Assembly: GCA_019313905.1 (NCBI GenBank) | Contig: JAFDAI010000007.1 | Coordinates: 1-64,000 of the forward strand | Origin: Deltaproteobacteria bacterium | GTDB taxonomy: Bacteria > Desulfobacterota > Syntrophia > Syntrophales > UBA2210 | DNA: 64,000 bases | Direction of reading: 5' to 3' | Part shown: positions 1 to 64,000 of the stretch, in pieces | Position numbering within the stretch: the stretch's first letter is position 1 | Layout of the letters: the number at the start of each line of letters is the position of its first letter | Notes under the pieces: model-generated | Databases searched by the model: none | Told to the model about the DNA's origin: nothing | The model's input: only the letters and a program-made list of their open reading frames with translations | Position numbers and translations under genes: made by a program

Positions 1-1
1 G

Positions 2-100
2 AATGAGCTGCGCAACTCAGCTTTCAGCACTGATTCCAATGTAGAGAGCTTGCAAAATTTCAAAGAACAGAATGACTGGCGCTTATATGCAAAAACCTAA
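2..100 (+). CDS. possible 3' end of a CDS truncated by the window edge (…NELRNSAFSTDSNVESLQNFKEQNDWRLYAKT*)
   Basis: Open frame from the window edge to TAA at 98-100; family not identifiable. Confidence 0.35.
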   Translation, partial: NELRNSAFSTDSNVESLQNFKEQNDWRLYAKT

Positions 101-269
101 CCGGAAATTACTGATTCCAGGTATCGTATATCTAAAAAGTCCCTTTAAATTTTGCATAAAGAAAACCCTCCTTTATTAAAGAAAGAGTATCCGCCTGATT
201 GGTAATTGGGTTATGGCTTTTGATAGTACATCGCGTAATACTGAGTTCTTATTATATTTTCTCTAACAC

Positions 270-436
270 ATATAAAAACCCCCGTCTTTCTTTTCGAAAA
301 ACAGGGCTTTTAGATAATCGGACCATAATCTCTCCATTGGTTATAGCTGTTCAAAAGCAGACATGATGCGTCTAAGATCAATAGAATACATTAACCCACT
401 AACTCCATTATGCTATCTTGTCAAGAAGTATTAAAG
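270..436 (-). ncRNA. candidate small RNA, diverged copy A of the element at 11520-11694
   Basis: Reverse complement shares blocks TAATACTTCTTGACA, TTTTGAAC, GCTATAACCA, GAGATTATGGTC, TAAAAGCCCTGTTTTTCGAAA with the second copy; ends in hairpin plus T-run. Confidence 0.45.
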
Positions 437-732
437 TGAGACTTTCAAGGGGTAATTGTTGATTTTCTACTGAAACGATTTTAAGGAATTGTAGGTGACG
501 TCAATAATCGGCGCATTTCACTTTTTCAATGATCTCGTCTGAGCAGTACGGGTTGAAATCTACTACATAAACACATTTCATAAAAACCCTGACTTCAATA
601 AATAATGGATAATCTCTTGGTGCAGTTAAGGCTGTTTGTAAACAGGCATACTTAATGATTATCCCCGGAAATACACTGGGGAAGTCATGGGAAGGAGAGT
701 TGTATCACTTTTTTCGGAGAAAACTGAGTCCT

Positions 733-1521
733 TCAGTCTCCGTCGAGCATACCGCCGATACGACCGAGGAGTGATCCCTCACCTTTACTGCTGCCGCCGC
801 CTGAAGGTGCATGAGCAAGAATCCGGTCTGCCATGCGGGAGAAGGGCAAGCTTTGCAGAAAAACGGTGCCCGTACCTTTAAGGGTAGCCAGGAAGAGACC
901 TTCGCCGCCGAAAAACATTGATTTAAGGTTTCCCGCCCGTTCAATACTGTAATCAATTCCCTTTGTAAATGCTACCAGGCAGCCTGTATCGACTCGAAGA
1001 ACATCATTATTCAACTGTTTTTCGATTACAGTGCCACCGGCATGAATAAATGCCATACCATCACCGCGCAGGTGCTGAAGAATAAATCCCTCTCCTCCGA
1101 AGAAACCCGCTCCAAGGCGCTTCGTGAAAGCGATACTTATCTCGGTCCCAAATGCCGCTGCCAGAAAGGCATCTTTCTGACAGAGCAGTTCTCCGCCTGC
1201 CGTGGACATATCATAAGCAATGATTTTCCCCGGGTAAGGCGCCGCAAAGGATACTCTTTTCTTGCCACTTCCGGTGTTGGTAAAGTGGGTAAGAAACAGG
1301 GATTCTCCTGTCAATGCCCGTTTTCCCGCCCCCATCAACTTTCCAAAAACTCCTTCATCCGCCCGGGAGCCGTCTCCCATCCTGGACTCAAAGGTGATCC
1401 CGTCTTCCATATAATTCATGGCTCCCGCTTCGGCAACAACTGTTTCCCCCATGTCGAGCTCGACCTCAACAATCTGCATGTCATGTCCCAGTATTTCATA
1501 ATCCACTTCGTGACATTTCAT
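733..1521 (-). CDS. AIM24 / TIGR00266 family protein
   Basis: ORF 262 aa; ...[25 protein letters not shown]... and Gly-rich GGEG(F/L) repeats typical of the family. Confidence 0.85.
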
Positions 1522-1639
1522 AATTACGACCTCCCTTTATTTGTGCGAAAGTGCTTCGTTTTGAAAACCCGGGTGAGTTTATCATATGTTAACGCGTAAC
1601 CAAATTCGTAATTTCCAGCGTGCCTGATTTATTAAGGTA

Positions 1640-2725
1640 TTATTCTCTCTGTGTAATCTGTCCGATATCCATGATCACGAATCGAGAAGGATCAACGTTC
1701 TGTTCGCACATCGCTTTTCTGAGATCAAGTACCGGATACCCCGGAGGATTATCTCCGAGCCGGAAGGCGCCCCACTGGGCCGGAATGAAATATTCCGCGC
1801 CAAGATCTCTGAACGCATCAATTGCTTCAACCGCGTTGATATGAGCGTAATGCATGAACCAGCGGGGATGATAGGCGGTAACGGGAAGAAGCGCATAGGT
1901 GACGTTCGGAAATCGCCTGCCTATTTCCCTGTAGCCGACGAAATATCCGCTGTCCCCGCCATAGTAAACCGAGGTATCCGGCGTAATCACCATGAAGCTT
2001 GCCCACAGGGTGCTGTTGACAGATTGGCCTATCCGTCGTGACCAGTGCTGCGCGGGCAGACACACCAGCCTGGCGCCACCGGGAAGATCAACGCTTTCCC
2101 ACCAGTCAAGTTCCGTGACAACGCCGTCGTGGAGAGATGATACATACTGTTTGAGACCACGCGGCACAAACAAACGTGCTTTGTCGGGCAGGGAACGAAT
2201 ACTTTTAACATCCAGATGATCATAGTGATTATGAGAAATAATCACATTCACCGTATCCGTAAGTTCTCTCAGGTCATCCACGGTGAATCCGGGAGGAGTC
2301 ACTCTTTTCGGAAACAATGCACGCTCGGAAAACATGGGATCCGTAAGCCAATATTCCCCCTGAAGGCGCATAAGGAAAGTGCCATGACCGATCCATGCGA
2401 TAAAATCTTTCTCATCCGCGAGAGCATTGACCCGCTCACGTAACCGGGACAAGACCTTTGGCTTATGAACTCTCTCCTCATCGGTGTAGTGGCTCTTTTT
2501 CGAGAATCTCCATCTGAGAAATTGCCAGAACTTTCCCCGCTCCTGAGGCATCCAGGGGTTGAAGTACTTTCCATCAGTGAAATGGGGCGCGTACAGCTTT
2601 TCGCTGCTCTGACTCTCCACAGCCTTTCGCCACCGGGCCTCGTCGAAGGGGACAGGATTTGCCACACACAACACAATGCATGTGACGATAACCAGGAAAA
2701 CAATAATTCCAAGTGCCTTCTTCAT
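1640..2725 (-). CDS. MBL-fold metal-dependent hydrolase (UlaG / NAPE-PLD-like), membrane anchored
   Basis: WIGHGTFLMRLQGEYWLTDPMFSERA...ISHNHYDHLD motif; N-terminal hydrophobic segment; start moved to MKKALG. Confidence 0.85.
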   Translation of the reverse strand: MKKALGIIVFLVIVTCIVLCVANPVPFDEARWRKAVESQSSEKLYAPHFTDGKYFNPWMPQERGKFWQFLRWRFSKKSHYTDEERVHKPKVLSRLRERVNALADEKDFIAWIGHGTFLMRLQGEYWLTDPMFSERALFPKRVTPPGFTVDDLRELTDTVNVIISHNHYDHLDVKSIRSLPDKARLFVPRGLKQYVSSLHDGVVTELDWWESVDLPGGARLVCLPAQHWSRRIGQSVNSTLWASFMVITPDTSVYYGGDSGYFVGYREIGRRFPNVTYALLPVTAYHPRWFMHYAHINAVEAIDAFRDLGAEYFIPAQWGAFRLGDNPPGYPVLDLRKAMCEQNVDPSRFVIMDIGQITQRE

Positions 2726-2754
2726 GCCGTTTCTCTCAAGTTTTATGCCGAGAT

Positions 2755-4116
2755 CTAAAAGTACCAGGCAAGCCACATATAGGCACTGTCGGGTGTTTCA
2801 ATCAGGATATCGGTAGGCGGTATTTTGAAGCCGCCGTATTCTGTGCCCCGGCCCCCGTAGAATATATTCCCGCCGCAGGTGAGCTGAAGGTCCTGTGTGA
2901 TATCCCATGTAAGACGCGGCTGAAGTATGCCGGACGGATCATCCATGTTATTGATAACGGTAAAAAAGATGTTGACTAGGGGATGCACCTCCATCCTGAT
3001 ATACCCGCCCAGGTAATAGCGGCCCAGCGTGAACAGTTCCCCGCGGTCGAGACGTTCCATAACACCGTTATCCATGATGGATTCAGAGTAGTCATCATCA
3101 CCCAGGCCGTTGTAAAAGACCTCCACAAATCCGTAAAAATTCTTATTCCACCAAACCCAGGAATAATCCATATTGGCAACGAGAGACAGGAAATTGTTCT
3201 CGTCACTTTTCTCATCGGGGAAGGTCCATGTGGCATCAAGACGCCATGCCGCATCCCCGAAATACCCCGCACAGCCGGCGCCGAGGACCTGTTCCTCAAA
3301 GTGCTTTGCGGCCATAATATCAAACTCGGTTGTGCCCTTCGAGAAATGAATCTTTCCTGCCAGAGAATCCTGGCTTCCCTCCACTTTTCCTGTTGACGGG
3401 TCGCGTCTCGGAACATAGAGGAACTGCGCATCGCCTGATTCCCCGAAGGAAATTTGAGTATAGGCCATATCATCTCCGATCTTGTATTCCCGCTCTATAT
3501 CCGTGGGGGCAAAGGGGTTGAAAAGATCCATCGGGTTAAAAAGAAAACCGCTCCCCCAGGTGACGGCCTGTCTCCCTATACGAAAAACAAATCGCCTTTG
3601 TTGAACTGTCAGGGAAAGGCGATCGAGTCGATGATAGAGTATATAATCATCATGGTCCTTCAATGTTTTCGTGAGATCCATAAGACGGCGGTCATCTTCA
3701 ACTTCACCTGACAGGTAATTTTCTATAACAGAACCCGGGAAGAGCTTCTCCAGCTCTTTTTGTTTTTTCCTTGTATCCCCTCCGGAAAGGATGATTTCAT
3801 AGTGTGTATCAAGATAGACCGACGAACCGAGATAGAGATGGTTTTTAAGGCGGCTTTCCGCACTTCCGTCATAATATGTTCCCGTTCCCACGAGACTGTA
3901 AAATGAGTCGTCGCCTGGCCATGAAACAGCGCCATGGCATTTTATGTAACCTCCCCACTCTGTCTCTATATTGTTAAAAAGGCTTTTTGAAGTGTCAGAC
4001 TGGACTGGCGCAGCCCCGGAGTCGGCCAGGGCCGGCGAGGTGCCCGCATCCCAGCATATGAACAGCGCAATCAGCAAGACCCCTGTGATTTTGAGGCTTA
4101 TACCCGGTTTATTCAC
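2755..4116 (-). CDS. predicted outer-membrane beta-barrel protein
   Basis: Signal peptide, alternating aromatic/polar strands, C-terminal ...YMWLAWYF. Confidence 0.65.
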   Translation of the reverse strand: MNKPGISLKITGVLLIALFICWDAGTSPALADSGAAPVQSDTSKSLFNNIETEWGGYIKCHGAVSWPGDDSFYSLVGTGTYYDGSAESRLKNHLYLGSSVYLDTHYEIILSGGDTRKKQKELEKLFPGSVIENYLSGEVEDDRRLMDLTKTLKDHDDYILYHRLDRLSLTVQQRRFVFRIGRQAVTWGSGFLFNPMDLFNPFAPTDIEREYKIGDDMAYTQISFGESGDAQFLYVPRRDPSTGKVEGSQDSLAGKIHFSKGTTEFDIMAAKHFEEQVLGAGCAGYFGDAAWRLDATWTFPDEKSDENNFLSLVANMDYSWVWWNKNFYGFVEVFYNGLGDDDYSESIMDNGVMERLDRGELFTLGRYYLGGYIRMEVHPLVNIFFTVINNMDDPSGILQPRLTWDITQDLQLTCGGNIFYGGRGTEYGGFKIPPTDILIETPDSAYMWLAWYF

Positions 4117-4136
4117 GATCGCATCATTCCTTTACA

Positions 4137-4823
4137 TCACTCCTGATTCTGATCATCCGCCACCAAACCATCCCTGATATGAACGAGCCGTCTGGCATAA
4201 TCCATCACCATCTGATCATGCGTGGAAAAGATGAAGGTAACGTTTTTCTTTTCATTCATTTCCCTCATCATCTCCATAAGCCCTTCACCGGTCTTTGAAT
4301 CAAGATTTGCCGTAGGTTCGTCGGCCAGCACTATCAAAGGATTTGACACAATAGCTCTGGCAACGGCGACCCGCTGTTGCTGCCCTCCGGAAAGTTCGGC
4401 AGGTCGTCTGCTATAGGCATCTTTAAGGCCAACATCTTCCAGAATGGCTGTTGCTCTTTCTCTTCGCTCCGCCGCCGGAACACCCTGCAGGAGCATGACA
4501 AACTCGACATTCTCCAGGGCGGAAAGGACGGGGATCAGATTGTAGGCCTGGAACACGAATCCTATATTGTGGAGCCGGAGGTTCGCGAGTTTTGACTGGC
4601 TCATCTCATTGATAATGTTACCGTCCAATGTGATACTGCCGGAATCGGCGTAATCCAGGCCGCCTATGATGTTCAGCATGGTGGTCTTACCTGATCCCGA
4701 AGGACCCGCAAGGGCGACAAAACCACCTTTCTGGATGGAAAGATTTATACCCCTCAGTGCGTGGACTTCGACCTTCCCCTGCCGGTATATCTTTTTTACA
4801 TCCCTGCATTCCACTATATTCAT
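4137..4823 (-). CDS. ABC transporter ATP-binding protein, LolD/MacB type
   Basis: Walker A GPSGSGKTT, signature LSGGQQQRVAVARAI, Walker B IVLADEPT. Confidence 0.93.
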   Translation of the reverse strand: MNIVECRDVKKIYRQGKVEVHALRGINLSIQKGGFVALAGPSGSGKTTMLNIIGGLDYADSGSITLDGNIINEMSQSKLANLRLHNIGFVFQAYNLIPVLSALENVEFVMLLQGVPAAERRERATAILEDVGLKDAYSRRPAELSGGQQQRVAVARAIVSNPLIVLADEPTANLDSKTGEGLMEMMREMNEKKNVTFIFSTHDQMVMDYARRLVHIRDGLVADDQNQE

Positions 4824-4848
4824 ATGAAATCTCCCATATCAAAATATC

Positions 4849-6072
4849 TCATGTGTGCGCCATTGCCTTCACGGGGGTAAACCTGGCGGCTTTGACGGCC
4901 GGATAGGCGCTAACCAGGAGTCCCAGAACAAGGACAACAAGATTCGCCGCAACGATATCTTTGACAACTATAATGGGATAGATTATCCGGGACATGCCCG
5001 CAAATTCCATCCCCTCGGAAAGCGCGGAAAGGTCTATGCCTGTGCCGGCCAGCGCAAATACACTCAGAAAACCAAGCGCGTTTCCTGCCACCATACCGAG
5101 TATAAGGAGAAAAAAGGATTCGGCAAGAACCTCTTTCACAATCCACCAGGGTTTCATGCCCAACGCTTTTAAAAGACCGAATTCCCTTATGCGCTCAAAT
5201 ACTGCCATCAGTATTGTATTAACTATACCGAACCCCATGGCGATAAAAATCACCAGGAACCACAGGTAAATAAACCAGTCATACATCTTCAGTACCGCTG
5301 TCACGAGCGGGAGAAGTTCCCGCCAGGTCTCAACATCATAAGAACCTGAAGGGAGTACCCCCTTCAGGCCATCCGCAACCCTGTCCGCTTCTTTGTAGTC
5401 GACAAGGAGGATGGATACTTCGGAGATCTCATTTCCAAGCTTCAGCATTTTCTGAGCCGCGGCTATGGTGACAAAGACAAACTGTTTTTCGGTGGTCTCC
5501 ATCTCGGCCCTGAATATGCCGGTTATCCTGAAGGCCCGGGAAGCGATATCCCCTCTTGTATCCTGCGACATGAGGACCAGTTTACGGCCCAGTTTTGTCT
5601 CAAACTTGTCCGCCAGGGCTTTTCCAATAACAATACCGTATTTATCGTCAGCTTTAAGATACGCCCCTTCGGTAACCGCCTGCCCGATGAACGAAATTCC
5701 GGTTTCTCGTTCGGGATCAATTCCGACAAGGGTTATACCTCCTGAGTGTCTCGCGTTACTCGCAATCGCATCAACACGGACACGGGTAGTCCATCTGGCA
5801 TCCTGAGGCAGAATTTTCGAAAGAGCGGCTTCCACGACCTCCGGTTCATCTATACTGTTTTCGATAACGGGGTCTTTTCTGAAGCCCGTATGGTGCACCT
5901 GAATATGCCCGGTAAGGGTCGTTATTCCGTTTCGAACCATTTGCTCCGTAATCCCGCGCATCAGTGCCCCCAGAAAGATCATGGCCCAGACGCCTATAAT
6001 TACGGCCGTCATAATGACAATGGTTCGACGGGGGTTCCGCCAGATATTTCGCCATCCCATCTGAAGATACAT
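4849..6072 (-). CDS. ABC transporter permease, FtsX/LolE-like
   Basis: MGWRNIWRNPRRTIVIM N-terminus, FtsX-like C-terminal TMs, ending YPAVKAARFTPVKAM. Confidence 0.9.
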   Translation of the reverse strand: MYLQMGWRNIWRNPRRTIVIMTAVIIGVWAMIFLGALMRGITEQMVRNGITTLTGHIQVHHTGFRKDPVIENSIDEPEVVEAALSKILPQDARWTTRVRVDAIASNARHSGGITLVGIDPERETGISFIGQAVTEGAYLKADDKYGIVIGKALADKFETKLGRKLVLMSQDTRGDIASRAFRITGIFRAEMETTEKQFVFVTIAAAQKMLKLGNEISEVSILLVDYKEADRVADGLKGVLPSGSYDVETWRELLPLVTAVLKMYDWFIYLWFLVIFIAMGFGIVNTILMAVFERIREFGLLKALGMKPWWIVKEVLAESFFLLILGMVAGNALGFLSVFALAGTGIDLSALSEGMEFAGMSRIIYPIIVVKDIVAANLVVLVLGLLVSAYPAVKAARFTPVKAMAHT

Positions 6073-6085
6073 TACAGCCCCTCAA

Positions 6086-7324
6086 TCAAACTGCAGTCAT
6101 TGCCTCAACCGGTCTCAAACGCCTTACCTTCAGGACAGGGTAAATGGCCGTCAGAATCGTTATAATCAATACTATACCTGCTCCAACGGAGACGGAAAGG
6201 ACTGAAAGCTGAGGATACATCCTTTCGGGCAATCCATACTGCCTCAGGAGTTCCGAGGCTCCTGAAATCAGGATACCGTGCACCTGAAAGTACCATGTTA
6301 TCATACCCCCGGAGATGATACCGAGAATGATACCGATAAGGGTAATCGTCACCGACTCAAGGAACAGGGATCTCATCAGCCGACCCGGGGTCATTCCAAT
6401 CGCCATGAGAACACCAAATTCTCTTGTCCTTTCAAAGATCGCCATTAGGAAGGTGTTCAAAATGCTGAATGCGACCACCACAATCAGGATTACATACATG
6501 ATAAGCCCGCTTACCAGATCCAGCTTTATGGACTGAACGATACCGGGCATAAGTTCCATCCAGTCAAGGATCACCAGGTTTCCATCACTGTCTATGCCCC
6601 TGACTCCCCCCCCCAGTTCCTTTTTTATCTTCTTTACATCTTTCAGGGAACTGCCCATAACTACCACTTCATGAACAGCGCCGCGCATGGAAAAGACATC
6701 CTGAAAGTATCCGAGGGACATTTGAACTGAATTACGGTCAAACTTATCCTCACCGGAACTGAAAATCCCCTTTACTTTCAGAACTGACGCGGCAACCGAA
6801 CCATCACGGCCCTGGCCCAGCACAACAAGTTCATCCCCGATATCCACTTTGAGATTCCTGGCCAGAAGCTCACCCACCAGGGCCATATCCGTATCTTCCT
6901 GCGCGAGATATTCCCCCCGCCGTACCAGTTTTTTAAGCGTGGAGACCTTCGCTTCTCTTTCAGGGTCAATACCTGTCAAAAGAACACCATAGGTTCGGTC
7001 ACTGGAAGAGACGAGAGAAAAAGCATTCGCCCGGGATGTATAAGCCTCAATCCCGGGGATATCCTTAATAACATCGTCCACGGCGCCCGGGTCCGGCACC
7101 ACCAGCCGGATATCCATCTTATCCCTGTACCCTTCGGCCTGCACCTGTACGTGACCTGTGTGGACCTTTACCGCCGTATTGATCATGGTATCATAGGAGC
7201 CGAACTGAAAGGATAACATGAAGACGAGGAGCATGGTGGCAAATACAATGGCGAGGATAGTCAGAACCGACCTCCTGGAATTCCGCCATATATTTCGCCA
7301 GGCCATTTTGATCTCGATCGACAT
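6086..7324 (-). CDS. ABC transporter permease, FtsX/LolC-like
   Basis: MAWRNIWRNSRRSVLTILAI; YPVLKVRRLRPVEAM C-terminus. Confidence 0.9.
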   Translation of the reverse strand: MSIEIKMAWRNIWRNSRRSVLTILAIVFATMLLVFMLSFQFGSYDTMINTAVKVHTGHVQVQAEGYRDKMDIRLVVPDPGAVDDVIKDIPGIEAYTSRANAFSLVSSSDRTYGVLLTGIDPEREAKVSTLKKLVRRGEYLAQEDTDMALVGELLARNLKVDIGDELVVLGQGRDGSVAASVLKVKGIFSSGEDKFDRNSVQMSLGYFQDVFSMRGAVHEVVVMGSSLKDVKKIKKELGGGVRGIDSDGNLVILDWMELMPGIVQSIKLDLVSGLIMYVILIVVVAFSILNTFLMAIFERTREFGVLMAIGMTPGRLMRSLFLESVTITLIGIILGIISGGMITWYFQVHGILISGASELLRQYGLPERMYPQLSVLSVSVGAGIVLIITILTAIYPVLKVRRLRPVEAMTAV

Positions 7325-7330
7325 GATACC

Positions 7331-8092
7331 TTACCTCCCAGGGTTCTTCAGCGAAGAAAGAGTAAACAGATCGCCCGGAAGATTCTCCTTAAACAAAAGC
7401 TCTCTGTATTCAAGCATCGTGTATTCATCTTCCTTGTCCGCCTTCTGCATCTTCCAGACTCTGGGGAAAAGCTTGCCGTCGATTATCTGTATCTCAGTAC
7501 CGGTCATGGCCTTGACAAGCAGAAGGTCTTCGTCATAAAACTCCTGGCTCAGAAAAATGAGATCCTCGCGAACCCTGAGCTTCTGCATCCCCCACACCAC
7601 CGGCGCATCCGGTTTCGGCATCGATGTAATTACAAAAACCTTTTTCCCGTCATGAATCTCCGTTCCTGTAATCTTATGGGTATAATCATCAATAATACTG
7701 TCCGACTTCGCCAGGTCGTTATTTGAAAAATCGGACCCCATCCAGGACTGGGACATCATTGAAGGGGGAAGCTTGATGACACGGTTTACCCTGGGATTGA
7801 ATATCCACATCTCCTCCCCCTTCTTCAGGGTTCCGTTTCCGTTGTCTTTGGGGGGCGCGATAATGGTAAACAGGCTATCCTTCTCTCCCCTGGTCCATGC
7901 CTTGATGGTCAGAGTACGTTCCCAGCCAGGACGATGTATGGTCATATCAACTACTGAAAAGGATGCGCTCCCCCTGTAATAATTAACAGCGTCCCTGACG
8001 AGTGTTTCGACTTCCACGGCATACAATGGGCCGCAGAGAATGGTAAAGACAGCGACGAACAGCAAAAAGATTATGATTGATTTTTTTTCCAT
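7331..8092 (-). CDS. outer membrane lipoprotein-sorting protein (LolA-like)
   Basis: Signal peptide; ...MTIHRPGWERTLTIKAWTRGEKDSLFTIIAPPKDNGNGTLKKGEEMWIFNP... motif. Confidence 0.85.
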   Translation of the reverse strand: MEKKSIIIFLLFVAVFTILCGPLYAVEVETLVRDAVNYYRGSASFSVVDMTIHRPGWERTLTIKAWTRGEKDSLFTIIAPPKDNGNGTLKKGEEMWIFNPRVNRVIKLPPSMMSQSWMGSDFSNNDLAKSDSIIDDYTHKITGTEIHDGKKVFVITSMPKPDAPVVWGMQKLRVREDLIFLSQEFYDEDLLLVKAMTGTEIQIIDGKLFPRVWKMQKADKEDEYTMLEYRELLFKENLPGDLFTLSSLKNPGR

Positions 8093-8250
8093 TTATCCCT
8101 CCCCCGTCTTACCATTTGCCGGACATTTGGTCCCGTATTTGTTTCATAAATCGGTAGCATAGCCGGGCTGAAATGTCAATTGTTGAAACCCGGCCTCGCC
8201 CTGAGTAGATGCTCCCGGGATCATTGATTAATAGAAATCAGGAAGCATTT

Positions 8251-9264
8251 ATGATAATAGTAATAATTATGATAGATAATCACAACAGAGAGATCAACTA
8301 TCTGAGAATATCAATTACCGACAGATGCAACCTGCGCTGTGTATACTGCATGCCGAAGGAGGGTGTGTCTTTCCTCGGGCATGAGGACATTCTCAGTTAC
8401 GAAGAGATATTAAGGATTGTGGACGCTGCCGTAAAGACGGGTATCATCAAAGTACGTGTGACCGGCGGGGAACCCCTCGTACGGCGCGGAGTTACAGACT
8501 TTCTCACATCCCTCACGAAGCTGGAGGGCCTGCGGGACATCAGCCTGACAACAAACGGGATCCTCCTGGAAGACTATGCCGAAGAAATATTCAATGCCGG
8601 CATAGGGAGGATAAATGTCAGTCTTGACTCCCTCTCCCCCGACAAATACAGAGATATAACCAGAGGTGGTGATATCAACAGGGTGATTCGAGGAATACGA
8701 AAGGCACACGACAACGGATTCTCACCTATCAAGATCAACGTGGTCGCGATAAAGGGGTTTAATGATGACGAAATAATCGATTTCGCGAAACTTACCATAG
8801 ACAAACCCTACCAGATACGATTCATCGAATTCATGCCGATAGGTGAATCAGCCCTGGAAAACAGTCTGGGATACCTCTCCAACGATGAGGTCATAAAGAA
8901 TATAAACAGCTTCAGCCCCTTGGAACCCGTAAACGAAGAGCATGGCAAGGCAGACGGTCCAGCATCTTTGTACACTCTGAATGGGGCAAAGGGGGAAATT
9001 GGTTTCATCAGCGCCATGAGCCACGAATTCTGCAACTCCTGTAACAGGCTCCGCCTGACGGCCGACGGGCACCTCAGGGCATGCCTGCTCTCAGATGAGC
9101 CAACAGCTGATCTCAAGATACCTCTGCGTGACGGGTGCAGAAATTCCGAGCTGGAGGCCCTTATAAGAGACCTTATCAGCAGGAAACCGGGCAGCTACAA
9201 AACTGGTTGCCAACAAATCCATAGAAGAAAGTGCGCGACGAATATGTCTTCAATAGGCGGATAA
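8251..9264 (+). CDS. moaA: GTP 3',8-cyclase
   Basis: CNLRCVYCMP radical SAM motif; CNSCNRLRLTADGHLRACL; C-terminal IGG. Confidence 0.93.
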   Translation: MIIVIIMIDNHNREINYLRISITDRCNLRCVYCMPKEGVSFLGHEDILSYEEILRIVDAAVKTGIIKVRVTGGEPLVRRGVTDFLTSLTKLEGLRDISLTTNGILLEDYAEEIFNAGIGRINVSLDSLSPDKYRDITRGGDINRVIRGIRKAHDNGFSPIKINVVAIKGFNDDEIIDFAKLTIDKPYQIRFIEFMPIGESALENSLGYLSNDEVIKNINSFSPLEPVNEEHGKADGPASLYTLNGAKGEIGFISAMSHEFCNSCNRLRLTADGHLRACLLSDEPTADLKIPLRDGCRNSELEALIRDLISRKPGSYKTGCQQIHRRKCATNMSSIGG

Positions 9265-9302
9265 ACCAGTAATTTTAGGTACAGAAAGTATGGTGCAATC
9301 CT

Positions 9303-10037
9303 ATGGCAACCGGACCACGGTCCCCAGCCGGATATTATATGGACAGACGCGAAAAGGAGCTGATCCAGCGCCTCCTGAAACCCATGGATGGCGAACGCCT
9401 GCTCGATGTGGGTTGCGGAGCGGGAGACTATCTTCGTTTCTTTAGGGAAAATGGGTGCAGCGTAACAGGCACCGATCCATCACAGCGCATGCTGGATACG
9501 GCAAGAGAAAAATTGGGACAGAGGGCCGATCTCTGTCCGGGCAACTCCGAAGATCTTCCCTTTTCCGATAACGAGTTTGACATTGTCACCCTGATCTTCC
9601 CCAACCCGGCATGCAACCTCCGGAATGCGATAAACGAGGCAATCAGAGTATGCAGCGGAAGGATATTCCTCGGAACCATAAACCGGTATTCCCCGGCTTC
9701 AGCGTATGGAATGGGAAAGACCGCCTTAGATCCATATGGCGATTCTCTTCCTTCAAGCATTCCTGAGATGACCAGACTGATCAGATCGGCGCTTTCGGAT
9801 ACCACGATAAAATGGGGCAGTGTTATCTTTTTTCCGCCGGGGTGGTATCCGGCCATCTCTTTTTTCGAAGAGAGAGTTCCCTCCATGAGAAATCCATTTG
9901 GTTCATTTATCGGGCTTGCCTTTCCGGTCACCTACACCCGCATAACTATACAGGACCCCCTTGGGGAAGCATCGGAGGCGAAGGCGGCAGGCGGATATCC
10001 CGAGCCCGGCGCCGCAAGAAGGAGAACAGGCGGATGA
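9303..10037 (+). CDS. class I SAM-dependent methyltransferase
   Basis: LLDVGCGAGDYLRFFRENGCSVTGTDPS motif I. Confidence 0.88.
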   Translation: MATGPRSPAGYYMDRREKELIQRLLKPMDGERLLDVGCGAGDYLRFFRENGCSVTGTDPSQRMLDTAREKLGQRADLCPGNSEDLPFSDNEFDIVTLIFPNPACNLRNAINEAIRVCSGRIFLGTINRYSPASAYGMGKTALDPYGDSLPSSIPEMTRLIRSALSDTTIKWGSVIFFPPGWYPAISFFEERVPSMRNPFGSFIGLAFPVTYTRITIQDPLGEASEAKAAGGYPEPGAARRRTGG

Positions 10038-11050
10038 AAGAAACAATTCTCTATGAAAAGCTGGACAATGATTATGTAAGATGTCATCTCTGCGCTCACA
10101 GATGCAGGATAGCCCCATCAAAAATAGGCATCTGCGGGGTTCGGGAAAATCGGAGTGGAACACTCTACTCACTGGTATATGGAACATCGATAGCAGAAAG
10201 CATAGACCCTATCGAGAAGAAGCCCCTGTTCCATGTATATCCAGGTTCTAAATCCTATTCCATAGCCACCGTTGGGTGCAATTTCAGGTGCGACTTCTGC
10301 CAGAATTATGACATATCACAGGTATCGCGCAGGAAGGAAAAGATCAGGGGGCACAGCTCCATGCCGGAGGAGATTATAGAAAGAGCACTGAGGTCAGGAT
10401 CAAAAACCATCGCGTACACATACACCGAACCTACGATATTCTTTGAATACGCGCTGGATATAGGAAAGATGGCACATAAAGAGGGTATCAAGAATGTCTT
10501 TGTTACCAACGGCTTCATGACTGGGGAGGCGCTTGAAGAAATAGCCCCTTGGCTCGATGCGGCGAATGTTGACCTCAAATCATTCCGCAACGGATTCTAT
10601 AAGAAGTACTGCGGAGGGAAACTCCAGCCGGTTCTGGACAGCCTGAAGAAAATGAAGGATCTCGGCATCTGGGTAGAGGTAACAACTCTCATCATACCAA
10701 CCCTGAATGACAGCAAAGAAGAACTGCGGGACATCGCCCGGTACATCCATTCACTCGGCCCGGAAACTCCCTGGCATATCAGCCGATTCCACCCACAATA
10801 TAAGATGCAAAACATCCCCCCTACCCCGCTGACAACGATACACATGGCATCAGAGATAGGGAAAGCAGCCGGCCTCAAATATGTTTACTCCGGCAACGTC
10901 CCGGGTAATGAGGGAGAAAGCACCTATTGTTCAAATTGTGGGAGACTGTTGATAAAAAGATATGGATTTAATGTTAAAAAGATAGATCTGAGAGAATCAA
11001 AATGCCCCGCGTGCAAAACCCCGCTGGACGGTATCTATGAAAATCCCTAG
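10034..11050 (+). CDS. amrS: AmmeMemoRadiSam system radical SAM enzyme
   Basis: CHLCAHRCRI...GICGVREN...CNFRCDFCQNYDIS; ATGA overlap with upstream gene, so internal start preferred over ORF start 9812. Confidence 0.9.
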   Translation: MKETILYEKLDNDYVRCHLCAHRCRIAPSKIGICGVRENRSGTLYSLVYGTSIAESIDPIEKKPLFHVYPGSKSYSIATVGCNFRCDFCQNYDISQVSRRKEKIRGHSSMPEEIIERALRSGSKTIAYTYTEPTIFFEYALDIGKMAHKEGIKNVFVTNGFMTGEALEEIAPWLDAANVDLKSFRNGFYKKYCGGKLQPVLDSLKKMKDLGIWVEVTTLIIPTLNDSKEELRDIARYIHSLGPETPWHISRFHPQYKMQNIPPTPLTTIHMASEIGKAAGLKYVYSGNVPGNEGESTYCSNCGRLLIKRYGFNVKKIDLRESKCPACKTPLDGIYENP

Positions 11051-11058
11051 GACAATAT

Positions 11059-11325
11059 CTAAGAATCTGTCACGATATCATCCTCTTCATAGGATTCCGC
11101 AAGCACATCGCGGGCCCTTTCCAAATACCTTGAAGGCACCATTATCCTTACCTCACCAAGGCCATTGAGGGTAAGACCATAGATGACACCTACTGCTTCG
11201 TACTGAAGTTTTACAGGAATGCCCTCCGCTTTAAGTCTTCCAGCCACGATATTCGCGTTTATCATCCCGGATGCCACGTCGGCAACTTCCCATTTTTCTT
11301 CTTCCATATTATGACACCATCTCAC
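11059..11325 (-). CDS. DUF2007-type putative signal transducing protein
   Basis: 88 aa; VADVASGMINANIVAGRLKAEGIPVKLQYEAVG...VRIMVPSRYLERARDVL. Confidence 0.75.
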   Translation of the reverse strand: MRWCHNMEEEKWEVADVASGMINANIVAGRLKAEGIPVKLQYEAVGVIYGLTLNGLGEVRIMVPSRYLERARDVLAESYEEDDIVTDS

Positions 11326-11519
11326 TCAAGGGCAGGCCACATATCCCTTTTTACACTACTCTCTACTATTTTGTATCTTCGCACTCTACAAGTACCAGGC
11401 TGTGTACATTGATGAAAATACATTTGTCAATAATAAAGCGATGGGTGTCGGTTCTTTGCCCTGACGCCCTGATTTTTACTTGACATATTTTCCTCTATTT
11501 TCCATTGTCTGATTTTGCT

Positions 11520-11694
11520 GTAATACTTCTTGACATATAACGGTAATGCGTTTAGTCAGTTGGCAGGTTTTGTCAGATTTTTAATGTATGGCGTGTGTTT
11601 TTGAACGTGAACGGCTGTAACCAAGAGGGAGATTATGGTCTGATCATTTAAAGCCCTGTTTTTCGAAACGAGAGACAGGGCTGTTGTTTTTTGT
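11520..11694 (+). ncRNA. candidate small RNA, copy B, with intrinsic terminator
   Basis: TTGACA at 11530; terminal stem AGCCCTGT(11652-11659)/ACAGGGCT(11675-11682) followed by T-run at 11687-11692; homologous inverted copy at 270-436. Confidence 0.5.
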
Positions 11695-11755
11695 GAGCGG
11701 GTTAGGTTTTTATCAAGAACCATATAAACACTGTTGTACATAACGAGGAAAACCA

Positions 11756-12463
11756 ATGCCAGAGCAGGAACGATCTTTGACAACGAAAGTGAAGCGCGCT
11801 GTGAGTAGCAATCCAGGGGAGCATATTCTAAGCGTTCTCAAAGCTGGATTAGCGACGACACCATTTTGTGGTGGCATAGCTTCACTAATGAACGACTATA
11901 TTCCTTCCGGCAAAATCCACCGCTTGGAGCAATTTGCCGAGAGACTATCTGAAGACCTAAACAGACTCAAAGATCGTGTCGATGAAAACATAATACTGAC
12001 TGATGAATTTGCTTTCATTTTCGAAAAATGTTTCAGAGGTGTAGCTGAGAACTACCAGTCGGAGAAGCTAGAATCATTCAGAAATATATTGGTAAATTCC
12101 GCCATAGGAACCAACCTTTCCGAAGACGAGAAAGAATTTTTCCTGAATCTAGTTACTACGCTTTCAGTTCTTCATATCCGAGTACTTAAATTTATGGCCC
12201 ACCCACTGCAATATCTCGAAATGCAAGGCATTCCAGCAGATCAAATCAGGGGGGATTTTTCTCAGTTTTTCCTAATTGCGATGCCTGACGTCGATCTAGA
12301 GGTAATCAAGTCAGCATTTGGTGATCTACATCAATATGGGTTCATCAACACTGACAAGACGGTCTTTTCAGCTATGACCTCTGGTCAGGGGCTTGGCCTG
12401 CTGGGGAATCGCGTTTCAGAGCTGGGCAGGAGATTTATTGAATTCTGTAGTCGCCCGAATTAA
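11756..12463 (+). CDS. uncharacterised, mostly helical protein
   Basis: 235 aa ORF; ...GGIASLMNDYIPSGKIHRLEQFAERLSEDLNRLKDRV... Confidence 0.75.
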   Translation: MPEQERSLTTKVKRAVSSNPGEHILSVLKAGLATTPFCGGIASLMNDYIPSGKIHRLEQFAERLSEDLNRLKDRVDENIILTDEFAFIFEKCFRGVAENYQSEKLESFRNILVNSAIGTNLSEDEKEFFLNLVTTLSVLHIRVLKFMAHPLQYLEMQGIPADQIRGDFSQFFLIAMPDVDLEVIKSAFGDLHQYGFINTDKTVFSAMTSGQGLGLLGNRVSELGRRFIEFCSRPN

Positions 12464-12581
12464 CAACCGAAAAATAGCGACAGTGACTATTTTTCACTTG
12501 CCCCACGCGCCACCTACAATTGTCCCTCAATTCGGATATACTTGAAAGATTAAAAGTTTCTTGTAACGGGGTCTCGAATCT

Positions 12582-13685
12582 TTGGAAAAATTTGAAGAAA
12601 ACATTGAGAAAACAGGCTATGTTTTAGAATTTAACGTGTCATCCTTGTTAAAGAAGCATGGTTGGAGTGTCATTAACAATAAATACTATATTGATGACGT
12701 TCAACCGGCAGTGAGGGAGATGGATATAGTTGGATACAAGGCTAGGATTGTATCGGGGTTCACTCTTTATACGGTATTGATAATTAGCTGTAAAAAAAGC
12801 GAAAAAAACTGCTGGGCTTTAATCTCAAAAGACAGAGATGACAAAGATCCAAATATAAGATGGTATCCGTTACACCTTTGGGCAAATGACAAGGGTTTGA
12901 ATTACATTTTAAACTTGCCGGAATTTCAAGAAGAATATCTTGAACTAATCAACTCTAAAAACATTTTTCCGAAAATATTTACCCCTTCCTCCCATATTTT
13001 TGCTTTTCAAGAAATGAATAAAAAAAGTGGTTCTGTTCAGAACGATAAAAATATTTTTTCTTCCGTAACATCTTTAATGAAAGCTCAGGGCTACGAAATT
13101 AGTTCGCTAAGTAAACGAAAACGGGAATCGTGTATTTATCAATTTAATCTTTTATCCATTGTGGACACAGATTTGCTGGAAATTTTTTTGAATGAAAAGG
13201 GACCAAGCGCGCACCCAATTGATGAGGCAAAATATATAGGTAATTACATTATAAACAACCAAGAGACATGCGTAAAAATACACTTTATTACTTATTCAGC
13301 TTTAGATTCGGTTCTTGATTGTTATGACACGTTAAATTCTTGTAACTTGAATTTTTTTAAAAATCACCATAAATCATTTTTTGAAGATATTTTGATTGAC
13401 TATGAAAAGAAAGAGGTCTTCATAAAAGAATTTATTGAGGATATTCTTTGGTATATTAACCACGAACTACGAAGACACGATAACTCACACAAAAATTTGA
13501 AGGATTTGTATTTGGGCTGGGATAAAGAAAAAAAGATTGCTTTAATTGAGCTTGAAATTGATCAGGATGCTATCGATCATTTAAACTCAGATGCAAGAAC
13601 AAAAGCAGTAGTAGGTAAGTCATTGAAAAAGTTTTATCGTTACACTGGAGAACTTCTATTTTCAGAAGTGGACGTCCCATTTTAA
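12582..13685 (+). CDS. uncharacterised protein with restriction-endonuclease-like N-terminal domain (TTG start)
   Basis: 367 aa; N-terminal ...REMDIVGYK...LYTVLIISCKKSEKNCW resembles D-x(n)-(S/E)xK nuclease core; AT-rich. Confidence 0.7.
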   Translation: MEKFEENIEKTGYVLEFNVSSLLKKHGWSVINNKYYIDDVQPAVREMDIVGYKARIVSGFTLYTVLIISCKKSEKNCWALISKDRDDKDPNIRWYPLHLWANDKGLNYILNLPEFQEEYLELINSKNIFPKIFTPSSHIFAFQEMNKKSGSVQNDKNIFSSVTSLMKAQGYEISSLSKRKRESCIYQFNLLSIVDTDLLEIFLNEKGPSAHPIDEAKYIGNYIINNQETCVKIHFITYSALDSVLDCYDTLNSCNLNFFKNHHKSFFEDILIDYEKKEVFIKEFIEDILWYINHELRRHDNSHKNLKDLYLGWDKEKKIALIELEIDQDAIDHLNSDARTKAVVGKSLKKFYRYTGELLFSEVDVPF

Positions 13686-13825
13686 TCCAGCGGGAAATTC
13701 CCGTTCGTAAGGGCGGAGATGAGAGCAATATCCAGTAGTCTTTCGTATATATGAAAGACAGACTGGACAAGTGAAACTTGAATCAGAAGATACCACGTCC
13801 GTGAGGGCGTGGAGATTCATAACCG
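13686..13825 (+). other. IS200/IS605 (IS1341-type) right-end / omegaRNA-like structured remnant without tnpB
   Basis: Hairpin CCAGTaGTCTTTC…GAAAGACagACTGG (13732-13766), then GTGAAACTTGAATCAGAAGATACCACGTCCGTGAGGGCGTGGAG with hairpin 13792-13811. Confidence 0.4.
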
Positions 13826-13862
13826 GTTAAATCAACAGTGTCATCAATGGAGATGCAGAATT

Positions 13863-16172
13863 ATGGATACTTTACGAGTCGACATTTGTTATCGCCCCTT
13901 ACGGATCGGGTGGGCTATTAAGTCAGATGACTTCGACGCGTTTCGAAAAGTAGTTAGATATTCATATGCACTTTGGGGTGGCCAATTCAATCCAATATTA
14001 TTTGTTGATTGTGAAGATGAATCGAGTCGGCTAATTGATTTGTTTAGAGTAGATATGATTATCCCTGTTGGCGATAGCGACAAAGTTGGAGACTTTCCAA
14101 AGAAATATCCATATCTAATACAACCCTTTTTCCATGATTCGATCTTTATGAAAGGCAGCGAGCACTCTCATCCAAGCTCAAATGTGCTCGATATACACAA
14201 TGCGTTGGCATATTTACACGATAAACCAGAATGGAAGAAAATAAAGGACTATGGCGTACATTATTATTCTTGGGCCGCAGACGATCCGTTGGCTGATATT
14301 TTTTTATCTCAATTAGGGGGCTATCCAGATAAAGATGAAATTGGTAAAGATTATCTTGAGTTGTTAAGAAGAGCCTCCGAATTTACAGAGATTTCATTGG
14401 ATTCATCAGAACCAATATCCGCCGTTACGGTTGACCATCCAAGTATTTCCTATCTTTCACGTCACGGTATGAAACGGCACTATGGAATAGACCAAGGTTG
14501 GAAGAGCCCCGGTTTCTTTGTGGGACGTGTCACAAATCTTGAAGACTTAGTGTGTCACTGGAATCTAAGAGCCTGTGACATACCCTTGTGGTTTATTGAT
14601 CCCCAATATCTTGAACGCTATACAGTCCTTCTTCCAGCATGGGAAAAGGCAATGCAGGATAAAGTGGATAGTTATCGTCATGAATGGGATAGAAACGTAG
14701 CCGTCTGGACCCGATGGAAAGACCTTGATGAAGCATGCAAGCCGTTTGGTGAAAGTAAGCTTCTGCGTTGTCGTGTATCGGATGGGACGTGGAATGGACT
14801 AAATGTCCGAGCGCCGATGATGTATTTTGGGGAAGCGTCTGTACTTGGGGTTATGAGCGGTGAAAATAGTAAGCCGAGGGTCTCATTTGCATTGTCTGAT
14901 AAGCCTTTCTGTGGTGATATATGGTTTCATCAACAGCATTTAGTTGCTTCTGTTTCTTTTATTGGCGGTTTGTATGGAGATGAGCAGCATACATTTCATG
15001 TACCATATTTACCGGAGCTTAATGAGTTTTATGCTCGTACGATGCATTTCCAATATGACAAACTACGCATCGAGCCGGAAAGAATAGGTATTGTCATCGA
15101 TGCAGCAGATCACGATAGCTTTCTGTATGCGTTACCTATCGCGGAATTAACGGAACGTATATTTGATATGGCAGGATATGAAGCAAATTTAAGCAATGCG
15201 GGATTAATTACAAAACAACTGATCACTAAACTTGGTGGCGTTCAAGGTGGACGGGTGTTTAAGGTGCCAGGAGTACGGCGGCTATTAAAGACTCATGGGC
15301 TTAATGCATCTATAACAAAGAGAACGGCACTGGATACTATAGGCTCTAAAGATCCCGATCGTCCAGATGCAAAATTTAGTGACCATAAAGAGCTATATAT
15401 AGAATCACGACCAACTGGCAAGGAGCTTACACCAGACGCAGTTTTCGGTTACCTGGTGGGCAATGGTTTGTTTCGTGTCGGTGCGGATTTGACTTGTCCC
15501 TCATGCAAAATAAATTCATGGATTCCTCTGGATTCATTGAAACAGAAAGTTGTGTGCGACTTATGTGGGCATGAACACGACGTAACGAGAAATCTCACTG
15601 ATGTAAATGAATGGCATTACCGTAGATCAGGTGTGCTCGGAGTAGAGAAAAATGCTCAGGGAGCAGTGCCGGTTACTCTTACCCTCCAACAACTAGATAC
15701 AAATTTTCATGGTGGATTACATAATAATATGTATTCACCATCATTGGATTTAACGCCTAAGCCAGATGTAGAAGGCACTAAGTGTGAAACAGATTTTGTT
15801 TGGGTTATCCCAAGGGCATATCCGCGAAGAACTGTAGTTATTTTGGCCGAATGTAAAGATCAAGGACCAATCACGAGTGATGATGTTTCGAATTTGAAAC
15901 GAATTGCAGATGCTTTACCTATGAAGCGTTTTAAAACATTCATAATTCTGTCGAAGATTTCACCATTTACAGACGATGAAATAAAAATCGCGAAAACATT
16001 AAATGACCAATATCGTCAACGTGCTATTCTACTTTCCGCCAATGAGTTAGAACCATATTTCATACGTGAGCGAACAAAGGATGAATCTGGTAGAGACTTA
16101 AGATGGTATAGCCCAGAAGAAATGGCGAATTCGACAGCGCAGCTATATTTTACACATGAAGAAGTTGATTGA
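13863..16172 (+). CDS. uncharacterised large protein; zinc-ribbon-like motif plus C-terminal PD-(D/E)XK-like domain
   Basis: LTCPSCKINSW...VVCDLCGHEHD; TDFVWVIP...RTVVILAECKDQGPITSDDVSNLKRI; start placed at MDTLRVDICYRPLRIGW because ORF start 13809 lies in the structured remnant. Confidence 0.8.
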   Translation: MDTLRVDICYRPLRIGWAIKSDDFDAFRKVVRYSYALWGGQFNPILFVDCEDESSRLIDLFRVDMIIPVGDSDKVGDFPKKYPYLIQPFFHDSIFMKGSEHSHPSSNVLDIHNALAYLHDKPEWKKIKDYGVHYYSWAADDPLADIFLSQLGGYPDKDEIGKDYLELLRRASEFTEISLDSSEPISAVTVDHPSISYLSRHGMKRHYGIDQGWKSPGFFVGRVTNLEDLVCHWNLRACDIPLWFIDPQYLERYTVLLPAWEKAMQDKVDSYRHEWDRNVAVWTRWKDLDEACKPFGESKLLRCRVSDGTWNGLNVRAPMMYFGEASVLGVMSGENSKPRVSFALSDKPFCGDIWFHQQHLVASVSFIGGLYGDEQHTFHVPYLPELNEFYARTMHFQYDKLRIEPERIGIVIDAADHDSFLYALPIAELTERIFDMAGYEANLSNAGLITKQLITKLGGVQGGRVFKVPGVRRLLKTHGLNASITKRTALDTIGSKDPDRPDAKFSDHKELYIESRPTGKELTPDAVFGYLVGNGLFRVGADLTCPSCKINSWIPLDSLKQKVVCDLCGHEHDVTRNLTDVNEWHYRRSGVLGVEKNAQGAVPVTLTLQQLDTNFHGGLHNNMYSPSLDLTPKPDVEGTKCETDFVWVIPRAYPRRTVVILAECKDQGPITSDDVSNLKRIADALPMKRFKTFIILSKISPFTDDEIKIAKTLNDQYRQRAILLSANELEPYFIRERTKDESGRDLRWYSPEEMANSTAQLYFTHEEVD

Positions 16173-16367
16173 AGAAGTTGATGCTGACAATAAGGATGTA
16201 GAGTGAAAAAACATGTGGCTTGAATACAAGAATGCTAACAAGGCAAACGCACTCGGACTTTAAATTACGCAGATCTTCATTTGCAGTTGGTGATTTGCAC
16301 TGTTATGTTTTCAATCCAGCTCTGCACTCCGGACATACAGGCAGAATAATGAACAAAGGATAATTGA

Positions 16368-18464
16368 ATGGCGAGACTGACCGAACAGGAACAGCAGGAG
16401 ATTATCCGCTATATCGAAGCGGATAAACCGTTGCCGGACAAATACCGTTTCCTCTTATTTGAGGACAAGCGCGAGGTGGAACTGGTCTGGAGTGGCAAGA
16501 CGAGCGAGGTCTGCAATATCGTTCTCCCGTTTCAAGTGATCGAGCAGGTGGATGAGCCGCGGGCCGAGAAGCCGGAGGATACAGCGGCCCAGTTGTCTCT
16601 TTTTGACGAGCGCGGGCGGCAGCTCAAAGGCTGGACGAATAAACTCATCTGGGGCGACAATAAGCTGATTCTCGCGTCGTTGAAGAACGGGCCGCTGCGT
16701 GAGGAGATTGAGACCCAGGGCGGACTGAAACTGATCTACATCGATCCCCCATTCGACGTGGGCGCGGATTTTTCGATGGATATAGAGATCCCGTCTTCCG
16801 ACGGGACCTCTGACACCTTCACGAAGAAGCCAAACATCCTGGAAGAGATCGCCTACCGCGACACCTGGGGCAAAGGCGCGGATTCGTTCATTGCCATGAT
16901 CTACGAACGGCTCGTTCTCATGCGTGATCTTTTGGCCGAGGACGGGAGCATATATGTGCATTGTGATTGGCGGGTTAATAGTCACATCCGGATGGTTTTA
17001 GATGAAGTATTTGGAGCGGATAGATTTATAAATGAAATTGTGTGGTGTTATACATCTGGCGGGAAAAGTGTCAGGATGTTTTCCAAAAAGCACGACACCA
17101 TACTTTTTTATTCAAAAACCAGTGGCTATATATTTAATGATGATGATGTAAGAATTCCGTATAGCGAAAAAACGTTAGCTAATTATAAAAAAGGGTTAAT
17201 GGGATCGTCTTACACTGCTGAAGTGAAGTTAAACGAGAAAGGTAAAATCCCTGAAGATTATTGGAATATTTCAATAGCAACGAAAAGTTTAATTGAGAAT
17301 CTCGGATACCCAACTCAGAAACCAGAACAACTTATTGAACGCATAATCAAAGCCTCTTCCAACGAAGGCGACCTCGTGGCCGATTTCTTCTGCGGTTCCG
17401 GCACCACGGCTGCGGTGGCTGAGAAGTTGAACCGAAAGTGGATCGTCAGCGACCTGGGCAAATTCGCCATCCACACCACGCGCAAGCGAATGATCGGCGT
17501 TCAGCGTCAACTTAAGGATGATGGCAAGGACTACCGTGCCTTTGAGATCCTCAACCTGGGCAAGTATGAGCGGCAGCACTACATCGGCGTAAACCTGAAC
17601 CTGCGCGAGGAAGAGCAGCAAAAACAGATCGAAGAGAAGGAGGCCGCATTCCTCGACCTGATCCTGCGCGCCTATCGTGCAGAGAAGACCGAAGGCTTCG
17701 GCACCTTCCACGGCAAGAAGGCTGGACGGCTTGTCGCTGTCGGCCCGGTTAACCTGCCCGTGACGCGACTCTTCGTCGAAGAGATCATTCTGGAGTGCCG
17801 CAAAAAGCACATTACGAAGGTGGACATCCTGGGCTTTGAATTCGAAATGGGACTGTTCCCGAACGTGCTGGACGAGGCACGCGCCAAGGGGATCGACATC
17901 GCGCCGAAGTACATCCCGGCCGAGGTTTTCGACAAGCGGGCGGTGGAGAAGAATCAAGTGGTGTTCCATGATGTGGCGTTCATCGAGGTTAAACCGCATG
18001 TAAAGAAGAACAGCGCGGCAGTGGAGTTGACCGATTTTTCTGTTTTCTATTCGCAGGACTCTATCGCCAACGCCGAGGCCGCCATCAAGAATAAGGGCAG
18101 TCGCATAGTTGTGGAGAAGGGGCAGATAGTGAAGGTGAGCAAAGACAAGGACGGCATCGTCAACCGTGAAGTGCTCACAAAAAACTGGACCGACTGGATC
18201 GACTACTGGGCAGTGGATTTCGACTTCGAGAGCAAGCGCGAGATCATCCGGGTGAAAGACGAAGACAGTAGGGAGTGGGAAGAACGCTGGACAGGGGATT
18301 TTATATTCGAGAACGAGTGGCAGTCATTCCGGACAAAGAAAGACCGCTCCCTGGAACTGAAGAGCATTTTCCACGAATGCACGCCGGGACGGCGCAAGCT
18401 CGCAGTAAAGGTGGTGGACATCTTCGGCAACGACACGATGACCATTGTTGAGGTGACGGTATGA
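16368..18464 (+). CDS. mod: type III restriction-modification DNA methyltransferase (Mod)
   Basis: YIDPPFDVGADF (motif IV DPPF), DWRVNSHIRMVLDEVFG, FFCGSGTTAAVAEKLNRKWI (motif I). Confidence 0.93.
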   Translation: MARLTEQEQQEIIRYIEADKPLPDKYRFLLFEDKREVELVWSGKTSEVCNIVLPFQVIEQVDEPRAEKPEDTAAQLSLFDERGRQLKGWTNKLIWGDNKLILASLKNGPLREEIETQGGLKLIYIDPPFDVGADFSMDIEIPSSDGTSDTFTKKPNILEEIAYRDTWGKGADSFIAMIYERLVLMRDLLAEDGSIYVHCDWRVNSHIRMVLDEVFGADRFINEIVWCYTSGGKSVRMFSKKHDTILFYSKTSGYIFNDDDVRIPYSEKTLANYKKGLMGSSYTAEVKLNEKGKIPEDYWNISIATKSLIENLGYPTQKPEQLIERIIKASSNEGDLVADFFCGSGTTAAVAEKLNRKWIVSDLGKFAIHTTRKRMIGVQRQLKDDGKDYRAFEILNLGKYERQHYIGVNLNLREEEQQKQIEEKEAAFLDLILRAYRAEKTEGFGTFHGKKAGRLVAVGPVNLPVTRLFVEEIILECRKKHITKVDILGFEFEMGLFPNVLDEARAKGIDIAPKYIPAEVFDKRAVEKNQVVFHDVAFIEVKPHVKKNSAAVELTDFSVFYSQDSIANAEAAIKNKGSRIVVEKGQIVKVSKDKDGIVNREVLTKNWTDWIDYWAVDFDFESKREIIRVKDEDSREWEERWTGDFIFENEWQSFRTKKDRSLELKSIFHECTPGRRKLAVKVVDIFGNDTMTIVEVTV

Positions 18465-19288
18465 GCAAAACGCAGAAGATCGAAATTCTTGACAGGGAAA
18501 TCGCCCTTCAGACCAGAAATAAGGAAGATTATATCTGTATCACCGATATTGCACGGTATAAAAATTCAGACCGTACCGATGATTTGATCAGAAATTGGCT
18601 AAGAAACAGGAACACAATTGAGTTTCTCGGCATATGGGAGCATCTGAATAATCCAGATTTTAAACCCGTCGAATTCGACGGGTTTAAAAAACAGGCGGGA
18701 CTCAACAGTTTCACCCTTACACCCAAGCAGTGGATTGAAAAAACCGGCGCCATTGGTATTTTTTCCAAGGCGGGACGCTACGGAGGCACCTACGCGCATA
18801 AGGACATCGCCTTTGAGTTTGCATCATGGATATCCGTTGAATTCAAGCTCTACCTTATCAAGGAATTCCAACGACTCAAAGAAGAGGACTTCAAGCAGCT
18901 CGGCTGGGATATCAAAAGGAATCTTGCAAAAATCAACTACCGCATCCATACCGACGCAATCAAGGAGAACCTTGTGCCGCCGGAACTCACGCCGCAGCAG
19001 ATAAACCTGGTTTATGCCACGGAGGCGGATGTGCTGAATATGGCGCTCTTTGGAATGACGGCGAAGGACTGGCGCGAGAACAACCGTGGCAAGAAAGGTA
19101 ATATCAGAGATTATGCCAATGTCTCCCATCTGGTTTGTCTCTCTAATCTGGAAAACCTCAACGCCCTTTTTATTAATGAAGACCTGGCCCAGAAAGACCG
19201 GCTGATAAAGCTGAACGCCATTGCCATTCAGCAGATGAAGCTTCTTATCGATGACCATGGCATCAGAAAGCTGGAAGGAGGGGAATAA
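18461..19288 (+). CDS. KilA-N domain-containing protein
   Basis: CITDIARYKN...LIRNWLRNRNTIEFLGIWEHLNNPDF...GGTYAHKDIAFEFASWISVEFKLYLIKEFQRLK. Confidence 0.88.
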   Translation: MSKTQKIEILDREIALQTRNKEDYICITDIARYKNSDRTDDLIRNWLRNRNTIEFLGIWEHLNNPDFKPVEFDGFKKQAGLNSFTLTPKQWIEKTGAIGIFSKAGRYGGTYAHKDIAFEFASWISVEFKLYLIKEFQRLKEEDFKQLGWDIKRNLAKINYRIHTDAIKENLVPPELTPQQINLVYATEADVLNMALFGMTAKDWRENNRGKKGNIRDYANVSHLVCLSNLENLNALFINEDLAQKDRLIKLNAIAIQQMKLLIDDHGIRKLEGGE

Positions 19289-21981
19289 TGGCGCTACACA
19301 AAAACTTCCCAGATTCACCACATGCTGTCCTCGATCCGGACATCCGCTGGTTTCCTGCTGATGAAGCCTTGCGGGAAACGAGCATGGACAAACTCATGCC
19401 GCCTCTGGTATCGCAACTACGCAAGAAAGTGAAAGAGTTCCGGGACGGCGGCTACGTCGGCGCGGCCGACACCAGCAAGAGCCTGCTTAACTGGTGGTTC
19501 AATACTCCGCACATGCTGGAGCAGACTGGCGGAGCTATGATCCAGTTTCAGTACTATTTCGCCCAACGCGAAGCATTGGAAACAATTGTTTATCTGTACG
19601 ATGTTGCAGGCGTTGAGGATAAGTACGACATGATGCGTTTCGACGCGACTGGCCTCGTGTCGGGAACCAGCTTCGACGAGACATGGCGGCGCTTTGTAGT
19701 CAAGATGGCTACAGGAAGCGGCAAGACAAAGGTGCTCAGCCTTGCGCTCGCGTGGAGTTTCTTCCACAAACTCTACGAGCCGGACTCACAACTGGCACGC
19801 AACTTCCTGGTAATCACGCCCAACATAATTGTGCTGGATCGTATCTATAAGGATTTCCAAGGACTGCGTATTTTCTTTGAAGACCCGGTGCTTCCAGACA
19901 ACGGCGTGGATGGTCACAACTGGCGCGATGATTTTCAACTCACCCTGCACAAGCAAGACGAGGTCACCATCACCAGACCCACCGGTAATATCTTCCTCAC
20001 CAATATTCACCGGGTTTATTCGGGCGAGGACGTCCCCCCTTCACCGAACGATGAAAACACCATGGATTATTTCCTGGGCAAACGGCCTACCGGGGCGACC
20101 ACGGATTCCAAGGTGGATTTGGGTATGATCGTCCGGGATATCGACGAGTTGATGGTCTTGAATGACGAGGCACACCACATCCACGATCCGCGCATGGCCT
20201 GGTTCAAATCCATAGAAGACATTCATAACCGGCTGCTTCAAAAAGGTGGTTCGCTTGCCTTGCAGGTGGATACGACGGCCACACCCAAGCACAACAACGG
20301 CGCTATCTTCGTGCAGACCATCGCCGATTATCCGCTGGTGGAAGCAATCTCTCAGAACGTAGTCAAACACCCTGTCCTGCCCGACGCGCCCAGCCGTGCC
20401 AAGCTCTCCGAGCGGCAAAGCGCGAAATACACTGAAAAGTACGCCGATTACATTGATCTGGGCGTGATCGAATGGCGGAAGGCGTATATTGAGCACGAAA
20501 AGGTGGGCAAAAAGGCTATCCTGTTCGTGATGACCGACGACACGCGCAACTGCGATGATGTCGCGGAATATCTGGAAGGTCACTATCCCGACTTAAAGGA
20601 CGCTGTCCTGGTTATCCATACAAAGAACAACGGCGAGATTTCCGAGGTGCAGTCAGGTAAAGCCAAAGAAGAACTGGAAGGCTTACGCAAACAGGCCAAT
20701 GAGATTGACAACGCCGATAACCGGTTCAAGGCCATAATCTCCGTGATGATGCTCAAAGAGGGGTGGGACGTGAAGAATGTCACCACCATCGTGGGCTTGC
20801 GCGCCTATTCTGCCAAGAGTAACATTCTCCCGGAACAGACGCTGGGCCGTGGACTTCGGAAGATGTACCCAGAGGATGTGCCCGAGCAAGTCAGTGTAGT
20901 CGGCACCAATGCCTTTATGGACTTTGTCGAATCTATCCAGGCCGAAGGCGTGGTTCTGGAACGTAAGGCGATGGGGGAAGGGACTGCGCCCAAAACGCCG
21001 CTGGTGGTGGAGATTGACAGAGAGAACGAGAAGAAAGACATTGATGCGCTGGACATTGAAATCCCTATTCTTACACCCCGCGTCTACCGCGAATATAAAA
21101 ACCTCAACGACCTGGACGTGGCCGCGCTGGGACATCAACACGTGGCCTACCTGCAGTTTAGTGAGGAAGAGCAACGGGAGATCGTCTTCAAGGACATCAC
21201 CACCGGTGAAGTCACCCATACCACGATTCTCGACACGGCCGGTGTCGCCGATTACCGCAGCGTGATCGGCTATTTTGCGCAAACCATCATGAAGGATTTG
21301 CGGCTGGTCAGCGGCTACGACGTTCTCTACGGCAAAGTCAAAGCATTCGTACAGGATGAGTTATTTGACCGCCCGGTAGAACTTGAAAGCCCCAACACGC
21401 TACGCAACCTGTCCGAACTGGTCCCAACAAAAATGCTGATAGAAACTTTCAAGAAGGCGATTAACGCTCTTACCGTGCAAGACAAGGGCAACGCCGAAAT
21501 CCGCGACACTATCAAACTTCGCCAGACCCGCCCGTTTGTAGCCAAAGATCAGGGCTACCTGGTCCCGAAGAAAAGCGTCTTCAACCGAATCATTGGTGAC
21601 AGCCAACTGGAACTCCGCTTCGCCGGTTTCCTCGAAGATTGTTCAGACGTGCTGTCATACGCAAAAAACTATCTGGCCGTGCATTTCAAGCTCGATTACG
21701 TGAACTCCGATGGAGATATCTCCAACTACTACCCGGATTTTATGGTCAAGCTGTCGGGCAAGCGGATTGTCATTGCCGAAACCAAAGGGCAGGAAGATTT
21801 GGACGTGCCACTGAAGATGGCGCGGCTGCGGCAATGGTGCGAAGACATCAACGAGATGCAGTCTGATGTAACGTATGATTTCGTGTACGTGGACGAGGAA
21901 AGCTTCGAGAAATATAAACCGAAGTCGTTTGCGGATTTACTGGCCGGCTTTCGAGAATATAAAGGGGAACCACCTTTGTAG
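19288..21981 (+). CDS. res: type III restriction enzyme Res subunit (DEAD/DEAH helicase + nuclease)
   Basis: ATGSGKTKVLSLALAWSF, LNDEAHHIHD, QTLGRGLRKMYP, C-terminal YYPDFMVKLSGKRIVIAETKGQ. Confidence 0.93.
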   Translation: MALHKNFPDSPHAVLDPDIRWFPADEALRETSMDKLMPPLVSQLRKKVKEFRDGGYVGAADTSKSLLNWWFNTPHMLEQTGGAMIQFQYYFAQREALETIVYLYDVAGVEDKYDMMRFDATGLVSGTSFDETWRRFVVKMATGSGKTKVLSLALAWSFFHKLYEPDSQLARNFLVITPNIIVLDRIYKDFQGLRIFFEDPVLPDNGVDGHNWRDDFQLTLHKQDEVTITRPTGNIFLTNIHRVYSGEDVPPSPNDENTMDYFLGKRPTGATTDSKVDLGMIVRDIDELMVLNDEAHHIHDPRMAWFKSIEDIHNRLLQKGGSLALQVDTTATPKHNNGAIFVQTIADYPLVEAISQNVVKHPVLPDAPSRAKLSERQSAKYTEKYADYIDLGVIEWRKAYIEHEKVGKKAILFVMTDDTRNCDDVAEYLEGHYPDLKDAVLVIHTKNNGEISEVQSGKAKEELEGLRKQANEIDNADNRFKAIISVMMLKEGWDVKNVTTIVGLRAYSAKSNILPEQTLGRGLRKMYPEDVPEQVSVVGTNAFMDFVESIQAEGVVLERKAMGEGTAPKTPLVVEIDRENEKKDIDALDIEIPILTPRVYREYKNLNDLDVAALGHQHVAYLQFSEEEQREIVFKDITTGEVTHTTILDTAGVADYRSVIGYFAQTIMKDLRLVSGYDVLYGKVKAFVQDELFDRPVELESPNTLRNLSELVPTKMLIETFKKAINALTVQDKGNAEIRDTIKLRQTRPFVAKDQGYLVPKKSVFNRIIGDSQLELRFAGFLEDCSDVLSYAKNYLAVHFKLDYVNSDGDISNYYPDFMVKLSGKRIVIAETKGQEDLDVPLKMARLRQWCEDINEMQSDVTYDFVYVDEESFEKYKPKSFADLLAGFREYKGEPPL

Positions 21982-22030
21982 TCTATAGAACGAACATCGT
22001 TAAATCAAAAAGAAGGAGAAGAAGATTACA

Positions 22031-22387
22031 ATGTTAGAGGATCCAAAAGTATTTCTGAAAAGTTTGCAAAGCGCAATTGAAGGGTTTTCCAGGGTCGATA
22101 AAGAGAGTCTGAAAGCATTTGGAAATCTCAATGAAACTGCTCTCAAACCAGGGTCTCTGGACCGGAAGACTAAGACGTTAATGTGTGTTGCTATCGGAAT
22201 AGCCACTCACTGCGAATACTGCATTTCCGCCCGCACTGCGCAAGCTGTTCAAGCTGGCGCCACACGTGAAGAGCTTATAGAGACTGCATCGGTTGGTCTT
22301 ATGATGGGAGGCAGCCTGGCAATGGGCCCCATTGTGACACTGTTTGTAGACACTATTAATATGCTTGTTCCAGAGACAGGTAAATAG
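22031..22387 (+). CDS. carboxymuconolactone decarboxylase / AhpD-like protein
   Basis: LDRKTKTLMCVAIGIATHCEYCISARTAQAVQAGATREELIE, CxxC. Confidence 0.88.
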   Translation: MLEDPKVFLKSLQSAIEGFSRVDKESLKAFGNLNETALKPGSLDRKTKTLMCVAIGIATHCEYCISARTAQAVQAGATREELIETASVGLMMGGSLAMGPIVTLFVDTINMLVPETGK

Positions 22388-22409
22388 CAGATTAGAAAAG
22401 GGGGACAAT

Positions 22410-24302
22410 ATGACGACTGATTATTCTGAAATCTATGAACGCTCCATCAATCATCCTGAAGAATTCTGGGGAGAGGCTGCTGAGGCGGTACAGTGGGAGA
22501 AAAAGTGGGACAAGGTACTGGATGACAGCAACAAGCCATTCTACAAATGGTTTGTCGGAGGCAAACTGAACACCTGCTACAATGCATTGGATTATCATGT
22601 ACAAAACGGTCGGGAAAGCCAGACAGCCATAATCTACGACAGCCCTGTAACAGATACGATCAGGAAAATGACCTACAGCGAACTCCTTGAGGCAGTTTCA
22701 ATGTTTGCAGGTGTCCTTAGAGACCTTGGAGTATCAAAGGGAGATACTGTTATCATCTATATGCCCATGATCCCGGAAACCGTGGTCTCTATACTTGCCT
22801 GCGCGAGGATAGGCGCCGTGCATTCCGTGGTATTCGGAGGATTTGCACCCAACGAGCTGGCAATCCGCATAGACGACGCGAAACCAAAGGTCATGGTATC
22901 CGCGTCCTGCGGTATTGAAGGGGAAAAAATCCTTCCCTACAAACCGCTTCTGGATAAGGCAATCGAAATATCTGAACACAAGCCGGGAAAATGCGTTATC
23001 TTCCAGCGCCCACAGGTTGAAGCTCCACTTGTACTGGGTCGCGACTTTGACTGGGAAACCCTGATGAGCAAATCTCAGCCGGCGGATTGCGTCGCGGTAT
23101 CGGCTACAGATCCCCTTTACATACTCTACACATCCGGAACAACCGGCAAACCGAAGGGCGTGGTGCGTGACAATGGCGGTCACGCTGTAGCAATGAAATG
23201 GTCGATGAAATACCTCTACGACGTAAATCCGGGTGAAGTCTACTGGGCCGCGTCTGATCTAGGATGGGCTGTCGGTCATTCATACATCGTGTACGCCCCA
23301 CTGCTGACAGGCTGCACGACCGTCCTGTATGAGGGGAAACCTGTCGGGACTCCGGATCCGGGGGCATTCTGGCGCGTCATCTCCGAACATGGAGTTTCAG
23401 CACTGTTTACGGCTCCGACAGCATTCCGCGCCATAAAGAGAGAGGACCCGGATGCGGAATATCTGAAAAAATATGATATAGGATCGTTGCGGTATCTCTT
23501 TCTGGCCGGAGAACGACTTGATCCCGACACCTACCATTGGGCGGTTGATATGCTGAAGATACCGGTAATCGATCACTGGTGGCAGACGGAAACCGGGTGG
23601 GGCTGTGCCGCGAATTGCATGGGAATCGAGCAGTTTCCAATAAAAGCAGGCTCCCCTACAAAGGCCGTTCCGGGATATGACGTGCAGATTGTGGATTCAG
23701 AGGGAATACAACTCCCTGCCGGGGAAGACGGCATTATAGCAATCAAACTTCCCCTCCCCCCGGGGTGCCTGCCGACCCTGTGGAACGACGATAAGCGATT
23801 TCTTGAATATGTAACCGAAATACCGGGATTTTATGTGACCGGCGATGGGGGACATATAGACGAAGACGGTTATCTCTTCATAATGGGTCGCCTTGATGAC
23901 GTCATAAATGTGGCAGGTCACAGGCTCTCCACCGGCTCCATGGAAGAGATCATGGCAGAGCACAGGGCCGTAGCGGAGTGCGCCGTGCTTGGAGCAAATG
24001 ACCGGTTGAAGGGCCAGGTTCCTGTCGGGTTTGCCGTCCTGAAGTCCGGGGTTGATCGCGATCCGGATGAAGTCACCAGGGAACTGGTACAGATGGTGCG
24101 GTCAAGTATCGGGGCCGTTGCCTGCTTCAAACAGTGCGCCATCGTCAATGCCCTGCCCAAGACCCGCTCCGGCAAGATACTGAGAGGAACCATGCGCAAG
24201 ATAGCCAATGGCGAAGATTATACTATTCCCTCGACGATTGAAGATGAATCCGTTCTCAGCGATATTGAAGAGGCAACGGCAAAGATAGGTCTGGGAAAAT
24301 AA
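22410..24302 (+). CDS. acyl-CoA synthetase, propionyl/acetyl-CoA synthetase-like
   Basis: YTSGTTGKPKGVVRD, WWQTETGWG, LPKTRSGKILRGTMRKI; RBS GGGGGAC upstream of ATG 22410. Confidence 0.9.
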   Translation: MTTDYSEIYERSINHPEEFWGEAAEAVQWEKKWDKVLDDSNKPFYKWFVGGKLNTCYNALDYHVQNGRESQTAIIYDSPVTDTIRKMTYSELLEAVSMFAGVLRDLGVSKGDTVIIYMPMIPETVVSILACARIGAVHSVVFGGFAPNELAIRIDDAKPKVMVSASCGIEGEKILPYKPLLDKAIEISEHKPGKCVIFQRPQVEAPLVLGRDFDWETLMSKSQPADCVAVSATDPLYILYTSGTTGKPKGVVRDNGGHAVAMKWSMKYLYDVNPGEVYWAASDLGWAVGHSYIVYAPLLTGCTTVLYEGKPVGTPDPGAFWRVISEHGVSALFTAPTAFRAIKREDPDAEYLKKYDIGSLRYLFLAGERLDPDTYHWAVDMLKIPVIDHWWQTETGWGCAANCMGIEQFPIKAGSPTKAVPGYDVQIVDSEGIQLPAGEDGIIAIKLPLPPGCLPTLWNDDKRFLEYVTEIPGFYVTGDGGHIDEDGYLFIMGRLDDVINVAGHRLSTGSMEEIMAEHRAVAECAVLGANDRLKGQVPVGFAVLKSGVDRDPDEVTRELVQMVRSSIGAVACFKQCAIVNALPKTRSGKILRGTMRKIANGEDYTIPSTIEDESVLSDIEEATAKIGLGK

Positions 24303-24579
24303 GACAGAATGGAAGATATCCTGCAGAGGGCAATCGACAAAAAAACAGAAGGTCCTGTCTGTCTGAATATGGCCCATACTATGGGGTAAGGTCACAATAA
24401 CGCGAGAGGGGCTTGCAGACTCCAGAGACAGGTAAATAGCAAATGAGAAAAAATGAGAAAAGGGGAAAGAATGGCCCCCCGTTTGCCCCTTATAGGAAAA
24501 GTGCGTAATCCCGCCTTGGCGGGACCATTCTTCAAAGAAATGACTTATAAACGAACTTACACAAAAAAGTTGAATTATC

Positions 24580-25758
24580 ATGCGAGTGCTCATCGCCACT
24601 ACATGTAAGCCCGACGATCGAAAGACCCTTTGTGTAATCCGTGCACTGGCGTTGAGTGGCGCTCAGGTCACAGTGGGTGGGGATCGATTTCTGGGCGAAG
24701 CATTCTACTCTCGATTCTCAGATCGAAGAATTCGCTACCCACATCCCAAAGATGACATAAATGGATTCATTCAATGTTTGATGCATCATGTTGCTGGCCA
24801 GAAATATGATGTCTTGCTGCCGATGTGTAACTACACAACAATCGCGCTCGCAGCTCATCGAGAGGAATTCAGCCCATATGTTCGAGTACCCGTGCCAGAT
24901 TATGACTCGCTCTTTCAAACTCGAGATAAGCTGCAAACCCTTGAAATCGCTCGCCAGATCGGGATTGAAACACCTCTCACGTACTGTGTACATGAGAGTC
25001 AGGAGTTGGAAGCGATAGCTGAAAAAATCAGCTACCCTTGTGTAATCAAACCGAGGCAAGGGGCTGCTGGAATTGGGCTTATGTTCCCCGGCTCGAAGGA
25101 GGCCTTGATACGGTGCTACAACAGCCTGCCTTCAAAATCTGACATGGTGTTCGTTTATGATCGTCCTCTTGTGCAAGAATACGTGCCGGGTGAAGTCCAC
25201 GATGTATGTCTCCTGTTCAATCGGGGACAAGCGCGTGCTGCGCTAACTCAAAAAAGACTGAAGATGTATCCACGCCGTGGAGGTGTTGGAATTCTTAATG
25301 AAACAACCGACGAGCCGGTACTGAGGGATCAGGCGATTGCGCTTCTTGAGGCCATGAGATGGCACGGTCCCGCTCAAGTGGAATTCAAAATCGATCCAAG
25401 AGATGGAACTGCCAAATTGATGGAAGTCAACGGGCGGTTCTGGGGAACATTAGATCTCTCGATCCAGGCAGGTATGAACTTCCCTTTGATGGCGTGCAAG
25501 ATGGCGATCGATGGTGATATTGACCCAGGTTTTGAGTATAAGATTGGTCTGCGGTACCGCTGGGCGTTTCCATTTGGACTGCTTTATGCCATGGAGACGG
25601 GGGGAGGGTGGAGTTCGCTACGGGAATTCTTTCGCTTCGAGCCCAACTCGGTGTCCGATTTCCGGCCTTTGGATCCGTTGCCAACTTTAGCCGAGATTCT
25701 CTATATCGCCCGTCGTGTGTGGTGGCACCGTAGTATTCGACCAACTCGAAGCGGATAG
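24580..25758 (+). CDS. ATP-grasp domain protein (carbamoyl-phosphate-synthase-like)
   Basis: SYPCVIKPRQGAAGIGLMFPGSKEALI...VQEYVPGEVHDVCLLF...LMEVNGRFWGTLDLSIQAG. Confidence 0.85.
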   Translation: MRVLIATTCKPDDRKTLCVIRALALSGAQVTVGGDRFLGEAFYSRFSDRRIRYPHPKDDINGFIQCLMHHVAGQKYDVLLPMCNYTTIALAAHREEFSPYVRVPVPDYDSLFQTRDKLQTLEIARQIGIETPLTYCVHESQELEAIAEKISYPCVIKPRQGAAGIGLMFPGSKEALIRCYNSLPSKSDMVFVYDRPLVQEYVPGEVHDVCLLFNRGQARAALTQKRLKMYPRRGGVGILNETTDEPVLRDQAIALLEAMRWHGPAQVEFKIDPRDGTAKLMEVNGRFWGTLDLSIQAGMNFPLMACKMAIDGDIDPGFEYKIGLRYRWAFPFGLLYAMETGGGWSSLREFFRFEPNSVSDFRPLDPLPTLAEILYIARRVWWHRSIRPTRSG

Positions 25759-25842
25759 CCAGCGGAACGAATGGGGGGATCAGTCTGGGTTTAGGTACAG
25801 GTTAGATGGTTTAATCGGAAAAAGGAGGTGCAAGGAGATCCT

Positions 25843-27486
25843 ATGAATAATTTTACGGAACATACCATTGGAGGACTTCTTGAGGATGTATCTTCAAGAT
25901 TTCCCGAACAGGATGCGCTGGTCTTTCCTGAAAGGGGTATACGGCTGTCCTATAGAGATTTCTATCTGGAATGCGAAAGGGTGGCAAAGGGATTTATGGC
26001 CCTTGGGGTCAAGCAGGGCGACCATGTATCTGTATGGACGACCAACCTTCCTGAATGGGTATACATGCAGTTTGGCCTCGGTATGATAGGTGCCGTACTG
26101 GTTACGGTCAATACGAATTACCGTTCAAGTGAGCTTGAATATATCCTTTCCCAGTCTGATTCCACCACGCTTGTTTTCATGGAGGAAAGCAAGGGTGTCT
26201 CTTTTTATGAGACCGTCATGGAGGTAATCCCGGGGCTGGAGGATTCCATGCCTGGAAAGATCGAACACGCAGGCCTACCCCTGCTGAAGAACCTTGTCTA
26301 TATCGGAGACAGGCAGGAAACACCCGGCATGTTTCGTTTTGATGATCTGCTTGAGATGGGAAAGAGCATAGAGGAAAGTCAGCTCGAAGAAAGGCAGAGA
26401 TCCCTCGATTCGCATGATACGATCAACATTCAGTATACCTCCGGTACAACGGGTTTTCCAAAGGGTGTTATGCTCAGTCATTATAATATAATAAATAATG
26501 GCCGGATGGTAGGCGATGTGATGGGTATGGGTCCCGGGGACAGACTTCTCATATATGTCCCGCTTTTCCATTGTTTCGGGTGTGTTTTGAGTGCCCTGAA
26601 TTGCGTTTCTCATGCCTCAGCCATGGTAGTCATGGAGATCTTCGATGCATTGAAAGCACTGGAGTTTGTCCACAGAGAAAGATGTACTGCCATAAACGGG
26701 GTCCCTACTATGTTTATGACCATGCTGAACCATGAGAGGTTCAAGGATTATGATATGGCTTCGCTTCGAACCGGTATAATGGCAGGCGCGCCATGCCCGG
26801 TTGATGTGATGAGGCGGGTCACGGCAGAGATGCATTGCCCGGAGGTGGTGATAGCGTATGGCCAGACCGAGTGCGCTCCGGTCATGACCATGACACGGCG
26901 AGATGATTCACAGGATATCCGGGTGTCCACCGTTGGCCGGCTACTTCCCGGGATAGAGGGCCGGATTGTTGATCCGGATACGAACAGGGAATTGCCGGCA
27001 GATGAGCAGGGTGAAATCGTGACCAGGGGCCCTTGCGTGATGAATGGATATTACAAGATGGAAGAAGAGACGGCCAAAGCCATCGACAATGACGGGTGGC
27101 TCCATACGGGGGACCTGGGAAAGATGGATATAAATGGCAATTTCCAGGTGACAGGCCGCATCAAGGAGATGGTTATCCGCGGTGGTGAAAATATATATCC
27201 CAGGGAGATAGAAGAGTTTCTGCACCCTCATCCCATGATAGACGATGTGTATGTGGTGGGTATCCCTGATAAAAAATATGGTGAGGAATTGCTCGCAGTA
27301 GTCCGGTTGAACGAAGGGGAAGATATAACCGCTCAGGACTTCATCGATTTCTGCGCCGGGAAAATCGCCAGACACAAGATACCCAAGCGATGGGAGTTCG
27401 TTGATGAATTTCCCATGACTGCAAGCGGAAAGGTCCAGAAGTTCAAGCTGGTTGAGGAGTATCTTGCACGCCACCCCGGCGATTAG
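25843..27486 (+). CDS. fatty-acyl-CoA synthetase (AMP-binding)
   Basis: YTSGTTGFPKGVMLSHYN, GWLHTGDLG, GGENIYPREIEEFL; RBS AAGGAG upstream. Confidence 0.92.
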   Translation: MNNFTEHTIGGLLEDVSSRFPEQDALVFPERGIRLSYRDFYLECERVAKGFMALGVKQGDHVSVWTTNLPEWVYMQFGLGMIGAVLVTVNTNYRSSELEYILSQSDSTTLVFMEESKGVSFYETVMEVIPGLEDSMPGKIEHAGLPLLKNLVYIGDRQETPGMFRFDDLLEMGKSIEESQLEERQRSLDSHDTINIQYTSGTTGFPKGVMLSHYNIINNGRMVGDVMGMGPGDRLLIYVPLFHCFGCVLSALNCVSHASAMVVMEIFDALKALEFVHRERCTAINGVPTMFMTMLNHERFKDYDMASLRTGIMAGAPCPVDVMRRVTAEMHCPEVVIAYGQTECAPVMTMTRRDDSQDIRVSTVGRLLPGIEGRIVDPDTNRELPADEQGEIVTRGPCVMNGYYKMEEETAKAIDNDGWLHTGDLGKMDINGNFQVTGRIKEMVIRGGENIYPREIEEFLHPHPMIDDVYVVGIPDKKYGEELLAVVRLNEGEDITAQDFIDFCAGKIARHKIPKRWEFVDEFPMTASGKVQKFKLVEEYLARHPGD

Positions 27487-29756
27487 GTCAGGGGCCTGAC
27501 CGAAGTGAGAGGGGGGGTCTGACCCCCCATGTTTTCCCTTAAACGAAGTATCCGGGAAGAGAGAGTTTGAAGTGAATCATCCATGAGTTCCAGTGTGTTA
27601 ATGGCGTCTTCCTTAACAGATTGTTCCGTACCAATTGAATCTGCTGTTGCTGATATATCCACTGTGAAAATGTGAAAACGGTCAAGCAGCATTCCGTTGA
27701 GAATTTTTGGGGCTTCGTCAATGAGTCTAAAGAGATACAGAAACTTAAGGTTTTCCTTGTAGTTATTCAGACTGGATATAATAGACCGCGTCGTTTCTTT
27801 CTTGATTCTTTGGACACCATCTTTCAGCGCGAGTATCTCTCCTGCTTTTTCGTTTTGAATATCCTTTTTCAATACTTTTTTTATGAGTTTGACCAGGTTG
27901 TAATATTTTAGACGCATGATAGCTTCAGTGCGAACCTTTGCAGTGTAGCGAAGTGACGAAACAAGCTTTGGAACATTACATTTAATTCTTTTTTTTAAGT
28001 TTTCCAGATCTATCGAATACATCTCGTCAAATGTATGTCTTCTTGATGATATTCCCATGTTTTCCAGGGCCTCTTCATATTTTTGAAGCGCATTTCCCAT
28101 CAGGGAATCGTAAGCACTGGCAATATCAGCAAGAAAGGTGTCAACTTTTATTTCTTCCTGACGTGTAAGTTGAATCAATTGGGGATTGATCACTTCAGCC
28201 ATAAAGAGATCGACGTCGCGTTTGAAATCCTGGAATATCGCGTACAACGTCGTTGAAAAACCTAAATCATCAACATCATCCTCACTCGTCTGATAGTCAA
28301 CTTTATAGTTCCTTATGTGCTCCCGGATGTCTTTGACCAGCTTTCCGCCACGTATATCAAAGAACTGGTCTACAGTTTTCCAGACATCGAGCTTCGTTTC
28401 CCGTGATGCCTCGTCAATCGTGTTACTGATGAGCGATTTCAGCTGATTCAATTGTGCCTGAACATTTTGTATTTCTTGAAGAACTTTCATAGCTCCTTCG
28501 GTATCTTTCATTAGAATACTATGATTGATCCTGATCCAGTCATGGAGCCCGGCTGCCATAAGCGCAAAACGTTCAAGGTGATTTTTTAACAGAAGATTAA
28601 ATCGGTCCCGGGTAAGCTTTTCACCGAAGAGGGTAAGAAACCTTTTGGTTTCCTTGTCGGAAAATGTACTAAGTTCCGTTTCATCTTTCCATTGTTCTAC
28701 CCTGAGCATGTCTTTATGGGAAGCGTTTTCCGCGAACTGCCTGATGAGGTTAAAGAGGGTGGAAAAAGTAAATATCTGCGGCTCGGGTTTGATCACTGAT
28801 ATCTCTTCCAGAGTCCTGTTGACAAGGGTTTTTAAATCATTGAGTTTATCATGTTCGCTGAGATCGCAATTTATAACGAAGTAGATGTTCTCCATGAGAC
28901 CCATTTTCTTAATTATGGAGAGAAACTTGATATCTGCCTGACGTATACCTGTCCTGCTGCTCACAAGGTATATGATCAGGTGGGTTCCCATAAGATAGTC
29001 CTGAATCATTGAAAGGTGGAGAGGGTTTGGAGAATCACTTCCCTGGCAATCCGCGATTTCAATGTTGTCATTAAGATTGTTAACTTCGGGAATCCGCAGT
29101 TCAAGGTCTTTCAGATATACTGCGAGTGAATCATCACCCACAAAATTCTTATGTTTGCTGAAATCTGTCCCTTCAAATCTCTTAATTTTCCCGTCCCGTG
29201 AAAGTTCTTCTCTTATCCGTTCATATCCCTTCAAGTAAGAAGTAAGTAAAACACCATTAGCATCAAGAGTCCCCTGAGGGATACGCTTCTCAACACTCAA
29301 AGACTTCAATGCTTTTTCCAGTCCTATTCGATCTTCTGCACGCCTGATGTCAAATTGATGATCATCGGAATGCCGTTCAAAAGATGGGAAAAGAATCATT
29401 GACTCCTTCATTTCAGCATTTACTTCATCCCATGTTTTGAAAAAAAGAGATGCCGTCAAGGTTGGGCCTTTCCTTATCTTTGTGACTATTGATGTTACAA
29501 CTCCAGCGCCCCGCTTAAGATAATCTCCCCCTAAGAACGCATTTATAAAAGTACTCTTACCTGACTTTATGGCTCCTACCACGGCTATTTTCAGGGTGTC
29601 TTCATTAATCTGTTCTTCTATGGAATGTACTGTCTTTTCCCATTGATCAAAAGGAAATGGCGATATTCCTGAAATTGACTTTGCTGTATTGAAAAGAGAC
29701 GAAAATTCATCATTTATTTGAAAAAAACTGGCTTTTATCGAGTTAAAATGATCCAT
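27483..29756 (-). CDS. dynamin-like GTPase
   Basis: G1 GAIKSGKSTFINAFLGG; ADCQGSD...; long coiled-coil C-terminal region; start at MDHFNS. Confidence 0.85.
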   Translation of the reverse strand: MDHFNSIKASFFQINDEFSSLFNTAKSISGISPFPFDQWEKTVHSIEEQINEDTLKIAVVGAIKSGKSTFINAFLGGDYLKRGAGVVTSIVTKIRKGPTLTASLFFKTWDEVNAEMKESMILFPSFERHSDDHQFDIRRAEDRIGLEKALKSLSVEKRIPQGTLDANGVLLTSYLKGYERIREELSRDGKIKRFEGTDFSKHKNFVGDDSLAVYLKDLELRIPEVNNLNDNIEIADCQGSDSPNPLHLSMIQDYLMGTHLIIYLVSSRTGIRQADIKFLSIIKKMGLMENIYFVINCDLSEHDKLNDLKTLVNRTLEEISVIKPEPQIFTFSTLFNLIRQFAENASHKDMLRVEQWKDETELSTFSDKETKRFLTLFGEKLTRDRFNLLLKNHLERFALMAAGLHDWIRINHSILMKDTEGAMKVLQEIQNVQAQLNQLKSLISNTIDEASRETKLDVWKTVDQFFDIRGGKLVKDIREHIRNYKVDYQTSEDDVDDLGFSTTLYAIFQDFKRDVDLFMAEVINPQLIQLTRQEEIKVDTFLADIASAYDSLMGNALQKYEEALENMGISSRRHTFDEMYSIDLENLKKRIKCNVPKLVSSLRYTAKVRTEAIMRLKYYNLVKLIKKVLKKDIQNEKAGEILALKDGVQRIKKETTRSIISSLNNYKENLKFLYLFRLIDEAPKILNGMLLDRFHIFTVDISATADSIGTEQSVKEDAINTLELMDDSLQTLSSRILRLRENMGGQTPPLTSVRPLT

Positions 29757-29931
29757 GCAGCATTTCCCCTGCTTCCCTTGCCTGTTCATGATTCTGCTTA
29801 TTAATGGTCTTTTCGCCCAATCTCTGCGTTATGCTCAAAAAATAATCCTCGGAATATCAAGTATATACCTGCGGTTATTTTTTTCGCACGCCTTGATCTT
29901 GAACGAAAATCCTCATAAATCAACAGAATCA

Positions 29932-31194
29932 TTATTTCAGTTTAAACAATTTCTTTACCACTGCAACATAGGGGTCGGCTTCGCCATCGCGGCCTTCTCT
30001 CTTCAGCCCGACGACGGGATCGTGCAGTATCTTGTTCACAATAGAGTTGACGAGTATTTCTATATTTTCTCTTTCTTCCCCGCCGAGATTTCTCATCCAC
30101 GAATGAGACTTTTCCATCTCCCCCTTTAGTATCTTTTCGGCCTTATTCTTTAAGTCTACTATCGTGGGAACAACCTCGAGTGCGGCGAGCCATCCGGAAA
30201 ATTTGGCGACCTCTTCATCAATAATGGATTCCGCCTTTTCCGCCTCGTTAAGGCGGCTTTCCATATTCTCGTCAACTACTCCCTGGAGATCGTCAATATT
30301 ATACAGGTACACATTGTCAATTTTTCCCGCGGCAGGGTCAATGTCTCTCGGCACCGCCACGTCAATAAGAAACATCAGCCGGTTTTTACGCCTGCGCAGG
30401 GCCGCCTCAATCATATCCCCGGATATAATACAATCCGGGGAACCTGTGGAACTTATTACTATATCCACTTCTCCGAGTTTCTCATCCAGAAGTTCAAACT
30501 CAACTGAGAGACCGTGAAAGTCATTAGCGAGTTTTACCGCATTCTCGTAAGTACGGTTGGTAAAGATTATCCGGTCAACTCCATTGTCCATAAGGTGTCT
30601 GGCCGCAAGTTGCGCCATCTCGCCTGCACCGACAAGAAGCACCCTTTTTCTGCCAAGCGTGCCGAATATCTTTTTGGCAAGTTTAACCGCAGCAAAGCTC
30701 ACCGAGACCGCATTGTTTGCTATGGAGGTTTCGGTTCTCACCCTTTTCGCCACGGAAAAGGCATGGTGAAGCAGTTTATTCAATATGACGCCGGAGGTTT
30801 TTTGTCTCACACACAGGTGATAGGCATCCTTGACCTGCCCCAGGATCTGGGGCTCTCCCATGATCATCGAATCGAGACTTGACGCAACCCTGAGAAGATG
30901 GCGCACCGCGTCCTCATCGCGATACACATAGAGACATTTTTCCATTTCTTCAGGGGAAAGGTTGCCACGCGATGTGATAAATGCCTTCAACTTCTCTACG
31001 GCCACGTCGACGGGTTTCATGTTCGCCAACACTTCAACCCGGTTACAGGTGGAAAGATACATCACCTCTCTGACATGCGGAATATTCTTCAATTCCTTGA
31101 GAGTTTTCTCCCCTTCCCCGTATGATATGGACAACCGCTCCCTTATGCTCAGGGGGGCGCTTCTATGATTTATTCCCAGGAGGGCTATGCTCAT
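29932..31194 (-). CDS. hemA: glutamyl-tRNA reductase
   Basis: LGINHRSAPLSIRERL; YLSTCNRVE; GAGEMAQLAARHL. Confidence 0.95.
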   Translation of the reverse strand: MSIALLGINHRSAPLSIRERLSISYGEGEKTLKELKNIPHVREVMYLSTCNRVEVLANMKPVDVAVEKLKAFITSRGNLSPEEMEKCLYVYRDEDAVRHLLRVASSLDSMIMGEPQILGQVKDAYHLCVRQKTSGVILNKLLHHAFSVAKRVRTETSIANNAVSVSFAAVKLAKKIFGTLGRKRVLLVGAGEMAQLAARHLMDNGVDRIIFTNRTYENAVKLANDFHGLSVEFELLDEKLGEVDIVISSTGSPDCIISGDMIEAALRRRKNRLMFLIDVAVPRDIDPAAGKIDNVYLYNIDDLQGVVDENMESRLNEAEKAESIIDEEVAKFSGWLAALEVVPTIVDLKNKAEKILKGEMEKSHSWMRNLGGEERENIEILVNSIVNKILHDPVVGLKREGRDGEADPYVAVVKKLFKLK

Positions 31195-31215
31195 GTTCTC
31201 CGCATCCCGTAGTAA

Positions 31216-32028
31216 TCAGAAATTGTGTATTGTTACAAAAAAAACATTCACGCCGATAAAAGCGAAGAGAAGTCCGGCAAAGGCGATTATGGATAGAAGC
31301 GCCGCTTTCCTTCCCTTCCATCCCATGACCATTCTCTGGTGAACCAGGATGGCGTAAATAACCCAGGAGATTGCAGTAAATATCTGCTTCGGATCCCAAT
31401 GCCAGCTACTTCCCCAGACGGTCCGGGCCCATATTGATCCCGCAATAATACCGACCGTCAGCAACGGAAATCCCCAGACAATACATATATGATTTATCCT
31501 GTCAAGATCCCGCAGGGACGGAAGCAGCCCGCTGAAACCACGCACTTTTTTGCTTTTTATCAGATTGTCCTGCAGCAGGTACATTGTCCCTGCCAAGCAT
31601 GCCAGCGCGAAGAGGGCCCCTCCGGTAAGTAAAAGCACGACGTGAACGGGAACCCAGGGTCCGCGCAGAGCGGAAGGAATGGAAACTCCACCCATCAATC
31701 CGGCAGATGCCGCTATCATCATCACCAGAACTGCGGGAGACACAAAGGCGCCAAGCACCCGCGTCTTTGTCTTTGTCTGGAAGGCAAGATATGCGCCCGA
31801 AATGGCCCAGGCGATGAATGAAAGTGAACCATAGATGTTAGCCGATGGTGTAGAAGCCGCTCCCATCCATTGAATGACGATATAGGCCGTGTGCAGGGCG
31901 AATGCCAGAGAAAACACCCACATCGAGACCTTCGCCATCCTCACTCTACCGATGAAGAGCGAGACGATATATCCTGCCGTGCTCACGAAGTAAGCAACAA
32001 GTGCGATCCTGAAAAACATCATCTCCAT
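31216..32028 (-). CDS. ccsA: cytochrome c biogenesis protein CcsA/HemX-like
   Basis: WGSSWHWDPKQIFTAISWVIYAILVHQRM tryptophan-rich motif; multiple TMs. Confidence 0.88.
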   Translation of the reverse strand: MEMMFFRIALVAYFVSTAGYIVSLFIGRVRMAKVSMWVFSLAFALHTAYIVIQWMGAASTPSANIYGSLSFIAWAISGAYLAFQTKTKTRVLGAFVSPAVLVMMIAASAGLMGGVSIPSALRGPWVPVHVVLLLTGGALFALACLAGTMYLLQDNLIKSKKVRGFSGLLPSLRDLDRINHICIVWGFPLLTVGIIAGSIWARTVWGSSWHWDPKQIFTAISWVIYAILVHQRMVMGWKGRKAALLSIIAFAGLLFAFIGVNVFFVTIHNF

Positions 32029-32080
32029 AAATTCACCTGAGTGTCACCAACCTTGATGCGCTCATAAAAAACCGTCAATT

Positions 32081-32731
32081 TTACAGTTCCATATTCTCGC
32101 CGGTGCGGTCTCTGACGATCTCCCTTGCCTTGTCCCATTCTTCTTCTCTGATATGGCGGAGTATATCGGAATCCAGCACAGATTCAAATATCCTTTTGTT
32201 TTCCGCCGATGTGCCTCCACGGGCAATTATTTTCCTCCTGAGATTACCCATGATATCGAGGAGAATGCCATATTCAGGGCCATATTTCTCCTCCATCTTC
32301 TCCCTCAGTTTCCTGGCCAGCGCCGGGCTTTTCCCCCCGGTTGATACGGCTATCAGAAGATCTTTCCGACGAAAAATTGCAGGCACTATGAAGTTGCATC
32401 TGGCGGGCTCATCCACAATATTAACCAGTATTCCCCTGCTGCGCGAGTCGCGGTAGATTCTTTCATTGACATCGTCCCGGTCGGTTGCCCCTATCACCAG
32501 AAAGGCTCCCTCTATATGTTCTTCGCTGTAGTCATCGGGCACATGTTCTATATCCTCCTCGTCCTTCATCGCACGCAGCACCGGAGTTATAGTCTTCCCG
32601 ACAAGAACAACCCTGGCGCCGCATTCGAGAAGCCTTATTGCCTTCCTTTCGGCAACATCTCCACCGCCTACGACAACGCATTTTTCATTCGAGATATCAA
32701 GACTTATGGGATAAAATTTCATCTGTTCCAT
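32081..32731 (-). CDS. precorrin-2 dehydrogenase / sirohydrochlorin ferrochelatase-like
   Basis: YPISLDISNEKCVVVGGGDVAERKAIRLLECGARVVLVG; ARCNFIVPAIFRRKDLLIAVSTGGKSPALARKLRE. Confidence 0.9.
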   Translation of the reverse strand: MEQMKFYPISLDISNEKCVVVGGGDVAERKAIRLLECGARVVLVGKTITPVLRAMKDEEDIEHVPDDYSEEHIEGAFLVIGATDRDDVNERIYRDSRSRGILVNIVDEPARCNFIVPAIFRRKDLLIAVSTGGKSPALARKLREKMEEKYGPEYGILLDIMGNLRRKIIARGGTSAENKRIFESVLDSDILRHIREEEWDKAREIVRDRTGENMEL

Positions 32732-32836
32732 CCTTATGATAAAATAAAAGAGAATAGTTATCATGAAGACCATGAAAGTTCAAGTTGCTTGAAATATCGG
32801 CAAATGGGTGGTAGTTTAAACGACAGGAGGCAAGAC

Positions 32837-33775
32837 ATGCCGGAGACAAAAGAAAAATGGATCGAGATAACCGTTCTGACACCGCCGGAACTGGTTGATG
32901 CGCTGTCAAACTTCCTGGAAGAACTGGGGGCAGACGGCGTGTTTCAGGAAGCGGAGCACAGTCCCGACGAATCGGGATTCAACAACCTTAAGGCCTCCGC
33001 GCGGGAAGAGATAAAGGCCTATCTTCCGTGGAGTCACAACTTAAAGAAACAGGCAGCCCGTATTGAAACCTATATCGACAGCCTGTCCTCACTATTTCCC
33101 AGAATGGAAAAACCGCGATTTTCCACAAAAACAATAATCGATCCCGACTGGGGTGAACAGTGGAAAAAATACTTTAAACCTCTCAGGGTGAGCAATAACA
33201 TAATAATAAAACCAACATGGGAAAGATATTCCCCCGCCGGCCACGATATTGTCATTGATATAGATCCCGGAATGGCCTTCGGCACAGGGCAGCATTCTTC
33301 CACCATGATGTGCATCATGGCCATCGAGGATATACTGCTGAAGAACAGCGAACGGGAAAAGTATGACATATTGGATGTTGGCACGGGCACCGGCATCCTT
33401 GCCATATGCGCCGCAAAGCTCGGTGCACACATGGTAACAGGCATAGATATAGATCCAAAGGCCGTTGAGATAGCAGGCAAAAATGTCGTTATAAACGGGG
33501 TGGAAGACCGGATTGAGATTATCAATCGCGATATTGCCTTGTGCAGAGGCAGTTTCGATCTGATAGCGGCCAATCTAATATCGGGGGCGCTTATAAAACT
33601 TCATTCACACCTGATATCTCTGACAAAGCCCGGCGGATATATCATAGCGTCGGGAATCACAGAGCAGGACGCGAAAGACGTGGAGAAGATATTCTGCAAC
33701 GGGGAAACTGTGCTATATGAAACAAGAAGTGAAGATGAATGGGTTTGTTACACCTTTAAAAAAGCAGGCCGGTAA
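32837..33775 (+). CDS. prmA: ribosomal protein L11 methyltransferase
   Basis: DPGMAFGTGQHSSTMMC...ILDVGTGTGILAICAAKLGA; RBS AGGAGG before ATG 32837. Confidence 0.94.
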   Translation: MPETKEKWIEITVLTPPELVDALSNFLEELGADGVFQEAEHSPDESGFNNLKASAREEIKAYLPWSHNLKKQAARIETYIDSLSSLFPRMEKPRFSTKTIIDPDWGEQWKKYFKPLRVSNNIIIKPTWERYSPAGHDIVIDIDPGMAFGTGQHSSTMMCIMAIEDILLKNSEREKYDILDVGTGTGILAICAAKLGAHMVTGIDIDPKAVEIAGKNVVINGVEDRIEIINRDIALCRGSFDLIAANLISGALIKLHSHLISLTKPGGYIIASGITEQDAKDVEKIFCNGETVLYETRSEDEWVCYTFKKAGR

Positions 33776-33802
33776 AACAATACAGGCACGCGGAGACGGA
33801 AA

Positions 33803-34564
33803 TTGGCAATACCAAGAATCTACAACCCACAGGAACTCAGTGAGGGAATATCCTCGGAATTAGGCAAAGAATATTTTACCTACATAAAAGATGTCCTGCG
33901 GCTCAAGAAGGGGGATGAACTGACACTCTTTGACGGTATGGGTCACGAATACAGGACCGTCATCAGAGATTTCTACTCCCGCAATGTCTGTCTGGATATA
34001 ATCGAAAAAGAGACCATCAAACTGCCTGCCACGCATATAACTCTCGCCCAGTCGCTTCCCAAGGGAAGCAAAATGGATCTTATTATTCAGAAATCGACGG
34101 AACTGGGTGCAAGCCGGATCGTGCCCTTTATATCCTCAAGATCCATACCCAGACTGACAGGTGCCAGGGCCACAGGCAAAGCGGCGAGGTGGCGCAAGAT
34201 AGCCATAGAAGCATCCCGACAATGCGGCAGGGGAGATGTGCCGGAAGTGAGCGAGATAGTTTCTTTCGATGAAATACTGAGCATGCCGAACAGACATAAT
34301 CTCCGGGTAATCCTGTGGGAGGCGGAGCCGGAATTGGGAATCAGGGAGATATTGACTGATGAAAAGCACGCGGGCGTAAACAACTTTTTTATCATCATCG
34401 GCCCTGAAGGCGGATTCTCATGGGAAGAGATTGAAAAGGCCCGGCAGTGCGGTTTCATCGCCGCAAGCCTAGGGAAACTTATTCTTAGGACCGAGACCGC
34501 CCCTCTTGCCATACTCTCTATCCTCCAATACGAAAAAGGGGTATTCGGTACGCTGGCAGATTGA
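33803..34564 (+). CDS. rsmE: 16S rRNA (uracil1498-N3)-methyltransferase (TTG start)
   Basis: QKSTELGASRIVPF; IIGPEGGFSWEE; LGKLILRTETAPLAIL. Confidence 0.92.
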   Translation: MAIPRIYNPQELSEGISSELGKEYFTYIKDVLRLKKGDELTLFDGMGHEYRTVIRDFYSRNVCLDIIEKETIKLPATHITLAQSLPKGSKMDLIIQKSTELGASRIVPFISSRSIPRLTGARATGKAARWRKIAIEASRQCGRGDVPEVSEIVSFDEILSMPNRHNLRVILWEAEPELGIREILTDEKHAGVNNFFIIIGPEGGFSWEEIEKARQCGFIAASLGKLILRTETAPLAILSILQYEKGVFGTLAD

Positions 34565-35178
34565 AAGAAAAAGGAGATAATCAAATGACGGTTCTCTACG
34601 GCGGGTTCTGGCAAAGGTTTGTGGCGCTTTTAATAGATATAATCATACTTTACATATTCACAATCATCCTGTTCCTGATAGGAAATCTTATCGTCCCGTT
34701 TCACTACGATTCCATGTATCTGGCAGATACCTCTTCGGCATTGATATATGCCGTATTTTTCCCCTACTATGGCATGGCCGTTTTGGTCAACGCGGCCTAT
34801 TTCATATATTTTCACGGCACCACAGGCCAGACACCGGGGAAAAAACTGCTTGACCTCAAAGTTGTACGTACAGATGGAAAACCGATGACGCTGGGGACAG
34901 CTTTTCTCAGGTGGGTCGGATACATAATATCCAAACTGCCATTCTTCCTGGGTTTTATATGGGTCGCATTCGACGGCAGAAAACAGGGGTGGCATGACAA
35001 GATAGCGGGGACATACGTGATCAAAACCCGCAGATATCAGGAGATAAACGATCAGGTTCCGCCAGATGATTCGTTCGGACCGACCTTTGGCAACTATTCG
35101 GACAGGAACACCACATCTGGAAATGAGTACGGGCATGGCGCGTCAAAAGAAGCCCGGGACAATGGCAAAAACACTTGA
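34561..35178 (+). CDS. RDD family membrane protein
   Basis: YGGFWQRFVALLIDIIILYI ... TTGQTPGKKLLDLKVV. Confidence 0.88.
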   Translation: MKEKGDNQMTVLYGGFWQRFVALLIDIIILYIFTIILFLIGNLIVPFHYDSMYLADTSSALIYAVFFPYYGMAVLVNAAYFIYFHGTTGQTPGKKLLDLKVVRTDGKPMTLGTAFLRWVGYIISKLPFFLGFIWVAFDGRKQGWHDKIAGTYVIKTRRYQEINDQVPPDDSFGPTFGNYSDRNTTSGNEYGHGASKEARDNGKNT

Positions 35179-35230
35179 CAAAAGAATCGGGATTGGATAG
35201 AAACCAGACGTTCTTCAGACATAATGTTGT

Positions 35231-35306
35231 GGGTCGGTAGCTCAGTCGGTAGAGCACGGGACTGAAAATCCCGGTGTCGGCAGTTCGATTCTGCCCTGAC
35301 CCACCA
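35231..35306 (+). tRNA. tRNA-Phe (GAA)
   Basis: 76 nt cloverleaf GGGTCGGTAGCTCAGTCGGTAGAGCACGGGACTGAAAATCCCGGTGTCGGCAGTTCGATTCTGCCCTGACCCACCA; anticodon loop CTGAAAA. Confidence 0.97.
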
Positions 35307-35316
35307 TTCATTTCAA

Positions 35317-35346
35317 GGGGTTGCATACCAATGCAACCCCTTTTTT
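35317..35346 (+). terminator. rho-independent terminator after tRNA-Phe
   Basis: GGGGTTGCAT-ACCA-ATGCAACCCC followed by TTTTTT. Confidence 0.9.
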
Positions 35347-35489
35347 GTTTTGGATTTTTCGCTTGACCGCAGGGGGCATCTCTTGTAAAGCTCTACACAG
35401 TATTCGCGGCGTGTAAAGCTGGCGGAAAAAGGGGGGAGGTTTTCACGACTTCTACTATTATAATCTTAACTTAAAGAAAGGATTGGGAT

Positions 35490-37043
35490 ATGAAAAAGTT
35501 GCTTGTTGGATGTCTGGTTTTATTGATGGTGTTGTCATTCGGCACAATGGCGGGCGCCAAAACCTTGAAGCTCGCGATGGACGCTGATCCGGTCTCACTG
35601 GATCCCCACGTACAACTGTCGGGTGGCATGCTTCAGTTTTCACACATGGTCTTTGACCCGCTGGTTCGCTGGAACAAGTCCGGCGGATTCGATCCCCGCC
35701 TGGCAACCAAGTGGGAGAGAATCGACGATTTGACCATGCGCTTCCATCTGCTCAAAGGTGTCAAGTTTCACAGCGGCAACCCCTTCACTGCCAAAGATGT
35801 TGAATGGACAGTGGAGCGTCTCAAAAAGAGCGCGGAATATAAAGGTCTTTTTGAGCCTTTCGAGGGCGTAAAGGTGATTGACGATTATACTGTGGATATC
35901 GTCACAAAGAAACCTTACGCGCTGCTCCTGAACATGGCGACCTATATCTTCCCGATGGACAGCAAGTTCTATACCGGGACTGATAAAAACGGCCAGCCGA
36001 AGGACGCAATTGTAAAGATCGGCCCATCTTTCGCGCTTACCAACGAATCGGGAACCGGCAAGTACCGGGTAACCAGCCGTGAACAGGGTGTAAAAACCGT
36101 ATTTGAAGAGTTTCATGACTACTGGGACAAAAAATCTCCCGGAAATGTTGACAAGATCATACTTACGCCCATTAAAAATGACGCCACCCGTGTGGCAGCG
36201 CTCCTTTCAGGCGATGTAGACTTCATCATGCCGGTACCGCCCCAGGATTACTCGAGAATCAGAAAAGACAAAAAAAGCAAACTGATTACCATGTCGGGCA
36301 GCAGAATCATCACCTGTCAGTTGAATCAGAAACGCTGTCCCGAACTTGCGAACAAGCTGGTCAGACAGGCCATAGTGTACGCGACAAACAACAAGGGAAT
36401 CGTCAAGAAAATCATGAAGGGTACAGCTTCCGTGGCCGCCCAGCAGGCACCCAAAGGCTTCGCCGGATATAAGGAAACTCTGAACCCACGTTACAATCTT
36501 AAGAAGGCGAAGGCCCTGATGAAGGAAGCCGGTTACGAGAAAGGCTTCGAATGCACAATGATTGCCCCCAATAACCGGTATGTCAATGATGAAAAAATTG
36601 CCGAGGCGTTCGCGACAATGCTGGCCAAGATCAAGATAAAGGTAAACCTCAAGACCATGCCCAAGGCCCAGTACTGGGATCAGTTCGACGCGCAGGTAGC
36701 GGACATGCAGATAATCGGATGGCATCCGGACACGGAAGATTCCGCGAACTACTCCGAGTTTCTGATCATGTGCCCCAACAAGGAAACCGGTTACGGCCAG
36801 TACAACAGCGGCAATTACTGCAATCCCGAGGTGGACAAACTTGTGCTTGCCTCTCAGACAGAGACCGACCTCGCGAAGAGATCTGCCATGCTTCAGAGGG
36901 TCGAGCAGATACTGTATGACGATGCCGCGTTCGTGCCCTTCCACTGGCAGAACCTCTCATGGGCCGGTAAGAACAAGGTGGGTATAAGACGCATTATAAA
37001 TGTCCAGAACTTCCCCTATTTCGGCGACCTCGTAATCAAATAG
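35490..37043 (+). CDS. peptide/dipeptide ABC transporter substrate-binding protein
   Basis: Signal peptide; SBP_bac_5-type LKLAMDADPVSLDPHVQLSGGMLQFSHMVFDPLVRW. Confidence 0.92.
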   Translation: MKKLLVGCLVLLMVLSFGTMAGAKTLKLAMDADPVSLDPHVQLSGGMLQFSHMVFDPLVRWNKSGGFDPRLATKWERIDDLTMRFHLLKGVKFHSGNPFTAKDVEWTVERLKKSAEYKGLFEPFEGVKVIDDYTVDIVTKKPYALLLNMATYIFPMDSKFYTGTDKNGQPKDAIVKIGPSFALTNESGTGKYRVTSREQGVKTVFEEFHDYWDKKSPGNVDKIILTPIKNDATRVAALLSGDVDFIMPVPPQDYSRIRKDKKSKLITMSGSRIITCQLNQKRCPELANKLVRQAIVYATNNKGIVKKIMKGTASVAAQQAPKGFAGYKETLNPRYNLKKAKALMKEAGYEKGFECTMIAPNNRYVNDEKIAEAFATMLAKIKIKVNLKTMPKAQYWDQFDAQVADMQIIGWHPDTEDSANYSEFLIMCPNKETGYGQYNSGNYCNPEVDKLVLASQTETDLAKRSAMLQRVEQILYDDAAFVPFHWQNLSWAGKNKVGIRRIINVQNFPYFGDLVIK

Positions 37044-37090
37044 TGTGTTGCCGGCCTAAAGGGCTTCTATTTTTACAACGGTTAGAACCC

Positions 37091-37125
37091 GGGGGCAAGA
37101 TCCGCTGACAGCGGGTCTTGCCCCC
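37091..37125 (+). promoter_or_regulatory. strong intergenic hairpin downstream of the SBP gene
   Basis: GGGGGCAAGATCCGCT-GAC-AGCGGGTCTTGCCCCC, one mismatch, no T-run. Confidence 0.7.
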
Positions 37126-37215
37126 ATGTATTGTTGAATGCTTTTGCCAGGTTAGGGGGTAAGAGAATAATCTCCTGACTCCTGGTTTCTAAGTTTTTGC
37201 TGTCAGGTATTCTAT

Positions 37216-38190
37216 ATGTTCGCGTTCGTTGTCCGCCGCATAGCGCAGGCCATCATTGTAATGCTTGTGATTGGTCTGCTGGGGTTCTCCATAAAACAGA
37301 AGATTGGAGATCCTGTAAGGGATATCGTGGGGATCTCTGTTTCAGTCGCCGAAAGAGAGGCCCTACGGCAGGAACTGGGGCTTAACGACCCTTTTCTGAC
37401 ACAATATGTTCGCTTCATAAAAAACGCCGTCCACGGCGATCTGGGCATGTCATTCTTTTTCAAAAAGCCAACCCTTGAAGTAATCCTGTCAAAGGCACCG
37501 GCAACCCTTGAACTTGTCTTCGCAAGCAGTCTTATAATAATTCTTCTGTCTGTTCCTCTTGGCATCTATACCGCCATAAACCCCAGGAACCTGCCTTCCA
37601 GAATCATCATGGGAGGCAGTATCGTGGGTGTTTCCATACCGGTATTCTTGACTGCAATAATTCTCATATACATCTTCGCGGTGGAACTTCACTGGCTGCC
37701 TTCGTATGGTCGTGGAGAGACGATAAATATATGGGGGTGGGAGAGCGGTTTTTTCACACTGGACGGGCTGAAACATCTTATACTGCCGAGCATCGCGCTT
37801 TCCTCTATCATGCTTCCCCTCTTCATACGCCTGATACGTTCGGAGATGATGGAGACACTGGAGACAGAATACGTTAAATTCGCCTGGGCAAAGGGCCTCT
37901 CACGCTGGCGTATCTGGTTCCTGCATGCATTCAAGAACACGCTCCTTCCCGTGATCACCGTCGGCGGGGTTCAACTGGGCATACTTATCGCCTATACCAT
38001 TCTCACAGAAACGGTCTTCCAGTGGCAGGGAATGGGATTCATGTTTCTCGAAGCGGTCGAACGCTCTGACACGTCCCTCCTCGTGGCATACATAATAGTG
38101 GTTGGCGCGTTATTTGTTGTGGTCAATACGATAGTGGATATCATCTACGGCCTGGTTAATCCCACGGTAAGGATAACGGGAAGAAAATGA
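37216..38190 (+). CDS. dipeptide ABC transporter permease (DppB-like)
   Basis: MFAFVVRRIAQAIIVMLVIGLLGFSI ... binding-protein-dependent transport signature. Confidence 0.92.
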   Translation: MFAFVVRRIAQAIIVMLVIGLLGFSIKQKIGDPVRDIVGISVSVAEREALRQELGLNDPFLTQYVRFIKNAVHGDLGMSFFFKKPTLEVILSKAPATLELVFASSLIIILLSVPLGIYTAINPRNLPSRIIMGGSIVGVSIPVFLTAIILIYIFAVELHWLPSYGRGETINIWGWESGFFTLDGLKHLILPSIALSSIMLPLFIRLIRSEMMETLETEYVKFAWAKGLSRWRIWFLHAFKNTLLPVITVGGVQLGILIAYTILTETVFQWQGMGFMFLEAVERSDTSLLVAYIIVVGALFVVVNTIVDIIYGLVNPTVRITGRK

Positions 38191-39104
38191 AACAGTGGAA
38201 ACACTTTAAGAATTCATACTTTCTGCATAGCTTCAAGCACGATCGGGTCGCCATTGTAAGTTTCGTGGTTCTTCTGACACTTATCCTGCTCAGCATTCTG
38301 GCTCCGGTCATCGCGCCGCACAATCCCTACGACACAGCCAGCATTGATATCATGAACGCGGAAATACCCCCATCATGGATGGAAGAGGGAAATCCGAATT
38401 TTATCCTGGGAACGGACATTCAGGGAAGGGGTCTGCTGAGTACCATGCTGTACGGCCTGCGCCTTTCCGTCATGATCGGTTGCGGGGCGGTCTTTCTGCA
38501 GGCAATTATAGGCATCTTCATAGGCATGATATCCGGATACGCGGGGGGAAAGGTCGATTCGTTTCTGATGCGCATAGCGGACGTCCAGCTTTCATTCTCC
38601 ACCCTTATGGTTGCTATTATGATCAGCGCCATATTTCAGGTTGCCTTCGGGGTGGGTCGCTACGAACAACTGGCTGTTCCCCTCCTTGTGCTGATCATCG
38701 GTCTGTCCGAGTGGCCCCAGTATGCCAGGACGGTGCGGGCCTCTGTGCTGGGTGAAAAAAACAAGGAATATGTGGAGGCCGCTCGTGTTATAGGGCTGAG
38801 TTCAAGGAGAATCAGGTGGAGACATATCCTGCCCAACACCATGTCCCCGGTGCTTGTCATTTCCACGATACAGGTGGCAAACGCCGTCATGAGTGAAGCG
38901 GCGCTTTCCTTCCTGGGACTGGGCATGCCGATTACCAAACCCTCTCTGGGGTCCCTCATAAACTCCGGCTTTGAGTACATTTTCAGCGGTTCCTGGTGGA
39001 TTACCCTCTTTCCGGGAATACTGCTGGTAGTCTTCGTACTGGTGATAAATCTACTGGGCGACTGGTTGAGAGACGTGTTGAATCCTAAACTGTACAAGGG
39101 GTAA
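38187..39104 (+). CDS. dipeptide ABC transporter permease (DppC-like)
   Basis: LAPVIAPHNPYD; YVEAARVIGLSSRRIRWRHILPN. Confidence 0.92.
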   Translation: MKQWKHFKNSYFLHSFKHDRVAIVSFVVLLTLILLSILAPVIAPHNPYDTASIDIMNAEIPPSWMEEGNPNFILGTDIQGRGLLSTMLYGLRLSVMIGCGAVFLQAIIGIFIGMISGYAGGKVDSFLMRIADVQLSFSTLMVAIMISAIFQVAFGVGRYEQLAVPLLVLIIGLSEWPQYARTVRASVLGEKNKEYVEAARVIGLSSRRIRWRHILPNTMSPVLVISTIQVANAVMSEAALSFLGLGMPITKPSLGSLINSGFEYIFSGSWWITLFPGILLVVFVLVINLLGDWLRDVLNPKLYKG

Positions 39105-39113
39105 TAGCCTGTC

Positions 39114-40115
39114 ATGGACCACCTGCTGGAAGTAAAAGATCTGGAAGTCAAGTTCGGTCTCAGAATGGGTGACCTTACGGCCATAAACGGCGTGAGTTTC
39201 ACACTGGACAGGAGTGAGCGTCTCGGGCTGGTTGGAGAAAGCGGGGCAGGCAAATCGGTAACGGGGTTCTCTATCATCAATCTGATAAGCAAACCGGGCT
39301 ATATCTCCGGAGGCAGTGTCATCTTTGAGGGCAGGGACCTGACCAGGTTGACGGACGAAGGAATGCGTCACATACGCGGAAACCTTATCAGCATGATATT
39401 CCAGGACCCGATGATGACCCTCAACCCCGTTCTTACCATAGGCACCCAGATGGTTGAAACGCTACAGGCGCACATGAACATATCCAGAAAAAACGCGGAA
39501 GATATCGCACTGGAAAAACTGCGAAAGGTTCACATTCCCTCCCCCGAAAAACGCCTGAAACAGTATCCGCACGAGTTCTCGGGGGGAATGCGCCAACGCA
39601 TCGTAATCGCCATCGCCCTTCTTACCGACCCGGCGCTTGTCATAGCGGATGAACCCACAACCGCTCTTGATGTTACCATTCAGGCGGAAATCATGGATCT
39701 GCTTCTTGAATTGTGCGAATCCGAGGGAACGGGGCTTATCCTTATTACGCACGACCTTGCCGTGGTATCGCAGGTAACACAGAAGATTGCGGTAATGTAT
39801 GCCGGCAAGATAGTGGAGGCGGGATCGACTGAAGACATTATCGGCAGCCCGCTGCATCCCTATACACAGGGGCTTATAAAGGCACTCCCCGACGGTAGCA
39901 ATCCCGGGGCCAGGCTGAACCAGATACCGGGAGTAATGCCGTCCCTCATCGATATTCCTCCGGGATGCGCGTTTCATCCACGCTGCATGATCCGGGGCGA
40001 CATATGCAGGCATGAATCACCCGCGCTGAGAGAGATATATGGATACCGCAGCATGGTGGCTTGCCATATGCTGGACGCGGCGGAGAAACAGGCTGGAGCA
40101 AACGTGACGAAATGA
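39114..40115 (+). CDS. dipeptide ABC transporter ATP-binding protein (DppD-like)
   Basis: GESGAGKSVTGFS, FSGGMRQRIVIAIAL, VIADEPTTALDVTIQAEIM. Confidence 0.93.
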   Translation: MDHLLEVKDLEVKFGLRMGDLTAINGVSFTLDRSERLGLVGESGAGKSVTGFSIINLISKPGYISGGSVIFEGRDLTRLTDEGMRHIRGNLISMIFQDPMMTLNPVLTIGTQMVETLQAHMNISRKNAEDIALEKLRKVHIPSPEKRLKQYPHEFSGGMRQRIVIAIALLTDPALVIADEPTTALDVTIQAEIMDLLLELCESEGTGLILITHDLAVVSQVTQKIAVMYAGKIVEAGSTEDIIGSPLHPYTQGLIKALPDGSNPGARLNQIPGVMPSLIDIPPGCAFHPRCMIRGDICRHESPALREIYGYRSMVACHMLDAAEKQAGANVTK

Positions 40116-41018
40116 AAAACAGACTGATAGACATAAGAAATCTGGTTAAACATTTCGACATATCCGGAGGCCTGCTGGAGCAGATGGCGCTCAGAAATGG
40201 ACGCATTGTCAGGGAACGAACCGTTGTAAAGGCGGTCAATGACGTAAGTCTTCTATTATCGCGATGACAGGATTGACGGGTTGACACAGCAACAGATGCT
40301 GCCCTACCGCGCGAAAATGCAAATGATCTTTCAGGACCCCTATGCCTCGCTGAATCCTCGCATGACGGTGCAACAAACCCTGGAAGAACCGATCGTCTTT
40401 CATAACCCGTCTATCTCCGGCAGCGAGGTGAAGGACCGGGTGGCCGGGATTATGAAACAGGTTGGGGTAGACCCGAAGTGGGTTGACCGTTATCCCCATG
40501 AATTCTCAGGGGGACAGAGACAGAGAATCAGCATAGCGAGGGCGCTGATGGTCGATCCAGAGTTCGTGGTGGCCGATGAACCTGTCTCCGCGCTTGATGT
40601 ATCCGTGCAGGCACAGATACTCAATCTCCTCATGGACGCGCAAGAACAACGGGGGCTGACCTACATGTTTATCACCCATGATCTCTCGGTCGTGAGGCAC
40701 ATCAGCTCGCGTGTGGCGGTCATGTATCTTGGGAGAGTGTGCGAACTGGCGCCGACAACAAGTCTGTTCGAATCGCCCAAACACCCCTACACGCACGCGC
40801 TCCTCAGCGCCATCCCCGATCTTTACGACCACAGGCACAAATACATAAAACTGAAGGGCGAGGTACCCACCCCCATAGATCTGCCGCCCGGATGCGTCTT
40901 TCACGGACGATGCCCCCACGCGAACGAACGCTGCTCGCGTGAAATCCCCGCTCTCAATCACCAGGGCCAGGGGGTTTATGTCGCCTGCCACGCAATCGAA
41001 GAGAGACGCCTTAAGTAA
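40112..41018 (+). pseudogene. dipeptide ABC transporter ATP-binding protein (DppF-like) with internal deletion/frameshift removing Walker A
   Basis: MKNRLIDIRNLVKHFDISGG...VVKAVNDVSL in frame 2 and FYYRDDRIDGLTQQQMLPYRAKMQMIFQDPYASLNPRM in frame 3 join near 40248-40252; no GxxGxGKST anywhere. Confidence 0.85.
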
Positions 41019-41036
41019 CAGTGCGAATGAATATAA

Positions 41037-41663
41037 ATGAATATAGAAGATATTGAACTGAAGGAAATAAAGGGATTCATCGCGCCGGAGGAGGCCATGC
41101 GCCTCTATGAGCTGGCAAGAGAGGCAAGTCGCGTCGGCCCCTGCCTGGAGATAGGAAGCTACTGTGGAAAGACCGCCTCTTACATCGGCATGGGTTGCAA
41201 AGAAAATGGGGGCATACTTTTCTCCATTGATCACCACCGGGGATCGGAAGAACAACAGCCGGGAGAGGAATATTTCGATCCGGATCTTCTGGAAGAAGAA
41301 ACCGGTCTGATAGACACCTTCAGGATATTCAGAAAGACCATAAGTGACCTCGGGTTGGAAAACACGGTGATTCCCATAGTCGCCCGATCGGAAGTCGCAG
41401 CCAGATCATGGGCCACACCGCTCAGCATGGTATTTATCGACGGCGGTCACACATTTGAGGCAGCTATTACTGATTATAACTGCTGGACCCCACATATCCT
41501 CCCGGGAGGATTCCTCGCAATCCACGACATCTTTCCCGACCCGTCAAAGGGAGGACAGGCGCCCTGGCACATATACAATCTGGCCCTCGCCTCCGGCCTC
41601 TTCACCGAACTGCCAATGATAAACACCCTGGGAATATTGAGAAGAAAAGAGGTCAGGCCCTAA
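41037..41663 (+). CDS. class I SAM-dependent methyltransferase (Methyltransf_24-like)
   Basis: VGPCLEIGSYCGKTASYIGMG; LSMVFIDGGHTFEAAITDYNCW. Confidence 0.85.
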   Translation: MNIEDIELKEIKGFIAPEEAMRLYELAREASRVGPCLEIGSYCGKTASYIGMGCKENGGILFSIDHHRGSEEQQPGEEYFDPDLLEEETGLIDTFRIFRKTISDLGLENTVIPIVARSEVAARSWATPLSMVFIDGGHTFEAAITDYNCWTPHILPGGFLAIHDIFPDPSKGGQAPWHIYNLALASGLFTELPMINTLGILRRKEVRP

Positions 41664-43249
41664 TTCACGTCAACTCTGTTGTTATGCGTCCAGTACCACT
41701 CAAGGCTGTCTCCCGCTCGCTCCGGTTTGAGGTAGCCGGCATCGATAAAATCCTCTATGGTTTTGCGAACCAGCATGGAATCAAAACCGGTCACCTCTTC
41801 GATCCTCCCACAAAGCATATCAACTGTTCCATTATCTGACGCATGATTCATGGGAAAACGGCCACAGGTCTCGATCAGATCTTCGGAGAGGAGTTTATAG
41901 ACAAGCTGCATCCTGAAATGCCCTTCGATTCTGAAATTGTTTTCCGGCAGGCCCCTCCCCTCTCTGTAATCGTGCACCTGCTTTTCCCATTCATCATTTA
42001 TTTCCCTGTCAAATGCCGCCACAAATTCTTCAATATCTTCAGGCGAGAGTCTTGATGTCCTGACAATCGCGCTGTTTGCGTCATAACGGGACCAGTCATC
42101 AGTCAGGATTTCAAGGTCGTATTCTTCAATCTTTTCACGAACAGTGGTTCCGAGGAAAGGAGCAAGAAAGTGGTATCCGTAGGGAATTCCGAGACTTTGT
42201 GAAACTTTCAGCGTGTCTCTGAGGGTTTTGGGTGACTCTCCGGGGAGACCCACCATAAAGGACGCATGAGCCAGGATTCCCGCTTCTTTGCACATTCTGA
42301 CTGCATTTCTTGCCTGGTCAAGCGTGATACCCTTTTTTATGCGCTTCAGCATCTCCGGATTGCCTGACTCTATGCCAAAACTGACGCTGTCACACCCGGC
42401 CTCGCGCATGAGTTCGAGGATCTCCCGGTCAACAGTGTTAACCCGCGAGAAGGCACTCCATTTGAAATCAAGCCCGCGTCTTAAGATCTCTCTACATACC
42501 TTGCGAACCCTTGCCTTATTCGATGTAAAGAGATCGTCCGCTATATTTATCCTGGAAATGCCGTAAGACAATATCTGCTCTATCTCATCCATGACATATT
42601 CCACCTTTCGGTAGCGAACCTTTTTCCCCACCATGCGTCTTCCCTGGCAGAATATGCACAAATTCGGGCACCCTCTGCTTGTTATTATACTGACCGGAAA
42701 GCCAAGCGCCCGGTATCTCGACATGGGGAGCAGATGCCGCGCCGGCATGGGAATCGAATCAAGATCGCCTATCAGTTTCCTCGGCCCTGTGACAACAATC
42801 CTACCGTCCTGTTTGAACGCGAGCCCCTTTATATCCGGCCAGTTGCTGCTATCCATCAGATGGGGGACAAGTTCTATGATGGTCTTCTCGCCCTCACCCA
42901 TAACCAGCAGGTCTATCTCCGGATATGTCTCAAGAGCGCCCTCGGCATCGAATGATACGTGGGGGCCGCCCATCATAGTCACCACGGAGGGCCGATGTTT
43001 TTTCGCGGTCCTTATTATATCCGCGGCCACGGGAAAGTTCATGGTCACAGAGGTGGCGCCTACGACATCCGGTTCGAAGGCGTCAATCTCTTCTTTTAAC
43101 TTTTTCGGTGTATAACGGGATACAATGTAATCGATAATTTTTACATGACAACCGGCTGCTTCAAACACGGCTGCCACGTAAGAGACACCCAGCGGCGGCG
43201 CGGGGGCCTCCTCAAGGGGATATGGAGGGGCAATGATAGCGACTTTCAC
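41660..43249 (-). CDS. B12-binding domain radical SAM protein
   Basis: PPLGVSYVAAVFEAAGCHVKIID; TSRGCPNLCIFCQG; SFGIESGNPEMLKRIKKG. Confidence 0.93.
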   Translation of the reverse strand: MKVAIIAPPYPLEEAPAPPLGVSYVAAVFEAAGCHVKIIDYIVSRYTPKKLKEEIDAFEPDVVGATSVTMNFPVAADIIRTAKKHRPSVVTMMGGPHVSFDAEGALETYPEIDLLVMGEGEKTIIELVPHLMDSSNWPDIKGLAFKQDGRIVVTGPRKLIGDLDSIPMPARHLLPMSRYRALGFPVSIITSRGCPNLCIFCQGRRMVGKKVRYRKVEYVMDEIEQILSYGISRINIADDLFTSNKARVRKVCREILRRGLDFKWSAFSRVNTVDREILELMREAGCDSVSFGIESGNPEMLKRIKKGITLDQARNAVRMCKEAGILAHASFMVGLPGESPKTLRDTLKVSQSLGIPYGYHFLAPFLGTTVREKIEEYDLEILTDDWSRYDANSAIVRTSRLSPEDIEEFVAAFDREINDEWEKQVHDYREGRGLPENNFRIEGHFRMQLVYKLLSEDLIETCGRFPMNHASDNGTVDMLCGRIEEVTGFDSMLVRKTIEDFIDAGYLKPERAGDSLEWYWTHNNRVDVN

Positions 43250-43305
43250 AGGTAAACCAGTATTCTCGGAAATCTCAGGGCCCGACCCCTGTTATTTCTG
43301 TTGTT

Positions 43306-43463
43306 TAGTGTCCATCCAGAAATGAGATGGTTTTCTCAAGGTCAAGGAAGACGATCCCGATTCTATCGGGATTAACCACAGGAATACATTGAAGTATTTC
43401 GAGGATTAAAATCCGAGCCTGACGCAGAGATTGTGGGAAATAGCCATTTATAGATGGACACTA
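43306..43463. repeat. MITE-like element with perfect 11-bp TIRs TAGTGTCCATC
   Basis: TAGTGTCCATC at 43306-43316 and GATGGACACTA at 43453-43463. Confidence 0.7.
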
Positions 43464-44369
43464 TTTAGCGATTTCATACTCTCTCATAAGACTCTCTATC
43501 AGTTCATCCTTTTCATGCCACAATTTACTCACCCAGGCCTGGAAACGTTCTCTGAAGACAGGATCGTCCTGATAATTTCCATATAGAAATTCCTCCGGTA
43601 TTATAAGCTTTTTCACTCTTACAACAACCCGGGAAAGACGCCCGCAGAGAAGATCCCAGAATTCGACAGACCCTTCAGGATAGACTACCGTTACATCAAG
43701 CATATTGGTTATCTTCCCTGTCATCGCACTGATGGCAAAGGCGAACCCACCTGCCTTCGGACGCAGCAGATGATGGTAGGGGGATTTCTGTTTCCTGTGT
43801 TTCTCGGGTCTGAATCGCGTCCCCTCAATGAAATTCAGTATGGAAACAGGCGAATGCTTGTACCGTTCACACGCCTTTCGGGTCACTTCCAGATCCTTAC
43901 CTCGAAGCTCGGGATGTTGTTCAAGAAAATCCTTTGAATAGCGCTTCATGAATGGGTAATCCAGCGCCCACCACGCGGTCCCAAGCATAGGTATCCAGAA
44001 GAGTTCCTGCTTGAGAAAAAATTTCAGGAAAGGAATGCGACCGGTAAATATCTTGATCATAACAATGATATCCGTCCAAGACTGATGATTGCTGTTGACG
44101 AAATACCACTCATCGAGGCTCAGATTATCTATTCCTTCCACATCCCACGAGATCTTCTGCGTCAGCTTAAGTATAAATATGATCCCCCACATCCAGCTTG
44201 TGGCTGTTTTCATCAGCATGCGCGCACATATCCGCTGCCAGGCAGGCAAACGTATGATAAACTTCAACAGCGACAAGATATAGACGGGAATCATAAAAAA
44301 AAGCGTGTTCAGCACCACAATCACAATCGACACAACACCCAGGATATATGACGGCAAAAAAGACAGCAT
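43461..44369 (-). CDS. 1-acyl-glycerol-3-phosphate acyltransferase family protein
   Basis: NSNHQSWTDIIVM (HX4D), IEGTRFRPEKH. Confidence 0.88.
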   Translation of the reverse strand: MLSFLPSYILGVVSIVIVVLNTLFFMIPVYILSLLKFIIRLPAWQRICARMLMKTATSWMWGIIFILKLTQKISWDVEGIDNLSLDEWYFVNSNHQSWTDIIVMIKIFTGRIPFLKFFLKQELFWIPMLGTAWWALDYPFMKRYSKDFLEQHPELRGKDLEVTRKACERYKHSPVSILNFIEGTRFRPEKHRKQKSPYHHLLRPKAGGFAFAISAMTGKITNMLDVTVVYPEGSVEFWDLLCGRLSRVVVRVKKLIIPEEFLYGNYQDDPVFRERFQAWVSKLWHEKDELIESLMREYEIAK

Positions 44370-44380
44370 GACAGCGCCTC

Positions 44381-44956
44381 CTAGAACTTGACTTCTGGAA
44401 CCCCCTTGGCGGATTCGGGAACATCGAAAAACTCCGCTTTCGTGAATCCGAACATGCCCGCCATGATGTTGGACGGGAAGGTCCTGATCTTGACATTATA
44501 CGTCTTCACTGTCTCATTATAGCGTCTTCTCTCAACCGCTATCCTGTTTTCCGTGCCGGCCAGTTCATCCTGAAGCCTGATAAAATTCTGGTTTGACTTA
44601 ATATCGGGATAGCGTTCAACGGTGACGAGCAATCTGCTCAACGCTCCTGTCAACTGGTTATTCGCGGCTATCTTGTCGGGGATGTTTTTCGCTTCTCCCA
44701 CTTTCGCCCGAGCCTCGGTAACACCTATAAAGACTTCTTTCTCCTGTTTGGCAAAACCCTTCACAGTCTCCACAAGGTTCGGTATAAGGTCATACCTCCG
44801 CTGTAACTGATTTTCCACCTGAGCCCACGACGCCTTCACTCCTTCGTCAAGCGTTACAAAACTGTTGTAAGCACCCTTTATGCTGGAATAAAACATCAAC
44901 AAAATCACGGCTATCACCGCAACCGTAATTAATAGATTCCTCTTGCCTCTCGTCAT
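44381..44956 (-). CDS. lemA: LemA family protein
   Basis: ASWAQVENQLQRRYDLIPNLVETVKGFAKQEKEVF; FPSNIMAGMFGFTKAEFF. Confidence 0.95.
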   Translation of the reverse strand: MTRGKRNLLITVAVIAVILLMFYSSIKGAYNSFVTLDEGVKASWAQVENQLQRRYDLIPNLVETVKGFAKQEKEVFIGVTEARAKVGEAKNIPDKIAANNQLTGALSRLLVTVERYPDIKSNQNFIRLQDELAGTENRIAVERRRYNETVKTYNVKIRTFPSNIMAGMFGFTKAEFFDVPESAKGVPEVKF

Positions 44957-45001
44957 TTGTATATTCCTCCCTGTTATTTAGATAAAGACTTGAATTTTCC
45001 C

Positions 45002-45778
45002 CTACTCCAGTTCATCAACAAATTCCCACAATCTTCTTACCTCTACAAGATAAGTCATGAAGATATCGCTTATCTCGGAGGACACAAATTTTTTCTTTTC
45101 TTCCTTTATGTCCAGACAATTCATAAAAACATTCCCGTCAACCGGAATTTCACGGGCGAGCGCTTCCACAATCTCTCGTCTGGAAGAGGGAATTTTCACG
45201 CCCTTGAGATAGAGAAGCCCTCCGAAAATAGAGACAAAGGCGGTTATCGACTCCCCTGTCAGCGCCTTTATCATCCTGGATTTTCCTCCTGTTTCCAGAA
45301 ATCTCTCCCTCAGAAGAAGCAGTTTCCCCTTGATTTCACGTTCACATTGTAGTCTCAGATGGCGTGATTCGAAGGATATGTCTTTCAGCACATCTTCACC
45401 ATACACGAGGACATACTCTTTCTGCATATTGAGGAATTCAAGCGGATACGAATCCAGAGAAGAGGCAATGTACGATTTTGTCATGAACAGCGGAGTTGCC
45501 ACGTTCTTTTTCCGCCACCTGGAAACCGTTTCAATCGCTTTGTCCAGATGATCTATGGCCTCTTCGGAAAGGACTATCATAAAATTCAGGTCCGATTTTC
45601 CCGGTCTGTAGTCTCTCCCCGCCGCACTGCCGTAAAGGATAACTGATATGAGAGCGTCGCCATATATCTTCCTGTAATCACCAGTGATATCGGGAAATAT
45701 TTCTTCCGGTTTATCTATTTTTGCCATCTTTCCGACTTCCTCCATAGTATTAAAAATCGACAGGATGTTCAGGGTCAA
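45002..45778 (-). CDS. nucleotidyltransferase-fold protein
   Basis: VILYGSAAGRDYRPGKSDLNFMIVLSE. Confidence 0.75.
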   Translation of the reverse strand: MTLNILSIFNTMEEVGKMAKIDKPEEIFPDITGDYRKIYGDALISVILYGSAAGRDYRPGKSDLNFMIVLSEEAIDHLDKAIETVSRWRKKNVATPLFMTKSYIASSLDSYPLEFLNMQKEYVLVYGEDVLKDISFESRHLRLQCEREIKGKLLLLRERFLETGGKSRMIKALTGESITAFVSIFGGLLYLKGVKIPSSRREIVEALAREIPVDGNVFMNCLDIKEEKKKFVSSEISDIFMTYLVEVRRLWEFVDELE

Positions 45779-46554
45779 AATCCCCGTCCGGCGCCGCCGC
45801 CACCACTCATGCCTCCGCCGAAACCTCCGAAACCGCCTCCAAATCCCCCGCCGAAGCCGCCTCCTCCTCTGCCGCCCATCATAAGCATAAGGAGTATAAA
45901 GGGAAGCATCCTCCTCCCCTGTCTGGTACCCAGCAGAAGAGACATAACAATAAAAAGCATGATAAGAGAGAAGATGCTGCCACCCTTCTTTTCTCTTGAT
46001 ACCGGCTGCCGACGCGTCTGTGGCGTCCCGGATAGAGAAACACCAGCGTCTTTCGCGATTACCGACGACACGGCCGCCACCGCACCTGACAATCCCCTGC
46101 CATAATCGCCCTTCCTGAGATAGGGAATCACATACTGGTCCAGGATATTTCCAACGAGACCGTCCGGAAGTATACCCTCGACACCATATCCCGTCTCAAT
46201 CCTGACCCTTCTCTCATTTACGGCAAGAAATATCAGGACCCCCTTGTCCTCGCCCTTTTTGCCAATACCCCATGCTTCATACAATCTGTTCGCGTAGTCG
46301 CCGGGATTATCACCCCCGATCTCTTTCATGGTGGCTACTACCACTGAAGTCCCCGTCTTTTCAAGAACCTCACGCGACAGGGACTCCATGAACTGCTTAT
46401 TCTGTGGCGAAATAACGCCCGCGAAATCGTTGACCGCGCCTATGGGTCTCGGGAGATCGTTACTGCCATACACACAGGTAGCAATCAGGCACACCATCAC
46501 TGTTACAATGAGTGAACCAACTATTCTCGTTTTCAAATCAGGATTCCCCTCCAT
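45775..46554 (-). CDS. TPM domain protein (YgcG family)
   Basis: PRPIGAVNDFAGVISPQNKQFMESLSREVLEKTGTSVVV; Gly-rich C-terminus GGGFGGGFGG...GGGGAGRGF. Confidence 0.92.
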   Translation of the reverse strand: MEGNPDLKTRIVGSLIVTVMVCLIATCVYGSNDLPRPIGAVNDFAGVISPQNKQFMESLSREVLEKTGTSVVVATMKEIGGDNPGDYANRLYEAWGIGKKGEDKGVLIFLAVNERRVRIETGYGVEGILPDGLVGNILDQYVIPYLRKGDYGRGLSGAVAAVSSVIAKDAGVSLSGTPQTRRQPVSREKKGGSIFSLIMLFIVMSLLLGTRQGRRMLPFILLMLMMGGRGGGGFGGGFGGGFGGFGGGMSGGGGAGRGF

Positions 46555-46583
46555 AGGATCTGTGAAATACCGATAAAAAAGAA

Positions 46584-47279
46584 TCAGTCTTTTTCAACCC
46601 CTTTTTGCATCCCTTTCATAAATTTTCCGATGGCTTCTCCTTTTTCCTCGGATGTCATTTCATCGAAATCATGACTGGTCTTCTGCCACTGTTCCATTTC
46701 GCTGCTGAAATTCCGAGCGCTGTACATCGCACTGATGTTCATCAGCAGGAGAAAGCCGAAGATCACGCCAAAGACAATCCACGCGACTTTTGATTTTATA
46801 CCGTGAACTTCAATGCTCGCGGAAATAATGACATAGGCCATCCAGACAAGTCCAATTACACTTCCAAGATAGGGTATTACCCCTACGACAGTGCTTACGG
46901 GTGTGATTGCCACGGCGTAGGCCCCACATCGGTACGCGGTTTCATATGACTCCTGTGACCCCATAATCTTCCAGATGACAAATAGAATTGCCGCACCCAC
47001 AAAACTAAATATGACCACAAACACCGGCGTGACCACAACATACAGGAGAGCTGTGCCAAATGATGTAGCAAACCCTAAATCCAGCGTCCACAGGATAAGA
47101 TTAATGGCACCCACAATGAAACTCATCGAGGATACAAATATAACGGGTTCAACAAATCCGCCACTTCTGGGCATCTTTCTGAAAAATCCGGCGGGATTAA
47201 AAATTACCTCTCTCATCGTGTTTATTATCGATGTAATTTCTTCTTTCATCCGTTCCCCTGTTATTGATTTGTCTGTCAT
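46584..47279 (-). CDS. YIP1 family membrane protein
   Basis: VIFNPAGFFRKMPRSGGFVEPVIFV; multiple TMs. Confidence 0.82.
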   Translation of the reverse strand: MTDKSITGERMKEEITSIINTMREVIFNPAGFFRKMPRSGGFVEPVIFVSSMSFIVGAINLILWTLDLGFATSFGTALLYVVVTPVFVVIFSFVGAAILFVIWKIMGSQESYETAYRCGAYAVAITPVSTVVGVIPYLGSVIGLVWMAYVIISASIEVHGIKSKVAWIVFGVIFGFLLLMNISAMYSARNFSSEMEQWQKTSHDFDEMTSEEKGEAIGKFMKGMQKGVEKD

Positions 47280-47688
47280 CTTCCCCTCCCTTCGTTTTTT
47301 CTCCTCAAAAATTTTATTGTGCCATAATTATAAATAACAAAGCAACCCTTTTTCTACATGCGCAAAGCCGGCCAGCCTTTCAGATTTTTCTCACAGGTTT
47401 CACGCATTCCAATACCATCCCGCCGGTATCGATCCGCCCGGAAAAAATTGTCTTGATTTTTTTAATCGTAAACTTATGGCATAAGTTAATCTTGCAAAAT
47501 ACGCCCCTTTATCGGACAAGACTTTTGAGAGAGATTCCGCCCCGGTGAAACATCCATTAGATATGGTTTGCGGCACAACTACCTATGTTGCAAAGGTGTT
47601 ACAAAATATATCTCCGACATGCCTCGAGATGTCTGGCGACGTAACATCTCCACACATGCCGGAACAACAAAAAGGAGAAACGTAAGAA

Positions 47689-48181
47689 ATGAAAAAATAT
47701 CTATCCGGTTTACTGAAACCGTTGATGATTGCGACACTGATTCTGGTCGTGGCGGGGAATTTCCTGCCAACGGCCAGGAACGCCGAGGCCGGATGAGGTG
47801 ATCCAAGGGTGACCGTGTATGTCACCCCGGAGGGCGGTGGAACAGTAGGGGTAAATGGCGCACGGTATAGGTCCCCCAGAACCGTGCCGGACAATTCAAC
47901 TGTATCGTTCAAGGCGAGAGCTGCAGACAAATATAAATTTATCGGCTGGAGCGGGGCCTTGTCGGGAAATAAAAATCCAAACACACATTACGTCACCTGC
48001 GACACGAAGGTTACCGCCAACTTTCAGGACGTTCAACACCAGTAGCAAACGCGGGGGTGACCAGACCGTAGATGAAGGCTCTACCGTAACGCTGAACGGC
48101 CTTCTCGCAAGCCGGTACAGACATTACACAGGACCTTTCATGCCGGTTTTTGAGCTTGACATGATATGTAAAGTGATATAG
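47689..48181 (+). pseudogene. secreted InlB-type/bacterial-repeat domain protein interrupted by in-frame TGA and a frameshift (or a selenoprotein, see findings)
   Basis: Signal peptide MKKYLSGLLKPLMIATLILVVAGNFLPTARNAEAG, TGA 47794, then in frame GDPRVTVYVTPEGGGTV...YKFIGWSGALSG...VTANFQ; frame 2 continues DQTVDEGSTVTLNG. Confidence 0.6.
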
Positions 48182-48219
48182 GGATTCCTTTTCAAAACTT
48201 CACAAGGGAGGAAATATTT

Positions 48220-48480
48220 TTGGCAACTCACAAATCCGCGGAAAAAAGGGCTAGACAAAGCGAAAAGAGGAGAATGAGAAATACCTCCGCGAGAACTCGC
48301 GTAAAGACAAGCGTCAAGGCGGTGCTCAAATCCGTTGAGGAAAAAGATGTGGAAAAATCACGCGAGGTACTGCTTGACACAACAAAAACAATAGACAAGG
48401 CAGCCGCCAGTGGAATATTTCACAAAAACACGGCAGCCCGTAAGATATCAAGATTGACAAAGAAGGTAAACGCCTTATGA
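48220..48480 (+). CDS. rpsT: 30S ribosomal protein S20 (TTG start)
   Basis: MATHKSAEKRARQSEKRRMRNTSARTRVKTSVK. Confidence 0.97.
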   Translation: MATHKSAEKRARQSEKRRMRNTSARTRVKTSVKAVLKSVEEKDVEKSREVLLDTTKTIDKAAASGIFHKNTAARKISRLTKKVNAL

Positions 48481-48482
48481 GA

Positions 48483-48613
48483 CTGTCTGAGAATAGTAAT
48501 TTTTTCTCAAATTGAGGAATGAGAAAAAAATTACCGCAGGCATATAATTGATATTCCGAGGATGATTTTTTGAGCATGACAAAGAGTTGAGGAAAAAGGG
48601 CATTCTCAGACAG
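48483..48613. repeat. MITE-like element with perfect 12-bp TIRs CTGTCTGAGAAT
   Basis: CTGTCTGAGAAT at 48483-48494, ATTCTCAGACAG at 48602-48613. Confidence 0.7.
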
Positions 48614-48628
48614 CTTCATAGGATAATA

Positions 48629-49144
48629 TCAGAATCCAGACAGAATATTCCGGTAAGCCTTATCGGCCATATCAACTGACAGCTTCCTGATGGCGTTTCT
48701 CTTGTTCGCAGCGGTTATCGCGGTATCGACTTCTACTTTATAGGCCTCTCTTCCAGAGAGGTCTTTGTTTATCCAGATGACCCCGCCGTTGTCAGCCCTC
48801 TTAAACACAACTTCCAGAATCATGAAAACGCGATTTTCTTTAGCCATGTCGCTGCTGCTGTAGGCAAGGTGAGATGTGGTAATGTTCCTTATTTTCCCTG
48901 TCAGAAACGCGTCAGCCTGATCCTTGTCGGCAACCGGGGTAAATCTGTTCCCTCTTCTAAAGCGGCTGAAAAACGCGTTCCTCACATAATTCTCAACATT
49001 CGCTTCACTAGTACTGTTGGAGAATTCACCTATAAAGACCTTACGTATGCCGGTATCGATATTCTCTCCACCCGGAGAAAAATGATACCCGCAACCCAGA
49101 CAGGGTAACAGCAGCAAAACATATATAATCCATTTCCTTTTCAT
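48629..49144 (-). CDS. lptE: LPS assembly lipoprotein LptE
   Basis: Lipobox LLPCLGCGYHF; RKVFIGEFSNSTSEANVENYVRNAF. Confidence 0.88.
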   Translation of the reverse strand: MKRKWIIYVLLLLPCLGCGYHFSPGGENIDTGIRKVFIGEFSNSTSEANVENYVRNAFFSRFRRGNRFTPVADKDQADAFLTGKIRNITTSHLAYSSSDMAKENRVFMILEVVFKRADNGGVIWINKDLSGREAYKVEVDTAITAANKRNAIRKLSVDMADKAYRNILSGF

Positions 49145-49190
49145 GGTAAGCCTCCGGTTTAAAGGGTTACTGGCTTTAAGAAACCATCAA

Positions 49191-51773
49191 TTACTTAACA
49201 ACGATATTGACCAGCTTTCTCGGAACATAAATCTCCTTGACTATATCCTTATCCCCTGTAAACTGCTTAATTTTTTCATCATTCAAGGCAAGTCCTTTGA
49301 TCTTCTCGTCGGATTCATCTGCGGTGACCTGTATCCTGCTTCGCACCTTTCCATTAACCTGAACGACTATGGTGATTTCTTCCTCCGCAGCAACCTCTTC
49401 ATTAAAAGAAGGCCATGCGGTTTCGGAAAGCCTCTCCCTTCCACCGATCATTCCCCAGAGTTCTTCCGTCATATGCGGCACTATAGGCGACAGGAGGAGT
49501 ATAATGTCTTCCACCGTCTCTCTTATTACAGAAAAAGCCTTCTCGTCATCCTTCTCCGGCCGTCTGGTCTGATAGAGTGTATTTACAAGTTCCATGACCG
49601 CGCTGATTGCCGTGTTGAAATGAAACCTGTCCTCTATGTCAGTTGTCACCTTTTTGACAGTCTGATGCGTCTTCTTTCTCAGAGCCCTCAGATTACCTTC
49701 AATTTTCTCTCCGCCGTCAAAAGGCGTCACGTTTTTTATATTATCGAGATAATCCACAATTATACGCCACACCCTGCCAAGGAAACGAAAAGAGCCGTCA
49801 ACACCCTGATCGCTCCATTCCAGATCCTTTTCAGGCGGCGCGGCAAAGAGACAGAATATCCTTGCCGTGTCTGATCCGTATTCATCAATTATGTAACTGG
49901 GATCAACAACATTCTTCAGGGATTTTGACATCTTTTCGGTCTTTCCTATCTTCGCCTCAAGACCACAATGGATGCATTTTCCATCCTTTACCTCTTCGGG
50001 TAGAAGGTAGCCATGTTTTCCGCATCTCATGGTCTCCTTGCAGACCATCCCCTGGGTAAGCAGGTTTGAAAAGGGTTCATCAATACCGATTACACCGAAG
50101 TCCCTGAGCATCTTCGTATAAAACCTCGCGTAAAGGAGGTGCAGGATGGCGTGTTCGATTCCGCCTATATACTGATCCACGGGCATCCAGTAATCCACTT
50201 TTGCCCTGTCAAGACCCGGCTTTTCAGAACAATCCGCGCAGCAGAACCGGTCAAAATACCATGAAGACTCAACAAATGTATCCATTGTGTCTGTTTCCCT
50301 CTTTGCCGGTCCACCACAATTGGGGCAGGTGACGTTTATGAATGAGGCCATCATCTCAAGCGGGGATCCCCCCTCCCCTGTCAGCTCTACATCTTTCGGC
50401 AATACAACGGGAAGATCCTCTTCGGGAACCGGAACAGCGCCACACTTTTCGCAGTTGATGATGGGAATGGGAGTCCCCCAGTAGCGCTGCCTGGATATGC
50501 CCCAGTCTCTCAGGCGATACTCTATGGTCTTTCTCCCCCTCCCTATGGACTCCAGATATTCCACTATGTCATCCAGGGCCTGCATGTTTTTCATGCCGTC
50601 AAACTTTCCGGAATTAATAAGAATTCCCTCATCTACATAGGCCTCGGTCATGGTGTCGGCCTCCAGCGGATCATCAGGGTTCTGGATAACCACGATCTTT
50701 TCAAGGTTATATTTCTCGGCGAATTCAAAGTCGCGCTGATCATGCGTGGGAACAGCCATGACACAGCCGGTGCCATAATCCGCCAGCACAAAATTCGCTG
50801 CGTAGATCGGCATTTTCTTGTCTGTAACCGGGTTTAGGCAGTAGGCATCCAGGAATATGCCCTCCTTATCGTAATAATCGGATGTCCTCATCATTTTGTC
50901 CTGTTTCTTGACATGCTCCACAAAATCCCTGACATCCTGTTCTGCCGGCTTTCCCTTCGCGAGTTCCATTACAAGGGGATGTTCCGCCGCTATGAGCATG
51001 AATGTGGCGCCGAATATTGTGTCCTGCCTGGTGGTAAAAACCTTGATTACATCATCGGAATCGGCCATGGGAAAAACGAGTTCGCATCCGTAGCTCTTGC
51101 CGATCCAGTTCTTCTGCATCGTGAGCACCCTTTCCGGCCAGCCGGGCAGTTTATCGCAGTAATCCAGCAGTTCCTCCACATAATCGGTAATGCGAAAAAA
51201 CCACTGGTCAAAATACTTTTCGGTGATCTCGCTTCCACATCTCCAGCACAGACCCGCTTCCACCTGCTCGTTAGCCAGAACTGTTTTGCATGTGGGACAC
51301 CAGTTGACAGACCCGCCTTTTTTATAGGCAAGTTTCTTTTCGTACATCCAGAGGAAAAAGAGCTGTTCCCACTTGTAATATTCCGGCTCACAGGTGGATA
51401 TCTCCCTGTCCCAGTCATAACTGAACCCCATTCCCTTAAGCTGTTTCTTCATGGAGTCTATATTCTCATTCGTCCACTTCGCGGGGGGTATTCCATGTTC
51501 GATGGCGGCATTTTCCGCCGGCATACCGAAAGAGTCCCACCCTATGGGATGAAGTACGTTATATCCTCTCATCTTCTTGTATCTTGCCACCACATCGCCT
51601 ATGGTATAGTTTCTCACATGTCCCATATGGATCTTACCGGAAGGATATGGAAACATCTCCAGGAGATAATATTTCTCCCTTTCAGGATCTTCAATCACAT
51701 TAAACGTCTTTTCATCCTCCCAGCATTTCTGCCATTTCTCTTCTATCTCCCGAGGATTGTACTTTCTTTTCAT
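49191..51773 (-). CDS. leuS: leucyl-tRNA synthetase
   Basis: [41 protein letters not shown], editing domain. Confidence 0.97.
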
Positions 51774-51864
51774 AATGATCTCCCTTAATCGATGTGGAAG
51801 GAATTTCTAACATGTCTCAGGTATTCTTTCAATCCCATTTTTCCAATTATAAAAGCCGTCTTCC

Positions 51865-51893
51865 TTGACATATGAAAATACGATAAATATATT
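51865..51893 (+). promoter_or_regulatory. sigma70-like promoter upstream of gmhA-grpE-dnaK
   Basis: TTGACA (51865-51870), 17 nt, TATATT (51888-51893). Confidence 0.65.
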
Positions 51894-51900
51894 ACGTCTC

Positions 51901-52515
51901 ATGAGCGATAACATTGCAATGGAAGATATTGAAGACATAATAATAAGAACATTCAGGGAAAGCAGCCGCGTCAAAGAGGTTTTCGTAAATGAAAATCTCT
52001 CCAGACTCGTCAAGGTAATTGATGTCATAACGCGGGCACTGAAAGATGGCAATAAAATACTGTTGTTCGGAAACGGGGGAAGCGCCGCGGATTCTCAGCA
52101 CCTCGCGGCAGAATTTGTAAACAGGTTCCTGATAGAGAGACCACCTCTCCCGGCGATCGCGCTCAGCACGGACACATCAGTCATAACAAGCATTGCCAAC
52201 GATTATGATTTCTCAGAGATCTTTTCCAAGCAGATAAGAGCCATCGGAAATGAAGGAGATGTGGCGTGGGGCATAAGCACCAGCGGTTCTTCACCCAACG
52301 TATTGAAGGCCTTCGAAGCTGCAGACAGGTTAGGAATGACAACCATCGCCTTTACCGGAAAGGATGGAGGGGAAATGGCAAGGTTGGCAGATTATTGCCT
52401 TAACGTTTCCTCCAACAGTACGCCCCGCATTCAGGAAGCTCATATTACAGCGGGACATGTCATCTGTGACATGGTGGATTACAGGTTGTTCAAAAAACCA
52501 GAGGGTAACTCCTGA
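51901..52515 (+). CDS. gmhA: SIS domain phosphoheptose isomerase-like
   Basis: GNGGSAADSQHLAAEFVNRF; ISTSGSSPNVLKAFEAA. Confidence 0.88.
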   Translation: MSDNIAMEDIEDIIIRTFRESSRVKEVFVNENLSRLVKVIDVITRALKDGNKILLFGNGGSAADSQHLAAEFVNRFLIERPPLPAIALSTDTSVITSIANDYDFSEIFSKQIRAIGNEGDVAWGISTSGSSPNVLKAFEAADRLGMTTIAFTGKDGGEMARLADYCLNVSSNSTPRIQEAHITAGHVICDMVDYRLFKKPEGNS

Positions 52516-52539
52516 TAAACGGAGGATAATCATATACTT

Positions 52540-53094
52540 ATGAATGAAGGAATCAAGATCAAAGAAGTAACACACGAGGAAAAGGGGAAACAGAGTTCAT
52601 CTCGTGCCAAACCGACCACAAAGAAAGAACTCCTTGCGAAGGTGGAGGAGACTGAGAAGCGTGCTTCCGAAAATCATGATAAGTATCTGCGCTCCTGCGC
52701 CGAGCTTGAAAATTACAAGAAACGAGCGGTACGGGATCGCGAGGATTTTATAAAATATGGAAATGAAACCCTCATCAAAGACATGCTGCCGACAGTGGAC
52801 AGCATGGAGAGAGCACTGAAACACGCCTCCGACTCGGAAGACTTTAAGGCATTCGTGGATGGACTCGGTTTGATTCGCGACAGTTTTCTCGCGGCACTTG
52901 GCAGGCATGGCGTTGAGGAAATAGGTGCCATAGGCAAAGACTTTGATCCTAATTTCCATGAGGCGCTGATGCAGGTGGAAGGTGAAAAGAAAGAAGACAA
53001 CAAGGTTGTGGAAGAATTTGAAAAGGGATACCTGTTGAACGGCCGATTGCTGAGACCGTCAAAGGTGTCCATTTCAAAACATGTAGACAAATAA
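52540..53094 (+). CDS. grpE: nucleotide exchange factor GrpE
   Basis: [45 protein letters not shown]. Confidence 0.95.
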
Positions 53095-53123
53095 AATGGA
53101 ATATCACAGGAGGTCTGATTAAA

Positions 53124-55052
53124 ATGGGTAAAATTATAGGAATCGATTTAGGGACAACAAATTCGTGTGTCGCTGTAATGGAAGGAAGCGATCCGAGTAT
53201 CATAGCAAACCAGGAGGGGGGCAGGACCACTCCATCAGTGGTCGCTTTTACAGATAGTGGCGAACGTCTGGTCGGACAGGTCGCCAAGAGACAGGCGATC
53301 ACCAATCCGGAAAATACCGTTTACGCGGTAAAGAGGTTAATAGGAAGAAAGTATTCGTCAAAAGAAGTTCAGTACGATATTACCATCAGCCCCTTTAAGA
53401 TTACAAAGGCGGTAAACGGCGACGCTCAGGTGACAATAAGGGGTAAGGATTACAGCACGCCAGAGATATCTTCGATGATACTGGCAAAGATGAAGCAGAC
53501 CGCCGAAAATTACCTCGGAGAAAAGATAAACGACGCGGTAATCACCGTCCCGGCCTATTTCAATGACTCACAGAGGCAAGCAACAAAAGACGCCGGAAAG
53601 GTCGCGGGGTTGAACGTCCTTCGTATAATAAACGAGCCGACCGCGGCGGCGCTCTCCTATGGCCTCGACAAGAAGGCGGACGAGAAGATAGCTGTATTTG
53701 ATCTGGGCGGGGGAACTTTTGATATCTCTATCCTCGAACTGGGTGACGGCGTTTTTGAAGTCAAATCAACCAACGGCAACACCCATCTGGGCGGTGAAGA
53801 CTTCGACCAAAAGTTGATAGATTATATAGCGGATGAATTCAAGAAGGATCAGGGAATCGATCTGAGAAGCGACAAGATGGCCCTCCAACGCATCAAGGAG
53901 GCGGCTGAAAAGGCGAAAATGGAACTCTCCTCATCCATGGAGACAGACATAAATCTGCCCTTTGTCACAGCTGACGCGTCCGGTCCCAAACATCTCAACA
54001 TGAAGCTTACCAGGGCCAAACTGGAAATGCTCGTTTCGGATCTGATAGAAAAACTTGAGGCTCCATGCAAGACCGCACTGAAGGACGCCGGGTTGAGCAC
54101 TTCAGACATAAACGAGGTTATCCTTGTCGGGGGGATGACACGTGTGCCCCGGGTGCAACAGAAGGTCAAAGAGATATTCGGCAAAGAGCCCAGCAAGGGA
54201 GTAAACCCGGACGAAGTGGTCGCGGTGGGGGCCGCCATCCAGGCCGGCGTGCTGTCCGGTGACGTGAAGGATGTGCTCCTTCTGGACGTAACGCCACTAT
54301 CTCTCGGCATAGAGACACTGGGAGGTGTCATGACAAAGCTCATCGAGAAAAATACTACCATCCCGACAAAAAAGAGCCAGATTTTCTCCACGGCCGCGGA
54401 CAACCAGCCTGCGGTGAGCATACACGTCCTGCAGGGAGAGCGCTCCATGGCGCCGGACAACAGGACACTCGGAAGATTTGAGCTTACAGGCATTCCTCCA
54501 GCACCCAGGGGACTCCCGCAGATCGACGTCGCTTTTGACATTGACGCGAATGGCATTGTCCACGTGTCCGCCAAGGATCTCGGCACCGGCAAGGAGCAGA
54601 GTATCAAGATTACCGCTTCGAGTGGACTCTCCGAGGAAGAGATAGACAATCTGGTAAAAGACGCGGAATCTCATGAAGAAGAGGACAAGAAGAAAAAGGA
54701 ACTGATAGAACTGAGAAATCAGGCAGACTCGCTGATCTACAGTGTTGAAAAAAACCTGAAAGAAATGGGCGACCAGATAGACGCCAACCAGAAATCCAAG
54801 ATAGAGGAATCCATCGTCAAACTCAGAAAGACCATGGAACAGGATGACATAGATGCCATAAAGGCCGCTCAGGAAGAGATGACTCAGGCATCGCATAAAC
54901 TGGCGGAAGCCATGTACGCGAAGGCAACAACGAAAGAGGGCGAAGGGGCAGACACAGCCGGAGCTTCGGAAGAAGGCGCACAGGCCGAATCGACAAAGGC
55001 CGATGATGACGTAGTGGATGCTGACTTCGAAGAAGTAAACAAAGATTCATAA
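53124..55052 (+). CDS. dnaK: molecular chaperone DnaK
   Basis: [21 protein letters not shown]; full HSP70 signatures. Confidence 0.98.
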
Positions 55053-55070
55053 TCTGGAATACCTGAAGAC

Positions 55071-55105
55071 AAAAAATGCCCGGGGTTATCCCCGGGCATT
55101 TTTTA
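55071..55105 (+). terminator. rho-independent terminator after dnaK (bidirectional-looking)
   Basis: AAAAAATGCCCGGGG-TTAT-CCCCGGGCATTTTTT. Confidence 0.93.
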
Positions 55106-55347
55106 TGAATTTACCCCTGACAGCTGATTATTCGAGTGTATCGCTCGTTTATATTACAGAGTTCAAGCAGGAAACTCCTGAAAAAATACGGAAACAAGAC
55201 TGAAAATGAAGGCCATAGGACAGAAAGTGCTGAGAGCCGCCCTGTACCCGGAAAAAAGAAAAGAAGACCGGCAGAAACAGCATTGTAAAGAATTCGCAAA
55301 CGCGGTATAGATTGTCCTGTTCCAGCTATAAAAAAACCTGAGTCATT

Positions 55348-56037
55348 ATGAAACTGAAAAAAGAGATTAAATTCTTCTTCATCAAGTATTTTTTGACCTT
55401 TTCCGCGTATTATATCCTCAATCTGTACGCAAAAACCATAAGACTGCGTTTTGAGGGCAAAGACACGATCAAAGACCACCTGAAAAACAGCGGGCGGGTT
55501 GTTATGGCTTTCTGGCATCAGAGATTCTTTGGAGGACTCTACCTCCCCAAGACATTCCGCAGACCGATCTGTGTTATGATCTCTCAGAGCAGGGACGGGG
55601 ATTTTATTGCCGATGTTGCTGAGAGAATCGGCTGGACACCGGCACGCGGATCAAGCTCCCGTGGAGGCAGAGATGCCCTGAGAAAAATAGTCGATGATCT
55701 CATCAAAAACAGATTCGCAGTCCATGTAGTAGACGGACCAACGGGGCCCCCCTATGTTATAAAACCGGGCCTCATATCTATGGCGCAGCAATCGGGAGCT
55801 GCCATCTGTCCAACCTATTTTTTTTATGAAAACGCCTGGATATTTAACAGCTGGGATCGATTCATGGTTCCCAAACCATTCAGCAGGGTTATCGTCCGTT
55901 TCGGCCCCCTTGAGTCTGTTCCCGAAAATATGGATCCTGAAGAATTTGAAAGGATTCGCTTTCATATCGAGCAGAAAATGATAGAGGAATATGAAAAGGG
56001 AGATCGGTCCATGGCATCTTCCCGCAACTCTACATAA
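55348..56037 (+). CDS. lysophospholipid acyltransferase family (DUF374) protein
   Basis: GRVVMAFWHQRFFGGLYLPKTF; MISQSRDGDFIADVAERIGWTPARGSSSRGG; VDGPTGPPYVIKPGLISMAQ. Confidence 0.92.
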   Translation: MKLKKEIKFFFIKYFLTFSAYYILNLYAKTIRLRFEGKDTIKDHLKNSGRVVMAFWHQRFFGGLYLPKTFRRPICVMISQSRDGDFIADVAERIGWTPARGSSSRGGRDALRKIVDDLIKNRFAVHVVDGPTGPPYVIKPGLISMAQQSGAAICPTYFFYENAWIFNSWDRFMVPKPFSRVIVRFGPLESVPENMDPEEFERIRFHIEQKMIEEYEKGDRSMASSRNST

Positions 56038-56662
56038 AATATCTTATTCCCGATACTCCAAAATATATACCGAAAAAGATAAGCATAACGGCACAGACGC
56101 CGATAATTCCCCGATATATTCTATCGCTTATATGCTTCCTCCCCCGTGAAACAAACAGCGATACGGCGCTGTACCACAGCAGATCAGCCAGTATATGTCC
56201 TGTGAAGAAAACCGCCACGCCGATGAATCCGAATTTCATCGAAATGATAACATAACCCAGTCCGATTGTTGCCCACCATATTATCCAGTAGGGGTTTGCC
56301 AGGCTCGTCAGAATGCCCGCCACTACGGGACCGCCCCAGGCGCTTTTCCCGCTTGAAAGATCAAGTCTGAGTCGTCTTATATCTTTCAGCATATCAAAAG
56401 AGATCCAGAGCAGAACAGCGCCTCCTGCTATCCCGACAATTCCAAGCAATACGGGGTTATTGATCAAATTCGCAAACCCCAGGGTAAGGAACACAAGCAA
56501 CGATATTTCGAGAACAGCATGGCCCAGAACTATCAGGGGACCGGCGATAAAGCCTCTTTTTGTGCTTTCACTGATGGTTACGGTTAGCACCGGTCCGGGC
56601 ATCATCGCACCCGACAGGGCGATGATAAAAGATGATATGAATATGGCTGTCAGCTTTTCCAA
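56030..56662 (-). CDS. LysE family transporter
   Basis: SGAMMPGPVLTVTISESTKRGFIAGPLIVLGHAVLE. Confidence 0.9.
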   Translation of the reverse strand: MEKLTAIFISSFIIALSGAMMPGPVLTVTISESTKRGFIAGPLIVLGHAVLEISLLVFLTLGFANLINNPVLLGIVGIAGGAVLLWISFDMLKDIRRLRLDLSSGKSAWGGPVVAGILTSLANPYWIIWWATIGLGYVIISMKFGFIGVAVFFTGHILADLLWYSAVSLFVSRGRKHISDRIYRGIIGVCAVMLIFFGIYFGVSGIRYFM

Positions 56663-56731
56663 GTTTCAGTTTTTCTCCGGATATTTTTGACTTAACGGCC
56701 CAGATTATGTAGTATCACTCTCCCATGGAGG

Positions 56732-57334
56732 ATGCCAGATAAAATGAACGAAAAACCCGCAGACATTCGCATTTTCAGCATTATATCCGCCCTGCTTTTA
56801 TGCGTGTTCCTGTGGGCGGGACCATGTTCGCTGCGGGCCGCGACGTCGGATCTTCATTCGCCGGAAGACGGCCGCGTGAGACTGCTCGAAGACAGTGAAT
56901 ATTTTCCCGCATTCATGAAGGCAATCCACAGCGCGAAGGATGAGATTGTCATGTCGTTCTTTTTATTCAAGACAAATGGCTACAGCAAGAGCTACACGGA
57001 CAGGCTTCTCGCCGGGCTCGTCCGCGCGGCTAATCGGGGAGTAAAGGTAAGGATTATTCTTGAGGAAGGCGCCGGCACGAGGGATTCCCAGGTCGATAAA
57101 AACAACAGGGAAACGGCCGCAAGACTGGAGGAAAAGGGTATCGATGTACATTTTGATTCTCCACACATCACTACTCACACGAAGGTAGCCGTAATCGACA
57201 GAAGATATATATTCCTGGGAAGTCACAATTTGACAAACTCCGCGCTCAAGTATAATCATGAGCTGTCTGTTTTTATTGATTCCCCATCAATGGCAATGAA
57301 AATACTAAAATATATCAACTCCCTGTACAAATGA
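56732..57334 (+). CDS. phospholipase D-like domain protein
   Basis: Signal peptide; single HTKVAVIDRRYIFLGSHN (HKD variant). Confidence 0.85.
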   Translation: MPDKMNEKPADIRIFSIISALLLCVFLWAGPCSLRAATSDLHSPEDGRVRLLEDSEYFPAFMKAIHSAKDEIVMSFFLFKTNGYSKSYTDRLLAGLVRAANRGVKVRIILEEGAGTRDSQVDKNNRETAARLEEKGIDVHFDSPHITTHTKVAVIDRRYIFLGSHNLTNSALKYNHELSVFIDSPSMAMKILKYINSLYK

Positions 57335-57338
57335 GAAT

Positions 57339-59252
57339 ATGATGAGAAAGCCACAAAAGATATTATATGCCCTGTGCGCCGTGCTGATGCTGTTTGCCAT
57401 CGGATGCGCCGGCGTACCCATTCAAAGGGAAAGTCCCCGGATCGTCTTCGAAGGCATGCCTGAAGAGGTAATCCGGATATTTGACAGCGCCGATGAGGCG
57501 TTCAGAGAAAAACGTTTTGACAGGGCGATGGCCCTCTACGAAAACATACTTGAACACTTTCCATCAGGCAGAGTGGCCTTTTTGTCTCACCTGAAGCGTG
57601 GGGAGATATTCATCGCCCGCGAGGAGTACACCAGGGCGATTGAGGAACTGAACCTCATTCCCGGCGGATTTGAGGAAGACCCCATCCATGCAGAGGCCCG
57701 TTGCCGGCTCGCGCTTTCTTATTTACGACTGGGCATGAATGAAACCTCGGAAGACATCTGCAAAAAACTCCTCGGTGGAAAGGTCCCCTCTTACCTGAAA
57801 CCGGAAATAGAATCACTGATGGGTGACAACCTTGCAGAATCAGGCCAAAACAGGGCGGCCTTCGACTGGTATATGGAATCACTGAAGAGCAGACCGGGCA
57901 CAAAACTTAAAGAGTCCATAAAAAAGAAGATCGAAGACATTATCGCTGATGGGCTGTCACTCGATCAACTCCAAGAAATAAAAAAGGGTTACTGGTGGGG
58001 ATACCCCTCGGGGTATCTTCTTTACACACTCGCCGTTGCATCTTGCGATATCAGGAACTTTGAAAAGGCGGATGAATATCTGGGCAGGTTTCTCTCCGGC
58101 TACAGAGAACATCCCCTGTTCGAAAAGGGAGAGGCCCTGCACCGGAGAATTGCCGCCTTGAAACTGGTAAAACACTGCGCAGTTGGGTGCGTTCTTCCCC
58201 TCACCGGAAGATACGCCACCTATGGAAACCGGGCGCTTGACGCCGTTATTCTTGCCTCCGGCATATTTGATCCCGGGTACAGCAGTCCCATACAACTCTT
58301 CATAGAAGACTCGAAAGGTGATCCCGACACGGCCAGAGAGGCGGTAAGAAGGCTGGCCGATGAATATCACGTTATCGGCATAATAGGCCCACTCGGAAGC
58401 GCGGCCGCCTTTGAAGCTGCCAGGGAGGCCCAGGAACTGGGCGTCCCAATAATAACCCTGACCCAGAAGAAAGATATTGCCGAAACAGGCGATTATGTTT
58501 TTCGAGATTTTCTTACCGGTGACATGCAGGTAAAAGCGCTTGTTACATATTCCATCGATAACCTCGGCATAGAGAATTTTGCTATCTTATATCCCGACGA
58601 TAATTATGGAACAAAGATGATGAACCTATTCTGGGATGAGGTACTTTGGCAGGGCGGACAGATACGCGGGGTGGAATCATACAGCAGTAAGCAGACCGAC
58701 TTCGGTAAGGAAATAAAGGCATTGACCGGGTTAGACTTATCTGAAAAAGACAAAACATCCGGAGAAAAGCCGACTCCGATCGTGGATTTTGACGCGCTCT
58801 TTATACCGGACTCTTATTCCACCGTGAACATGATAGCCCCCCAGCTGGCCTTCTACGATGTCATCGGCGTACAGCTCTTGGGAACAAACATCTGGAATTC
58901 TCCTGATCTCCTGAAAAAGGACAGTAAATATCTTGAAGGAGCGGTTTTTACTGATTGTTTTTTCCTGGACAGTGCCTGCCCGGAGGTCAGGAATTTTATA
59001 GATCGTTTTTATGTCGCATGCGGCAGGGAACCGGGCAATATGGAGGCGCTCGCATACGACGCGACAAAAATAATGGCAGATCTGATAACAGAAGACAATG
59101 TAGAGACCAGAGATGATCTGAAAGATAGTCTCTCACACCTCGAGGACTATCCCGGCATAACAGGAATGACCTCATTTTCCGGGACAGGAGACGCTGGAAA
59201 AATCCTCCATATACTCTCGGTGATGAATGGTGAGATTGTTCAGATAAGATAG
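57339..59252 (+). CDS. lipoprotein with TPR region and LpoA/Peripla_BP_6-like domain
   Basis: Lipobox LFAIGCAG; TPR-like helices; GCVLPLTGRYATYGNRALDAV...IIGPLGSAAAFEAAREAQELGVPIITLTQ. Confidence 0.85.
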   Translation: MMRKPQKILYALCAVLMLFAIGCAGVPIQRESPRIVFEGMPEEVIRIFDSADEAFREKRFDRAMALYENILEHFPSGRVAFLSHLKRGEIFIAREEYTRAIEELNLIPGGFEEDPIHAEARCRLALSYLRLGMNETSEDICKKLLGGKVPSYLKPEIESLMGDNLAESGQNRAAFDWYMESLKSRPGTKLKESIKKKIEDIIADGLSLDQLQEIKKGYWWGYPSGYLLYTLAVASCDIRNFEKADEYLGRFLSGYREHPLFEKGEALHRRIAALKLVKHCAVGCVLPLTGRYATYGNRALDAVILASGIFDPGYSSPIQLFIEDSKGDPDTAREAVRRLADEYHVIGIIGPLGSAAAFEAAREAQELGVPIITLTQKKDIAETGDYVFRDFLTGDMQVKALVTYSIDNLGIENFAILYPDDNYGTKMMNLFWDEVLWQGGQIRGVESYSSKQTDFGKEIKALTGLDLSEKDKTSGEKPTPIVDFDALFIPDSYSTVNMIAPQLAFYDVIGVQLLGTNIWNSPDLLKKDSKYLEGAVFTDCFFLDSACPEVRNFIDRFYVACGREPGNMEALAYDATKIMADLITEDNVETRDDLKDSLSHLEDYPGITGMTSFSGTGDAGKILHILSVMNGEIVQIR

Positions 59253-59254
59253 GT

Positions 59255-59590
59255 TTATTCCACGCCTGTTGGGATAAGACACATAAAGCGAAAAATTCCT
59301 TCACTTCTATTTATCAGACAGTGTTCCTCGCCGGGCGGAATGAAGATGGTAGCCCCTTCTCCTACAGGGGTTTCATCCCCAAAGTTGTTCCTGGCCGCGG
59401 CATTCCCCTTCAGTACAAATATCTCGTGTTCCCACGGATGGTCGTGCAGGGGGCTGGATGCCCCCGGTTCCAGCTCAAATATCCTCATAATAAAATTGGG
59501 GGCGCCTTCCTGTTCTCCTATGACAACTCTTTTTTTGACGCCCTTCATCATTTCAACTGCTTCCACATCTTCATAATGACGGATAATCAC
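59255..59590 (-). CDS. cupin domain protein
   Basis: FELEPGASSPLHDHPWEHEIFVLKGNAAARN...EEHCLINR. Confidence 0.88.
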   Translation of the reverse strand: MIIRHYEDVEAVEMMKGVKKRVVIGEQEGAPNFIMRIFELEPGASSPLHDHPWEHEIFVLKGNAAARNNFGDETPVGEGATIFIPPGEEHCLINRSEGIFRFMCLIPTGVE

Positions 59591-59637
59591 GATATATTCC
59601 CTTTCTTTTCAGATCGCGTCCTGGTTCGACCGCCTGT

Positions 59638-60363
59638 TTATTCATCGTTTTTACGTCTGGAAAAAGTTTTTTTGAATTTCAACGCCGATTTTATCACACC
59701 GATAATGTTTTCAACTCCCAAGAATTCCGTGTTTATGATGAGATCGTAATTGATGGGATCTTCAATATTCACCTTGAAATACCTTCTCACCGAGTCCCTG
59801 CGCTCCGCTTCCTTCAGAACAATCCGTTGCTTTGCACCCCCTTCTGTAATATTAAACTCCTGCACCATATGGCGGACCTTCGTCTCCATGGGCGCAATGA
59901 ACCTTACCCTGAGGGTCTCGTCGGGGGGAAGAATCAGGTTGGCACCCCTGCCGATAATGATGGCACCCCCTTGCTCTCCTATGGCACCTATGACTTTTGT
60001 CAGGTGGTATACATAGTTATCCGTCAGAAGGAAACGTGTCGCTTTCAGATACACTATCCAGTTATCCAGTACATTGCGTGTCTTCTCATCCAGATGCGAA
60101 ACAACCTTCTCGCTCATTCTAACGCTTTCTGCCACTTCATGTATGATTTTGGAATCTATGATATCAAGTTTCAATTCTTTAGAGAGTCGCTGAACCAGCT
60201 CATTCACAATACTCCCCGGTTGTCTCGAGATGGTTATGACAGGCGAAGGGACTTCTTTTCCACTCTTTCTCCTCTCTTTCGATATTTCCCACTTTTTTAT
60301 CTGCTCTTCAACAATACGATTGAGTTCCATGTTTCCTATATTCATATTACCACCTTTCTTCAT
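59638..60363 (-). CDS. cytidylate kinase-like family protein
   Basis: PVITISRQPGSIVNELVQRLSKELKLDIIDSKIIHEVAE; IIGRGANLILP. Confidence 0.88.
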   Translation of the reverse strand: MKKGGNMNIGNMELNRIVEEQIKKWEISKERRKSGKEVPSPVITISRQPGSIVNELVQRLSKELKLDIIDSKIIHEVAESVRMSEKVVSHLDEKTRNVLDNWIVYLKATRFLLTDNYVYHLTKVIGAIGEQGGAIIIGRGANLILPPDETLRVRFIAPMETKVRHMVQEFNITEGGAKQRIVLKEAERRDSVRRYFKVNIEDPINYDLIINTEFLGVENIIGVIKSALKFKKTFSRRKNDE

Positions 60364-60376
60364 ATTACCACCTTTC
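60341..60376. repeat. 18-bp perfect tandem duplication spanning RBS and start codon
   Basis: TTCATATTACCACCTTTC twice. Confidence 0.95.
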
Positions 60377-60430
60377 CAGTTTTTTTCTCATATCACTGCA
60401 GGCAAATTTATTACAATACTCGAAGGTCTG

Positions 60431-61378
60431 TCAACACTTTTCCGGCCCGGTAAAACCACGCCACAGCGCAAGCAGACGCACCGCAACTATCGCTATCACC
60501 AGACGCGGAATCCATAGCCAGAACAGGCCTATACCAAAGGGAAGAAATAGCGCAGGATCTTCAATCACAGCATGATTAATGCCGATGGAAAGATGAAGTC
60601 TCTCCAGTTCTTCATCAGCAAGATTTCCCCTCTTTGCTTCTTCGACGATCACCGCCCCGCCATAAGCCAACCCGAACATGATGGCGGTTATCCATAGAAT
60701 GCCGACCCTCCGGCTCAATCCCATAATCTTCAGAACGGGAGAGATAAACCTGACAATATGATTTATCCAACCGAATATTTTGAGTATTTCCACCATCGTT
60801 AGCACAAACATAATGATGAAAAATATCTTTATGGCCAAGGTCCACATCACATGGTACCATTGACTGAGCATATCCGTGAACGTTTGACCGGAATGCAATA
60901 CGGTCGTCGCGGCTCCGGTGGCACTTTGCCCGGTTGTATTTATGAAGGGCGCTATGATAAGCACGGTAATGACAGCGAAGACAAGACGGAAAAGAGTGGC
61001 TTTTAGAATCCCCATGCCCGATTTCCCCTGGATTATGCCTTCCAGGATCAGGTTGTGCGCTATGAGGAGAAAAACGGCTATCAAGGTCATCTGCCCTACG
61101 TTGAGAGGAAGAACCGCCATGGAAGCAATTCCGCCATATATGCCGGTCAGCGCCCCCATAAGCAACGGCAATGCGGCAATGCCCGGAAGGCTCAAAAACC
61201 CCATAACTGGCTGAATTACGAAATCAACCCGCTCCATCCATCCACTCCACGCGAGAAGCGCAGTCAAGAAGGACACCGGAAGGATTATCTCTATCATCCA
61301 GACAAAGCCTTCCCACCCCTTGCTGATTCCTCTGGCAAGACCTTCTTTAAGTTTCCCGCTGTTTGTCTGGTAATTCAT
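60431..61378 (-). CDS. nucleoside recognition (Gate) domain membrane protein
   Basis: SpmA/B-like TMs; MFGLAYGGAVIVEEAKRGNLADEELERLHLSIGINHAVIEDPALFLPFG. Confidence 0.85.
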   Translation of the reverse strand: MNYQTNSGKLKEGLARGISKGWEGFVWMIEIILPVSFLTALLAWSGWMERVDFVIQPVMGFLSLPGIAALPLLMGALTGIYGGIASMAVLPLNVGQMTLIAVFLLIAHNLILEGIIQGKSGMGILKATLFRLVFAVITVLIIAPFINTTGQSATGAATTVLHSGQTFTDMLSQWYHVMWTLAIKIFFIIMFVLTMVEILKIFGWINHIVRFISPVLKIMGLSRRVGILWITAIMFGLAYGGAVIVEEAKRGNLADEELERLHLSIGINHAVIEDPALFLPFGIGLFWLWIPRLVIAIVAVRLLALWRGFTGPEKC

Positions 61379-61418
61379 GGAATGAGATTCTTTATCTGAG
61401 GATCAATCAAAGATGCAC

Positions 61419-61563
61419 TCGTAAAAAGTCAAGATTGGACGGCAAAATAAAAAGCTCCAAATCCAAGGCACGCAAGGCTTGAGGAATGAGGCGTACTTAC
61501 GGTACGCCGCAGTGACAAAGGATGCAGCGGAACGCAGGAGTTGGACTTTTTACGAAGCCGTCA
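61419..61563. repeat. MITE/REP-like dispersed repeat copy 1
   Basis: TIRs TCGTAAAAAGTC/GACTTTTTACGA; internal GAGGAATGAGGCGTACTTACGGTACGCCGCAGTGACAAAGGATGCAGCGGAAC shared with copy 2. Confidence 0.88.
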
Positions 61564-62418
61564 ATCGAAGATGATGGTCTTTGAACCATAAACCAGTATC
61601 CTGTGTTCCAGATGGAGCCTGACCGCTTTCGCGAGAATGGTTCTCTCCAGGTCTTTCCCTTTGAGTTTCATGTTGTCCACCGAATCCTTGTGCGTGATTT
61701 TTATAACATCCTGCGCAATTATAGGCCCTTCATCCAGCGTTTCCGTAACGTAATGGCTGGTGGCGCCGATGATTTTCACTCCCCTGTCATACGCCTGCTG
61801 GTAGGGATCGCCACCCGCGAAGGCCGGTAGAAACGAGTGGTGTATATTGATTATCCTGCCATGATACCTGCCTACAAACTCACTGCTTAATATCTGCATG
61901 TAGCGAGCCAAGACTATCAAGTCTATCCCTTCTTTTTCCAATTCGGCAATCGTTTTCTTTTCCTGCTCTATCTTGTTTTCCGGCGTAATCGGACAATATC
62001 TGTAGGCAAGGCCAAAATGATCGGCTAGCGGTTTCATATCAAGATGATTGCTTATTACGAGGGGTATCTCCGCCCTGAATTCCCCCATCTGGTGTCTCAG
62101 TATGAGATCATGAAAACAGTAGACATGTCTGGAAACAAATATTGCCATCTTCGGCATATAATCGGAGAAATGTATATTCCATTTCATTCCGAACCTCTGC
62201 ACAAGGGGTGCGATCGCACCCTTCAGCTCGTTGCGAACGATGGTAAATCCCTCCATATCCCATTCTACCCGCATGAACAGCATATTTTCAGGTTGAACCG
62301 AATACTGGGCGGCATCCAGTATATTGCCATTATGCTTTGAGATAAAGTTGGATATCCCCGCCACAATCCCCTTTTGATCGGGGCAGGACAGCAGCAGTAT
62401 GGCTGTTGTTTTTTCCAT
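61561..62418 (-). CDS. purU: formyltetrahydrofolate deformylase
   Basis: ACT-domain N-terminus LLLSCPDQKGIVAGISNFISKHNGNILDAAQYS; YMQILSSEFVGRYHGRIINIHHSFLPAFAGGDPYQQAYDRGVKIIGATSHYVTE. Confidence 0.95.
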   Translation of the reverse strand: MEKTTAILLLSCPDQKGIVAGISNFISKHNGNILDAAQYSVQPENMLFMRVEWDMEGFTIVRNELKGAIAPLVQRFGMKWNIHFSDYMPKMAIFVSRHVYCFHDLILRHQMGEFRAEIPLVISNHLDMKPLADHFGLAYRYCPITPENKIEQEKKTIAELEKEGIDLIVLARYMQILSSEFVGRYHGRIINIHHSFLPAFAGGDPYQQAYDRGVKIIGATSHYVTETLDEGPIIAQDVIKITHKDSVDNMKLKGKDLERTILAKAVRLHLEHRILVYGSKTIIFD

Positions 62419-62487
62419 GATTGACAACTCCTTCCTGAGAGATTCTGTCCATATATGAAAATGGCCCTTCAAGTCAAGAAAGATGGA

Positions 62488-62715
62488 TCCGTAAAAAATC
62501 CAGATTAGATGGCAAAGTAAAAAGCTTCAAATGGAGGTGCACTCCCTACAGGGTGGTGCACCTCCCGGCAAGAAACATTATATTTATATTATATCCCTTC
62601 GGGATACCCCCGGTCAAGGCGCGCAAATCATGAGGAATGAGACGTACTTACGGTACGTTGCAGTGACGAAGGATGCAGCGGAACACAGAAGTTGGACTTT
62701 TTACAAAGCCGTCAA
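62488..62715. repeat. MITE/REP-like dispersed repeat copy 2, interrupted by a ~80-bp hairpin-rich insertion
   Basis: Aligns to 61419-61563 at both ends; extra GGAGGTGCAC…GTGCACCTCC block between. Confidence 0.85.
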
Positions 62716-62814
62716 GAAAGGTTTGCCAAAACGTGACTGTGTGATATAACGTTTTGCGCTTACTCACAGGGGAAAGGGAGAGATGCTTTCATATCACAGA
62801 GACAGGAGATCCGG

Positions 62815-63195
62815 ATGAATCTGGTGGAAAAAATCGACCTGCCCAACAATCTGATTTTACAGGTGTGGGATAAATCACGTGCTATCGCCTCCGACACTAC
62901 AAAGGTTGAACTGCGCATAGTGATAGACGTCGCTGTCAAGAAAGAATATTTCAGCGATCCTGCATATTTTCAACAGATTGTAGCGGTATTCGGCCAGGAG
63001 ATATCCTACGAATACACGAAGGAGAGAACATTTGTCGATACCAGGAACGGGGGAAAGGTTTTCAATGAGCTGCTGGATGACTTCCGAAAAGATTCACTTC
63101 CCTATATATCGAGGACCGATTTCCCCGCACGTTTCGCCATGTCAAAGCTGCGCGATATCCGGCAACACCCCTACAAGTATCGTGACAGAGCCTAA
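62815..63195 (+). CDS. conserved-looking hypothetical protein
   Basis: 126 aa ORF in intergenic position just upstream of mdh, same strand. Confidence 0.7.
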   Translation: MNLVEKIDLPNNLILQVWDKSRAIASDTTKVELRIVIDVAVKKEYFSDPAYFQQIVAVFGQEISYEYTKERTFVDTRNGGKVFNELLDDFRKDSLPYISRTDFPARFAMSKLRDIRQHPYKYRDRA

Positions 63196-63222
63196 GTCAA
63201 ATTTCTAAACTGGAGATGTAAA

Positions 63223-64000
63223 ATGAAAAGAAAAGTTTCTGTAATCGGAGCCGGTTTTGTGGGCACAATGACCGCCCAGAGGATCGTTGAGAAAAATCTG
63301 GCAGATGTTACTCTGCTGGATATTGTTGAGGGTCTCCCGCAGGGAAAAGCCCTCGACATCATGCAGTCAGCTCCTGTCGAGGGATTCGACAGGCAGATAA
63401 CCGGCTCTAACGACTTTGCCGAGACTGAACATTCGGATATCGTGGTCCTTACCGCCGGTTTTCCCAGAGCGCCCGGCATGAGCAGGGAAGAACTCGCTCT
63501 GAAGAATGGAGGCATAGTAAAATCCGTCGTGGAAACGGTTGCGAGGCATGCCCCCGCCTGTATCATTATCATGGTGACAAATCCGCTTGATGTCATGACA
63601 CACCTTGCATGGAAGACATCGGGATTCCCGGCAAAAAGAGTCATGGGGATGGGAGGCATACTCGACAGCGCGAGATACAGGGCGTTTCTGGCTGAAGAAC
63701 TGAATGTATCGGCGGGGAATATAGAAACCATGGTGCTGGGAAGTCACGGGGACACCATGGTGCCGGTAGATACTCATACCACTGCAGGAGGTATCCCGGT
63801 AAACCGACTCATAGGAAGGGGGCGACTTGACACTATTATTGAAAGGACAAAGAACGGGGGCGCCGAAATTGTGAATCTTCTCAAATCCGGCAGCGCCTGG
63901 CATGCCCCTTCCTCCTCCGCAGTCACCATGGTGGAAGCGATACTGGGCGACACCAAGAGGATCTTTCCCGTTTCAGCATATCTGACAGGGCAGTACGGCA
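63223..64000 (+). CDS. mdh: malate dehydrogenase, truncated by window end
   Basis: MKRKVSVIGAGFVGTMTAQRIVEKNLADVTLLDIVEG; VTNPLDVMTHLAWKTSGFPAKRVMGMGGILDSARYRAFLA. Confidence 0.95.
   Translation, partial: MKRKVSVIGAGFVGTMTAQRIVEKNLADVTLLDIVEGLPQGKALDIMQSAPVEGFDRQITGSNDFAETEHSDIVVLTAGFPRAPGMSREELALKNGGIVKSVVETVARHAPACIIIMVTNPLDVMTHLAWKTSGFPAKRVMGMGGILDSARYRAFLAEELNVSAGNIETMVLGSHGDTMVPVDTHTTAGGIPVNRLIGRGRLDTIIERTKNGGAEIVNLLKSGSAWHAPSSSAVTMVEAILGDTKRIFPVSAYLTGQYG

Follow-up and report, generated by a model that had tools for sequence, protein, structure and literature searches.

The window analyzed here, a 64,000-nt stretch of contig JAFDAI010000007.1 from a bacterium of the order Syntrophales, carries at 11530-11692 a compact element (Table 1). 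A promoter-like box opens it and a leader follows; the 3′ part consists of one hairpin, H1, and of a second, H2, whose 14-bp stem belongs to an intrinsic terminator. The element lies at the edge of a restriction-modification (R-M) island. The three genes directly behind it (235, 367 and 787 aa; 11756-16172) matched nothing in Pfam, NCBIfam or PADLOC and are a candidate unknown defense module; they stand between the element and the type III Mod gene, and are missing from the same site in a related genome (G005), where the same upstream genes and element are followed directly by type III Mod. Within the island, a KilA-N domain protein (18461-19288) lies between the Mod and Res genes.

Table 1 Features of the element and its surroundings in the window
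Feature	Position	Strand	Basis
-35 box TTGACA	11530..11535	+	Exact match; within a longer conserved promoter region, ~11518-11565
Putative -10 hexamer TAGTCA	11553..11558	+	Inferred from 17-nt spacer after TTGACA
Leader, promoter to H1	11565..11608	+	Consensus TTGATCTTGAACGCATcATGTGTGCTTTT, alignment A4 of 39 copies
Hairpin H1	11609..11645 (approximate)	+	Fold, covariance model match 11609-11692, pair counts on A2
H2 terminator hairpin and T-rich tail GTTGTTTTTT	11652..11692	+	Terminator scan, fold, pair counts
Recurrent post-terminator segment TTAGGTTTTTATCAaGAaCCATATAAACAcTGTT	11701..11735	+	Alignments of 8 copies; L123 promoter-only locus
First downstream gene, 235 aa	11756..12463	+	ORF list
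The island's Mod gene (type III R-M)	16368..18464	+	Pfam N6_N4_Mtase; synteny with G005
Second H1-H2 core	268..352	-	Match at 267-353, 81% over 89 bp, E 3e-17

A first-pass annotation had read this stretch as an independent small RNA gene, with a TTGACA box at 11530, a conserved body, a terminal 8-bp stem with a T-run serving as intrinsic terminator, and a diverged copy elsewhere in the window. Most of this anatomy was borne out. The box is exactly where it had been placed, the conserved body is present in the window element and in its homologs, and the diverged copy is the second core of Table 1. The terminal stem AGCCCTGT/ACAGGGCT and its T-run are likewise present, but the stem is 14 bp long rather than eight, closing a 3-nt loop (11652-11682) ahead of GTTGTTTTTT. 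Terminator scan and fold agree on an intrinsic terminator here, the sole terminator-like site on either strand of the 11040-11800 region scanned. Upstream, 51 of 67 family copies retain the region that contains TTGACA. The putative -10 hexamer of the window copy is a weak match (two of six consensus positions), and the promoter scan made no call at this position of the window element; the area around it is strongly kept across copies (family consensus GTTAgT), and transcription of the window element is expected to start near 11565.

H1 is interrupted by an A.A mismatch and by bulges of one base; its apical loop is rich in purines, resembles a Shine-Dalgarno (SD) sequence and is followed by ATG. 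The 89-nt 3′ part of the element folds at -30.9 kcal/mol, against a mean of -19.2 for shuffled sequences (z -3.5; 1 of 200 shuffles at least as stable), and z-scores of the H1-H2 part range from -3.4 to -6.2 in the window and the other copies folded. RNAalifold on alignments A2 and A4 gave H2 only; the H1 structure is a manual one, based on folds of single sequences. The second copy in the window has its own conserved TTGACA stretch (419-436, minus strand), and its downstream gene is off the contig end. Two further repeat pairs occur in the window, one direct (61464-61564 and 62615-62715, 89% over 101 bp) and one inverted (29803-29888 and 48520-48604, 84% over 86 bp).

The first-pass annotation had recognized no known RNA family, and no Rfam family reached its gathering score, all sub-threshold matches falling far below; literature searches found no description of it. 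A DNA search returned seven strong copies in the host metagenome-assembled genome (MAG); across 41 genomes it gave about 50 matches, spread over 13 of them. With a covariance model of 84 positions (R1), we found eight copies in the host MAG. Within its bacterial family, 12 of the 20 genomes together hold about 60, and a single genome has as many as 15. At a stricter cut-off the element is confined to 13 of the 156 order-level genomes (the class-level sample consists of these same 156 genomes), and a phylum sample of 396 genomes added one distant match. Its distribution across relatives is patchy, and blastn against plasmid and phage collections gave no match. The genomes are MAGs whose contigs often end near element copies, and neighboring genes were called by simple ORF rules. 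Taken together, the element is a real bacterial RNA family outside Rfam, with about 65 to 70 homologs. A c-di-GMP-I-GGC riboswitch aptamer was also seen in the host MAG (L132:3854-3930), about 1 kb from an element copy.

Homologs with covariation had been named as the check on this RNA, and the dispersed family provides them. In the 46 sequences of alignment A2, 89% of paired cells are standard pairs, compared with 41-53% when the partner is slid, and H2 is paired in 96% of cells. Both sides have changed in 12 of 28 pairs, seven of these among the 13 pairs of H1, and 29 double-change cells were observed against 13.3 in shuffles; we prefer these A2 counts to those from A3, which about ten antisense mirror hits inflate. 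Both hairpins are supported by compensatory changes. Read on the + strand, H2 holds 128 G.U cells to 5 A.C cells and H1 121 to 39; drawing the structure from this strand introduces some bias of this kind, though not of the size seen in H2, and the H2 imbalance indicates that selection acts on the RNA of the + strand.

Several other identities were considered and set aside. A coding sequence or peptide does not fit, as the H1 loop changes in length by steps that are not multiples of three and the subfamilies have no ORF in common; together with CTG to CCG changes that are matched by CAG to CGG, these loop lengths exclude an obligatory reading frame. An obligatory "ATG GTC TGA" minigene was rejected too, since in some copies TGA becomes CGA together with the CAG to CGG change. 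Inspection of A2 and its flanks revealed none of the outer RYYYAAC/GTTRRRY core sites of an integron attC site; the lone GTTAGGT at 11701 of the window is not conserved in other copies. As far as tested, the element is neither an insertion sequence end nor a degraded gene, the outcomes that would have undone the first-pass annotation, since its RNA pairs are kept and its subfamilies share no ORF.

The placement of the copies relative to genes is strongly biased. Among the 63 copies with a callable downstream gene, this gene is co-directional in 57 by ORF calls, and in 58 after correction of L108, where the sequence continues into the gene found at L050; the upstream gene is co-directional in 46 of the 63. 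The downstream bias has a binomial p of about 2e-12 when tested against 0.5 and of 3e-4 when tested against the upstream rate, with the reservation that copies are not fully independent. The start codon may follow closely, after 25 nt (L036), 26 nt (L047), 46 nt (L050, L055) or 54 nt (L061), each with a purine-rich ribosome-binding site. In G261, a genome that belongs to a different family of the phylum, only 10 nt separate the modeled element from the start of a DnaQ-like gene, and a relative of this gene (56% identity) also lies behind the element in G007. Gaps of 10-54 nt leave no room for a second promoter.

These data bear on the reading that H2 is just a widely used intrinsic terminator and that H1 and the promoter belong to unrelated neighbors. 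Conservation is highest in H2, and some weak copies (L125, L110) do sit at gene 3′ ends, as do L042, L052 and L043; all five lack the promoter and can only be terminators there. Yet H1 covaries as well, promoter and leader are conserved alongside, and the bias lies in the downstream gene, where a 3′ terminator predicts an upstream one (46/63). We therefore regard this reading as very improbable.

Further loci carry the promoter without the H1-H2 core. It stands directly before genes at L135 (RhuM, in G002), L031 (a methyltransferase, in G003), L045 and L123, and the core-less loci include two of G015; at L123 (in G036), the promoter runs straight into the segment otherwise found 3′ of the terminator. 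In G006, the core sits between the promoter and the same RhuM gene that has no core in G002. The core is thus an optional piece between promoter and gene.

One rival explanation, close to the first-pass reading, is a stand-alone family of trans-acting small RNAs, with the gene behind a mere neighbor. Their partners would be mRNAs, bound by base-pairing, or a protein, and the purine-rich H1 loop may provide the contact. Within about 160 bp, the element unites a promoter box, a structured body and a strong terminator, and so has both a promoter (the TTGACA region, with its weak -10 box) and a terminator (H2) of its own; many near-identical copies occur per genome, as in sibling small RNA families, and the H1 loop and linker are conserved in sequence. 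Such a family would not, however, be expected to show so strong an orientation bias of the neighboring gene, nor start codons 10-54 nt away, which tie it to this neighbor, nor core-less loci in which the same promoter feeds the gene directly. Hence, an RNA element with promoter box and terminator stands, and its stand-alone status has become rather unlikely, given 58 of 63 co-directional 5′ leaders, some without promoter room, and the core-less promoter-gene versions. A short terminated RNA is probably made all the same, as the product of attenuation.

The DNA around the copies is subject to turnover. At a SpoU-type locus in three species of one genus (L054, L133, L063), the same upstream locus and element are followed by three unrelated downstream genes, and the locus looks like an insertion hot spot. 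Likewise, copies beside an acyl-CoA ligase gene (G013, G017) keep the upstream side and the element while the downstream DNA is unrelated; a search for an empty site found no ortholog of these without the element. The reverse pattern is seen at L050 and L108, where the same gene lies behind the element in two genera (91% over 888 bp). Beyond the terminator, a second dispersed intergenic segment, TTTAGGTTTTTATCAGGAnCCATATAAACATTGTT, often after ACGGCAAAATTGCCGTG, occurs in at least eight copies (window 11701-11735, L041, L121, L042, L056, L037, L124, L109, L123) and is also found without the H1-H2 core. A third conserved intergenic segment, about 185 bp long, comes after the element and before different genes (L040, L130, L107, L120). 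In the window, the post-terminator segment contains CATATAAAC, which makes a second promoter at 11701-11740 possible for this copy.

Because upstream sides are kept while downstream sides are swapped, and the reverse, a mobile or recombination element stays under consideration: a dispersed MITE-like or REP-like unit, or an insertion hot spot, with an incidental hairpin and accessory genes exchanged alongside. The patchy distribution, the unrelated DNA behind identical upstream gene and element (window and G005, SpoU, acyl-CoA ligase), the core in different contexts, the filled and empty versions of one leader and, in G006, the imperfect direct repeats that flank the core are all in keeping with this. 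An incidental hairpin would not account for selection on the RNA of one strand, though, or for a promoter and leader conserved along with the core; no constant ends or target duplications were seen in the flanks, and some loci (L050/L108) keep the downstream side instead. On balance, we consider this explanation unlikely.

The genes served are, by their predicted products, unrelated, share no common pathway, and are mostly accessory, many of them restriction or anti-phage genes. First genes include HsdM of type I R-M (L059, L061), UPF0158 followed by HsdM, type III Mod (G005), Mrr and GmrSD/HEC-05. Further first genes encode a PADLOC SIR2 protein, RhuM, HNH, DUF4062, TcmP and a ParB/N6-N4 methylase protein; others are DnaQ, a kinase, lipoproteins, an outer-membrane barrel, SCP2, a tautomerase, an isochorismatase, an esterase and ATP-citrate lyase.

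The explanation we favor, with confidence somewhat above even, is that the element acts in cis as a 5′ leader, a portable transcription attenuator with signal-controlled read-through. It builds on the family itself, the RNA-level selection on H1 and H2, the position between promoter and gene, and the core-less promoter-gene loci, all of which are observed; transcription, termination, read-through and its control are what we infer from them. An intrinsic terminator does lie between promoter and start codon, judging by sequence anatomy and with the promoter identified by consensus only, and a co-directional gene follows in most copies (58/63). Transcription would start about 30 nt past the TTGACA box; RNA polymerase would copy the leader and H1 and then mostly stop at H2, releasing an RNA of about 130 nt, and mRNA of the gene behind would arise only from read-through. 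The promoter-leader module would have spread before many unrelated accessory genes, often R-M or defense genes, and would keep them at a low or conditional level.

Some observations count against attenuation. By inspection, a pairing between GAACAG (H1) and CUGUUU (H2) is possible in the main group, but an alternative subfamily lacks this pairing, and no antiterminator structure conserved across subfamilies was found. Since the downstream genes have no common pathway, no common signal is apparent. The poor -10 box, the promoter-less copies at 3′ ends and the possible second promoter in the window also speak against it.

One candidate for the signal, rather than a finding, is ribosome loading or sensing through the SD-like loop and ATG. 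The corresponding version of the attenuator, in which a ribosome on the H1 loop starts at the ATG, opens H1 beside the terminator and so sets read-through, strikes us as quite doubtful. The purine-rich loop and ATG are kept in 55 of 68 copies, TGA is the third codon after this ATG in 38 of 68 (a two-codon minigene), and at two ATG positions (pairs 8-38 and 9-37 in A2) the letter is mostly fixed while its H1 partner varies; in five copies, however, TGA has turned into CGA. If true, a shared translation-status switch would have spread before many restriction, defense and envelope genes.

Should the attenuator explanation be right, one short RNA module would serve as a common brake before many horizontally variable genes, including restriction and anti-phage genes, and would bear on how new or costly genes stay quiet and get released, in a lineage known here only from MAGs. 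It would also provide an RNA family absent from Rfam, counting about 65 to 70 homologs, that is open to direct reporter testing.

Known systems resemble the element in part. Processive antitermination is brought about by RNAs such as HK022 put and Bacillus EAR; like these, the element is a two-hairpin RNA at the transcript start that could govern read-through of variable genes, whereas its second hairpin is itself a terminator, and comparison, made through Rfam only, gave no match. With REP/BIME or MITE repeats it shares a short, dispersed, hairpin-forming intergenic nature and a patchy distribution, but it differs in its polarized RNA selection, its own promoter box and its downstream orientation bias, and the constant ends and duplications of such repeats were not seen. 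Multicopy families of trans-acting small RNAs are alike in having their own promoter box, a predicted RNA of about 130 nt, a strong terminator and many copies, and unlike in that the element is tied to a downstream gene by orientation and distance. The remaining comparison is with attenuators that carry intrinsic terminators in 5′ leaders, a class that has been surveyed (PMC2965389) and that has the same order of promoter, structured leader, intrinsic terminator and co-directional gene. In contrast to that class, the element lies outside Rfam, with no ligand, leader peptide, T-box or conserved antiterminator recognized, and here one and the same RNA family precedes dozens of accessory genes that are unrelated to each other.
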